Below, in pieces: positions 1-64,000 of a stretch of 64,000 nucleotides of DNA. The stretch comes from Rhizophlyctis rosea (taxonomy: Eukaryota; Chytridiomycota; Chytridiomycetes; Rhizophlyctidales; Rhizophlyctidaceae), in the NCBI GenBank assembly GCA_027596075.1, contig JADGJC010000068.1:62001-126000 (forward strand), read 5' to 3'. The translations under genes and the position numbers were made by a program. A model generated the notes under the pieces. The model searched no databases, had not been told where the DNA came from, and saw only the letters and a list, made by a program, of their open reading frames with translations. Numbering within the stretch: the stretch's first letter is position 1; each line of letters opens with the position of its first letter.

Positions 1-1352
1 AGGTTTACTGGTAAGTCATTTTGAACAATATCGCACTACACCTCTCCTCAAAGGTATCAATGAAATCTGCCATGAACGAACCCACTGACGTCGTACAACA
101 CCCCAATCACAGAAATGAGCGATGACCCTTCCTCCTCTCGCGTGAAGGCCCTCCTGCCCTCCGCCCTGGATATATGGAAGTCCCGGTTAGAAAGCGACCT
201 CCAATTTCACGTTTCCCGCCCCCTCCAGCGCGCCTTCTGGTCGTCCCTCTCCCTCCATTTTGCCGCGAACTTATGCCTATATACGGATTTGATAGACTTG
301 CAGATTTACGCGGGCGTGACTGTGTTGCGGGGCACATCCATATCGGCGGCGGACAGACGTAAAGCCGAACGGTCAATACGGGTGTGGGCATTGGGAGGTC
401 AGGTTTTGCGTGATGGGGCTGGAGGTGATGGTGGTACGCAAGGGTCCAAACGTGGCAACAAGGAAACTGAGGATAGCCGAGGCGACGGGGGAGGGAAAAA
501 TCGACCGCCGTCTGCTGGACAACTGGCTGTGTGGCAATCAGTTGCCTTTCTGCGCAGCTGTCTCCTCAAATTGATGCACACTGGGAGCGTGAATCGGGAT
601 GGCAGTGATTACACAGATGCCCACCTGGCTGCGCCTAAACTGAGTGATGCATTGCTTGATCGGAGGAAATCGTCTGCCTCTAACGAACCCGAAAGGTAAT
701 TTTCAATGGAGTGCCTTGCCTGATCGCATTATAACCATCAGCCCCTTCTCCTCATACTAACCTCCGCCCATCACCCAAAACCCGCAGCACACACCTGCCC
801 ACCCCACGTACCAAACCCTCAACTTTCGAAGCCCCTCACCACGAACGCTGCATCTTCCTCGCAACTTTAGCAGTGTGGGCGTACACCAACATCATCACAG
901 GACCTCACCAAAGCAACGACCTCCATCGTCGCGCCTCCCCATCTTCATCTTCCTCCCTCGGCTGTCCCAGCGATACTTCCACACTACATTCCAAACGCGA
1001 ATGGGACGCCGTTCTTGCGTTTTGCGATGCGGTGTGCGCAGGCAGGCCGGATGATTTGCCGCGTCTGGTTAGGCGGCAACAGGTGGCGGGCTTGGTGAAG
1101 GTTGTGGGGGCTTTGTTGGCGGATTCCCGGTGGGAGATATGTACGTGTCCCCGTTTGCTTCCTTTTACGTCTCCACAACCTGGTTGCATAATAAGAGATG
1201 CTGAAACTTTGTTCTTCCCCTATCATATTTATGTTTCTTCCGGAAACCATCTGTCGGCTCATCTACTTTTGGGACCGAAATCAGTACGGGAGAGTTCTCA
1301 AGTCCTCTTCAGCTTGTTGGATCGAAAAGATCGAACGAATGGCCCTGATTGA
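1..1352 (+). CDS. fungal-specific transcription factor, C-terminal part (5' cut by window edge)
   Basis: The last exons of a gene that starts left of the window. Exons read: up to 10, then 113-695, 788-1140 and 1285-1352, with GT-AG introns (acceptors at 112, 787, 1284) and a TGA stop at 1350-1352. The 144-nt last intron is a multiple of three, so the frame is the same on both sides. The protein has the hydrophobic helical pattern of the fungal-specific transcription factor region (PF04082-like) as found in ascomycete C2H2/Zn2Cys6 regulators: LHFAANLCLYTDLIDLQIYA followed by an RKAERSIRVWAL segment, then ERCIFLATLAVWAY, then a closing amphipathic helix. A charged, Gly-rich insert lies in between. 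The DNA-binding domain is outside the window, so its class is unknown. It is the nearest gene left of the pectin locus, and a regulatory link is possible but not shown. Confidence 0.6.
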
Positions 1353-2353
1353 AAAGTGAAGTCCAATATATTGAAAGATTTGTACCTGTAATTTTTTTCT
1401 TTTGTAAGAATCAAGAGTAGATATGGCATGTTGCCAATTGTTTGTGTTTGTGCAATTCCCTCCATTCCGAGATACATTGTGAGATATTGTAGAGAATGAG
1501 TATTTGTCACATCCCAAGGTAATGTCCGATCTTCGTAAAATGTTCCTTTTGAAGCAATGGATGGGAATCTTGGTGGACAACAGCACTTGAGCTCACTTGG
1601 CATTTGAATATTCTTGGGTTCATTGGTGGTGGAGGGCATGGTTGTTCTGCATCCCGTCCACTCTTCACCGACAAGTTGTGCGGCATGCTCTGCCCAAGAC
1701 ATCCAACTCTCGGGTCAAGTTCGTGTTGATATCATAGAGGTACTACAGTGCTAAACCATAGTAATCCCTATGGAAACGTGATGCCAAACGCCCTTTCACA
1801 ATGCTTTTGCAATCATGGCGACGTAGGGTGAAAGTTCAGTGAAATCATGTACAGGCAATGTGATGATGGCTCATTCACTTTGGGACAATCGCATCATGCA
1901 TTACGGACAACATTCGGGGCTCACGGTTGTAGCCTTCTCATCATTACTCCAAAGCGTGATTGTCTGGTAACAATAGCGTGATCACCCCAGGTCGGAATAA
2001 CTTGACAAGGTACGTACAAAACCGATAATGATGGTGAGTAACCACTTTCACTTTAGTCTGCTCAGGCCTCTGGAAAGCTTGACAAACACGTGGAGCAAGC
2101 ACAAGAAGAGAAGATGAAACTGAGCAGGTCACTTTCCTGCAACTCTGACTGCATACGCACGGGTCATTTGCATTTGAGCCACTTGACCAGTCGGCGATTG
2201 TCGACTTTCCAGAGTCAGTTTTTCATTCACCAACGGGTGTCTTAACTACACTAAATCCAAACATATGTCTATCGTAACAAGGGCTCACTCGACTTGGCCT
2301 ACATAACTTACATAAACATCCGATAGATGTTGACCCACAACGCATGTTGATTC
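1353..2353. other. intergenic, convergent 3' ends
   Basis: Lies between the stop of the transcription factor gene (plus) and the stop of the PL1 lyase (minus), so it should hold two 3' untranslated regions. No coding sequence, RNA gene or clear repeat is visible. Confidence 0.55.
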
Positions 2354-4042
2354 TCAAATCTTGCCCACGCCAGCATTATCGATCAACGAACTGAGAATGG
2401 TTGCCGTGCTATCGGCAGTGTAGGAGTAAGGCGGTGACGAGAAAGTTCCTGCGTCGCAAACCGCAGAACCGCCACCGAGGTCATTGTCGACTAGAACGAG
2501 CCGTTAATTCATGGTAATCAACTCGGCCCAAAGCAGTTCAGATCCTTGGTAACTTACCCAACACGCAGTAACCTCCATCACTCCTGACATCCTTGTTGAT
2601 ATTCCTGAAAACATTCTTCTCAATCAAATTCTGAGAACCGTCACGGACGTTGATCTGCAATGGGCAGGGAAAAGTAAAGAGATGTAGAGACCCAAACGAT
2701 CAGAAGAGAGAACCGCACGAGCCAATGGATACCACTTACGCAGTTAGTAACATTATCGTAATAGTTATTATAGATGTGTGTGGTCCCAAAACGAATACTG
2801 GGAGTTCTCGATCCGACTCCGTTGAAATAGTTGTGATGAACTGTCACCTTGATTGCCGCATCTTCCGTAGCACTGTCGGAAGACCCGAAGAGGAGGGCTT
2901 TATGATGATTGTGGAAGTAGTTGTAGGAGATAGTGACATAGGTTGCTTCGCGGGTCACGTCAATCAAGCCGTCGTAAACGTCTTTGTTGGCGTTGATGTC
3001 GCCGGAAAAGTCGCAGTGATCGACCTGTTGTGATGGTACGGCGGCGTTTTAGGCTTCGCGTGAATTGTGTCAAGGTGAAGGCATTTTCCATTACCCAAAT
3101 GTTGGAAGTTCCGGGATCTTTGATCGTGATGCAGTCGTTATCGCCACCAGTGCAAAGAGCTGAGATTCAAGTAATGACGATTGTCATGATCGATAGCTCA
3201 GGGCAATACAATAGGAGCAGTTGACTTACTAAACTTGATGTTTCTGACAATGACGTTCTTCGTTCCATGGCGGATTGACAGAGAACTCTTGTCCAGCCAA
3301 GCCGTCGAGCCCACCCCAATGAGACTGAATTTAGACACACCGGCGAGCATTAGTCTCCCAATACGTGGGGGTGATTAGGCCACTTCCAGATGCAGGTACT
3401 TGCCTCTTGTTGGACCCGACGGTAATGTTTCCGGCATTGGATAGAGCACCGTTGAAGTACACAATACGTGGGCTGTCATCACTAAGAGCGGCCTGAAGTG
3501 CAGACGCAGTCGAAACCGTCACTGTCGGGCCTCCAGCACCGCCGCTGCATCCGCTGCCGAGAGTCGCGAATCCCACGACACCCGAAGTGGAAATCCCGCC
3601 GCCGCCACCCGGTGCAGTTGTAGTCTTGGGAGGCGATACGGTGGTGGTCGTCGTCCTCGTAGTGCTCACTTGCTTAGTGGTGGTGGTAGCAGTGGTTTTG
3701 GTCGTTTTGGTAGTGGATACGGTAGACGTCTTGGTAGTTTTGGTCGAAGAAGCCGAGCTGCTAACCCCGCTGCCCGGAATGCATTGAGAGTAATCTGCGG
3801 TAGCATAAAGTGGTCAATAAATTTGTCGAAATTTCATCAAATTTGTCGAAATTTCATCACTTATCACCGGACTCAATCAATCAAGGCGACTACTTACAGG
3901 GGTTTGAGTAAGTGCAAGTTCCGGAGGAACAGGTGGTAGAACCGGTGTATCCCTGTCCACCACATTGACCGTAGAGAGGGACTTGGGCGATCACGGATGT
4001 GATCGATAGGCCGTAGAGCGCGAAGCCAAGAAGTTTTGTCAT
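2354..4042 (-). CDS. secreted pectate lyase, PL1, with N-terminal CBM1
   Basis: Cleaves polygalacturonate by beta-elimination outside the cell. Seven exons (3898-4042, 3404-3794, 3230-3324, 3095-3159, 2740-3024, 2558-2654, 2354-2490) give a continuous 404-aa protein. Order: signal peptide from [14 protein letters not shown]1 ([11 protein letters not shown] to YYSQCIPG), a Ser/Thr/Lys linker of about 40 residues, then the PL1 beta-helix. PL1 marks are VGSNKSLIGVGS, the Ca-binding DNDCITIKD and VYDGLID stretches, [12 protein letters not shown], and the substrate/catalytic Arg motif RTPSIRFG. Intron 2 uses a GC donor (GCAAGT) at 3403-3398; only this donor keeps the frame and restores the family consensus. 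The start is fixed by the signal peptide. It heads the pectin locus. Confidence 0.93.
3821..3859. repeat. 20-bp tandem duplication in intron 1 of the PL1 gene
   Basis: Two adjacent copies of ATTTGTCGAAATTTCATCAA lie inside the first intron (last base differs in copy 2). They make up much of the intron and have no coding effect. Confidence 0.85.
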
Positions 4043-4125
4043 GTTTTGAAGTTTGAAACTCGGAGAGGAAGAACTGACGCTCGCACTCGTGAGGATTCCG
4101 ATATTGACACGAACCAGAGCGTCCG

Positions 4126-4133
4126 CCTTTTAA
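4126..4133 (-). promoter_or_regulatory. TATA-like box of the PL1-CBM1 gene
   Basis: TTAAAAGG on the minus strand, about 85 nt upstream of the ATG. The divergent PL3 promoter has a similar CATAAAAGGG at a similar distance. Confidence 0.35.
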
Positions 4134-4485
4134 CAATCCTGGAATGCCAGAAAGTAAAGTAGGTTCAACCTCGTCCAACGCTTCATGGGAGAAGAATCAA
4201 CCTTCCCCACAGAAAGTGCCACACTTGTTCATGGAGTGGCCTCCCTCCGCAGGTTGACACTGACTCCGCTAGGATGTGCCATGGACGTTGTTCTGAACGC
4301 TGAAGTTGGGAAGGTATGCACAGCTGGGGGAAGTGAGATTGACCGCGAAGGGCAATGATTTGATCTCTCTTTGCCCGTTTCCGGCTGTCTTCATTAATCT
4401 GCACATCAACGGCTTGATTCTTGCATAATTTGGCCACGTCGGTGGCCTATTTGGGGTTACCGCATCACATGGATATGCCCCCAAT

Positions 4486-4660
4486 GGCCCCCCACTCACA
4501 CTTCCGTTGGACCGTTTGCTTTTTAACAGACATTTTCGCTTATTGACGCTTATTGAGCGCTGCAGATGAGTTTGAACGTGACCAACTTAGTTCCAAAAGG
4601 TAAAAAGCCCGTTCCACCACAGCGCCACTACACTCCGAGGGCCCCCCACCGGCCCCCCGT
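4486..4660. promoter_or_regulatory. GYGGGGGGCY motif sites upstream of PL1-CBM1
   Basis: GTGGGGGGCC (minus strand) at about 4486-4495 and 4640-4649, with a near match (ACGGGGGGCC) at 4651-4660. They sit 440-620 nt upstream of the ATG. The core GTGGGG fits the SYGGRG consensus known for Mig1/CreA carbon-repression factors; this role is inferred. Confidence 0.4.
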
Positions 4661-5508
4661 GGTTAAGCACATATGCGCATAGGTTCTGAATGTTTCGTAC
4701 TTGTGCCCGTAGAAGGCATGAATAATCCGATCCTTGTCCGCAGCTGTGTAAGATCTTCCTCCCGGTTGCCCAAAAGTGATGATTCCGCTCTGCATTTGCT
4801 CGTGTCCGCTGGCAAACTTCGCAAAGTGACGAAAGGGTGTAAGAATGTCGGCGCTGTCAGAGTTGTACGACGTCCTCATCCGGATTGCCCTCAAACCCAG
4901 CTGCTATGTACTAAACTGGAACATCTTTCCATCGCACTCAGTACAATGTGGCGGTCGAGAACCGGTTGCCGGTGAATCAAACTGTTACCAAATTCATTCT
5001 TCGAAGTATACAACACTTAGAACGCTAGATTCTAAACGTTTGTAGAAATTTGTTTAGATACCTGTTCACACCTTTGTTTACATGTTCTCAAAATGTTTGT
5101 TTACTTCAGTGGTTGTTGCTATCCGGACACGTTCTAAGGAATGTTGATGATGATCTTAAGACTAAGTTGGGGGTTGATCGTGTAATGCCAGTCAACTCCA
5201 GTCCAGGCATTTCCGCACCAAGTATTGTTTCGGATTGAATCGTTCAGTACGGAGCCATCCCATCGGAAAAGTCCCTCAACAATTGATATATAATCTTGCA
5301 TGTTACAAGAAACAAGCCTCGAGCTGTACGAATTCAATCTTCAATCACCTCCTTCACCTCAACAACAAAACACCCAAATTCTGTTCATGCCCGGGTGAGT
5401 CCGCAAAACCACATAATTCATCATATCCTTCATAGCAACAAATCTGTATCTGCCTCAATACATAACGATCTCACGTCATCCTATCCTACAAGTTGAACGA
5501 TTCGAAAA

Positions 5509-8500
5509 CTACTTCCGCCACTTCTCCCCACTGGGAAAGCTCCACTTCACCAAACTCTCCCTCTTCATTTCAATGCTATACCCAGGGTCGGTCGGCGCGA
5601 CGTACTTTCCGTTCTGGATGATGCACGGGTGGACAAAGTGCTCATGTAAGTGATTGACGTACTCGCAGATCTGGAGGGTGCCCGAAATGATGGCGTAATC
5701 GATCATGGAGAGGTGTTGGACGTATTCGCAGAGTCCGACGCCGCCCTAATGTGATGTGGGGAAAGGTTTGGATACGACGTTTGCCCTCCGCGGTAACACA
5801 ATTTTGTGAAGGACGGAGACAAATACATACCGCATGTGGAACAATCTTCTTCCCAAACTTCTTGGCCAACAGCATCACGCTGATGCATTCGTTGACAGAG
5901 CATAACCGGCAGGCGTCGATTTGAACAAAGTCGATGGCGTCGAGTTGGAGAAGTTGTTTGAAAACGATGCGGTTTTGGATGTGTTCTCCTGTGGCGATCT
6001 TGGTGTGCGGGTAGAGGGCTTGACGGATCTTCGCGTGGCCGAGGATGTCGTCGGGGGATGTGGGTTCTGTTTGTTACGTCAGATGATCTGTGTTCGGCGG
6101 TGCTATCGCAAGTAAATAGATCGACTGCGCACCTTCAATCCACAAAGGCTTGAACTTCACCAGCTCCTGCATGTTGTCAATGGCCTCCTGAACACCCCAC
6201 ACTTGATTGGCGTCCATCATCAGCGTCGCGTCATTTCCAGCAACTGAGCGTATGAGAGCAGCACGGCGAATGTCGTCTTGCAGGTTTCCGCCAACTTTTT
6301 GCTTGAAGTGCGTGAAACCTTGGGCCTTGGCCTCAGCGATCAAGGTGCGGATTTTGGTGTCGGAGTAGCCTTATTTTTGAACGAAAGTGTTCGAAGAATT
6401 AGTTGGTTGGGCTGAACACACAGGATAACGTTTCAAGATCAATTTGGAAGTAAAAATGCTTACCCAACCATCCGGCACTAGTGGTGTACGCTGGGTATCC
6501 CTCTTTCGTCAAAAGGTCAACCCTGGACACCTTTGTCTTCTCCTGTTCCTTGAGAATGCTTAGCGCCTCCTCAGGCGTCAATGCATCCTCAATGTACCGG
6601 AAATCAATCAGACTGACGACCTCCTCGGGTGTCATGTCGGTGATGAGTTTCCATAGTGGCTTCCCGGAGACTTTTGCCTTCAAGTCCCATAATGCGTTAA
6701 GAACTGCAGACGCCTGCGTAGGGTTTATCACCGAAATGTCAGTGAGTATCGAGTCGTTGAAGACGAGAGTTTGCTTTAATTCAATCCGAGCACGACTACT
6801 CACCCCCATATGTATGGCTCCCTTCTCCGGTCCCAACCAACGCAGTTGACTATCGTGAGTCAACTCTTTGTACGTCTTTCCCATATCGTTGATCAATTCG
6901 TCCAGAGGTCTGTTCACCAGCTTTGCTGCAACCGCCCGAATAGCGGATACTTGCACATCGTTGCCGCGGCCCAATGTGAAGGCGAGACCATGGCCAGATA
7001 ACGAGTGCTCGGATGTCTTCAGGATGATGTAAGCTGCGGAGTAGTCAGAGCTGCGGAAATTGAACGTGGTCAATCAACAAGAACAGGCAGAGATGACTTT
7101 ACTCTCAACTTACTCCTTGTTCATTGCGTCTGAACCATCCTTCTTGAGGGAGGTAGGGAACCGTACATCGAATGTTTCAAAACCCATTAGCTGTAGACCC
7201 TCCTGTGGGGACGTATCCGGAATGTGGAAACTGGTTTCGCTGATAGCAGGAGAGGAAGCGGTGCCCGAATCGGAGGCGGTTTCCACATCCACAGGTTTTC
7301 GTAACTGCGTGTCTAGAAATCAACATTTTTCTCCCACATAGGTAGATATGAAGAGAAACAACGCTTACTCCTTTAGCGATAGCAATCTCTGTAGCATACC
7401 ATCCACTCATTCCTATGATATCCGCCCCAATGGAGACCATTTGGAAACCTTGCTGGCACCGACGAGCAGCGCTAGCTCCGTCATTTGCCCAGATGCCGAC
7501 GTACTTGCCGTGAGCGCGTGCTGCGGTCTTGATTCTGTCGAGGGCGGCAACAACTTTCGGCGAGTAGTTTTCAGAGGAGGGCGGGAAGCCCAAGTCGGCT
7601 GCCAAATCGTTCGGACCGACGAAAAGCATATCTGCACAGCAATGTGTGATGCAAAGGTGAGTGATACTTTTGATTTTAAAATGACAGAAAGGAATGGAGG
7701 GGACGAAGGAAGGTTCTTACCAATGCCAGGCACAGCCGCAATCTCCTCCACGTTATCCAACCCTTCCCTCGTCTCAATCTGGACAACGACCATGATTTCG
7801 TCATTGGCAGAGTTGACATACTGGGCATTATTGCACTTCCAAGCAGCCGTGCAGAACGGACCGCCATGTCCACGGTTCCCTAACGGAGGGAACCGTGCCG
7901 CTTTGACGATGGCTTCTGCTTGCGCCTGAGATTGGAGGTGTTTAGTTGATCCAAAGCCGTGATAAAATCGGAAAATCCGCGGTTGCTTACCTTTGTGTTG
8001 ACCATAGGTATCACGATACCATGAGCGCCCGTATCAAGGACACGTTTGATCATCCAGGAATCTCCAGCAGGTAGACGAACTATTGGTGATGGACCCCAAG
8101 GTGCGATACTGTTGACGGCATCGTTCATAGCGCGATCATCCATGTGCCCGTGTTCCATGTCCACCAAGATCCACTAATGTTGATGACTGTCAATTCAGAA
8201 GAATGTTGGGCGAAGAATCATCCACTTACGTCTAGACCCGTTCCCGCCATGAATCTGCTAACGGTGGTCCCTACAATGGCCATGTTGGAGGCAGGGAGAT
8301 CAGAATGCGGATCAGAGCCATTTAAGCGATCCGAAGGCCAGACGACAAATTGCAACGCCAGTACCAAAAACCACCTACCAGGAATCATCACCCATGCTCC
8401 GAAGGAGCATCTTCCTGTTTCCAAAGCCCTCCTCAATGTGTTTACATTTGGATTGATGCCGGCACCGGTGTGCTTTGCATTTTCCGTCATGAATATGGGT

Positions 8501-8613
8501 TCAGCGTTGCCATACCCGAGAACCACACTCTCCTCGGATATGGACGGAGAGGGATATGATGTAGTGGCATAATCTGCCGCTTGCATGACGGACGCAACAG
8601 GAACACCCGACAT
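5509..8613 (-). CDS. bifunctional fusion: HpcH/HpaI aldolase + enolase-superfamily sugar-acid (L-fuconate-type) dehydratase
   Basis: Eleven exons (8379-8613, 8230-8270, 7991-8173, 7721-7925, 7369-7631, 7114-7304, 6804-7050, 6464-6713, 6133-6369, 5831-6066, 5509-5745) join to one uninterrupted 774-aa frame. Residues about 55-309 are a class II HpcH/HpaI aldolase: VDMEHGHMD (catalytic His), PIVRLPAGD (Arg), and the metal ligands in VVQIETREG and FVGPNDLA. Residues about 310-344 are a Ser/Thr-rich linker. From [13 protein letters not shown] onward it follows human ENOSF1 (L-fuconate dehydratase): KxK in FKQKVGG, metal ligands in [18 protein letters not shown] and ATGEH, the Asp in QIDACR, and the His in PHAGGVGLCE, so all active-site residues are present. 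The family dehydrates L-fuconate, L-rhamnonate or L-galactonate; the aldolase family splits 2-keto-3-deoxy acids to pyruvate plus aldehyde. Successive pathway steps are thus joined. The exact substrate is unknown. Alternative: two genes, if the exon 5-6 splice is not used. Confidence 0.88.
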
Positions 8614-9997
8614 ATCAAAAGGGATTGCCGTTCGTTGGGTGGAACTTTGGAAGGAGTTTACGGGAGAGATAGGGACGAGCCAACGATTTAAGGGAATGAA
8701 AGAGAAGAGTCAATTTTAAAGAAGGTAATGGGTGACGACAACTGCAGATATCTATCAGCACTGTAACGGAGAGTGGCGGGGGGCGGATCAAAGCACGCCA
8801 TCAAAATTTGTATGTGGTGCCGCACGGGAAGACGTCCGTGGAATCAATAATTGGGGATGGTGGGCGATGATGATCAGTAGGGAGTGGCCATGTCGAAATG
8901 AAGGAAGACGGAAGACACCTTCACCGGGCCGTGAGGGCGGCACTCGGTGCAACCCGGAACTTTGCTGTCGAAGACGGGGCTTTGTGATGCAGCACTGCTA
9001 TGGGTATGTCGACAGGATCATTACACCGAACGACTTGCAGTACAGTACAAACCGTTTTGCTTGTCCTTCACAATAGACGCTGACTTACACCTCCAAATGA
9101 CCTTGAAGATGATTGCTAGCTCAAGTCCCCCACTTCGCTGAGCGGGTCCCATTATATTTCCCAGGCCCCCCGCGTAGCCCCCCGCCTGTCCCAGTGACCA
9201 GCCAATTCTGGTCATGATTGTACTACACTTCCTAGCTACTGCACCGCGGAGCCACCTGCCACCGGTGCACCCCTTCATGGAACAAGACGAGAAGATGGGT
9301 GGCAGGAATATCTCAAGGCTCCGCTGGAAGGGGCCCCACACGGGTCGTTCATTTCTGCATACACATCTTGAACGCCACTAACGGCGCGGTTGCTCTTTCG
9401 ACTCTTCCATCTCGGAACCCTCCGCAGGCCCCCTTCCCCAGTTTTCCCGCTCCCTCACCCTGCCGACTTTTTGCCCCATAAGGAAAGGAGAAGAGCACGG
9501 AACACGCCACGTGGGTAACGACGCTAAGATCTGAGAGTGGCGACACATCTACATTACCGCCTTCTTGCCGTACTGACCCAATCTCAGCAACGCAGCTACT
9601 GCGCTTAAGCTACGACCAGTACACACTGAACAAGAGTTGAATACCATTCTTCGAACATTCCATATCCTTTTGAATCATGATATAGACGATCTTTTCTCCA
9701 CTTTGACCCTAAAGCGTCCCCCGCGTAGCTGCACATGTGCTCGGGTGGCCATCGAGGGTGGGTTTGCTGGATAGAGTCACCGACCGTATCAGACCCAATC
9801 GCCTCTTGCACCCCACCTTTTTCCAAGCCTGCGGCTCTTTCTCACGTTAACTCAACAACTTTACAACCAAAAAGTCCTCTTTCACTCGTCCCAGGCAGTG
9901 GAAGGATGAGACCTTTCTCACCCTATTTAATGAAGATACGTCCATTTCAGCCGTGTTCGAAGATCATCCACTCGTACCCTTTACAAACGAGAACACC
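8614..9997. other. divergent promoter region between the fusion gene and GH28
   Basis: Shared 1.4-kb upstream region of the minus-strand fusion and the plus-strand polygalacturonase. It holds two GYGGGGGGCY sites near 9164-9185 and a TATA-like CTATTTAA at 9923-9930, about 70 nt before the GH28 ATG. No other gene is visible. Confidence 0.55.
9164..9185. promoter_or_regulatory. paired GYGGGGGGCY motif sites, divergent promoter
   Basis: On the minus strand, GCGGGGGGCC and GCGGGGGGCT lie about 12 nt apart (C-runs at 9166-9171 and 9178-9183). They are placed to act on both the fusion gene and GH28. Confidence 0.4.
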
Positions 9998-11640
9998 ATG
10001 CGTCAACTATTCGCCGCTCTCAGTTTGATGGTCCTGCTCTTGGCTGTCGTCAGCAGTCTTCCAGCCTCCAACACCCCCAAATTCAAACCGTATGTCGGTC
10101 AGCCTCGCGTGCACCCATTCCCCCCACAGTCCCGCAACGTCGTCATCAACTTAGAAGCTTCCAAGAATGCAACTGACGACGTCCCCGATCAGTTCTTGAG
10201 CGCTTTGCAGAAGGCCAATCATGGCGGGAAGGTGGTTCTCGCCAAGGGAAAGACTTTTGTAATTGGGAAGAAGCTTGATTTGACCTTTTTGGATAACGTT
10301 TATGTCCAACTTGATGGCGAGATTTTGGTGAGTTCCATGCACTCGCGCCTCAAAAGGGGATGCATCATCCTAACCAATACTGATGCCTACAATCTTCTCA
10401 TGCCAGTTCACCAACGACACCACATACTGGCAAGCCGACGCCAACCACTTCTACCACCCGTTCCAAAAGTCCATCACCTTCTGGCAGTGGGGTGGGAAAA
10501 ATATCAAGCTCTACGGCAAAGGTACCATCAACGGCAATGGTCAAGCATGGTACGACGGCTTCGCAGGAAGAGAGATTCTGGTAAGAAGAAAACATCTATT
10601 GCACCATCCGGCAAGCTCTTAACCATTCTCCATAGAACCCCAACAACACCTATTTGCGGCCGAATCTGTTCACTATCTTGAATGCGGAGGGATTCTACAT
10701 CGAGGGCATCACTTTCAAGAACTCTCCGTGCTGGACCACGTTCTCGATTGATTCCAAGAACATTACATTCAAAGATGTTGATATCGTTGCGCATTCTTCT
10801 AACAAGGTTGGGGACGGGCTCTTGTTCACATCACCGGGCACCGATTTGGTATTTATACTCACCTTCCACAATTTAAATCACAGAACCTCCCTAAAAACAC
10901 CGATGGTTTCGACACATACAACGTGGATGGCTTGACCGTCCTCAACACCAACGTGGACATCGGAGACGACTGTTTCTCGCCTAAGCCGAACACCACCAAC
11001 GTTTACGTTCGGGGCCTTCGGTGCAATGGTCCGTTCTCATCAATCCCCTTTCACTCACCAGCATTTGGCATTTGGTCTCACCGGCAACCCCAAATCTTAC
11101 ACAACACCTACAGGAACCCACGGCGTCTCCATGGGCAGCATCGGTCAATACGCCGGCGTCAAAGACATAATCGAAAACGTCTTCGTTGAAGACGTCTACC
11201 TCTCCCACGGCCAAAACGGCGCCCGTCTCAAATCCTGGGGCGGAATTGGGCACGGCTACGGCTACATCAACAACATCACCTTCAAAAACTTCCAAATGAT
11301 CGACACCGACTCCCCGATCGTCATCGATTCCTGCTACTTCAACATCCCGGCAGCGGAATGCGCCGCCCATCCGTCGCAGGTCAACATCACTAATGTGTCG
11401 TTGCAGAACTTCAGGGGTACTTCGTCTGGGAGTCGCGGCAGGATTGTATCGCAGCTTACGTGTTCTCCGGCTGCGGTTTGTAAGGATATTCATTTGTCTA
11501 ACATTCATATTGAGTCGCCTGTTGGGGAGCCGGCTGTGTTTGTTTGTGATGGGGTTACCGGTGATACAGGTTATCCATGTGTCAGCATCAACTCCACGAT
11601 CGCTAAAGATGCTTTGAGTGTGAAACTCCCCGGTCATTAG
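9998..11640 (+). CDS. secreted GH28 glycoside hydrolase, exo-polygalacturonase-like
   Basis: Hydrolyses galacturonan ends outside the cell. Five exons (9998-10327, 10407-10580, 10636-10848, 10884-11028, 11114-11640) give 462 aa. The signal peptide is MRQLFAALSLMVLLLAVVSS; an in-frame ATG at 9953 would put 15 residues before it, so 9998 is preferred. GH28 marks in order are NLPKNTDGFDTY, IGDDCFSPKPN, THGVSMGSIGQY and ARLKSWGG (the NTDG, G/QDD, G/SHG and RIK boxes). The KPN after the DD box and the CNGTHG context look most like exo-polygalacturonases. No CBM1 is attached, unlike the lyases. Rhamnogalacturonan hydrolase activity cannot be excluded from sequence alone. Confidence 0.93.
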
Positions 11641-13539
11641 GTTACAGGAATGAGAGAAGGGGAGATGGGCAAATACGATATGGTTCGGAGGTCGGTTAGG
11701 CTCAGCTAAGGTTTCTTCAATGTAAACTATTAGACCACTTTCAGGGGGCGAAATCTTTGTACCACATTTGAATCAATTGGTTTTTGTGTTATTAATATCT
11801 TTGTGGTCGTTCATTCGGTTGCTCAGTTTGGGGAAGTGTGTTTAAATGCACGTCTTTGAGCCTGTCTAGACCCGCATTTGCTAGTGAACAATCTAAATCA
11901 TGGTAAAACAAACATGTAAACAAACATCTCGAAACGTATAATTGATAGACGCATATCAGCGGTACAAGCATGTGTATATGAAGCAGGCGGGTGTAGAGCG
12001 AAGAATGGAGGGGTTTTGGATTGAAACGATTGACAATTCTCATCTTCGGGAATTTTAATGAAGGGCAACACACAAAGGAAGATGAATCGCGAGTCAAACA
12101 TCACAAATTGGGCCACTAGTAACGATGGTTGCCGTTGGTTCACCTTCCTCAGACAATTAAAAGCTGTCTAATGTGGAGCCGTCGGTACGGCTTCTGGCAT
12201 ATGCAGCTCAGACGTCTGTAGATGATGTCATATATATGCTCATGAAAAAGTGATACTCGGGGAATTGAACCGGTAGCTTGGAGTGTCAATTGGGTGTGGT
12301 CTGGTATACCAACTCTGCCACTGAGGCTTTCTTGCAATACAGCCACTTTCGGACAAAGACTAGGACCATATGGTCACTGTGCCCCCAATGTCGGAAGCTC
12401 CAAAATTTTCAAGCCCCGGAGATTGGGGCAGACAGATTGAACAGACATGTTTCCGACAACTCGGTCACTATTCATGCTTAATGCTCCGGTTGTGGACATC
12501 TGACGCCACCGGCAAGATGGTCAAGCGAAGCCCTCTGAGGTGAACATGTGCGGGCAAATGAATGAACGATGCCGTGTGGAGCCTTACAGCAGATGTCTGG
12601 AGACGTCCGCAACTACAGATGGATGAGGAAGGGGGGGGGGTCCGTTTTGTGATGAAAAGAAGTGTATGGCACAAGAAATCGTACACCGAGCATAGCGAGA
12701 TTGTCTCTCTCTGCCAATGCAACCCTCAACGCCCTCAATACAGCATCAAGTGCCCATCCAACTCCCGTCTCCCCACCACCGATGATCAACAAATCAAATT
12801 CCTCCCATAGCGCAAAAGCCAGGCCGTTATCTCTACCTTCCCTCCCTCACAACCATGCTTTCACGACGTCCCATTCATCAAGGCAGCGATCAGCTACGCC
12901 CTCTAAAATGATGTTTGGAAGTCCTTCATCTGAGTGTTGAGATCTGAGGGATGGACGGCGTGATTCAGTGAATCACAGAACTGCCACTGTGCTGGCGAGA
13001 CTGACACCTCCTAGTGATAAGAAAAGGCGGATTGTATGGACCCGGCGGCGCATGTTGGAGGTATGATGCATTTTTTGTGTGTGTTTGTGTACAAAATTAT
13101 CCCCTCTGCAAAAAAGTTCTCAGTATCATGAGACTTTCAGTTTTCAGGCAGAAATTGTACATACTTTTGGAATCATAATGCACGGAAAGACGAAAGACCC
13201 CCCATCCCAAAAAAAGAATAAAAAAGAAAACGAAGAGAAGTTGGTAGGATATTTTTACAGAGTCGAACATGAAGACCCTGAAACGCGTCGTTATCGGGGG
13301 ATGTCAGTCGCACGAGGCAGCTTTGTAAAGGTCACACAATGGTGACAACTTTCCATTATTCCTTTCAACCAGAACAAGGAAACTCCTTCCAAACTTCTAC
13401 AAATGTGAACGTGGGGGGTTCTGACCCTCCACCCTGGTGAAAACACTCGATTACTTCTTCTCAGCCTTATCTATATCTCCCACGTCCCCTCTTCCCCTCA
13501 CTTTCCGCCGCCCTTCCCCTCAACAAGTTCGACAATACA
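11641..13539. other. intergenic between GH28 and alcohol dehydrogenase
   Basis: 1.9 kb without a supportable gene. It holds a degenerate tRNA-like element (about 12249-12330, minus), a 10-G tract near 12631, and GTGGGGGGTT at 13411-13420, a one-base variant of the locus motif, about 120 nt upstream of the ADH ATG. TATCTATAT near 13469 may be its TATA element. Confidence 0.5.
12249..12330 (-). other. tRNA-like remnant (A and B box)
   Basis: On the minus strand a perfect internal A box (TGGCAGAGTTGG) is followed at tRNA spacing by a B box (GGTTCAATTCC). The acceptor and T stems do not pair and no anticodon stem can be drawn, so this is not a functional tRNA. It may be a decayed tRNA or a tRNA-derived SINE head. 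Confidence 0.25.
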
Positions 13540-14829
13540 ATGACCATCACCTCTTGCTACCACGGCTACGCGGCCCACGCGCCGAAGTCCGATCTCCAGC
13601 CCTTCACATACGAGCCGCTCCCACTCGGTCCCGAGGACGTCGAAATCAAAATCTCGCACTGCGGGATATGCGCGTCGGATATTCATACCATGGATTCAGG
13701 ATGGGGTCCTACGCAGTATCCGGTTATAGTTGGTGAGTTTCAGTGATGAAGAAGAGTTCTATTACGTGTGGGATGTTGGGGCTTACTATTTCATCTTCCC
13801 CCTTGATGAACAGGTCATGAAATCGTCGGCACGGTCACCGCTGTTGGACCCGAAGTGACCGCACTCAAAATCGGCGACCGTGTGGGTGTTGGGGCTCAGC
13901 AATACGGCTGCTTGCAGAGCGATTGCCAAGAATGTCAAGAAGGTCATGACAACATGTGTCCTCGAATGTGGTGGACCTACAATTCCAAACGGCCTGATGG
14001 ATCCGTCACTCAAGGCGGCTATGCGGACCATATTCGTGTTCGCCATCAGGTGTGTTGTTGGAGCGTTCTTTCAACGCATTATTTATTTGTAAACAAAACT
14101 CACTATATCATATCGACGAATAGTGGGCTTTCCCAATCCCCGAAGCGATCGATTCCGTTTCCGCCGGTCCTCTGCTTTGTGCGGGTCTTACCGTGTACGC
14201 ACCCCTTGCTCGCGCAAACATTGGTCCCGGGAAGAAAGTTGGGTGAGTGAGAACATTGGGTTTGCTTTGTCATTATGTGTTCGAAAATGTGCGTGGCCAA
14301 ACAAACATTCACTAATCTTTGGACCCATCTGCCTTTCAGCGTCATCGGCATCGGCGGTCTAGGCCACCTCGCTCTCCAATTCGCCGCCGCTCTCGGCGCA
14401 GAAGTAACAGCCATCTCCCACTCCCCCTCCAAAAAAGCCGAAGCCCTGTCCCTCGGCGCAACGAACTTCATAACCCTCTCATCCCTCCGCGACCACAAAC
14501 GCGCATTTGACATCATCGTCGTCTCCGCCAACCACAAGGGCCAGGATTGGGGTACTTACCTCACCGCGCTCCGCCCATTCGGAACCCTCATTCTCGTTGC
14601 GCTTCCGGAAGAGGATATTAGCGTCACGCCGCACTTCTTCACGGGCACGCAGGTGTCCATTACCGGTAGTGTCATTGGGAACCGGAAGGAGATGAGGGAG
14701 ATGTTGGAGTTGGCGGCTGCGAAGGGGATCAAGCCTTTGACGCAGACTGCGAAGTTGGAAGAGGTCAATGGTGCTTTGGAGAAGGTGCGGAAGGGGGATG
14801 TGCGGTATAGGATGGTGTTGGAGATCTAG
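13540..14829 (+). CDS. zinc-dependent medium-chain alcohol dehydrogenase (ADH6/cinnamyl-alcohol type)
   Basis: Reversible, probably NADPH-linked aldehyde reduction in the cytosol. Four exons (13540-13732, 13814-14049, 14124-14242, 14340-14829) give 345 aa, normal for the family. Catalytic-zinc ligands are seen in HCGICASDIH and VGHEIVGTV; the structural-zinc loop is CLQSDCQECQEGHDNMCPR. The Rossmann glycine motif is GIGGLGHLALQFA, and the segment after it resembles NADP-preferring CAD/ADH6 enzymes. Placed between GH28 and PL3, it could reduce the L-lactaldehyde or L-glyceraldehyde made by the locus aldolase; that link is inferred from position and chemistry. It runs tail to tail with PL3. Confidence 0.9.
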
Positions 14830-15738
14830 TATAGAATGTAGAGTCGCGATAAGCACAGAAGTCATAGCAATAAAGAGTAATTTCTTTCCACGTACCGAAG
14901 TCGCTGAACATTTTCAACTTTGATGTATCATGTCCCTGTGGTCCGAGCCCGTCCCTTGCCGATTCTCACTCCTCTTATGGAAGGTCACCACTGCAAGTGA
15001 CCTCCGTGTTGCAACCAATCGACGGGCTCCCTTTTCTGACCATGACAACATTTTCCAATGCTCCAATTTTGTATGCGAATTTGTTGATGTCAACTTGTGA
15101 AATTTGAACATGGCCCATCACTTGCACCATGCCTGAACCCCCCCTCAGGGGACCCGGGTGTAATGGGATGAAAACGCACACTCATTTCATGAAGATAGGA
15201 TTTCGGTGTTGGAGATTGTTCAGCGACGATTACAGCTACGCACGGTACAAGAACAATCGAGGAGTCAGCAGGGCTAGCATACTACACAAAGAAGCAAATT
15301 GGGCATTGAAACCAACACCCATACAAAGGCTGAAAATCAATGGCAGATTCCCGTCGATAGAAACTTCCAGATTCGCAAGCTGCCAACGAGTTAATCATCC
15401 AACCCCACTCATAGCAATAGAGATGTGAAATCACACGAACAACAACCCAATTTCTATTTCCAATCGGACAGATACAAGAGTATGGAAAAACTACTGAACT
15501 CGAGTAAACTTGGACTTCCCCACTCCTTTTCGGTGAAACCAAATAATTGTGCTGAACTACTTGAACCATCCTACATTAGCAATTCTAATCGTCAACATCG
15601 AGCGACATTCGGCGCTTCTGATACGGGTTGGAAAAATCTGATGAGGAGAGATGGAGATCGGTAAGGCGAAGAACAGTGGAATTTGCATTCAGAATGGTGG
15701 ACGAAGATTGTGGTTGTTTACCTGCAAGGTAGAGTGTT
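14830..15738. other. intergenic, convergent 3' ends of ADH and PL3
   Basis: Both flanking genes end here. A 7-C run lies at 15138-15144. I see no gene, RNA or clear repeat. Confidence 0.5.
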
Positions 15739-16860
15739 TCAAACACATTGAGAGTACCAGTCGTTCGAGAACTTGCAAGAGGAGCCGGATTGGCAGCATT
15801 TTGGCCCGGTCCAGCCTTGACCGCCTGGAAATGTGTTGCAAATGGATGAGAAAGCGATATTGGTGGCGAGATGACCTCGACAATATGAGATGCAAGAAAT
15901 GTCACTTACCGCATTGGCCGTATTTGGCCGCACAGCTGCCGGATGATCCGCCGGATATGGTGGTCGTTGACGCCTTAGTAGTGGACGTCTTGGATGTCTT
16001 GGTGGTGGATGTCTTAGACGTTTTTGTCGAGGTTGTCTTGGTGGTAGATCCACCAGAACTACCGCCACCGTACGTAGTAACATCCGACTCAGAGTAGTTG
16101 CAACCTCCACCAGGACCAGACCCAACCTCACTCGGCTCGCCAGACGTCACACCCTTATACTTCGCACAAATCTCCTTCACAGAGTTAACCTGGATGCCCG
16201 AAAGAGTGGTGGAGTCGCCCAAGTTGGGGTTGATGCCGGCAATGACTTTGCCCTTGACGGCTACGATGTTGCTGAAAGTGGATTTGCGGGCGTATTGCGT
16301 CTTACAGTTGCCGCAGGAACGGTAGAGCTTGCCAAAGTTTTCGACGTAGAAGTCGGAGAGGGAGAAGGAGCCGGAACCGTTGTGTTGGAAGACTTTGTCT
16401 TCGGCGCCGCGTGCACCGCCGCCGATTACAGTTACGGACCCGGAGCCCTTGATTGTGAGGGCGTCTTCGCAGACGTCTTCCCACCAGACGTTCTTGACCG
16501 TGCAAGCGCCGAGGCAGTAGACACCCTCGCCCTAACAGTGAAGTAGTGATCAGTGATTGATGCAGTATTGACAGAGGTGAATTTCCGAAACTGTACCTGA
16601 TCAGCGCCAATGATGACATTGGAAAGAGTAGCACCATCCTGGAGAAGGAACATGGTGTCCTTGTCTGTGCCCTCAGATTGACCTTGGCAGTAGCCAGATT
16701 TGCGGTTGTAACGCTTCATGCCACCGTCGAAAGACCCGGTAACAGTGATAGGGTCGGCAGACACGACAGTGCCAGTAGCGGTGGGGAAAGTGGTCTGCAC
16801 AGCAGCGAGAGCGGACCTTGCCATGACGGCGGTGGAAAGGGTGATCAGAGCAGCTTTCAT
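15739..16860 (-). CDS. secreted pectate lyase, PL3, with C-terminal CBM1
   Basis: Beta-elimination of low-methyl pectin outside the cell. Three exons (16597-16860, 15910-16531, 15739-15824) give 323 aa. The signal peptide starts at MKAALITLSTAVMARSALA (ATG at 16860-16858; the upstream in-frame ATG at 16959 would bury it). PL3 marks: GEGVYCLGACTVKNVWWEDV, EDALTIKGSG, DKVFQHNGSGSFS, and the Cys-rich YRSCGNC. A repetitive Ser/Thr/Lys linker leads to a CBM1 ([15 protein letters not shown] to WYSQCV). Intron 2 falls inside the CBM1 glycine codon of CGG. A TATA-like CATAAAAGG lies at 16948-16956. The gene is divergent to the next PL1 gene. Confidence 0.93.
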
Positions 16861-18130
16861 TGTGGGATTGAGAATGCAGATGGATAGATGGGGGAGAATT
16901 GGGGTAGGCACAGACTGGTGATGATGGCATTGGGATGATGGACGTGCCCTTTTATGCAATTTTGTACAGGAAGCGTTTGGATATTACTCTTTGACATTTT
17001 TCATGCTGAACCTTCGCGATTGTCATGAATGTACTATCCGTCGATGTCTAACCCCACATTTCCTTCCGACTCCATCTCGCGCGAGTCTTGAGATGGACAT
17101 GCTCGGCGTACGCGGGTCGTAGATTCATCGTTTCAACGCCACTGCGCATAATAGGTGTGGGAAAAGGTGTGCCGCTCTATTTTAAGTTCGTCCAAACCTT
17201 GCTTCGCAACATTGAGAGGTTGGGCAGTGACCACTTGATCCACTTGAGCGGGTGAACTTCTAATTTGGAAACTGACGCCATCCCCAGGTTGGATAAGGCT
17301 CTGTGAGTTACAACCTTTTGGGTGAGCGGTTTGAGTATTATGCTAGTCGTTGCGGGTGGACCACTGTCATGGGGAGCATATTAGGTGCGTGGGGGGCCTA
17401 TTTAGCGCCAATGTGGGTGGTTATCGGAGGGTGGGGGGCCTAGCGGAGGGTCCGTCTCACGCGAATGAGTCAAGCTTTGACATTCTGAAATGTGAGGCGC
17501 ATATGTATCACGGAGTGGCGCCCATTTGTTGGTTCTCATTGCCATGTCGGTAAAACGACGCTTGTGGTATTATTGGGTTTTAGTGAGTTAGTAGAGTAGC
17601 ACTGTCCTTGAAAGGTTGTTTACTTTCTCATTCAACTCACTTACGCTGCGTGGATGATTTGCTTGATTTGCACATGCTCCGAAATGCACCGGGTCGATAC
17701 AACACTGTCAAAAGCCTGCCTTGATTCGCCAAAGGGGAGTGATATCTTCTTGACACTCCTTACGCCGCCTGAGGAAGCCATAAACCCTCATCAATTCGTT
17801 TTTCGCCAGGGTCCTGTTTTCATCATGGTCATCGTCAGGTGATTTCCATTGAGCCCCCCGCCGTTCTCCACAGTTTGCAATCCACACCAAAAACGCTTCG
17901 CAGAGAACGCATACTTGCTGTGGCGACGAAAAGTTGCAATTCGTGCTTCGGAGTATCTGCTGTCCTTCAGAAACACAACACCAAAAACCAACTCATACTG
18001 ATTGCTCCTCATTGCCACTGAGTATGCAATTCCAGTTTGATTTAAACGGCTGTCACGAGCACTTTCCCTCTCCCAAGTCACATCGCTTGCTCCAACCACA
18101 TCCGCTCAACATCGTCTCCAATTCTCCAAA
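16861..18130. other. divergent promoter region PL3 / PL1
   Basis: 1.27 kb shared upstream region of two lyase genes. It holds three exact GYGGGGGGCY sites (17389-17398, 17431-17440, 17852-17861) and a TATA-like element for PL3 at 16948-16956. No gene is visible. Confidence 0.55.
17389..17861. promoter_or_regulatory. three GYGGGGGGCY motif sites
   Basis: GTGGGGGGCCTA occurs twice on the plus strand (about 17389 and 17431) and GCGGGGGGCT once on the minus strand (17852-17861). They are spaced to serve both divergent lyase genes. Confidence 0.45.
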
Positions 18131-19778
18131 ATGGTCAAGTTCGCCATTCTCAAGGCAGCCATTCTTCTTGCAGTTGCAATCGGTGACGCTGCCGCCGCTA
18201 ACCTCGACCAGCTGACCGGCTATGCAACTCTCAATGGCGGGACTACCGGTAAGACCTATCAAAGGAACGAGAGCAAGGCTTGGAATGTTAAGACCAATCT
18301 GCTTCAACGCAACCAGGTGGTGCGGGTGGCCCGAGTGTGACCGTCACCTCCAAGGACGCCTTCCTTGCCGCCATCAAAGGCACCTCCCCTAAGATTGTTT
18401 ACGTCAGCGGCATTATTGATCTCGGCACGGGTATCACCGCCGATATTGGCGACAGTAAGTGGTTGTGTGCAAGGAGAGTGTCCAACAGATTCGAGAGAAT
18501 TCATCCAACATGATTGCACAGATACCTCCGTCATCGGTGTCGGTTCGAACTCCGGCTTCACCAACAGTGGTCTTCGCGTCAAGAAAGCCAAAAACGTCAT
18601 TATCCGCAATCTGAAGATCTCCCACGTCCCGGGCGGAGACTGTATCGGCATTGAGAGCTCCTCCAATGTGTGGGTTGATCATAATGATTTGTCCAACGAC
18701 CGTGACCACGACAAGGACTATTACGATGGGTTGTTGGACATCAAGGTGTGTTGAAGGCGCGATATCTGTTAAATTCTGTGTTTTAGGCCTTCATTGACTT
18801 CGACATGTTATTGCATCAGGCGGCTTCTGACTACGTCACCGTATCCTGGAACCACTTTCATGACCACTGGAAGGGTTCTCTTATTGGCCACTCTGACAGC
18901 GCTACAGGTGATAAGGGTCACTTGACGGTCACTGTTCATCGTAAGTCTCTTATTTGCATACCCATTCGCATGGCTCCATCATTCATAACATGGCCCCGTC
19001 AGACAACTGGTGGTCCAATGTGAACTCCCGTGGCCCGTCCGTTCGGTTCGGTTCCGCCCACGTCTACAACAACTACTATCAAGACATTCCCACCAGCGGT
19101 ATCCACTCCCGCATGGGTGCCAACGTCTTTGTGGAGAACAACGTCTTTAGGAACGTGGTTGACTCCGTCAAGACGACTGACGACTCTAAGGAAGATGGTT
19201 ATGTCAATATGAAGGGGTAAGACTCCCAGCTGAATTGTGTCAATCAACGCCCGACCCACTTGCTGAACTCACATACCCATCAAACAGCAACGACTTCGGC
19301 GACAGCCCTCCCAACCCCGCCAAAATCACTCAAACCAACTCCTGGACCCCTCCCTACTCCGTCACGGCTGACGACGTTTCGTCCGTCATCTCTGCCGTGC
19401 AATCCGGCGCCGGTGTTGGAAAGGTCTCCGGCGGCGGCGGCGGTGTCGTCACCCCTCCCACAACTACCACTCAATCCGCCGGTACCACCACCAAGGCCAG
19501 CACGACCAAAATCAGTTCCACCAAAACGTCAACCACCACCACCAAGGTTTCTACCATCAAAACCACCACCACCAAGTCAACCGGCGGCAGCGGCAACTGC
19601 TCTCCCTTGGTAAGTTTCCTCAATGCATCCCAACCATCCTTTATAAAGTTTCTGATGACATGATTCTTCCCCCTTTTGACAGTACGGCCAATGTGGAGGC
19701 CAAGGTTGGACTGGATCCACTTGCTGCTCCTCTGGCAGTTGCAAGGCTTCCAACCAGTGGTACTCTCAGTGTGTCTAG
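18131..19778 (+). CDS. secreted pectate lyase, PL1, with C-terminal CBM1
   Basis: Second PL1 endo-pectate lyase. Seven exons (18131-18248, 18317-18454, 18522-18745, 18820-18940, 19003-19216, 19288-19609, 19683-19778) give 410 aa. Signal peptide [20 protein letters not shown]1 marks: [38 protein letters not shown], the Ca-site [26 protein letters not shown], and the catalytic Arg motif [18 protein letters not shown] Thr/Lys linker leads to a CBM1 ([15 protein letters not shown] to WYSQCV) carried wholly on the last exon. The exon 3-4 splice chosen (acceptor 18819) gives the family sequence; an earlier acceptor at 18786 would add 11 residues in frame. It differs from the other PL1 of the locus in module order. 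Confidence 0.93.
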
Positions 19779-21740
19779 GTCAATCAGGGCCTTTTCTAGT
19801 GACACAGAGCCTCCCGGAAGTTTTCCCGTTGGAGCGGTTTTGTGTTAAGTAGGTAGCGCTACAGCAGACGTATATTGTATTTCTCTGGTTCCTGGAATGG
19901 TTTCTCTGACTAGGCGCAATGCGGGTCGTTGCGGCTGTAGTATGGGATAATGAACTTTGTTCGAAAACTTGAAATCATTTAGTGATGTTAACAATGCTTG
20001 TAGAAAAGACCAATCATTTGTTGTCGACTGGAGTGTGTGTGAAGGAATGCGAATGTTTCCTCAATGGCTCTGAAAACGTTCACCTAGCGATGGATGGGCT
20101 TCGATAGAATCTTGTTAGGCGAAGATGATTATCTTCCACACTTGCTGGCTTCCTCAAAAAAGGATCTCAAGTCATCATAATTATACAGATACTGATCAAG
20201 GTAATCAAGGGCGTTATGCAGCCTCTTCCACGCCTTTATTCGATGGAAGTTCACCCAACGCCTCAAAGACAAGGAAAGCAAGAAGTGTGGGCTTCCCGGT
20301 CCCCTTATTACCCATCCATCAACGAGCAGTGTTGGATTTTGTGACATGGCACGTCAACATTCCACTTCAATATAGTGCGTGATAAGCAGCTGTCCATTCT
20401 TTACAGCTTACGGTAGTAATGCCGGCATATCAATGCACACATGTCGACTGCTGCAAAAACTTCAAGACGTTAAGGAGATCACTGAAGTTGCGTTCTGGAC
20501 CAAATCAAGAAGTTGGGGATCACTGGCCAACATTAAGATACACATTCTACGGCCGGAGGCTATTAGCTCCCGTTATCGATTTCCAGCAGAATGTGAGTTC
20601 GAATTTGATCAAGAGGTGTCTATGAGCAAAAGTGATCATGAAGCGTTGGAGCACTCCCATAAAGTGGGGATGGTAAATGTTTGACCGGTTCCACGAACCC
20701 AGTAAATTGAGAGCAGCTGTATTTCTATCCAGACAATCTCATTATGAGGCACCAATCCCTTGAATATTTTGGCCATCAAGTCTGATCCATCCGAAACTCG
20801 GACATGGAGCTGGGAAGCACCGCCAACAACGCCAAGACAAAGGTGGAACCTCTTTCCCTCATGGGCTGATGCTAACAACAGAACGTCAGTCCGCGCAGAA
20901 ATTGGACATTCGTATCTGGCGAGGATGCAGGCGCAAAACAACCTCTTGTGGCGCTTCTTGCTAGTGGTATGATACCACAATCCATACTGTGACACAAACA
21001 TGTGCAATTCCAAGTCAGACCCTAAAAGCTACACCAACACGCAACGGAGCGCCCAATTTTAGAACCTTATTCCGCGTAGGGTAAACAACTATACCCATGT
21101 GGTGTTCCCACATACTTGACAGGACCCCCCGTCTTTACCCCCTCGCCGCCGCTGATGGCAATTGAGTGCCATTTCCCCAATTTAGGCGTACACTTTGTTT
21201 TCGAATGGAGGGAGGCAACACTGGGTCATCAGAGGTCCCTTCAAGTCTCTGGGCTTCATACTTTACGAACCCCCCGTTACGCTACAAGTCACGCACCACA
21301 ATTTGCGAACGGGCCAACCCGAACCTCCGAATGTAACTGACACCCTGTAGTAGTTCTACTCTCTGAAATTCGGTCATCAATCAAACATAGACGTGACGAA
21401 GCCCCCCACGACCAATCCTGCCGCTCCCCCATGCAAGTAGCAATGACCGTAAGAACCACGCGACCAGCTCCTTCCCTGACACAGTGGCGTCCACTTGAAC
21501 GCAGTATTACACCCCTTCAAGTCCAACGACCGTTGGAGACTCTCGGAACATAATTCGGAGATCAGCTAAAAACGACGCTGCTCCTGTAGACTCCTGGCCA
21601 GATTCCGTGTTCTGACTATCTATCTGATCGTCGTTGAGAGTGTCATTCGGCGCTGTTGCTGCATCCATATACGACTGTGACCATTGCCCTTCACATCCTC
21701 CGTCGCTTACACCTAGTACCCATTTCGCCGTCTTTGCATC
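19779..21740. other. intergenic upstream of the sugar transporter
   Basis: About 2 kb with no supportable gene. C6 runs lie at 21125-21130, 21270-21275 and 21402-21407; only the last is an exact locus motif. Confidence 0.5.
21400..21409 (-). promoter_or_regulatory. GYGGGGGGCY motif site upstream of the transporter
   Basis: GTGGGGGGCT on the minus strand, about 330 nt upstream of the proposed ATG. Confidence 0.35.
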
Positions 21741-23872
21741 ATGGTCGGAGGAGGAGGTGTGATTGTCAATGTGCCTTACGTAACTCACATTTTGGATAAC
21801 ACTTGAATATCATCCATTGCAGGCGGATTCGCAGTCGATGCGTCGGCTTTAGAGCGGCGGTTCGCAACCATCCCAGCAAATGTACCTAAAGCGGGTCTCC
21901 TCTATGTCTATCTCACGGCCGGATTCGCTGGCGTGGGTGGTTTCATTTTCGGCTGTGAGTATATCATGTTGCATTCTGTTTGCCCACTCTTGCAGTCAAA
22001 AACTCCTCTGACCCCACTGCCTCCCGACACGCCAGACGACCTAGGCGTAATCGGATCCATCCTCGGCATGCCCATTTTCGTCCAATACTACTACACAGAC
22101 AAAGGCAAAGACCTTTCAACCTACACGTTCGACAAATCATGGATCGTCTCCTTCTTCGTTCTTGGCTGTTTCTTCGGCTCATTCGTAAACGGGTGGATGG
22201 CGGACCGCATTGGACGGAAACGAACAATCATTGTTGGGTCGATTGTGTTCTGTATCGGTGGTGCGATCCAGACTGCTGCTGTCAATGTTCCTATGCTTTA
22301 TGTGGGGCGTATGATTGCTGGTCTTGCTGTTGGTGGTTTGTCGGTATGTATGAACCTCAATACAGGATATATTAGCGGATGATTCCTGAATGGCTTGTGT
22401 CTTCTTTTCAATCAGATGATCGTCCCCATGTACCAAGGTGAAATGGCTCCTGCCCGCCTACGTGGCGGTCTCGTAGCCATCCAACAGCTGATGATCGTCA
22501 CGGGTGTCGCTGCCGCTTTCTGGATTGACTATGCCTGCAATCTCCGATTGAGTAGGAGCCAACTTGCATTCCGGCTGCCGCTCGGGTAGGTTCATTTGGA
22601 AAGATGGCATCTTCGCGAAAATGAGGACCATGGAATGGACATTGAATATCCTGATCCAATGCACAGCATCCAAGTCGTCGCCGGCCTGATCCTCGCCATC
22701 GGCATGGCCTTCATGCCCGAATCCGTCCGCTACCTCATCAAAACTGGCAACACTGAGCAAGCGCTGAAAAACCTCGCCTTTGTTCGTCGGATTCCCGCGG
22801 ACAATCAGTATGTCCAATACGAATTTGAGGAGATTGTGTCTGTGGTGGAAGCAGAGATGGCGGTTGGGCAAGGGCGTTGGAAGGATCTGCTTTCAAAGGA
22901 TATTCGGAGACCGTTGATTATTGGATGCTTCTTGCAAGCGGCGCAGCAGTTGTCGGGTACAAATGCGACGACGTATTATGCTATTTCTTTCTGTAAGTGT
23001 TCCAGAACGATTTTGTTTTTATGCATGGTGGGGAGAGAGATTGGTTCAGATTCCTCCACTCTGTATACATTTTTGCTGGCCGCATCGTGTGCTCACACCC
23101 TTCCTTGCTGCCTCAAACATAATCACAGACAAGATACTCGGCATCACGGATTCAAACACTCAACTACTCCTCCAAGGATTCTACGGTCTCGTCAAAATCG
23201 TCGGTACCTTCCCCGCTCTCCTCTTCCTCGATAAATTCGGTCGTCGTGCCTTCCTCATAGTCGGTGGCATCGGTATGGCAACTTGCCAGTTCGCGCTGGG
23301 CATCCTCATTCGCGTCGAAGCAGGCAACACCGTCGGAGCAGCGGTGCAGGCGGCGTTTGCCGGCAAAGATGGGTTGGGCAAGTTTGGGGTTTTTCTGATT
23401 TGGGCGTATATCGGATTCTTTGCTTGGACTTGGGGACCTATCCGTAAGTCATCTTCGCTTCCTCATCCATAGTGATGAATCTCTCCAACCTTTTTTGCAA
23501 TGTGCCCAAACAGCCTGGGTCTACAACGCCGAAATCTATCCAGTCCGCCACCGCTCCAAAGCCATCGCCCTCGCAACTGCCTCCGACTGGCTTGGTAACT
23601 TCATCGTCGGGCTTGCCGTACCAACCTGGTTAGAAAGGTCGGCGTACGGTCCCTTCTTCTTTTTCGCCGTCACTTGCGCCATCGGCGTGATCGTCACATT
23701 CTTCTTCATCCCCGAGACGAAGGGTATTTCACTGGAGGAGATGCCAGCTAATTTCCAGGGATCTATTTGGCAGGTTGGGAAACGGAAGGAGAGACGCGAG
23801 ATGGTGGAGGATGCTCATGTTGGAGACCCCATTGCTCCTTTTCCCTCAGACAGCAAAGTTACCGTCGTGTAG
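21741..23872 (+). CDS. MFS sugar transporter (SP family, 12 TM)
   Basis: Proton-linked import of a sugar or sugar acid across the plasma membrane. Seven exons (21741-21756, 21823-21954, 22036-22343, 22416-22585, 22667-22992, 23129-23443, 23514-23872) give 541 aa. The first exon is only 16 nt (MVGGG); its donor was chosen because it alone keeps the frame. Family motifs: FIFGYDLGVIGS in TM1, the loop motif NGWMADRIGRKR, MYQGEMAPARLRG after TM4, QQLMIVTG in TM5, PESVRYLI before the central loop, the TM7 QAAQQLSGTNATTYY, LDKFGRRA, and the closing PETKGISLEEM. The substrate cannot be read off. Its place at the end of the pectin locus suggests a uronic acid, rhamnose, fucose or a pectin-derived sugar. 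Confidence 0.9.
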
Positions 23873-26800
23873 ATTTGGGAGATGGCGGGTTTGTTGAACA
23901 TCCCGCACTTCAAATTGTAAATCTAAGGCTTGCAGGTTCAAGTTTGTTAGTAGCAATAGTTGTTTCCTCATCAAATTTATAGTAATCGTGTCGCAAATTG
24001 TTATACCATGTACTTCCAAAATGTATGAATGAACTCGGTTGTCAAGAAGTGTGGTTGAATATGGACTCTGCGGTTTGCTTCAAATCATGTGCTATCCTTT
24101 CTTGAACATTCCATATCCCTCAGTACAAAAAGAACGTTCGGCACTGTCCGCAAAGCGACAACTCGCGACCTAAATGGAATATGACTTACAAGAGCAATAG
24201 CATCAAGGGATTAGCCCGAATGTCCGTCCCAAACACTCAGGGTAGATACGGGGGGATTTCTATTTGCAAGTTGGCGGCCAATCTGATCTCTTACCATTCG
24301 TGCTTCTGCTTGCATTGCGACCTTGTCTCTTGGACAAACACCCTCTGGAAAGCTCTGTGATTCCAAGACCAAATAGCGGCTAACAGAAAGAACTTTCTAC
24401 TCCCGGATGACTTGCAGTGCCACGTTGCCCATTCTTCCCGGAGCGCAATCGTCATACATGTTTTCATATTGCACCGACCGGGAGATTTGAGTGTCCCCAC
24501 GCTCCCAAAGGGGCTTGATAAACACGCTGGTGATGTCAAAAGGGCAAAAAGTAAGAATTATGTTCGCAAAGAAGAGTGGGTTGAGTGGCATTGTACCACG
24601 CTGAAGTGATGACGGCGAGTCATTCAACTCATTTGGGATGCTCTTGACATTGATAGGATCAGTTTTGCAGTAATCGGCAGAGCTTTACATATGCTAACAA
24701 ATGCGTTCAAAGCAAGCGGTAGAGTTGGCCGAATGATTTGATATGTAACCAATGCCAAGCTTGCAACGTTATATGCGTTACGCACGCATCATCAATCATG
24801 TTACCTTCATACTCATCGCAATTACCACTGTAATGTTGGTGCTGATATGCTTTTTCACCCTTGCTCTTCCGGATTGGTTATCAAATGTGCACGGCGCAAA
24901 CGAACAATGAGAGGCAAAATCCATTGATCGGTGACCTTCGACTGGTGTATGATGCAGGGGAGGGCAGTTTGCCGGAAGATGTTGAAAAATTCCTTTTGCA
25001 GGCGAGGAATAAGTCCCAAGCCATTAGGCGATCCAATTGTGTTTAGTGTGCTTGATTACAGGGTCAGCCCTATGGCCACCCTTCTGACCCAGTCAACATC
25101 GTTAGCCTCCGTTGCGTCCACTGGAGTCGCTGGCCATGTACTCAAGTCAGACATCGTGAGCTTGACGATCATGGGAGCTGTCTTGAGGTTCCCAGCAACT
25201 AGTTCCGAATTCCGGATATGCCATTGATCCGGAAGTCATTGAGAAGACCGGTCAATCAAGTTCGATTTGTTGTGAGCGATTCTACCTCAAGGGTTTTCCC
25301 TTGTCTTCGCGATTGGCGGCAAAGAACCTTCCTGTGACGGACACGTCAGCTCTTCATTCCGAACAAACACACAAAAGTACCTTCGTCACACATTTGAGTG
25401 GGCGTTGCAGACTTTTTTCACAATTTCCATCCCGTTCGACATGGGTAAATCATGACCATCTGATTGCTGTATGGAAGGTATTGGCAGGACTCTTACTAAC
25501 TACCACCCTGTAGGGATCTTCCCAAGCGGGCCCTGCACCAAACGAGAAGGAAAAAGAACGATATACAGTCTGCAACTGGGATTGGGAATCCTAGCCGGTC
25601 AGAGTCGACTTCGACCCCAGCTGATTGGCCGCCTGAAAGTCTTTGTGGTAACTGAGTGCAACATACCGAAAGGGTCCGACAAAAGCTTGAAAGCTGACAA
25701 CGCCCAAAGCTTGAAGAAAAGGGGGAAGAAGGCTTGATTCCGAAACCCATGTTGGTTATCGCGAAAGAGCTTAACAAACTTGAATTGTTTAAAACACGAC
25801 AGGAGAGAAAGAAATGGATTCAGATTGTAGGATATTCAAGATGTCAAAAAAAGGACGTGCGAAAGCCAGAGGACTGATTACCAGCACCACTCTGTTGAGC
25901 AGAGGAAGTGCAGATTGTATCAAAGGCGAACATTGTCTTGATGCACTATGGAGAATGAAGTGAATGAAGACCGATTGATATATCGTCGATTAGAAGGAGA
26001 ACGGCGTAAACACGGCCAAATGGCAAACTGTTCAGTCCGGGTTGATTTTTCCACTCGATGAATTCATTGCCAACATGCGGTAGCGTTGAAATATGGAACT
26101 GCATGGTGTTCTCGTTTGCCTGGCGTTTCCTTGTCCCAGACTTGCATACAACGTACGACGGATGCAGGGCAAGGATAAATATTCATGTCGGAAAGACGGG
26201 TATGAGATAGCTTGAGATGAGTTCGGAAGGTCCCGCTTTGACAATCATCATGCCGGGGCTCCATCCAAGTCGCCTTGTTATTTCATTTATCATAAGGGTG
26301 AAAAAGCGGCCCAGATGTGACAAAAAAGCAGGAGAATACGAAGTGAAGAAGATGGGCATGCTGGACCCGTGGCGAAGTCAATCAGCGCAGTGGTGAGATG
26401 CAGAAGTGGGACGTTGGAGAGCTCCTATTCCGTAGGGGGAAAGAGCGGTTTGGAGCCGGAGAGAGGTTATGTGCGCGCGGAATTTTGTGCCGATTGCAAT
26501 AGTCAAGTTCGCTACATTCAACATAGGATCAAAACATGGATCTCCTTAGCCCAATGCCAAGGACCCGAGACTCACATTTTGGCACTTCAACTGCTTGAAG
26601 GCTCGTTCGGTCTTTTTGCACATTCTGACATTTAGTCACAAAATTCCAAGTGTTCACTAGGATGACATGATTCAAATAACCTCAGTTCAAGGGAGTCATC
26701 TAAACCCCATTCATGGAGCTTTCAGTGATTGAGACACCCATGATATTCATCTCGCTCCAGAACAACCAACTCCCTTTTCGCGTAAGGGCCTCACGTTGCT

Positions 26801-29800
26801 TCATTCACGGATTTGGTGTCCGAATTTCTTGGAACTTTGAAACTTTGTCAAAAAATAACTGTTTGGAGGGAAACGAGAATTGTACATCTGCGCCGCATTG
26901 AAGCCAGGATGTTAAAATGAAAATCTGCGCCTGATCTCCATGGAAGTTGTCTGGGTATCGAGGCGGTCCCCTATGATTTGGAAGGGAAGCTCATGACATT
27001 GCCAGAAATGAAGAATGTGGAGGATACGGACTCACATGTAAGAAGTTTGGTACTGAAATGCCGGACGTGCCAAACAGTTGTCAGAGGACGTCTTGTGAAA
27101 GCGGGGTGCATTGCTGTACTTGTCACCTTCGTATCCATTCCATTTGTAAGCGTCGCACTATGCATCGAGCTTCATATCATTGTGTACTACAAATACGGTG
27201 GTTTTGTAAATGCGAAATTGCTTTACGGGGACAAGAATTATGGCTTGGCCGTAGATTCATACATTCCGACACTGGGCCGATTAGCGCGGATTGGCATCCT
27301 ACACGAAGCGACATGAACACAAGGGTTGAGGATACATACGTAGGATACCCACAAGAATAGAGCCCCCTGTGCATCGCGAGTGTTTGCACTTGAAACAAAA
27401 AGAGAAAGTCGATCAGATTTTCACGCTGATTTCATCTGGGAGTTTGAAGGCACGTTTTCTGATTCAGCATTACCTTGTTGATGTTCCGATGCAGGTAACG
27501 TCACAAAGTCATGAGAAGGAGTTATGAAACGGTGGTGATAAAAACGCAAAAACACGCGCGGTAATCCCCAAATCGCCAATACAACGGTTCGCATTGAGAA
27601 TGATTGGAAGTCTTGAATTAGGTTTGAGCAAAACGCGTGGATGTTCTTCATGATGTCATGATACAAGGGAGGAGATCCGATGCAAGGCATTTTTTTTCAT
27701 CCAGTGAACTGTCTGATTGTGAGAAGTCGTCACGACTTCTGAGTGAGTTTGTGAGAAGTGGTGGGTTCCTGCAAACAGTCACGCTCCGTATATTCGCTTC
27801 TAAGCTGGTGGCTCCATTGTCGTATACAACTGGCCAAAAAGAGGATGAAGTAGTTTGAAGACGCCGGACCAGGCCCGTAGGCAACCGCTGGAAGAGGAAT
27901 GTGAAGTTGGAACACTCCATGGGTCCTGATATGCTAGTTTCGACAATATGTCATCCCTATTTTTTTGTTACGCTTGATTGCAATTGAAGCAGCGAATGCA
28001 GCGAAGATGATGAGAAGTCCCCTATCACCGGTCTGCGGTGAGGATTTGCGAGATCTATTTTATTGCACGTTCTTCCTGATCAAACCAACGCGCACCACAT
28101 GTATTCTTTTACGGTACACTCACTCCGCACCCACATTTGCTTTTTAGCAAACAAAGCCCATCATTTTGTATGTTGACTCCGTTGAAGGCGGTTGACAGCT
28201 TCTTTTACAGGATCTGAAAAAAAAAATGTTCGTGCTGGTTTTGAGAATCCCCACTGCCCTGCAAGTACCGGATGAAAAACTTGGAAATGATTTGAGAGGC
28301 AATTCATGAATCATAGGTTTCCGAAATTGATTAGCAAAGCCAAGAAATCGAAAGACCATTGATGCCGATGTCGACGGAGAGGAACCACGTCACTGGATAG
28401 GGGTGACGGTGTTGAATGCATGTGCCTTGTCATTTCAGCGTGGGATCCTGGGAGTATCGGCCGCTGTAAACCAATATGACGATGGCGCATTGAATTTTTT
28501 TCGCATTCGGGGCTCTACGACAAGACGCCGTACATCTGATCCTCATCAGAGCTCATCAAAGTAGAATGAGTGTGGATCTTGAGCGGGTTGAGCTGAGTGG
28601 ATGATTGCTATTATCTTCCAACTCAGGAAACTACGTGGCAAAAAGATCTGCCTGAATGCCAGGGCTCACAATTCTCTAGGAAGCCATGGTGTGGGCCGTT
28701 CAAGGGTCTCGGCGGGTTGAGTTTCAACGGTAACGATAAATTTGTCGTCTGAAATCTGGACTGAACTAAAGGATGTTCACAGTTGGGATCAAAGAGATCA
28801 CTCTCGTTGTTCGATTATCGGACAGACGTGGCGATTGTTGGGGTGCTCCCGAATCCAGAATTTGATACGGAACTTCCATATGGAACCCCACCATTTTTTC
28901 CCTTGGGATGGACGTTCCTGAAGGAGTAATGTAAGTGTAGATGTCAGAATTCATCTGATCAATCATATGCGCATGAAAGTTTCATTGGTGGTGAGGTGCA
29001 CTACACACTGGCACATAAATCCTTTAACTGACCGGGTTGAACATCCTTTTTGCCCATGCAAAGACTTGATTTGAAGGCCTGCATGCAATGATGCGTCGAA
29101 GGCAGAAAGCTTGTGCAGAACAAATATGAGCGGATTCCCGGGAATGACATCCCACCTCGTTTTGGTGGGAGGAGCGATGGATTCGATTGGAGGGGTCATG
29201 GTAGTACGTTCATAAGAGGCGTGGATGGATTGCGTGTACACACTGGATCTCTCCTCGTGCCAGGGTACTGTATATTTGCACTTTCTCAAAATCTATCTGT
29301 ATCCGAACCAACCAAAAAAGGCATGTGCTTTTCGGATAGAAGTAATCTCATATGAAAGTGAAAGAGGCCCGGGTCCTCGTTTGGCATCATGTCGTACAAT
29401 CCAAGACAATCGAAACGTGCACCTATGAGGTATCCCGAATAGGATAAACTGCCGGCCCCTGTTTTCGACATGGTGACGCACTGGCAACGCCATTCACATG
29501 GGCATCGAGACATTATAGGAACCATGCAGAGGTCGTGTACGGTGCGGCAATGAGATAGGGTGCTAGTGAAGGTGACTCTGACTGATGGACTTTTCCTCAA
29601 ACAGATTCATACCGAAAAGGAGTAAGGGAATGGGCGTCGATGAGCTCTTCAATTTCCTCATCAAACATAGATCGGCAGTCAGAAGTCTGATTTCCTTCTT
29701 TGCGCCTAATATGGTTCCATGTCCCGGTCCTTGTTCTTTCAATTGTGGTTGTAGTGGTTTCGCATGCAGGTCGGGCCCATACACTAAGTTTACATGTCGC

Positions 29801-30415
29801 CTCGACTCCTGTGTAACAGCAGTTGACCGAATCCTTTTTCTCCCCTCCCAGTCCTTACCCGTTAGAAGTGAGTAAAGCAAGAGACAGATACTTCGGAGAA
29901 GAATGGGTAATTTCGTATTACTGTAACGGGGGGTAAGTTTCGGAGCAACCGCCACATGACAATCATTTGGATAATTGAACTTTTTGCAAGTAACTTCCTC
30001 TATGCAGCGATTCTTGGAAATCCCTGAACATGAGTGATGAAACTGTAGAGGGCCGGGTTGATGGAGCGGATTGAATGAGAACATACTTTAGCCCGAAGAA
30101 GGCAGAGATGTGCAATCATCCTGCGACATATAGAGTTTTTTGGTGCAATTCGAACATGCTTGAGGGTTGTGCACAAATTCGATAAGAGGTTCAAGAATGG
30201 GCAAGCCGAAGAAAGAGTGATCATCCCTGTCAATTTTTTTTTTGTTTTTTTTTTTTTTTTGAGTGTTTTTTTGGCCTCCCTTCATCGTTAACGCGCATCC
30301 CACTCACTTCTTCATTCCTCCATAGCCGTAAATCAAACCCACACACGCACCAAAATGAATCACGATTGGCGAGAACAGCAAGAGAAAAAAAAACGCAACT
30401 GATAATACCCGCAAA
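23873..30415. other. gene-poor region (6.5 kb)
   Basis: No open frame here shows a family motif, codon periodicity or plausible splice chain, on either strand. No transposon ends, tRNA or simple repeats stand out apart from scattered A/T homopolymers and a T-rich tract at about 30235-30260. It may be decayed repeats. Confidence 0.5.
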
Positions 30416-33257
30416 TTACAAACAAAACAAAGGAAAAAAAAATAAAAGAAAAAGTGACAAAACGCAAAAGAAAAAATCGCAGAAACAGCTCCTACACCAT
30501 TCCTCCCCTATCCTCCCTTGCTCCTCCTCCACCACCTGCCCCCTCACCCCGCCTTCCCCGCGCCCCCCGCCCCCCCGAACGGCCCGCACCGACCGCGATC
30601 CCCCGCCCCCCTCCCCCCTGCCCCCCTCACCCGCACCCCTCTCAGTACCATACCCCGCACCCCTCTCCCCCCCACCCGCACTCGCACCACCACCACTCGC
30701 ACCACCACCCCCATACGGCGCCCCTCCCGGCGGCGGCGGAGGAGGGTACGCTTCATACCCTCCACGGGACGCTAATATCGAGAAACTTCGGGATAAGTCA
30801 CCAACACTCGAAAAAAAGGAGGAAATAACAGAAGAAAACGCAGAACAGAAAGAAAGAAAGAAGAAGAAAAGAAGATGAAACGGATGTTACATACCAGGTC
30901 CACCATAACCCCCAGCATCACCATACCCGCCCCGCCCGCCATAATAATCCTCGTAACCCCCGTACCCGCCATACCCATATCCGCCATACCCGTGATCGTA
31001 CCCGCCACCGTACCCGCCGTAGCCCCCGTACTCGTGTCCACGGGCATCACCGTAGCCCCCACCGCCACGAGGAGGGGGTTTGCCGTACCCACCACGAGGA
31101 GGGTAGTCGCGCGGGTGGGAGGAACCGTAGCGGTCCTGATGTTTGTCACGAGGTGTGAGTGTCAAAGTTCGAGGTGATAGAAAGGTGGGTGCGAATTGGG
31201 GTGGTCGAAGAGGGTGGGGTGGTTGAAATTCGACGCACGTTTGTTCTACGCGCCACCACAAAGAACTCCAAACCAAGGTCTACGCGCACCACTCACTAAA
31301 ACCACCACCACCAACCACCAACCACCTAGAAGAAGATATGCCACCACGCCACCACCCCAGCACCCCCAACACCCCCAAAACCAAACCAACAACGAAACCA
31401 GACGCCCACCTCTCGCACTTCCAACCTCCTCCCATGCCAATCGTACCCGTCAAACATCGCTACATAAAAAGAAAGGAAAGAGAAGCCCCACGTTAACCCT
31501 CCATACCAATCGACGCAACGCAAACACCAAACCCCATCATGACACCATTCCACAACAATCCTCCTCCTCCTCCTCCACCGGGACTAACAACTCCGCCTCC
31601 ATTGATAATCCAAACTGCACTGCACGCTAGATAGAAAGAGACATAAGACACATACAAATGGCATTGTGAGCGTCCCCAGCATTTTCGAAGAGGACGACGC
31701 CCGTGCCCTTGGAGCGCTTGTCGGGGCCTTCGTGGATGTCGGCGCGGACGACGGCGCCTGTCGCAGAGCAAACGGCGTGAGTATGCAGCCAGAAAAATAG
31801 TAGAAAAGACAAGGGAATTGAGATGATTAAAGAGGGAGCATCTTTTCCTTACCAGCTTGACGGAAGAGATCCTTCAGATCTTGCCAGGCGATGATGTATG
31901 GGAGCTGGTGATGGAGAATTCGTGATTCAGCAATCAGACTGCCTTCAGGAGACTCGAAACCACAAAAATTTCACAATCCGACGAACACTCACATTTCCAA
32001 CAAAGATCTGCTTCCCCTCACCACCGTACCCGCCGCCGCCGTAGCCAGCGCCCGGAGGCGGACCGCCGCGAGAAGGGGGACCGGCACGGCCGGGGCCTGA
32101 GCCGAATTTGGCTTCTTGTTCGCGGTCCTAAATGGAGTATAGTATATGAGTTTACGAACACTTCCTAACTCGACGTGAACCATATGGCAAGTCATTTTCC
32201 CCTCACCTCACGAATGAAGACCGGCCTCCCCATGAAGGGCGTGTCGCTCAGCTCGCGGATGGCGCGTTGGGCTTCTTCCGGGGCGGCGAATTCAACGACT
32301 CCGCAGCCCTTTGACCGGCCACCGACCTGGGTAAGAATGTCGGCGAAGACGACGTCACCGGCTGTGTATGGGCAAAGAAGGTATGTTAGTCAACCATTCG
32401 GTGCTTGATGGTTATGCTTGATAATTAATGTTCGAGGCTTGATGTTGTTCTATGTGGTGTCTACATACCCTTCCTCATGAAATCCTTCAAATCCTGCCAT
32501 CCGACTTCATAAGCGAGATTCCCGACGTAAACGCGGCACTCCCTCCGTGAGGGACGAGAAGGGTCACGGCGCGGACCGGCGGAGTATTTGCTTGGAGCAG
32601 CAGCGTAAGGGTCACCGCCAGCGGGACGATCGTAGGGTCGAGCAGAGCGGCCGGCGTAACCTCCGGGGGAGCGGGAGCGGCGGGATCTACAGTAATGATT
32701 GGCCGTTGAGTGAATTAAATGATGGTTGAGAGGCTTTCCCACCCCATTTTCATCTTCTTCCCACGCTACTTTCGTCCCTTTGTGATCCGGAATCTCAAAG
32801 TCCCACAGTGAGTTGCAAGCTCTCTCACGTTCTTCCTTTCACGGCCAATCATTCTGCCTTCAGCCTGCTATGTCTATACTAAACTTCTTCCTTTCACGGC
32901 CAATCATTCTGCCTTCAGCCTGCTATGTCTAAACTAAACTTCCCCAGGGTCCCAGTTTTCGGATCTCACGAGATCAGCAAGTCAACGGCGGTTTCCAGAA
33001 GTTGGTTGCCTGTTCCCAAACCGCCCGAATTCGTTTCATCGGTCCCACCAATCCACTCTTCTCACTAGTTTACCCAAGTCCAGTCCCACTCCTACCCACC
33101 CATTAGCAGCGGCCCTCTCCTTGACGTCGCGAGAATCCCTGTTTGCGTCGTTTTCGTAGTGAACGTCGGTCATTGCGGTCGTAGTGTTGTTGTTGTCGTT
33201 GTGATCAGCGGGAGCACCACTGCCTTCGTTGAGGACAGTGTTTAGGTCTTGTTCCAT
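30416..33257 (-). CDS. two-RRM RNA-binding protein with Gly-rich tail (Gbp2/Hrb1, hnRNP-M-like)
   Basis: Nuclear mRNA-binding/export-type protein. Exons that join in frame: 33100-33257, 32469-32686, 32207-32361, 31993-32127, 31853-31904, one starting at 31757, a short one around 31459-31506, and a Gly-rich one around 30890-31115 followed by a last exon from about 30780. The N terminus (MEQDLNTVLNEGSG) is acidic/Asn-rich; an in-frame ATG at 33314 is an alternative start. Then come an SRRSRSPGG patch and RRM1 (RVYVGNLAYEVGWQDLKDFM, with RSKGCGVVEF as RNP1). RRM2 follows (KQIFVGNLPYIIAWQDLKDL, with RSKGTGVVLF), ending MFDGYDWHGRRLEVRE. Then a long GGYGGY/RGG region. The doubled WQDLKD signature is typical of Gbp2/hnRNP-M. 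A third RRM, present in yeast Gbp2, is not seen. The last codons (stop near 30416) are uncertain. Confidence 0.8.
32830..32939. repeat. 55-bp tandem duplication in intron 1 of the RNA-binding protein gene
   Basis: Two adjacent 55-nt copies (32830-32884 and 32885-32939) differ at one base (TCTATAC versus TCTAAAC). The duplication sits in the roughly 410-nt first intron and is recent by its identity. Confidence 0.93.
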
Positions 33258-36200
33258 TTGTGCTTGTGTGTGTGGATGTGTATTCGACCCGTTGGGATGG
33301 AGTGACTTTCCCACGGATGTGTTGGTTGATGGAGGTGAAGGGGAGGGTGCGTGGGAAAGAAGAGGTTGCTTGTTGGGGAATCTGTGCTTTGTGTGTGGTG
33401 GAAGAGGGAGATCAGTGGGGTGATCATATTGGATTGGCAGTCGGATTCGAGTGTGGTTGTGATCATCATCATTGTGATGGGGTGTGAGTCACAACTTCCC
33501 ATCACATGATGAATCCAATGCACCGTGTTATGCCACCGTTATGACATGGTGGCCAATTTTGGCTGAGTCGCGTCTGACCAAATCGGGCAAGATGGATGAT
33601 CCAAGAGTCTCCATTTTGAATGACACCATCGCAGTGGCTGTGCTAGCTCGCTTGCGACCAAATCGCGATTGCAAGGGTTCGGTCTGAATGCACGTGTGGA
33701 GAAAATAAGGCCTTCATTGAATTATGTAATACACCTATCAATCTGGACACTCACAAATTTCAAGGAAAAGTTAGCAGGGGGGGTAGCATGCACGAGCATA
33801 TCATTGTTGCCCTAAACAAAGTGTTTTCCGACGGGTCCCAATCATCGGCACTTGTTTTTTCTGCTTCATTTGGAATGGCTTTCAGAATTCCTGAGTTTCC
33901 CCTTGAATGGAATTAGCCGGACAGGGAATGCAGATCCATTGGACAGAAGTAATTACTTCAGATGGGATTGACCCTCATGGTCATGCATCCGTGTGATGTT
34001 GCGTATGAGCGGCCTGAATTACAGTCTTACATTAGTCAAAGAAGGGCAAAAGGAAAAAAACAAGCGTGCGTCATCACACGAAGTGGCCGGATCTGATTGG
34101 TCGCCGCAACTCGTGAGGTCACGACAATAGAAATTGACTGCAGATAGAATTAACAGAATAAAGACTGTGTTTTGGTGATCAATTTTAAACATGAGCTCCC
34201 TATTGTCGGATGATTACTTGGCACGTCGACGAGGATAATCACCCCTGTACACATTGATAGGGTGAGAGCGATGCGCCATACTAATTACAGTGTATCGGTC
34301 CCAGTAATACCGTTCCCAGTAATCCGTCACGCGAGGTCCAATCCATTTGAAAACACTATGACCCAAGCCATGCATCTTAGATAGCTACGAACAGCCGAAG
34401 CTAGCACAAACTCGTCATGCTCCAGATGGGGCGGTAGTCTTCTCTAAGCACCGGTAGTGTCTTCCTTTCAGCCTTGACAAGTCCCGCAACTCTTTTGGGG
34501 ACTTCAAACTAACAAAAAGGATCCCACATGCAGGGATGACCGAAGGAGGCAGGCATGTTATGCCCCTTTCTGAATCGAAGTACATTCCCAATCGATCTTC
34601 TCGTCCACTAAAATCCGACCGATCACTTGCCACCAGTTACGCTCACGAGTGCATCAAAGTCCGTTGCTTGGTGAAACTATGCAAAAAGGGATTTGCCGTT
34701 GCTCACTTCATGAAGTGTCATTACTGCGACTCCTTCAAACGCATGTCGGACCGACGAAATCTGTCAAAATCCGTGCGACACTCACAGCACGTGCGTTGGT
34801 CGCAAAGTCGTCCTTCAATATGTGCATGCTCAATCATGTTTATCAAGACTGTGGTCCAGTACATTTTAAAGAATATCTGTGTCATTACTCGTACCAAATC
34901 GAGATGTCGATGCCTCAATTCATGCGCAGGAGCTCGTCGACCTGGCAGCTGTGATCATGACCTTCTTTTGGATTTCGCCCTCACTGTCTGGCATCTCAAC
35001 CTGTTACTTCCAAGTCTTCCAATCATACGGTCATATCGTCTTGATCAGTGTCTGTGTTTTGTTCTTTTCGAAGTGGGCCTCCCACATCCTTCCACTCTCA
35101 GAGTCTGAAGAGAACTTTTTTGACGATGACAGCTGCCCGTGACCATGTGTTCCGACCTGCCCTTCCTACAGAGATGACCGAGTTCATCCTGTCCGTCATC
35201 ACAGGATACGTTGGCCCTTATTTCACCGAGCCTCGTCTCGTGATGAAGCTCCATCAGTTTACATCGGCACCATTTTTTTTTGCCTTACATCTAATCTGAC
35301 TATGCTGTTGAACTTCACAGCGCACGTGGGGCATGGAGTGCATGGTATGAATCCAACAACAACGTGAACTTTGACTCACTTGAATCCCCCAATCATTCCC
35401 AACGAAAAAGTGATCCGTCCTCATCCGCATTTCCGGCCTACTCACTCTTTCCACACCTTGAATGTGAATACACTATGGTGGAGCTCTCCGCGCAGGTCAG
35501 CGCCCCATCCAGTTTTCGAACATTTTGAGTTTTGCTCAGCTCTCCAGGTAACGTTTCGCCATATATAAAGCGGTGTGCGGCGATGAGTCCCACAATGGAG
35601 GACCTCTTGATAGAAGCAAACCGTAAAAAAGGGATACGGCCGCAAAGCTTGATGCCTACCAGGTAATTGCAATCCTCTTACGGCCTCGTTGGTGGTGTAT
35701 GTTTTCCAGATGTTAACTCCAAACTTGTGCAAGCTACATCAAACACTGCCCGCCACAAAAGGATGTTTCACCACGTTGTCCATGAAGCGCAAGAATCGAA
35801 CCCAGCCCAACTAATCCCGAGCGTACTTGTTCCCTCCAAATTTGGATTTGAACATTTATTGGCATTCACCATCGTAAATAGTACGTCCACTTGTGCCAAA
35901 CAGGGTCAAGAGACTTCAAGGGGATCTCAATTTCTTAATCAGAAAGGGAATCGCAAAAAGGGTGACTTGATGTTCGATTGCCAAAGTGTTCACCTCTGGT
36001 GTTCTCTAAGCAGAAACAACTGGACAATGCACCGCCACACTCGCACAATGTGGAGGTCTTTCATAAGGCACATTTGGCGCGAGGCATCTTTGCTCACAAT
36101 CTGTACCATGAAAGGCATCCACACGATACAATCCAACCAATTTAAGACTGCCAACCTCCTAATGGGGAGAATTGAGTCCTCGATCCTGGCTTCCAAAGCG

Positions 36201-39114
36201 CCTGCATTTTGTTTTCTTCCCCGATCAATTTCGTGGACGCTTGTTTTCATGACTATACGTCGTTGTCTTGATTGGTGTACCGACAATCTTAAACTCGTGC
36301 AGACAAGTATCGTCAACGCCTTCCTTAGATGAGCGTGACCACCATCCCGTTTGACTATCATATTTCTTTTCGTTCCGCGTTCAACACTCTCCAATTGCAC
36401 GAAACGTTCGAAGCTTCGTGGCTTCCCGCAAGTCTTGAGGAAGATCATGTTGCTACTCATAGGAATAACATTCCCGCCAATGCATTCAGCGTCAGAATGT
36501 ATAGCTTAGCCCACCAGGCCCTTGTTTTTTCTGTGTTGATGTTTCGATTCGACAATCTCGATGACATTCTTATACATGAAGAGTTGAAGAAGAAGAGTAA
36601 TGAGGCGGTTCCAGGAAAACAGAAAAAGACATAACCAATACGGGAGGTCCTCTAGCAAATGATTTGCACTTCTGGCGGCAATCCGATTTTAACTACGGAA
36701 ACTTCAGTCCCTCCTCCCCCTCTCTTATTTTTGCCACGCCATGAGCCACTTCAGTAGGCCAGAAAAATCCTTCCACGTCAAAACTCGAAGCAAATCTGTC
36801 CAACTTTTCATCAATCTCAGATCGACCGAAGCTATGGTTAATGGACATGTGTCTTACCTTCAGTCCCGTCCCCATGTTGCGATGTACATCCAAATATATG
36901 GATTTCGCAAACAACATCCATGAAGCTCATGACAGGCAAATGCGCTCATTTGAGTTGTCAACTCTGCCTTGAAGACACGCACACATGCAATTATTCTCTT
37001 TTTTTTCTGTTCCCTTGCACGTTGCGGCATTTCCATGCTGAAGTTTGGGAAAGAAGGATAGGACGTCATTAAAGGGAAAAGCCGGCGGGGGAAGCGACAT
37101 ATTAGTGATGTGGTGGTTGTCCATTTAGTATCATGGATGACTGGACTTATTTTTCTTGCTTGTATAGGCGAATCAAAAGGTGAGTTTTCGGGTGGTCGGA
37201 AAATCATGCGGAATGAAGAAATAACATGTATGGACGAAAAGAAAGCGGTCACAATTGGAGCTCACGGACTGTGAACTGTGCAGAAGCATTAGATCCTGTG
37301 CCTGCACTAGAATTACATCATCTGCAAATCTTTCGGGAAGATTGTTGGGATAAACAGCTCAATCCGAGGGTAAGTGAGAGGGACAGGTCATCAATCAAAC
37401 AAAGCAAAGTCAGTGAAGTGCCCGGCAGGGTGGACCCATGCGAGCTTCCACTTTCCCAATGGGTAATCATGATTCCCCGTCCCTCCAATTTCAATTTTAC
37501 AGGAGTTCAATTCCCGCGCATTCCGCGCCTGGGGAGAAAGGAACGACAGGTGGGGACTTTCTCGCTAGTTTGCACAGATTGGTTGAGCAACGTTTATCTA
37601 TCCCATACTTCCTGCCATAGACCTACGCGCCATGCTCCATCCGCGAGGTCTTTGGTTGATGATGTAATTAGCTGCTACATTTCCTCTTGCTGCTTTCACC
37701 GCAGGCAAACGGGAAGAGTGCGCCCCTTCTGCCTTTCCTTATCTTTTTGTTCTGATTTGGTTTTTGGAATCTGCATACTACTACCACACTGTTGTGAGAG
37801 ATAGGTTCTTTCAAAAGCATGTGAACTCAACAATCGCGGTCTAATAGGGAGAACGAAAAAGCAAGAACTTTTGTGTTGCTCATATGCCACGCTTACGGCT
37901 GTGTCGGGGGTTTCACCAACATCGCCTCTTCAAACCACGTTTTGGTTTTCTGCTTTATCATTGGTTGTCCTCAAGGGTTTCGCAATTAGCTTGGTCTGCT
38001 TCCAAACATTGCAACACTTTCAATCCGAAAACCTTACCATGATGCGTTGGGGCACTCCAAAGAATGAATACCATGTTTCGCCAAGATCGCCTTTTTGGAG
38101 TGAGTTCAGTTGGTGGTAGATGTTTTGATTGGGTTTTCGTCGGACTACACAGAAGAAGTTCTCCCGAATGACATTGTCAGCACTTGATACGATGGGCATG
38201 ATGCAACCTTCAAATTTGGCATACATGTAGTGAATAGCTCTCACAACTCTCGTGTCCCTCACCACAACGAGTTGTCCAACCTGTCTCGGCAGGCCGTGCT
38301 TCTCCTTTTTGCTTGTGTTCGTTTTGTGCGATTCGCTCTCTTGGATTATTGTCGTTCGCACCGGTTAACATGAGTCAGAGATGTTGCGGTTGCGGTGACC
38401 GATGCGACGGTTACCGAAAAAGAGAGGGGGTTGTATAGGAACCACAGGACCAGGCCAGTCGGGCATATGGCCATGTGTGAGGGTGGTAGGGACAGGCTCG
38501 GTTTTGCCGAAGTGAGGAAGTTGGAAACCGTGTAACAACTATTCGCTTGAGCGGTGATGAATACATCATGCTCGCGATCCTGGAAGGAAAGATGTGAATA
38601 TCTCTTGTGGCTTTTCATATAAAATGGGTGGAAATACAGAACGACCAAGATGAGTCAGAAGGGAGAAGGACCGGAAGCGGACCGCTTTACGGGCTGTCCT
38701 CTTATTGTCTTGAGATGTTCTTGGGTGGCATTAGATGAAATGACAAACCGCGTGAACGGGGCGCAGGTCCATCTCAATCCTTGCAAGACCTACGACGAGA
38801 GGATCAAACAGCCTTCTCTCAATATGTGCAGCGGATGTCAACCGAAACCCACCCAGTAGATTCCTCGATCCCTTCACAATTCGGTCTTGGTTCAATTCAT
38901 TAAACCTCGTGAGAAGAGATTGCAAAGCATCATCGTCTGCTCAATCATTTACCATGATTCCTCTCACCCCATTCCGCCAACTATATATACGCTAGTAGCA
39001 AATCTTCGCTCTATCTGCAAACATTCCCCGCATCCAGCCAACATCATCACACATAAGCAATCAGATTGACACAGCAAAGTCACAGCATATGAAACGTAAA
39101 CTCCCCACTTCAAC
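33258..39114. other. gene-poor region (5.9 kb)
   Basis: Promoter of the RNA-binding protein gene at its left end; otherwise no supportable gene. The longest frames (about 190-220 codons at 34.5, 35.7 and 37.2 kb) have no family motif and an irregular, Cys/His/Arg-rich composition expected of chance frames. Confidence 0.5.
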
Positions 39115-40392
39115 TCATAGCACCTCCTCCCCACGGCACCCGGCAACTCCATAATAGAATCCAATTGCACTGAGTGCAGATAGCGGCAAACCCACGGCCA
39201 CACCCGCGTTCCAGATGTAAGGCATCACACGTCTATACCACGGGCGTCGTATGGGTTCCGCAATGGGAGGGACTGGTGTGGGAGGATTGGTAGGTATGGG
39301 TGTGGGAGGAATATCATTAGGTGTTGGGAGGAGGGATTCGACGCGGCGTTGTTCGGTAAGAACTGTGGGTCCATCGCCGAATTCGACGCTGTTGTTGCTG
39401 CTGGGAGGAGCGGCGGGAGATTGGGAGCGGTTGGTGCCTGGCAGGTGGAAAGGTCAGCCATTGTCGAAGGGATCTGTGGAGCGCCCTGTCGTGAATGAAA
39501 TGCAATACCCTACCATTTAGGTGACCGATTTCATTCGTTGTCGTGTCCACGCCGGACGGTCCGCCTTGAGTCCAGTTTGATACTTCGAGCACATGACCTG
39601 CACCGACGCTTTTGTAGCGTAGGATCTCGCTGCAACAAAAGCGCTCGTCAACCAAGCATTGTACTCCGCCCATTCACCAAAGAGGGCGGTACCCGTAACT
39701 TACTCATCTTCATCAATCCTCGAAATCTCTTCAATCTCCTCATCCGACGAGTCCAACCCTCGACCTCACTTCGATGATGGACGTTCCAGTTTCCGCACTC
39801 GAAATCCGTGAGCGATCAGGTGAAGTACCAGATTGCTCAGACTGGCACACTTGTATCCACACATCTGAGGAAAACATTCCAATTGGTCAACATTTGCGTT
39901 CGACAAGCGAACAAGAGGACATTGTGAGGCAAACCTCCGATCCACCATCAACCGTCCGCCGTCGTGTGGTATAGATACCCAAGTCCCTGCTCGCATCGTG
40001 CAGTTTGACGGGGAGTTTGCAGATTCGGTCTGAGGTAGCGGGTTGGCCGGTTGGGTATAGGGATTTTGGGAGGTGTTTGCCGGTTGGGTTTAGGTACTTT
40101 GGTTGCGGTGGGGATACGGAGGGTGGAAGACCCGGTTGCGCTGGACGGGTTCTGGTTGGGGGACGAGTTTTGTAGAGCTTTTTATATGGGTTAATGGTGT
40201 CTGGTGTCTGCTGCCTTTTGAGGGAAATGCGATGGGTTGAGTAATGTTAGTGGAGGAGTTGGAGGTGTCAGACCTGACACTGCCAGGATGGTGGTCACTT
40301 ACCTTTGGACTTCTTTAGTTCTACCCATGTTGGTGTTGGCCCAGAGGTGCTACTTTTGAGGTCAAGAGGAGAGAAGTAGGTAGACAGTGCGT
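39115..40392 (-). CDS. C2H2-type protein with tail-anchor-like C terminus, frame apparently broken (5' end unresolved)
   Basis: Function unknown. Visible exons: about 40303-40392 (DALSTYFSPLDLK), then a Pro-rich exon ending in the block NPTGKHLPKSLYPTGQPATS and ICKLPVKLHDASRDL, then the finger exon MCGYKCASLSNLVLHLIAHG. After that come an acidic SSDEEIEEISRIDED exon, EILRYKSVGAGHVLEVSNW, and a last exon with a Pro-rich stretch and a single hydrophobic segment (VAVGLPLSALSAIGFYYG) just before the end. The block around the finger matches the neighbouring gene at 41.3-42.5 kb. Two problems: the obvious donor before the finger does not keep the frame, and a TGA follows PSSK in the frame that otherwise continues into the acidic exon. 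It may be a pseudogene, two genes, or mis-spliced here. Confidence 0.45.
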
Positions 40393-41257
40393 CTACAAAA
40401 ACGAGTGCAACCAGGCATGTGGATGGGAGTGGCAGATCAATATGGCATGTTTTGATCGTTGATGGATATATATCCACAAGGCACAACTACTGACGCGCCA
40501 TCAAACAACTACCGCGCCCCTTTTTGGGACGGATGAACGGTCACCGAAGGAGCCGTGACCAATCGTTGTTGATCTCAAAAACGCCCCATCAGGTCATTGC
40601 ACCGCGTTATAGCATTGATCCGTGCTGTCACCTTGATTATGCAACATTTGTAACTGACCATGCAAATCTGAAATGAAGACTTGCATAAAGGACGTTATCT
40701 ACAGGAAATTGCAACGTGCCTAGCTATGAAGCACTTCTAAAGACTGGTTGCTCATTCGCAAAATTGCTAATGCATGCTAACTGCTCCCGCCCTACTCCCA
40801 TCCCTAAAATACTGCTCCTATACAATCGCCGCATAACCTTCCCTCCCTCGGCCCTCCCAATCAGTACCCTGCTAATGAAACCACTTTGCCTTTCATCTCC
40901 ATCTTACAAGCTCACATGAATCATCATCCCTACAGCATCCGTCATCTGCACCAAATCACAGTTGTTTTTCGGTGTCCCGAGTCAACTTGTCAGTGTAATC
41001 CTCTTCCGTCTGGCGGAGTTTTCTAAGCTTCTTCAACTCTTTTGCGTGTGCATTCCGCCTTTGGGCGGCTTTTCTCTCCGCTTGCGCCGCCATCAGCGCC
41101 TCCCTTTCACGTTTGAGCTCTTCCTCCAGGTCCGATCCGGGACCTGCGTCTGTGCGAATGGTCGGCAAGTATCTCGGTTGCGGTTGTGCGGGAGGTTTGA
41201 GCGGTTTGTAGGGAGTGACGGCGGTGATGTGGTGTGCGTCGTTCTGCGGCACAAGTG
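40393..41257. other. spacer with a coiled-coil-coding stretch (40956-41252, minus)
   Basis: The minus-strand frame 40956-41252 encodes a highly charged helix (LEEELKREREALMAAQAERK and on), which looks coding. It starts immediately after the stop of the upstream C2H2 gene but in another frame, so it may be the true C terminus of that gene reached by an unrecognised splice or a frameshift. The rest, 40393-40955, shows nothing clear. Confidence 0.35.
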
Positions 41258-42474
41258 CTACAGGACGGAGCTTGCAGATGCAGAATCCTCTTCCACTTCC
41301 GAATGGTTAGGAAGCTTCTCCCCGCATTCGCCACAGAACTTTTCTTCCCTGTCGTCTCCCTTCCCACACTGTTCACAGAACTTCTGGTCTTGGAAAAGCA
41401 CCATCCTCAGTTCAGGTTCATGTGGTGCAATTGTGGGCGTTGACCTTGCAGTTTGACGGGTTTGTGCGGTTGGGTGTGGGTTTGAGTGCTTGGTGTTGCT
41501 GAGAGGCTCCCAGTCGCTGGACGATGCTTCCTCATCCCCTTCTTCATGGCTTTCGTCATCGTCCAAGACCTTTGGTATTGTTGTCTTTGCCCTCCGGTTA
41601 GGAGATGTCTGCGCGGTTGGAGGGGCACCGGTATGGTGTACGACAGCAGAATGCTTGGGAGTTGTGTTGACTTTTTTGATCCGAAAGCCATGCCCAATCA
41701 AATGCTTGATTAGGAGATCACTGCTGGTGAATGTTGAGCCACAAATCTGGAGACAATCATATCAGATATAATCATGTGAGTCTTGCGCTCCAAGCCAGGC
41801 CCAGTACCTTCCAGGCTTTGTGATCATTGATAGGTAGCTTGCACGTTCTCTCGTTAACAGAAGGCCTTTCATTTGGATACAGATCCTTAGGGAGTTTCCT
41901 GCCGGTCGGGTTGCGGTAGGTGTCATCTCTTGCAGAGGCGCTTAGCGACAGACGCCTGTGCTTCTTCGACTTTGTGACGGAACTGGATGTGATATCTCTC
42001 GATGAGTCAGAGTCTGGAGTGTACTGCTCCCTCTTCCTACATCAACTTGTAAGCTCTTGAAGTGCGTCTAAATGCCGAAAGAATGAACACACTTGGTACG
42101 ACCCATCGTGCAGTATTCCCAAGCGGCTTCTTCGTCGGTGGTGAAATGAGCTTACAAGCGTCCAGCAATCTCTTGGTAGGTTGATACTTCTGGGTGCGTC
42201 GGTGCGAAATAGCTACCAGTTGTGGAAGTGTACGTGAAGCCTTATTGGGTGGGTGATTGGGAGTGCCGGCACTTTGTAGCTTGCCACTGTTGCCAGCTCG
42301 GATCACTATGAAGAGAGGATAGAACAAGGTTACTTCGTAACCTTGTAGCGATCTAACCAGGTTCAGGACGAGATCTGAATCTGAGCTTCGTGCCGCTATT
42401 TTATTAGATCAAGCATAAGTCACTCTACGGAGGCCCAGTCTGTATACCTGGCGGGGCTTGTTCGTCTGAAACAT
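41258..42474 (-). CDS. C2H2-type / zinc-ribbon protein, paralogue of the 39.1-40.4 kb gene (5' end uncertain)
   Basis: Function unknown; probably nuclear. Visible order: an N-terminal basic region (RTQKYQPTKRLLDACKLISP), then SKSKKHRRLSLSASARDDTY, then NPTGRKLPKDLYPNERPSVN and TCKLPINDHKAWK. After a GT-AG intron comes the second half of a C2H2 finger, ICGSTFTSSDLLIKHLIGHG. A Ser/Pro/acidic linker leads to a zinc ribbon with two CxxC knuckles (KFCEQCGKG and KFCGECGEKL). The loop between the two finger cysteines is about 11 residues instead of the usual 2-4, and the intron sits in it. The stop is at 41258-41260. The paralogue downstream shares the block and intron position but lacks the ribbon. 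Confidence 0.55.
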
Positions 42475-45400
42475 TAAACCTCCTTTGGGATTCCGTAGTT
42501 CCTTCATGCATAAGCAAGGGTAATCTTCGCATGATATGCATAACCTCTTCCTGTCGCGTCATGTGACCATCAACTCTAAACATCGACTCGAAAGCTTGCT
42601 GTCTCAGTGGCGCGCGCTCTTTGCGCGGCCGGTGCGCGAGCTAGCAATAACGGGTTTCCATATATTCGACCAATCCAACTTGTCTTCCGAAGTGATTTTG
42701 AAAGCTTGAAGAGCAATATAAGCATTTGATGAGAGCATTGGCGAAATAGCAAAATGCTGGAGCGTCAACATCTGAACACTTGCCGCAGGATGAAAAACAA
42801 TGAGTAGGTACCGATTGCATTCCCGCCGATCAAACTGACAATCTGTGAGTTCATATGGCTCATGCCCAGAAAAGGAAGCTCCGTGTGAGAAATGAATTCC
42901 GAGCAGCAGACCCTATGGCTTCCAAGGTCTCATTGAGGAGTGCATCGTGAGGGCAGTGATGGTCTCGATCTCGTTCAAATGGTTGGTACTACTCCTGCCT
43001 AAAGGACTACAGTTTGCCTACCGTTCCACAGTTGATACGACGCCTTCATCTGATCAAAAAGTATTTATCTCCGCGAAGTTACCATGAGAAATACCGAGTG
43101 GTGATTGTGCTACACAAGCTACTCTATATTGGCGGCTGTGTATGTTCTTTGAGAGATTTGGATGGGTTGTATCAATGGTATGAGGGAGTGACATGGAAAC
43201 GAGGTGGAGAGGAAAGTGAGTATGGACATTGCGCCGATCGTCTTCCAGTCGCCTCTATTGCTTTTTGTGAAGGTGCACTGGCAGTGTTCGGATTATGGGT
43301 GGCTCCGTCAGGGGATTCACAACATTTTGCTAAATGTGGATGGTCAAAAAAAAGCAAGGGGTCACTTTGATGTATAATCCCCCTTGTTCGACGTGATGGT
43401 CTTGCCAGGAACCAGTGGAGGTCGCATGAGGTCTTCACAATATGGGTTACAGAATGTAGTAGAGTTAGTCACATCCATCTGACGGCTTCGTTGAGATTGT
43501 ATAAGGGGACGGAGACGAAATATTTGATTTGAAGCAGGGCCCAAGCGGGAGTGGCATTGATGCCATGGGTGCATACATTGTGGATTTCTGCGAATCCCAG
43601 GTCAAATTGACTTCAGCGGTTCAAGGAACATACCTAAGTGTTTGTAGTTTGTGTCACCCCCCTGCAACCGTCATACGCGCACCTCAGTGAAAGAAGCTGA
43701 TAGGTGTGAAGCCCTATCCGACCGTGTCAAGCATTTTGTTGTCAACATCGTTTCCTTTTGCCCTGAGGAGGACTGTGGAGGAAATTGTGCAATGGTGACT
43801 ATGAATGCCCAATCACGTCCTCTTTGAGAGAAAAAAGGGACTGAAGGGGCTGACGTTGCCTACGCCGTCTTAGTCATTGTCAGATGGACTATTTGAAAAT
43901 CTGTAAACCTACCTGTGCAGGCCTCTCATCGCTTATGGGTGAGCGTAGAATTGCCCTGGGCGAAGTCAACCGTCGCGATAGTCGAGTGTTGACTTTTTTT
44001 GGGACCGCCCTTCTGAATGGTTTTCCGAGCGTGTATGCATTGGATGTGGAAACACTGAACCTTTGAGGAGCGGCGGCGCCAATCGTGCTTCGGCACATCG
44101 CATCATTGGTCATCCAAAGTTGATCAGGGTGCCGTTTGGGAAGAAAAGCAAAAAAAGGAGTACCAGCCCTTACGGAAAGCCATTCTACACTCGAGGTAGG
44201 AACTACTCGTCGCAACGACATTGAGGTGCAACAGTGACCAATTATCTGACGCCGGCTTCCAGGTACTGGCCCTTGTGGTACATGAATACCCTGCACGAAC
44301 ATATCGGTTTGTGCGCATTCGGTCCTCTGCACTGGCAGTATGATTTTCGAGTAGAACCGTACTTCGGTCACCAACCTACTGATTCAAATGGGCATTGGAA
44401 CCGGCACTGTCTTTTTCTTTTGTTGGTCTTCTCGGGCAACAGATCTCCGCTGTCATTGGAGGTCAAGCTTGAAAGGGCGGATGTCATGGAACAAAAAAAA
44501 AGTCAATTGCACAACGGATCGCTTCGAGATTCCTACTCGTCGCAGTTGGATGCTGTAGATGGTGGCAGGTATAGGCTTAGAAGCCATTGGAAGATTTGTG
44601 TGCATCAACTGAAGGGGGGAAGTGACTAGAGATGAATATGAACCTGCGTCACTCTTAGAAAAGTACAGCTAGAAAGCTGAATGAGAGTTCAAGTACGCGC
44701 TGCACATTGGACGCGAGTCCCGGTCGATTGAGTCAATTTGCAGACCCTTCGCGGGGGGGGGGGGGGGGGGAGGGACCAAGGCCTGGATCAAATCCCTTTC
44801 CAGACGCACCACAAAAAAAGAAAGGGTTCTAACCTCTAACAAAATAGGATCACTGTGCATTGTAAGCAGTCTTAATGTCCGTGCCATGGCGGGGAACTCG
44901 CAAGAGGTGATTTGTGCCGTGGAGTTGGGGGGCATTCACTTTTCGGCAATGAAACGGACTCGGAACTCATGACCACGAATATGAGGATGACCATGGCAGG
45001 ACCCGAATCGAGACGGCAAATGCAGTGCGGCTCTGTCATATTCCATGTATCGCAAGTCGGCATAAATGAGCATGTACCGCTATTATGTGTTGTTCGGCAT
45101 GGGCTCGGGTGAAGAAACCCATTTTGGTTTTGGTTGCCGCGAGAATTAGTTTACGAAGGCAGTTACCCATATCCTCGGCAATCATAACGACTTGAAAACC
45201 ATTGCCACAGAGAGTCCTGCTTTGACTGGTGCTTACTGCTGTCTGTCCTGTCATTCTGAAGGCCTCTCGCTCAACGCCCCTCTACCGTACATCTTCTTAT
45301 ACTCTCTGAGCGAGCACACTAGACCCTGTGGAAGTCAGTCATCAATAAATCACATCAACGGGGCGGGAATGGCGGTGAAGAAAAACACACAACTCAAACT

Positions 45401-48400
45401 CACAAAAATAGGATGCGTCTCGTGGTTGTGCACAGACTGAGAAGAGAAGGGTTGGACTCTGTGTCGGTAGGCCCTTGGTTCATTTCCAATTCTCGGCGTG
45501 TCGGGTTGTTCTTATGCACCGCGGATATATATGATAACTCTCAATAAGAAGAGGTATACAGATCTTGCATATGCACGGCGTGTGCGAGCGGTTATGAAAG
45601 TTTTTGCGTGCCATATCCTTTGCGCAGCGAACGACTCATGTGTAGTGTTAATGGATGCTTTTTCAAGCAGTGCCACTTACTTCAACACTGTTGGTCACTC
45701 TTTGCGGTGTCGGAGAAAAATAAGCATCAGAGACATGAGTGTGCTTATTACAACTTGCATTTGAGCAGCTCATTGATCAGGTGCAAGGGTGGAAGATCCT
45801 TACAGAAATGTTGAGAGGCGTGATAGAGTACAAGTGGTAGAATATGATCTCGTTTTGGGTCGAGATGATGAGCGCGGTAAGGGGTGTCCTGCCTCAATGC
45901 CACCTCGCTGGATGAAGACGGCAGTGTCGGGCTTTTGTAGTTTCGAGCGACCATACCGCGACCAAACTTTTTATTTTGCGTAGGGTCGTCTCGGGTGCGA
46001 GAGAAAAGAAGGACATCCATAATCGCTATGATAGAAGACTGCAGGTGCGTTGAATCGACGTTCGTGCATTTTGCCTATGTTCGGGCGCAAATATCTGACA
46101 CACCAGACATCCAAAAAAGTCTTGAAAGGACGCTGCAGGACCGGTTTAAGGACGGTCTGTAAGCTGCTCCCATCCTTTACGCGGCAAGTTACCCTTGCAA
46201 GCGACGTTATGGAATGTAGGCGATCTGGTGCGGGGCGATCAAGTCCTGCCCAGTTTGAATCCTCTAAAAGAACTTACGGACTTGAACCGCTATCTAATGC
46301 TGTTTCCAATGCGACTGTCACTTCCGTCGGTTGGAGGATATTCGCATTCATATCAGCGGGATTCATTTTTTGCGAAATTTGCGGATCAGGTGATTGACGT
46401 ATGCACCTGCGAGATTTTCATGAGCTCTTTCGTGCGCGATGGTTCGTACCCGGTGGTGGGGTTTGAAAGAGAGGGCGAGGGAAAGGTGCGCTGTGATTCT
46501 GTTCATGCATTCCGCAGCTTTGCATGGGTGGTGGCTGTTACCAGATTCGAAATGGAGATGGGCTTTCGAACGTTTACGATCAGCACGTGGTGTACATCTC
46601 AACTACTTTCAGCAATGCTTGCCTTCGCTGCTGGTGAAGGTGTTGGAGACATGTTTCTCCTCCCTGCCAGATTCTCCTTGGGCGTATTTCTTTTTGGTTC
46701 TCAATTCATGATGCTTGGGTGCACATCGTCGCCCCATATGGGGAGTAGTAGCTGGTGTTGGGTAGCGGCAGGAAATGCTCAAACATAGGCGGCATGAGGA
46801 AGAAGTGTGGGAAAGTCCGATGCAAAAAGAAGTCATTCGGGTTGGAGGGGTGTGGTCCGCTTATGGTTTCGCACAGTAAGGATTCTTATCCTTGTTCATG
46901 AATTATGCATTGGATGCAACCCGCCAAGGATTCCTCATATGATATTTTTCTCACTTCTTTTTGAGGAAAGCGTTCCGTGTCCGCTCTTGACCGCCCATAC
47001 CTGAAGTGGTCCCACCCACAAAAACTAATGCCTGTTGACCTTTGAAAAATCCTTGAGCGGAGCGATGCTCGATGGTGCATTGAGTTTGTCCATCCTGAAC
47101 TGGAACAATTCAAACGGTTGGTCAATGATTGGCCTGAGTAAGTTGTGATGATCCATTTTGGGAATTGGACATGAGAGTGGTGACGTTTTTGATGAATGCC
47201 TGACAGCTGAATGGTGTATTGACGCACTCAACATGACGCATTCGAAAGGGCGGAATTTGTTTAATTTTTGGGAGGTAGAAGGAGATGTCAGCAACAATAA
47301 AAGGCCATGTGTACGGTACAGAAGAGTAAGAAGCGTCCACTCTGTCCATCCTGCGGAGCAAGATCATGACTCATCGGCCCTCTCGGATACCAGTCGCGGC
47401 ATAAGCACCGTGTCCTTCAATAACCATGGCCACGACGTCAGGTAATACTACATTTCGCCAATCGATTATCTGAAATCCCGTCCGAGCGCAACGGTGTGGA
47501 TGTAGAAGGCGCAAAATAAACAAAAAAAAAATGACAGGTACACGATGGGTGGGTATGGTTTGATTGCTCAGCTCGACCCACGCAGTCAAACCACTTGACT
47601 TCATAGCAATCTTGCACTTGCATACTAGGGGTAAGAGAACAAGACGGATATAGATAGGCTTCACAATGTAACAAAGTCCCTGACTCTTTGGAAGTGAGAA
47701 GGAACGTGAAGATGCCAGTTACCGACGGTTGACCTACCGCCCACATCAATTACGCCACCATCTTTCTGCATAGATGCTTTTTTTCCTGTACCATCCATCA
47801 TGGAAGCTTTCCGACTTTGAAATGAACTCCCTCATCGTGCGCCGATTGGCAAGTGCTGTCACCGTGAAGTGGTAAGATGATTCGCGACGCAGTTAAAGTT
47901 GCAAAGTTATCTTGTAACACTTTTGAGTGAGTGTATCTCTTCCTGGGTGGAGCTCTCCGCGATTTTCGAGCCGGCAAATCTTTTCGTTATTTCCTTTTGC
48001 TTCTGTGCTTGGATGGAATGGAGTGAATGGTGGGGCGCATCGAGTGGGTGCAAGGTTGGAGTTGCATTGGGGGTGCGCGACGTATGAGACAGTGGTGATA
48101 ATCCTATCCGGCGCCCTCATATTAGCAGGGGCCGGGATATATGAGAAGTTTGGAAAAAGAAAGCGAGGCAAGCTGTCGATACACCAGCTGAACCTGCGTC
48201 TTGTAGGATGGTGATGGTGCGTTGTGGACGTCCTCGTCACTTGGTGAAAAGGAGTGATGCATGAATTGAATTCACGTGGGAGAGGCAGGCAATCGAATTT
48301 CGGATCTCGGAATTGCGCAAAAAAGGTGAAGTTTGTACAAATACAATTGGATTTTCGAATCCGCCACGGGGAGAGCTGCTTCAAAACCGTTGTGGTCCAT

Positions 48401-50934
48401 CGCACCATGTCGAGGTTGATGTGCTGTTATGGGCGAGAAAGGCCAAATGACAATCCTCGTATCGGATATGATAATGATGGCTGGTTTGACATGTTGCCAT
48501 TACTGCCCGGAGTCGCGGCGGTGGACATCCAGCTTTGTTTCACTGCCAAAAAGCCCGTAAACAATTGGACATCCCTGCATGCCTTCATTGTTTCTTTTTT
48601 TTGTTAGACAAAGAATGCGATTGTAAGCTCGCCACACGGCGTACATTCAGGACTCTTCAGCCAGATCTGAAGCGTTCGTCTTTGGAAAGCAAGGATGGGT
48701 GAAGGGGAATATATTTGCAAACTATGCATTCCTCAACTTCCGAGCAAAAAAAAAAGCAAGACAAGCACAAAAACCAAAACTACTACACCTACACGGCCAC
48801 CAAGTGCGAGCGTAATATGTGAGCCCCAACCTCAATGGATTTTATGAGTGGTGCTGGGATTGTCGGAAGAGGAGGGTGAGGAGGGTCAGGGATCTGCCGG
48901 GGAGGAAGAGTTTGAGTCGGAGGAGGAGGAAGAGAATAATGGCTCCTGCTAGACGGCACCGACAAGAAAAACAATCTGTTCCCCAATGAAAGTGGAAAAT
49001 ATTGCACTGCGAGTGAAATTTGTTTTCCAAGCGATAGCAATTCAAATGCATCGCGGAAACTTTGGGTTTTGCTTTGAACGTGAGCAACGTTGCATTAACA
49101 TGTACATGCAATCCACGATCAAAACAATGTACCTGAACCTTGCAGGGCCCTAATCATAGCAGATTAAGGCAGTGAATCATCAATATTTCCATGCTTGCCA
49201 TTCAGCACCGATGAGTGTAGACGCTGCTTTGTGTGTGCAGTGGGCGAAGCGTTCGGAATAGATGTTATTTTGCTGGGCAGGGATATTCTTCTAGCAGGCA
49301 GTTTTTTCAAGCTTCTTGGACCGAAGCGATGAGAGTTGGGAAGTGAACTCGCAAGCTTTGGAGCATGTTGGCACAAAGAGAGTTTCTGCTGTGGAAGATG
49401 GTTACTTGCTTCTATCTTCCTATTCCGACGTCGTCTCCGATGGTGGTTTCTCTCACCTGCGTTTCGTGCAAGCAGGCGTTGAGTGAATCAGATCATGAAG
49501 GGGGTCAATGCATCACGGGGGCGGGTGTGATGCCAAACAGCAACCAAACATACACAGCGATTATGCGGCGCGCAGTCAGGCATTGACTCAGAACAAAACA
49601 GGGTGGTGTTCCGCAATGTGGGAGTTCCTGGCAGCTGTCGAGGTTCGTGAAGAAGATACATGAGTCACATGTGGGCCGAAAGAATAACAAAACAAACCAT
49701 AGAGCTACACGTATGCGCAAAGAGATGCATCTATAAAACGCAACTCTACGGAGTGATTTGGAATTGTGGGGTTTGAAAAGCGAAAGGTTTGGGATGTTGT
49801 CGACTATGTTGCTATGAGTATGCTTATGTATGTTCGACAAAAAAAGAATGAAAACAACTGATGCGCTTGACATTTACCGTTTCAGATATGTTCGAGGATC
49901 ACACTTATGACACAGACGAGTGGAGTGTACTTATTATCATGGTTGGCGCCGCAATGGTCATGAATGGCAATCGCGCCGGCAATGATTCTGACGCGAGGAT
50001 GTGAAGGAGCAGAGTGGAACATAGAACACTCTTGAGGTTTTCTGCCGCAATCCGCATTATGGATACGATGGGTGATGCGGAATTTGTCGGTATCCTCCTA
50101 TTCCTTTTTTGTTTGTTTTGCGCAATGCTCCATTTGGATACGGCGAAGAGCAACTAGGCAAGACGGGAACTGCCTGGTATCAAGGACCCTGAAAAGCACG
50201 TGCAGGCCAACCTAAGAATCACATGTCTCGCGCATCACGTCAGCTGAGTAATATCTGGCATGTTGTGATTGGCCCACTGATGCTGATTTCTGTGAGTCAG
50301 ATTTTGCGCCATGATCGCCAACGCGTCAAGGTGGGTCGCAAATGGGCCAGCTCAACCAAGCATTGGCCGGGGTTGCCAAGCAATCCAGCGCGTTGTGGGT
50401 CGGTGGCAAAGCAAAGCGAAGCACTTGCAACCCCGATCCAGACGCAATTTGGGGCCACCAACCCCCATGCTTGGCGACAACAGGCTGCATGGCACTGTCA
50501 TAACACGCGTTATAACACATGCTCGGCTGTGTCATACCACTATATGTTATGGCCAATCCTGGTGGTACAGCCCTCAATTTGGGTGACACGGTCCCTCTTC
50601 ATTGTTGTGGATCACCACACTCGACTTCAGCAGACCCCCCCCTGACAAACACCCCCTCCGCCGCAGCAAAGCAACACGTCCGGAAGAAAAAACCACCCAT
50701 CTGATCAATCAGAGACGAGACGACGAGGAGGAAATTAACCAGGATCAACTTTAACAAGCCATAACGGCCATTACACTATACACATACCATACCCGTTACC
50801 ATAGTAATACTCACACTACTCCACCGTCGGAATCTCATGACACCGGAATCTCGAAACACCTCCTAGTATATACCCACTCTTATCGCCCTTCCCGTCTCAT
50901 CGTGGGAACGCACCCCCCTTCCACCCAACCACCC
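42475..50934. other. gene-poor region (8.5 kb)
   Basis: No supportable gene on either strand. The longest chance-like frames (about 160-200 codons at 43.9, 46.2 and 47.9 kb) have no family motif. An uninterrupted 18-G tract lies at 44753-44770. The right end contains the Epl1 promoter. Confidence 0.5.
44753..44770. repeat. 18-nt poly-G tract
   Basis: An uninterrupted run of 18 G in non-coding DNA, the same length as the tract inside the haspin gene at 61572-61589. Confidence 0.85.
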
Positions 50935-53900
50935 ATGCCACCAGGCCCCACAAACGCCTCAGGCTTGCGCTCACGGAAGGTCGACTTCAAAAAGTCTCTC
51001 ACGGTCTATAGGTGGAATGAAATAGACCTCAATGATACGACACCGCTCAATAGGACCCAGGCCCAGGTCTCTACCGGTGTTGAGAAGGAGGAAGAGGAGG
51101 TTAGTATATACGCATTGTGACTTTTTTTGTGTCGGCATTTCGAGCCCCATCTGTTTTGGCTTGGTCGTGCGCCGCGGTAGCCGTGGGAAAATTTGGGTGG
51201 TGTGGCGCAGCCATGGCAAGGGAGGACGCGTTTTTGGACTGCACTTTCCCACGATGACCCAACGTGGCATCGTCCGCACCACTTGCTTCACTTCCTTCTC
51301 ATGGCATCGGCATAGGCATCGGCATCGTCCTCGCACCATATGATGGGGCGTGCTGTTGGGTAGTTGAGGGTTAGGTGGTGGGTGAATGGGTGGTGCGAGT
51401 GAAGGTGTGGGAAAGGTGGAGTTGGTGGACTTTGGGCCGGGTGTGGGAACATATTCCCACGCTTTATCTCTTCTCACTCAATGTCTATATCCACTGCATC
51501 CATCAACAATTTTATTAACCCCGCCTTGTATCGTTTACCCTAGGAACACCACCTCCAAGCAGCCCTCTACAGCACAACCCACAACACCGCCCCCGTAGTA
51601 ATCCCCACGCCCGATGCATCGAAACTCATTCCAGACTATTCCACCCATTACCCGCCGACCTTCTCGCAACCCAAGTCCCTCATACGCTTCTCTACACAAG
51701 TCGAAGATGTGATTGGGTGTCCGTATAATTGTGATGAGAGGGATGATGGGTGGAGGGACGAGTTCAGGGAGAGGGTTGAGAAGGGGGAGGTGAAGGTTGA
51801 GGAGGAAGGTGTGAGGGTGGTGGGGGATGATGATGAGTTTGAGAGGTGGATGTGGGCGCTGGAGAAGTGTGGGGATGCTAAGGTTGGTCCGCGTGCACGT
51901 GCTTTTTGTAACATGGGAGGTGGGTGGGGGGAGTTGACCAGCGGAGATGAGGGACCAGAGTGCAATGAGGGAGCACAGTGTTTCGTGGTGCGGGAAGCAC
52001 ACAGTATGGAGGGCGCCAGCCCGACGTGAGCGTCAGTGAACGGATCGCGAGCGAAGCTCGCATAATTGCGCGTAGCGCACATTCTCTTTGGGACAAGGCA
52101 ACAATCAATACATAACACTCACATCACACAACACAACAGGTCTCGGGCGACGCACCAACCCTCCAAGAATGCGAATCCCACATCCTCTCCGACACAACAA
52201 ACGCCCCCTCCATCACCATCCCACACCCGGCCCTACCACACATCTACGAGCACTGGAAGCAGAGGCGGTATGTCGAACGCGGTGGGAAGGGGATTATGCC
52301 GAGGCTGAAGGTGCGTTCTGATGACATTCATCCTTGATGTTGTTTGTTTTTGCGGGGGTAGAAAATTAAGGAAAGCTAAATTCAATTTTTCACAGTCCGA
52401 AAAGGACGCCCCCCTAACCTCCGACTCCGACCCCTACATCTGCTTCCGAATCCGTGAAGTCAAACCGGTGCGGAAAGCTCGTCGGTGCGACACTCAATCT
52501 CTTGAGAAACTTCGCCGATTACGTGACGAGATGACGAAGGCGAAGGAGATTTTGGAAATGGTTACTAAGAGGGAGGCGACGCGGAAGGAGAGCGTGAACT
52601 TGGAGCATTTGATATTTGAGCAGCGGGTGCTTGTAAGGAGGCTGAAGAAGAAGCTTGGGGTTGCTGTTGGGGGGGAGGATGTTGGTGGGGGTGTGGGGGG
52701 GAGGACTGGGGGGATGGGGGAGGGAGATGAGGGGAGGAAGAGGAAGAGTGTTGGGAAGGGGTATGTTTCATTTCTTGCATTTTCTTTCTTTCTTTCTACC
52801 CTCCATTTTTTCTTTTCACTTACGTACGATTCTTTTTTTTTAGCTTGGTCCCCCGAATCCGCATAGCAACACAAAGCATCACGTCGAACGCGTCTGTTCC
52901 CGGTGGGGCGGAGTTGGGGGGTGGAGGAGAGGGAGGGGAAAGAGGGGAAAAGGTGCAGGAAGTTAGTCCGATAAGTGAGGGTGCTAGTTGGGGGGAGAAG
53001 GTGAAGAAGATGGGGTTGATGGATTTGAGGGGTGGGGTTGTTGATTGCATTGAGGTATGTTTGGGGTGTTGCCTTTCATTATCATTATTATTCGTAGGGT
53101 TTTCGCGTTGTTAACATTTCGTTTTTATCATGCTTCTAGCACCCATACATAAACACCAAACCACCTGATGACCCGTATCGTTTCTACCGCCCTAACCTCC
53201 CCATAACCCTTCACCCTGCCCCATCCACACCCCTCTCCCCCTCGACACATACCCTCACCCATCGCATACCCTACGGCCGCCGTCGAATCGGGCGGGGAGG
53301 TCGTCTTCACTTCGACCGGCATGTTAGGAGGGGGGAGTGGGTACCGCAACGGAGGGGGGGTAAAAAACGGCCGTGGGAGGACGATGAGGGTGTCGGTGGA
53401 GAGGAGGATGAGGAGAGGTGGAGGGCGTGGGAGGGGAGGTGGAGGTTTGATTGTAGTGATGAGGAGGTTGAAGATGATGGGGATGGGGAGGAGGGGAGGG
53501 AGGAGGATGTTTGGTGAGTTTCCGTTCTTTCCTGTTATCGTTTTCGTTTATTCGTGCGTCGCGTTTTTGGACTAACTGGCTCGTTTATTTGCTATAGCTA
53601 CCTCTGGTACCGCTCCGCACACCTAAATCCCACACCCCGCGACCGCGAATACCGCCTCTTCGAAACACACCCTTCACACCCAGACCAACTCTCTATAACC
53701 GCCACACCTCTCTCCCAACGTCCACCACCAACACCCCTTCCACCACCAACCGTCATCCGCCTCCAGCCCCAACAACCCGTGGCCGTGCAGCCGGCTGCTA
53801 AGAGGGTCAAGAAAGCTGTTGAGGTGGGACAGCAGCGTGTTGGGCCGGTTGGGGGAATAGGAGGAGGAGTGGGTGTACAGCAACAGCAGCAACAGCCACC

Positions 53901-55246
53901 AGGAAGGGTTGGACGAGTCCCGGCGGATCCGAGGCAGGCGCAGATACAGAATATGTTGAAAGCTAGTCAGATGAATATGCAGAGGGAGCAGCAGAGGTTT
54001 TTGGGTGGTGGTGGTGGAGGGGCTTTGCCGCCGGGGACGCCGGGGACGCCGGGTGTGGGGGGACAACAACACGTGCAGGGATTGGTACAGGGACAGGGGA
54101 TGGGACAGGGGAGTCCGCCGCCTCCGATGCCGACGGGGGTGGGGATGGTGGGGGGTAGTCCTAGGGGTGTGGGTGTGGTTGGACAGCAGGGACGGGTGGG
54201 AGTTGGTGTTGGAGTTAATGGTGTTGGGACGCCGGGGACGCCGCCGGGGGTTGTTAAACGGGTCGGGGTACAGACGCCGGGGGTGCAGCAGCAGGGGTTG
54301 GTGTATCAGCAGCAACAGCAGCAGGTTCAGCAGCAGGTTCAGCAGCAGCAGTTTAGGGCGTTGCAGCAGCAGGCTGTGCAGCAGGCTCAGGCTCAGGCTC
54401 AGGCTGTGCAGCAGCAGAGGGGGCATCTAGGGGATGGGAGTGCGGGGCAGGGACAGACGGCGGGGGTCGTCGTACCTCCCACTCCAACACCCACAACAAC
54501 AACGACGACGACGACGACGACGGCGACGATCGGAGCTCCAATTACCACCACCACCACAACGACGACGCCCGCCGCGGTGACGACACCCCAACCGGGCACA
54601 CCTACACAACCGCAGGCATCACCGATAACGGTCTCATCAGCACCGATGATGACCATGAGTCAGGCTGCGGCTATACAGGCACACGCCGCTGCTGTAGCGA
54701 GTGGGACGCACACGCATACACCGTTGGGAACCGTGCCGGTTCCTGTTCCTGTTCATGCTGGGACGCCACTCGGCCTAATCCAAGGTCTTAACGGGGGCGT
54801 GTATTATCCCTACCCGTATCCGGCGCTTTTCGGGGGTGTGGGTGCTGCGGCTGCTGCTGGTGTAGGAGTCAATGTTGGGGGGGTGGGGGGGAGGAGGGGA
54901 AGGGGTGGGGCGTTGGGAGTTCCGGGAGTGACGATGCATGGTGTTCCGGTTATTTATGCTGGGGCGGGTGTGGGCAGTCCGGGGGGGAGTCCGGGGGGGA
55001 GGGGAGGGGTTTTGGGGGGGGTGCAGCAGCAGCAGGTGCAGGTGCAGGTTAATGGGGGGAGGGGGAGTCCTGGGCCGGTGGTGGGGGTGGCGGGGCCGGG
55101 GGTTAAGAAGGTTGGGACGGCTTTGGTGGGTGGGGAGGAGGGGGGAGGGTGGTGGCGTGGGTCAGGTTGGGTATGCTGTGCCAGGTGCAGTGGATTATCA
55201 GAGTACTGCTGGGTGGGTGCAGCCTGTACAGGGTGTGAGTCGATGA
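50935..55246 (+). CDS. EPL1: Enhancer of polycomb-like protein, NuA4 histone acetyltransferase subunit
   Basis: Scaffold of the NuA4/Piccolo histone H4 acetyltransferase in the nucleus. Exons: 50935-51099, 51544-51882, 52140-52310, 52396-52760, 52844-53054, 53140-53513, and 53598 onward. The N-terminal Epl1 domain shows SRKVDFKKSLTVYRWNEIDL, STHYPPTFSQPKSLIRFSTQ and HIYEHWKQRRYVERGGKGIM. Then come DPYICFRIREVKPVRKARR and a long coiled coil (SLEKLRRLRDEMTKAKEIL to FEQRVLVRRLKKKLG), and the EPcA-type block DPYRFYRPNLPITLHP with YLWYRSAHLNPTPRD. The last exon (over 500 codons) is Gly/Gln/Thr/Pro low complexity. The end is uncertain: without further splicing it stops at 55317; a 40-nt intron 55126-55165 would give a stop at 55246 and a more natural tail (1,077 aa). 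Confidence 0.85.
53870..54600 (+). repeat. trinucleotide low-complexity tracts in Epl1 (poly-Q, poly-T)
   Basis: CAG/CAA runs coding Gln-rich segments (about 53878-53900 and 54292-54420) and an ACN run coding two blocks of eight or more Thr around Ala-Thr-Ile-Gly (about 54490-54570). These are likely length-variable microsatellites within the coding frame. Confidence 0.75.
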
Positions 55247-55317
55247 AATTGCAGGAATTAAGATTTGAGCTGTCCATCGTTGTTGATGTTATTGATAGTT
55301 TGCACTTAATTTGCTGA

Positions 55318-55908
55318 ATTTGTTCTGGATATGTTTAGAATAGGTATAGGCGAATTTCTATTTGAGAAATTCATCAATACTTGCGATATGCAGAGAGTAG
55401 ACCTGGGTACCTTGGTCTTTGCTGTTGACAAGTTGGGGAACTCAGCACAGCATTGCCGTGGTAGGAGATGGGACTACTCAAACAAGGCTACCAGTCCTAT
55501 GTCATCACATAGGATTCTTTCGGGATTACAGTGCATCATAAGTTGAAAGCGAAAATGACCAGTCGGGGAGGAGCACAATGCACAGCAGTGGCGCATACCA
55601 AGATTATCAGCCAGAAAGCGCTCAGGCAAGACCAACCCTTATATCTTCCCGCGTACGAAGTTGTGGACCCTCGCGTCGCAGCTTGTGGCTATTATTGGCT
55701 GCAATCACGTTCAGCTGGGTCTATCATCTGCCACACCACGCCAGCGCCAGAGCCCTGCTGCTTCCACCGCTTTCCCATTGCTGCTCAGCAGCTGCTGCCC
55801 ATGCCGATGTGAGTTTGTTTCGACATCTACTACTCGTAGAGTGAAAGAGGTGGGAGCGGTAAGTGCGCTCAGCCACAACGCGTCAGGAAGCGACCAAGAG
55901 CTTTCCAG
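55318..55908. other. intergenic between Epl1 and the F-box-like locus
   Basis: 3' flank of Epl1 and possible 5' flank of the next locus. A frame at 55578-55844 has no recognisable feature. Nothing else is seen. Confidence 0.4.
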
Positions 55909-57228
55909 TTGAACTTGCTGGACTTCTGCAGATTTGCAACCTTTCGAAGAATACAATATGGAACGAGCCACAACCTGACAAATTTGAAGGACGACGTCCT
56001 CCTGGCGATACTTCAATGGGTCCCTCTTACCTCTAGAGGCTATCATGATGATGAAGAGGGCACCAAAGCTCAGCCTTACGTATACCACGTATCACTTACA
56101 TGCCACTGTCTGCACGATGTTCTCCGGATCCCTTGCGTCGTTCTTACCCTCTTGGGATCCCCAACGTCATTTCACCCAATTGCCTCCTTGTCCCACTTTC
56201 GAAAGTGGGTTCATAACAGCGCAATCGTGGACGCAATTTTGGCGGGTCAAAAACCACCGTTGCTCTACCTAGAAAGGCTTCTTCACGTCTACCGCGGCAT
56301 AGACAATATCATCAATGTTTATGTGCCGTGACGCAATTGACCGTATGGTACAGCCATGGATTTCCAGAAGTCTCAGATGTAACATACTTGTTCCAAAAAA
56401 GCGGCTCGGAGCGGCGACGCTTTTCTCCTCACATTCCCGAACCTTCGTCCTAGATCAAATGCTTTACGCATATTCGTTATCGGCATCCTGAGTTCAATAC
56501 CCTGCGACCTGAAGCGGTGATTGAGGCTGGCCATAAGGAAATGCTAGAGGTTGAAATGTTTCCTCTTTCGATGTATTTTGCCTTGTGCCGTGGTTTTCGA
56601 GTGATGACGAGGAGGCAATCGTAGGGCATAGAGTGATCAGAGGGGCTGTCAAGCTGTCCGATATTCATTCTCGGATAGACTACTATTGTGCCTGGCTGTC
56701 GGGCTTCTGCAAGAGCGGCAGCCTGATTTGCTCTGGTGCAATTAGACACGAAGGGAGACCACAGAAAGCGACAGAGTGCACAATTTTGATGATCTGATGT
56801 ACAACGCTTCGCGGTGTGCGTTGCGTCCGAATGTTCCTTGAATTGTTGCTGCTCATGTGGACAAGCATCATTTTGGATCGGGGGATAGGCGGGCGGATGT
56901 GGTGGGTGGGGCGCTCACTGGTCATTTTAGGGAGTTGGAGGAGAAGATTAGGTGCGGGGACATCGCATGGAGGCTATCGACAAAAGAATGTCACGTATGG
57001 CGCACCCAGTTTCTCTCAGACGGATATGAAGTAGAGGCTGCCAAGCGGCTGGATGTGCTTTGGCGGTGGTTGGCGGAGGCAGATAAGGGGGGCGGAAGTT
57101 GGGGATGGTGTTGATAGTCACGAGATCGATAGGTTATTTGGAGCGTACTCCACCGAGGAGTCCGACCCGAGTGACTCTGACTCACCTATGCGGAGGGCAT
57201 TCCATAGTAGGGAAGTGTTCGAAATGTG
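55909..57228 (+). pseudogene. decayed F-box-like gene
   Basis: Coding-like pieces follow each other on one strand but in changing frames, with no convincing introns between them. First an F-box-like start (NLTNLKDDVLLAILQWVP, then YHVSLTCHCLHDVLRIPC) to 56331. Then DRMVQPWISRSLRCNILVP, then HIRYRHPEFNTLRPEAVIEA and MFPLSMYFALCRGF, then SSDDEEAIVGHRVIRGAVKL. Then GHFRELEEKIRCGDIAWRLS with KECHVWRTQFLSDGYEVEAA, and finally an acidic tail (YSTEESDPSDSDSPMRRAFH) stopping at 57228. The last switch falls at a six-G run (57087-57092), where losing one G would join the frames. At least five frame changes suggest a pseudogene; a poorly assembled gene is the alternative. The F-box call rests on the first 100 residues only. 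Confidence 0.42.
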
Positions 57229-57506
57229 AAAGTACGTGGAATATGATCTGTTTTGCTCGATACATTCAGTGTGATTTGAAAGCTGAAAAGAGCCACTGAC
57301 TGCGTGGTGGTCAGTGTAATGCTCTTCGAGAAACAGTTGCAAAAATGTCATTGAGATCCCAAACGAATTCAAGCATCAACCAAAAGGTGAAGTCCCTTTA
57401 ACCCAGCAAATATGGTCGACATTGTAAGTATCAGATTAGCCATTATGATATATACAGTGAAGCATGAAACAATCGCCGAATCCTTCGCCCATCGTCGACC
57501 TGGACT

Positions 57507-58779
57507 CTAAATGAAGATCTTCGTGGATGATCCAATCGAATTTTCCTGTGGACAGTATGGACACTTGAACCTCGCCGCCACATTCCCCTTCCCCAGCCTC
57601 TGCAAACAATCTTTGCAAATGACATGTCCACACGTCATCAACATCGGCGGATTATTCTCCGTGCTCTGCTCCTTACTAACAGGACACGCAAAAACGCTAT
57701 GATACCGTTGAGAGTCCAGCAGCTGGATTTCGACTGGAAGTTCGTTTTGCTGAGACCATTCAAGGCCGGCTTGTGTTTTCATCAGAGCCGACATTTTGAG
57801 GATTGTCGGCATTGCGTGGATGCCGACGAGGATGGAGGTTGTTAGTGGGGGCGTTGCGGGAAGACCCAGGAGGTAGCAGAAATCGCGTGTGAAGTGTGTG
57901 GTTACAGTGTGGGATAGGGTTGGGGAAAGGAGGTCGGCGTAGGGAGACGTGGAGAGGCGGGTTGCGTATAGGAGGGAGCCCATCAAGCGTTGTATTTCTG
58001 AAATTGAGAATATGGATTTAATCAGTATGATGACCATTTGCTGTGATTCCCATTTGTAAATTGCAATCACGGGAAACTTCGAAGGCCATCAATATGCTCC
58101 ATGATTGATACTGACCTTTCAAATGTTGACTTCTGAACTGATCAAAGCATGAACGAGCGTACGCCAGCGCTTCTTGAGGTCTATCATTCTGCAGTAACCT
58201 CACAAACACCAGCTTCCGCAACTCAAACTCTAAGCTACTGCCCCTATCCGCCAACTCCTTCCGTCGCTGCGCAGCCCATAGCACCGCCGGATCAAGATCC
58301 CCGGAATCCATTGCCGACAGTATGGTGTACATTTCTTCAAATCCTGCCAGCATTTCCGATGGAATATTGACCCCTGCCTCGCTCGCGAACTGCTGAGCAA
58401 CTTCAAAAGCGCCTTCACGAATAAGGTGATATGTCAAAGCCGTGTCCAGCACGGCGTCCTTGCCGTCCAGCGCTCCCGGATCCCAAACTGAGTCCAAGTC
58501 GGTTTTGAACTTCTTCTCGACGGCTTTTGAATATTTGGATAAGGAGGAGGTCAGGTCTTTGTGGTTGTTGGCGAGTTTGTTGTTGCTGGCCTTTGCCTTG
58601 GCGGCAATTTGAGTTAAGTTCCAGGCGGTTTGAGAGGGATCTGGTTGCGGTTGGGCGGTTAGGGCAGCGCGGGTTGTTTCGAGCGACGATATTATGTCGT
58701 CGATGACAGCCAATGTCGCAGTCGACGTGGCGGCTTGACGGTCGTAAACATCTTGAAACTGTTTCTGACAGGCATCCAT
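57507..58779 (-). CDS. RMD5: GID/CTLH E3 ubiquitin ligase RING subunit, Rmd5/Gid2-like
   Basis: Catalytic RING subunit of the GID (CTLH) ubiquitin ligase, which in yeast degrades gluconeogenic enzymes after glucose return. Two exons (58116-58779, 57507-57997) give 384 aa, close to family length. Order: N-terminal helical region from MDACQKQFQDVYDRQ; LisH (ALTYHLIREGAFEVAQQFAS); CTLH (FEEMYTILSAMDSGDLDPAV and on to LEFELRKLVFVRLLQ); CRA (EALAYARSCFDQF after it); and the variant RING (FACPVSKEQ, LMTCGHVICKDCLQRL, FKCPYCPQE) with the typical IFI terminus. An upstream in-frame GTG at 58794 is not an ATG, so 58779 is taken as the start. A damaged copy of its RING end lies at 63.1 kb in the opposite orientation. 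Confidence 0.92.
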
Positions 58780-60802
58780 GACAGGAAATGGCACACGTTA
58801 CAGCAGCTACTATCACAATTCACGAGACCGCCTTAGACTTGGAAGACGGGAATCGTAGAAGTTGCTCAATTGGTGTGGTCTTCTCAAGTTGTTTGTCGAT
58901 TTCCACTTGGGTGGAACAGTGGGAAGAATACTATCCAGCTCTGCCAAACTCCAGGTGGCTCCAATACCGCGGCCCTGGGCGGAATTGCTACATGATTACG
59001 TACGCCATTAATTCCCCACACCATTTTCTCCTTCATCCAATAGTCAAGGAAGCAATCAAACTCCCCCCCAATTCTGTTGCATCTGGTCAGATACGTTGAA
59101 GGTCTGATATGAGAGATGTGGAGACCAACGTATATAGAACGTCCTTGTCCACTATGCAAATTTTGTCATGGTTCGCGTAGTTCGTGCAGAAAGGCATCAC
59201 TGTTCTCTGACATCTTACTGATTATATGGAAAGGAAATCCGGCTTCCCAAACACGTCCGCTCAGTCTCGAGCTTGGATTGGTGACAGGAGAGAAGTAGAA
59301 ACACCTCATTGTATGACTCTGAGGGGGAATTCCAACCCTCCTCGCATCAGTGCAACTCCGCCACTGAGCGATCTCCAAGTGACCCAAGCCAATTGGTTTT
59401 TGACAACTAGTAAGGGCTATAGACAAGACATTCTGCTATCGCTTCCCCTAAAGCTCCGACGCTTTCAGGTGGATTTTTATCCTCCCGCATTCCCGGACAG
59501 CGCATGGTCTCAGCTTAATGTTTTAAATTCAGATTTGAAAAGGAGGTATCAACCATGGCATCGCTGTGTGTATCATGAGCATTCATTAGTATGCATCCCG
59601 CTAATCCAACGAAAGCAAAAAAAAAAGACACCAAACTCACGTGTGCATAGTCTGCTTTGAAAATCATTGATTTCGTGGTACGAGAAGGAATGCTAAGACC
59701 TGCGGGGAGCAGGAAGATTAGTAGCCGCTCTGCTCAAACAATGGAGTGTTGACAACTGCAATGAGCAACCAAGCCCGCCACCGTCTTTGCCACAGTACTG
59801 TGTTCCCTGACACTACCACCTGACAACGACGACGAAGTGTATCTGACTGTTAACACCTTCTTTCTCCAAAAAGGAGGTCGAAGGACACTGAAGACGAATC
59901 GTCTCTGCTGACTAGACCAGATGCCACCATGTACTTGAAGGAGTGTGAAATAAACCCTTCCGCAGCTGCAGAAGCAGAATGCCGAAGGTCATCGCGCCCT
60001 CTCCTCCCAAACCCATTGGCCTTGATTGCCAGCCCATACCATCCTCCGGAATGAGCCTAACGGAAAAAACCAGTGAATTTCCGACACATATACTTATCTT
60101 GCAGCTGCAGACGGCGCAAATGTCCGACTCGTAAATTGCGGTCCGCACTAATCGCGAGCGCTGCGTACAGAAGCGAAATTGCTGGAAAGTCAACGATGAA
60201 AGGATACGACAGCGAGATAGATAGATCACAGATGGACGGATGCGATGTGGTTCACAGAAATGGTTGAAGGCGGTCGAAAATGGAAGGGACGAGAATTTGA
60301 CGAATTGATGAAGGGTGAGGGTAAGAAGCAGGGAAGAAACGATTCAAAGGAAGGTTGCAGACCCCTGGCCTCGCATATTTCCGGGAATGCGGCGCAGCAA
60401 TTTGGATCGATGCTTACATCACTGATGGCATTCATTTTCGGGCTGTGCCACCAGTTGGCCGGGTTGCTCCTGCATTTTCGCACCCTTTGCTCTCAGGCAT
60501 TCCCAAACTCATCACCCACATATACCCCGTGTTGGCCCAGAACGTCTCCAACAACCTTCGCTACCGACGCTTTTTTGCACGCTTGCCGTCAGCTGACATA
60601 TTAGGTTCGCAATGCTGGCGGACGTGGGGTCCAGCAAGAAAACGCTGTTGGGTCCCGTGCATACACCCGCTTCAGCTGCTTCCGATTCGACAACGCAGCA
60701 TGACAATGTATGGTGGTTGACCATCTCCGTTTTTTCATGAGCTCGCAGTTCTGTAATATCATGAGCAGCTGATGCTGGCGTTCTGTAGGTTTTGAGTATC
60801 AG
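58780..60802. other. region between Rmd5 and haspin with gene-like remnants
   Basis: No intact gene. Segments at about 59317-59370 and 59710-59850 match, in the same order, 63706-63770 and 63870-63990. A plus-strand stretch at 60478-60600 (GIPKLITHIYPVLAQNVSNN) looks coding but has no identifiable start or partner exon. These may be remnants of one gene family. The 5' end of haspin may also lie here. Confidence 0.4.
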
Positions 60803-62877
60803 TCAACAGCCGAACGCAAAGAACCAACCTCCACAGAGTTTCGAAAACTCAAGCTTAGTGGAGGTGGAAAAGGTAAGAGTGAAATCAGAAAACAATGGAA
60901 GGTGATGTGAAACAATCCGCAGATGCAGCAAAAGGCTTTCGTTCGTGCGTGAATTGTGGCAATCATCCCATGCCACTGGTTTCGTTCGTGATATGCTGCC
61001 GAGTGTAGTGGATAGCCGATTATAACCATTGACTGATCCATGCTTCAACCTTTTCACTATGCAGTACAATAGTTTATTGGCAGAGCATGACATTCTGTCA
61101 AAGAAATTCGCAGAGCAAAGTGCATTGATTGAAAAACTCCAGCGCCTGCAGCTCAATCCGGTGGTGGGTGTGAATTGCGTGACTCTCGCTCAGTTTCCGG
61201 GGCTTCCCAAACCCAAGTATCGCTCCAACATCCCGTCCTAATGCCTTTTACTTCTTTGCAGGAATACATGTTAGATATCAGTGACCAAAAAGAGCCCGCC
61301 AGATTTGATCAATTCATCGATCTTGGGTACGATCACGAATCTTCAAGCTGTCCACACGTACCTGCATCTAAACCCTCTAATTTCTTTCCCATACAGCTCA
61401 GTGATCAAGAAGATCGGCGAAGCTACAAGTGCCGAAGTCTTCTCTATTATGATTAGAGGCCAGCTTTTCGTCTTGAAGATTGTACCAGTTAGTAAATACT
61501 GGAAAGATCAGCTCGACGCTTTATCTGTGGCACAAGAGATCACCATCACGAAGACCCTTTGGGATGTTGTCGGGGGGGGGGGGGGGGGGTTGTCGAGTTT
61601 GAAAGGTGTGTCATCATAGCTTTTTTTGTCATCCACCCTTTCAGAAAGGGGCGGAAATGAAGCACAATACTGTGTTCACTACGCTTTTGATCTTTGTGTG
61701 ATCTTTACTGATGTATGATCATTTTGGGCTCACCCAGCTTTGGTGTATGCCGTGCGCCATATCCGGCAAAGCTGTTGAAGTTGTGGGATGCGTATAGAGC
61801 AGCGCCTGGTTGCGCCAGCCAGAATGACCGGCCAGGTGGAGGATTTTTGCCACGTTTGCCATGATTGCCAACACCTGACATGAGGGAACAGCTATCTAAC
61901 ATACATCCTGCACCATATTTCTTTTCAATAGATGACACAAATATAGACGACGACCAATTGTTTGTTGTCATGCATCTCGCGCATGCCGGGGTGGATTTAG
62001 AAAAGTTCATTCCTGCATCAATCACCACGCACAACATTGCACGCTCATCCTCATTCAGATTATGCTTGCGTTGAGCCGCGCGGAGTGGGCGTTGGAATTT
62101 GAGCATCGGGATTCGCATTGGGGAAATGTGTTGGTACAGACGGGAGCAAGTCATGTAAAGAAGAGTGTAGTACAATTGGAGGGTCAAAGTTACGAGGTGG
62201 TTTTTGAAGATCAAGGATATGTGGCAACCATTATTGATTTTACCTTGTCTCGGATCAAGAAAGGTGAGCGAATTGCTGGGTTTTCCTCTCTGCTCTGGGT
62301 TTTGTGCTCTGCTCTACACACTTATATGCATATTTTTGGTTTTGCCAGGATCGACTGTGCACTTTACACCGATTGATCATCCCGATTATTACCAACAGCC
62401 ACTCGTGGATAAGAAGAAGAAGCAAGTGAAACGTGATGCTGCCGGGCAGCCACTATACTGTAAGCCACACCTATTACAAAAATTGCTGCTATACTCAAGC
62501 ATGCTCATCTGTTGCTTTCACTAGCTGATGCGCAATACAGAGTAAAAGGCGAACAGAAAGCACAAACACACCGTGATTGGAGTATCTATAAGCCTAGAAC
62601 GAATGTCTTTGTAAGTGAGGCCATGTTTATTCTGCTATTTCACATTGCCCACATCTAATTTTGGCATTGTTTCCCATGCGGGCAGTGGCTTATATACCTC
62701 CTCGACAAAATCTCCTCCAAGGCCAAGAAGCTTGCTGGTGCACCAAAACAAGAGAAAGTCGAGTTGCAGGGCTTAGCGGATAGGGCATTGGCTTGCGGCA
62801 GTGTGACGGAAGTGTTGAAAGGGAGTTTGAGCGCGGGGATGGATATTTGTTCATGGGTAGCGACGCTGGAGTGTTGA
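60803..62877 (+). CDS. haspin-type histone H3 kinase, frame interrupted (5' end uncertain)
   Basis: Mitotic kinase that phosphorylates histone H3 Thr3. Exons begin with a coiled coil split by an intron (60803-60872 and 61065 on: LVEVEK, YNSLLAEHDILSKKFAEQ). Then EPARFDQFIDLG joins VIKKIGEATSAEVF (Gly loop) and LFVLKIVPV (ATP Lys). Next APYPAKLLKLWDAY with QNDRP, DDDQLFVVMHLAHAGVDLEK, the catalytic FEHRDSHWGN, and TIIDFTLSR (haspin DYT/DFT in place of DFG). The haspin-specific C lobe follows (IYKPRTNVFWLIYLLDK), with a TGA at 62875-62877. Two frame problems: the 18-G tract at 61572-61589 needs one more G (or two fewer) for the next exon to follow, and the frame shifts again between 61995 and 62050. 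Either sequence errors or a decaying gene; the rest is well conserved. Confidence 0.72.
61572..61589 (+). repeat. 18-nt poly-G tract inside haspin
   Basis: Uninterrupted G18, read as six Gly codons. As written, the following codons lead to a splice phase that does not fit the next conserved exon; 19 or 16 G would fit. Confidence 0.8.
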
Positions 62878-63072
62878 CGGTGGACAAGACCTAAGGACAG
62901 TTGCAGTTAGGGAGGGAACATCATAGACAGAGATTTAGGTTGCCCACTTGATACCGTTTTCTTGCGTCCTGTTGATTTAAAGACTGCCGTACAAGAGTAC
63001 TCAATGTACATAAGACGGGAATTGTGCATATCTATTTGTTGATAAAAGTCCACATGGCCTTTGGTTCGACCT
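62878..63072. other. 3' flank of haspin
   Basis: Short spacer before the Rmd5-like remnant; no feature seen. Confidence 0.5.
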
Positions 63073-63215
63073 GCTATGTCATGATGACGTGGGGGCAGGT
63101 GATTTGTAAAGGTTGCTTGCAGAGGTTGGGGAAGGGGAATGTTGTGGCGAGGTTCAAGTGCCCGTATTGTCCGCAGGAGAATTCGATTGGGACGTCGACA
63201 AAGATATTCATTTGA
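63073..63215 (+). pseudogene. truncated, inverted copy of the Rmd5 RING tail
   Basis: Encodes VICKGCLQRLGKGNVVARFK and the rest of the RING tail to IFI and a stop, matching codon for codon the last 45 residues of the minus-strand Rmd5 gene. The zinc-binding CGH of the RING is WGQ here, so the domain could not fold normally. Nothing upstream matches the rest of Rmd5. Many differences are synonymous third-base changes (for example TGT/TGC, CCA/CCG, TAC/TAT), so the copy is old and was probably under selection before it decayed. Confidence 0.8.
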
Positions 63216-64000
63216 GGTTGCGAAATGGCGGCCGAGAGGGGCGGCAAGCTATGCGGTGGTCTTCGCTTTCCTGTAAATATGTATCGCGTGTTGGAGGATG
63301 AATTTTAATGAAGTTTTGAAACGGTGCTGCAAACGTCTTCTGATCTGGCATAATGTGACCTCACTGGTCTGCACACCGCATGGTCTCCACTTATGGCATA
63401 GCCATGTGAACATTCCGTATTCATTGAACAAACATATTAGTTCCGAGAACTTGTGGATGAGCCGTGAAGGACGCAATTTCCTGAGTCAATTGAAAGATAG
63501 CGTCCCCAGCTTCAATCTTCGTTCATTTCAATAGCTAAAATGAATGTACCCATGTGCTGACTTTTAAAGACTCTGCCATTGATATTGAGATGGAGAACAC
63601 GAAGATTTACAAAGATGAATCCAGCGCGACAGCCTTGCAGCGCTGGGAGTTCAGCCGCATACCAACTCATAAGAAGTTGAATGTCACGATTGTCGCCGCA
63701 TATATGACCCCGGAAGGGAGGGGAACCCTCCTCGCAACGGTGCAAATCCGACACCGATGCAGTTCCCTGAAGGACCGAAGCCAGATGAACATTTGTGTTG
63801 CCAACAAGAGCGATGGTCCCAACAGTTGTGTGAGGAGTGTATGCAACGACCTGCTTGGGAAAACTACCGATTAGTAGCCATTCTGTTCAAGCGATGGAGT
63901 TCTGTGAACTGCAACATGCAACCAAGGGTGCCGCCGTATTGGCACGGTACTGTGTTTTCAACAGTACCACCCAACGAAAAATCGAAGAGAGCAGCTATCA
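63216..64000. other. right edge, remnant of a duplicated gene-like segment
   Basis: Holds the second copy of the segment also found at 59.3-59.9 kb (shared AACCCTCCTCGCA at 63724-63736 and 59334-59346; shared TACTGTGTT further on). Plus-strand frames at 63298-63534 and 63554-63874 look partly coding but have no recognised domain. It may continue beyond the window. Confidence 0.4.

Follow-up and report, generated by a model that had tools for sequence, protein, structure and literature searches.

A predicted in-frame joining of an HpcH/HpaI aldolase to an L-fuconate/L-galactonate-type dehydratase in the chytrid Rhizophlyctis rosea

The window analysed is a stretch of 64,000 nucleotides of Rhizophlyctis rosea DNA (contig JADGJC010000068.1, positions 62,001–126,000), whose minus strand carries, at 8613–5509, a gene that clearly reads in the genome as one predicted spliced frame over two enzyme domains: an HpcH/HpaI aldolase first, then an L-fuconate/L-galactonate dehydratase of the enolase superfamily. 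From ATG to TAG, its eleven exons (8613–8379, 8270–8230, 8173–7991, 7925–7721, 7631–7369, 7304–7114, 7050–6804, 6713–6464, 6369–6133, 6066–5831 and 5745–5509) comprise 774 codons with no internal stop, and all ten introns are GT-AG and 56–108 nt in size, which bears out the single 774-codon frame of eleven exons described in an earlier note on this DNA. Splicing, Pfam and alignment place the aldolase in exons 1–5 (residues 1–309; 7369..8613), and Pfam, structure matches and alignment place the dehydratase from the 3′ part of exon 6 to exon 11 (5509..7187). The NCBI gene model HDV00_010946 (P0001, 672 aa) is 100% identical to the fusion and has the same exon 5–6 junction but, as another gene model, does not test that junction independently; it begins at an exon 3 Met and so is without the first 102 residues.

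The aldolase half matches Pfam HpcH_HpaI (PF03328) over residues 83–293, with 134.4 bits against a gathering cut-off of 25, and by alignment has H100, R125, E204 and D230, which we take to be the catalytic residues, with roles as in HpaI. Its predicted activity is that of a metal-dependent HpcH/HpaI aldolase. An aldolase of another R. rosea strain, HK097 (P0129; 314 residues, 76% identical), is annotated alone, shares the N-terminal extension of ~55 residues and ends three residues past the junction. HpaI, RhmA (YfaU) and GarL belong to the same family, with the same active-site residues, but differ in that the aldolase here is fused and that P0129 and P0001 lie far under all three NCBIfam equivalog cut-offs. 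These models were scored on P0129 and P0001 rather than on the 774-residue protein itself: the full-length P0129 gave 213.3 bits for HpaI (cut-off 368.8), 165.4 for GarL (406.75) and 162.3 for RhmA (441), and P0001, without the N-terminus, 161.9, 138.3 and 130.9 respectively. About 100 of the 120 best relatives of this half are from fungi, under names that are mostly generic or discordant in function.

The dehydratase half matches MR_MLE_N (residues 377–479; 44.6 bits, cut-off 22) and MR_MLE_C (residues 548–759; 185.2 bits, cut-off 29.4), which with HpcH_HpaI are the three Pfam families of the protein; PF00701, the family of GaaC/LGA1-type aldolases, is absent from it. The solved L-fuconate dehydratase/ENOSF1 structures (FucD; PDB 1yey, 2hne, 4a35, 4ip4) align over their full length at 528–538 bits with the same catalytic residues, 2hne over residues 2–425 of 427 at 531.5 bits. 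However, these proteins, and the other 119 of the 120 best relatives, are the dehydratase alone, of 430–458 residues, whereas here it forms the C-terminal half. Residues K561, K563, D591, E617, E645, D668 and H695 are invariant in all 12 aligned sequences and are, by analogy with FucD, presumably the KxK and D–H catalytic residues and the three acidic metal ligands. All the catalytic residues expected of both halves are thus present by position and alignment, as the earlier note had maintained. Of the substrates that it named for assay, L-rhamnonate is disfavoured: the dehydratase half reached 79.8 bits where the L-rhamnonate dehydratase model NF011968 requires 393, in a comparison confined to this bacterial model, and we set that identity aside and regard L-rhamnonate as an unlikely substrate.

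A tree groups the dehydratase half with four other chytrid dehydratases (support 100/99). Measured from the chytrid node, its path is 0.52 changes per site long, compared to about 0.29–0.35 for the other four, suggesting that it evolved somewhat faster than they did. Moreover, of 180 columns that do not vary among the other 11 sequences, nine are changed in it, including G327S and P344K (dehydratase numbering), the same count being 0 in five of those 11, 2 in another five and 13 in one. Contig C154 of the genome carries another dehydratase of this family. The longer path, the nine changes and this paralogue could together mean that the fusion is real with a dehydratase half that is decaying or has shifted in substrate, the C154 enzyme performing the step. 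We hold this to be very unlikely, since the rate excess is modest, the frame and catalytic residues are intact and AlphaFold2 models most of the dehydratase part with confidence.

Whether the two halves are one protein turns on the exon 5–6 junction. Intron 5 (GTAAGC...CACGCAG, 64 nt; 7305..7368) would lead into a possible Ser/Thr-rich linker formed by the first 39 codons of exon 6 (7188..7304), followed by the ATG nearest the dehydratase start (7185..7187; residue 349). Between 30 nt past the exon 5 donor and this ATG there are eight AG sites, four of which keep the frame, with the first exon base at 7304, 7202, 7199 or 7190. The 39-residue linker with the 64-nt intron appears the likeliest choice among them; with a later acceptor, part or nearly all of the linker could be intron. 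The Ser/Thr-rich linker exon claimed previously is thus only the likeliest of four in-frame outcomes. The corresponding segment (P0001 189–240) has low confidence in the AlphaFold2 model, and in codon usage the linker looks no different from stop-free non-coding sequence, 26% of 1618 windows scoring as high. The remaining four acceptors are out of frame and would end the aldolase in short unrelated tails of 5, 41, 20 or 17 residues (introns of 38, 56, 129 and 138 nt respectively). Left unspliced, the aldolase frame runs on for 63 codons without a stop and ends at 7179–7177, beyond the dehydratase ATG, whereas eight aligned aldolase relatives end within about 16 residues of the end of exon 5: the stop that would normally end the aldolase is missing. 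We considered whether an out-of-frame TAA within the donor is a relic of that stop and dropped the idea, as TAA is part of every GTAAG donor.

These features bear on the alternative that both gene models have merged two proteins, an aldolase and a dehydratase starting from the ATG at 7187. The out-of-frame acceptors, the codon usage of the linker and the stand-alone HK097 aldolase ending at the junction are compatible with it, as is Entophlyctis P0122, a Gfo/Idh/MocA protein annotated as one with a related aldolase, which, as we read its sequence, suggests that gene callers merge such aldolases with a neighbour via an implausible linker. Nonetheless, there is no stop near the aldolase's usual end, the unspliced product would end in 63 unrelated residues, and this tail and those of 20 and 17 residues all reach the stop at 7179–7177, past the dehydratase ATG. 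Furthermore, exon 5 ends only 181 nt before that ATG, and a start there would remove residues that homologues carry upstream: 11 aligned dehydratase homologues begin upstream of the residue 349 Met, and the start Met of one (P0002) aligns to a Leu. We therefore consider two separate proteins unlikely. An assembly or sequencing artefact, either a chimeric contig or a base error deleting the aldolase stop, is extremely improbable: a single sequence was seen, and the contig is given as 161,817 in the protein database versus 154,341 in the genome, but both halves lie on one contig and the nearest relatives of each are from chytrids.

The earlier note had proposed looking for the same HpcH–ENOSF1 order in other fungi. 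Among 4826 candidates in a word-based, length-filtered search, which could miss a distant fusion, none emerged beyond the R. rosea protein: nine proteins of about 425–1354 aa match the aldolase half, with MR_MLE domains in the R. rosea protein alone. P0122 was rejected as a second genuine fusion, its middle part looking mistranslated. In four other chytrids the aldolase and the dehydratase have entries as separate proteins, each on a 7,570-bp contig in Nowakowskiella sp. JEL0078 and each on a 272,678-bp contig in Zopfochytrium; because the contigs are listed with identical size, the two genes are probably linked in these species. Not every chytrid shows the pairing, since three that bear the aldolase (R. 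rosea HK097, Nowakowskiella JEL0407 and Cladochytrium replicatum) have no dehydratase among the 120 best matches. A bacterial operon as the source of the gene pair was discarded, with HpcH within 6 kb of a dehydratase relative at just one of the best 80 of 591 bacterial loci (flanks were truncated at 20 of the 80, and mostly fungal sequences went into the HMM). Elsewhere in the R. rosea genome, on contig C633, a paralogous aldolase (HDV00_012759, P0121) is 67% identical, has introns at the same four positions and is likewise fused; unlike the gene studied here, it has its partner, DUF2264/DUF2264_C, at the N-terminus and the aldolase at the C-terminus, joined inside one uninterrupted exon.

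Pfam identifies several neighbours of the fusion: a pectate lyase with CBM1, probably a single gene (2644..4129, minus strand; Pectate_lyase_4 in 2644–3048, CBM1 in 3893–4129); a GH28 gene of the polygalacturonase family (9851..11637, plus strand, an approximate extent with the Pfam match in 10936–11637 only); a zinc-type alcohol/aldehyde dehydrogenase (13540..14829, plus strand; ADH_zinc_N in 14251–14826, start read from the sequence); a second pectate lyase (PF03211; 15905..16983, minus strand) and an MFS sugar transporter (PF00083; 21807..23869, plus strand). A fungal transcription-factor domain also occurs in these surroundings. About 10 kb from the fusion, at C595:55758–57571, lies a Gfo/Idh/MocA homologue of P0122, and beyond it on the same contig are an ankyrin-repeat frame and an ABC transporter, both outside the pectin theme. 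A genome search with PF01408 found seven loci on other contigs and added no pathway gene near the fusion beyond this homologue; GaaA-type D-galacturonate reductases are described as members of the NAD(P)-binding Rossmann family (PMC9192788).

This pectin setting favours L-galactonate as the substrate, with L-fuconate second. The fusion could instead be real and serve L-fucose from fucosylated xyloglucan or RG-II, converting L-fuconate to L-lactaldehyde and pyruvate: the nearest solved structures include L-fuconate dehydratases and ENOSF1 (528–535 bits), A. niger GaaB is reported to have 10 times the activity on L-fuconate that it has on L-galactonate (PMC12370193), and the separate C154 dehydratase could serve the galacturonate pathway. 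Yet the nameable neighbours are pectin enzymes and not fucosidases, albeit with many neighbouring ORFs giving no Pfam match, and a genome search for amidohydrolase-2 (PF04909, fuconolactonase-type) gave one match, below the cut-off, and no locus above it, though that step may be spontaneous. We view the L-fucose alternative as possible if rather unlikely.

We favour, with a probability of roughly 0.5, one bifunctional L-galactonate/L-fuconate dehydratase–aldolase of pectin-sugar breakdown. The C-terminal half would dehydrate an L-galacto-configured sugar acid to the 2-keto-3-deoxy acid, with L-galactonate, derived from pectin D-galacturonate, the likeliest substrate and L-fuconate an alternative or side substrate, and the N-terminal half would split this product into pyruvate and L-glyceraldehyde (or L-lactaldehyde). 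The two genes would have been linked at first and then fused within the R. rosea lineage, when the aldolase lost its stop and came to be spliced into the dehydratase. The frame, its domains and catalytic residues, the missing aldolase stop and the pectin-gene neighbours are observed; the splice, the production of a single polypeptide, its activities and substrate, its origin and any channelling are what we infer.

GaaB/LGD1 is of the same dehydratase superfamily as the C-terminal half. The GaaC/LGA1 aldolases described from fungi belong to DHDPS (PF00701) and not to HpcH/HpaI, so the gene would represent a replacement in addition to a fusion. The only PF00701 locus found in the R. rosea genome (C58) is nearest, among solved structures, to 4-hydroxy-2-oxoglutarate aldolase. 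That the two families act in consecutive pathway steps, as first proposed, is supported. GaaB/LGD1 and GaaC/LGA1 likewise perform two consecutive steps, but as separate proteins, which agrees with the earlier account of fungal pathways for T. reesei and, according to PMC6918025, R. toruloides. The same source has the gaaB and gaaC homologues adjoining in R. toruloides and gaaA–gaaC paired in ascomycetes. More tentatively, steps two and three of D-galacturonate breakdown in R. rosea may reside on one polypeptide in which an HpcH/HpaI class II aldolase replaces the unrelated GaaC/LGA1, a lineage-specific product of a chytrid gene cluster that would reveal the role of the many unassigned fungal HpcH aldolases.

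The protein is a new combination of known families, and we found no description of such a fusion in the literature covered, with most subscription journals outside its scope. Nearest in kind is RhaEW, a bacterial L-rhamnulose-phosphate aldolase fused to L-lactaldehyde dehydrogenase, with both activities verified (PMC3870299): it too naturally joins an aldolase to the enzyme of an adjacent step in deoxy-sugar breakdown, but it involves other families and a phosphorylated pathway, with the aldolase joined to the following rather than the preceding enzyme. A fusion indicates that its enzymes act together, and a fused L-galactonate/L-fuconate dehydratase would give the fungal HpcH aldolase group a testable role. 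If true, our reading would mean that an early-diverging fungus has replaced an enzyme of a core pectin pathway by a non-homologous one, and pectin-waste conversion would gain a catalyst that already combines two steps. For L-rhamnose degradation in A. niger, a 2017 paper described the aldolase as still unidentified and suggested that its family might differ from that of LRA4 (PMC5674754), and a 2022 paper reports L-rhamnose enzymes found since (PMC9781776). R. rosea is a soil chytrid, and D-galacturonate is the main sugar acid of plant pectin.

Splicing read from the sequence joined 11 exons (window 8613-5509, minus strand) into 774 codons ending in TAG, with GT-AG boundaries at all 10 introns (56-108 nt), upholding the uninterrupted eleven-exon frame of the earlier note. 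Pfam matches over cut-off place HpcH_HpaI at fusion residues 83-293, MR_MLE_N at 377-479 and MR_MLE_C at 548-759. The public model of this gene (NCBI HDV00_010946; P0001) is 100% identical to the fusion over all its 672 residues; it takes an exon 3 Met as its start and so lacks the first 102 fusion residues, H100 among them. The longer start is supported by the aldolase of R. rosea strain HK097 (P0129), since its N-terminus aligns to that of the window's protein. The contig, C595, measures 154,341 here vs 161,817 given by the protein database for the contig of HDV00_010946; the window occupies C595:62001-126000 of the 44.1-Mb genome (634 contigs).

The catalytic residues expected in both halves are likewise in place in our alignments: four in the aldolase (H100, R125, E204, D230), aligning at a constant offset of 55 to the catalytic H45, R70, E149 and D175 of E. 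coli HpaI, and seven in the dehydratase (K561, K563, D591, E617, E645, D668, H695), matching those of FucD. Both halves look able to work, as judged from sequence. The nearest solved structures are HpcH/HpaI aldolases for the first half (top 161 bits) and L-fuconate dehydratase/ENOSF1-type proteins for the second (528-538 bits), the next being L-talarate/galactarate dehydratase (108 bits). Modelled with AlphaFold2 from 32 sequences (mean pLDDT 83.7, pTM 0.65), P0001 is predicted to fold in two parts with a stretch of low confidence between them (P0001 189-240); low confidence at the aldolase end says nothing, because P0001 lacks fusion residues 1-102. Strand one of the dehydratase is predicted to start at P0001 245 (fusion 347), two residues ahead of the nearest Met.

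On sequence grounds, we estimate at about 0.8 the probability that aldolase and dehydratase would be made as a single polypeptide. In favour of this, the aldolase frame, if unspliced, continues for 63 stop-free codons past residue 309, its last aldolase residue, to a stop (7179-7177) that falls past the dehydratase ATG at 7187, and all eight aligned aldolase relatives stop within about 16 residues of residue 309. Only 181 nt separate exon 5 from this ATG, and the residues ahead of it align to the N-termini of stand-alone dehydratases, with Leu where the Nowakowskiella dehydratase P0002 has its start Met. From 30 nt beyond the donor up to the ATG there are eight AG sites; at four of them (introns of 64, 166, 169 and 178 nt) the two halves join in frame, leaving 39, 5, 4 and 1 residues, respectively, ahead of the Met. 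With the others (introns of 38, 56, 129 and 138 nt) the aldolase would stop after an unrelated tail of 5, 41, 20 or 17 residues, the last two terminating at that same stop (7179-7177) beyond the dehydratase ATG. The Ser/Thr-rich linker exon described earlier, with its 64-nt intron and 39-residue linker, is thus the likeliest option among in-frame acceptors and not the sole one. The linker's codon usage scores 0.014 bits per codon, a value equalled or beaten in 26% of the 1618 non-coding windows free of stops. Against a single polypeptide, the HK097 aldolase is annotated as 314 residues, stopping three residues beyond the junction (7369/7304), and the 120 best protein matches to the fusion include no dehydratase of that strain.

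The HpcH-ENOSF1 order, which the earlier note had proposed to seek in other fungi, turned up only in the R. rosea protein, in searches relying on shared five-residue words that a distant fusion may escape. With the aldolase half, 4826 candidates of about 425-1354 residues returned nine proteins, of which only the R. rosea protein itself carries MR_MLE domains; with the whole fusion, the other 119 of the best 120 (8000 scored) are dehydratases alone, of 430-458 residues. Both halves come from known superfamilies, and their pairing in this order, of which neither the protein searches nor the literature searched gave another case, appears to be new. Closest in kind in that literature is the bacterial RhaEW, in which an aldolase and a dehydrogenase of L-rhamnose breakdown are fused and whose two activities have been verified (PMC3870299). 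The fusion, seen in one strain, would make good pathway sense and merits a specialist's test.

Relatives of the aldolase are annotated with other partners. A paralogue on contig C633 (HDV00_012759, P0121; L013:158-3841), 67% identical and sharing four intron positions, has DUF2264 and DUF2264_C ahead of it, the DUF2264-aldolase junction lying within one uninterrupted exon (L013:1272-2711). HDV00_012759 is annotated as partial, the matched part starting close to the C633 start. In Entophlyctis luteolus, P0122 is annotated as an aldolase jointly with a Gfo/Idh/MocA oxidoreductase, and the middle between them looks mistranslated. A short PF03328 match (C443:111245-111376, 29.6 bits) is probably another family member, since tblastn with the window's aldolase finds nothing there.

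A homologue of the P0122 oxidoreductase lies before the window on C595 itself (match at C595:55758-57571; gene at C595:55782-57716, L111:3782-5716); the sole other copy found is on C490 (L112:2594-4159), with another sugar transporter close by. By simple arithmetic, the chance of one of two copies lying within 15 kb of the fusion in 44 Mb is near 0.14%. On the far side of the oxidoreductase come an ankyrin-repeat frame and an ABC transporter, neither of which agrees with a role in pectin use. Between oxidoreductase and window (C595:59035-62000) sit a C2H2 finger (L111:7035-8543) and a fungal-specific transcription-factor domain (L111:9359-10000), possibly one regulator gene running into the window start. 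In the window itself, one pectate lyase, probably with a CBM1, covers 2644-4129 and another 15905-16983; a GH28 gene lies at about 9851-11637, a zinc dehydrogenase at 13540-14829 and a sugar transporter at 21807-23869. A 599-codon open frame at 53518-55314 has no Pfam match.

The dehydratase family does not tell L-galactonate from L-fuconate as substrate; the gene surroundings favour the D-galacturonate pathway. The NAD(P)-binding Rossmann family of GaaA would be Gfo/Idh/MocA, and the C595 and C490 genes are candidate GaaA-type D-galacturonate reductases. Published work places these reductases in an NAD(P)-binding Rossmann family (PMC9192788) and describes the pathway's dehydratase and aldolase as encoded side by side in R. 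toruloides, and gaaA next to gaaC in ascomycetes (PMC6918025). The one PF00701 locus found in the genome (C58:24569-25312) is nearest among solved structures to 4-hydroxy-2-oxoglutarate aldolase (173.5 bits), while 3qfe, recorded as a 'putative dihydrodipicolinate synthase family protein', scores 162.2 bits; the locus thus decides neither for nor against a GaaC/LGA1 orthologue. A second dehydratase of the family (C154, L015:3692-5134), on a long branch and with no HpcH match on its contig, is possibly the LGD1/GaaB orthologue.

In other chytrids, aldolase and dehydratase appear to share a contig in two of four species, as equal listed contig sizes suggest: Nowakowskiella sp. JEL0078 (P0130 and P0002; 7,570 bp) and Zopfochytrium (P0133 and P0005; 272,678 bp). 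The sizes differ in Cladochytrium tenue (2,975 vs 4,859) and Entophlyctis (10,208 vs 96,286). Nowakowskiella JEL0407 and Cladochytrium replicatum have a listed aldolase and no dehydratase among the 120 best whole-fusion matches. In a 20-row tree, the dehydratase half falls, at 100/99 support, with those of Nowakowskiella, Cladochytrium, Entophlyctis and Zopfochytrium, its path from the common chytrid node being 0.52 changes per site vs about 0.29-0.35 for the other four. Moreover, of the 180 columns that never vary among the remaining 11 sequences, nine, none of them catalytic, are altered in the fusion (like counts in those 11: 0 in five, 2 in five, 13 in Bifiguratus). Together these suggest somewhat fast evolution of the fused protein, through relaxed or changed constraint. 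The aldolase tree (18 rows) joins window and HK097 (support 94/93; branches 0.16 and 0.056), next to two long-stemmed Ktedonobacteria, with weak deeper forks. The HK097 aldolase is only 76% identical to the window's, so strains named R. rosea may be far apart.
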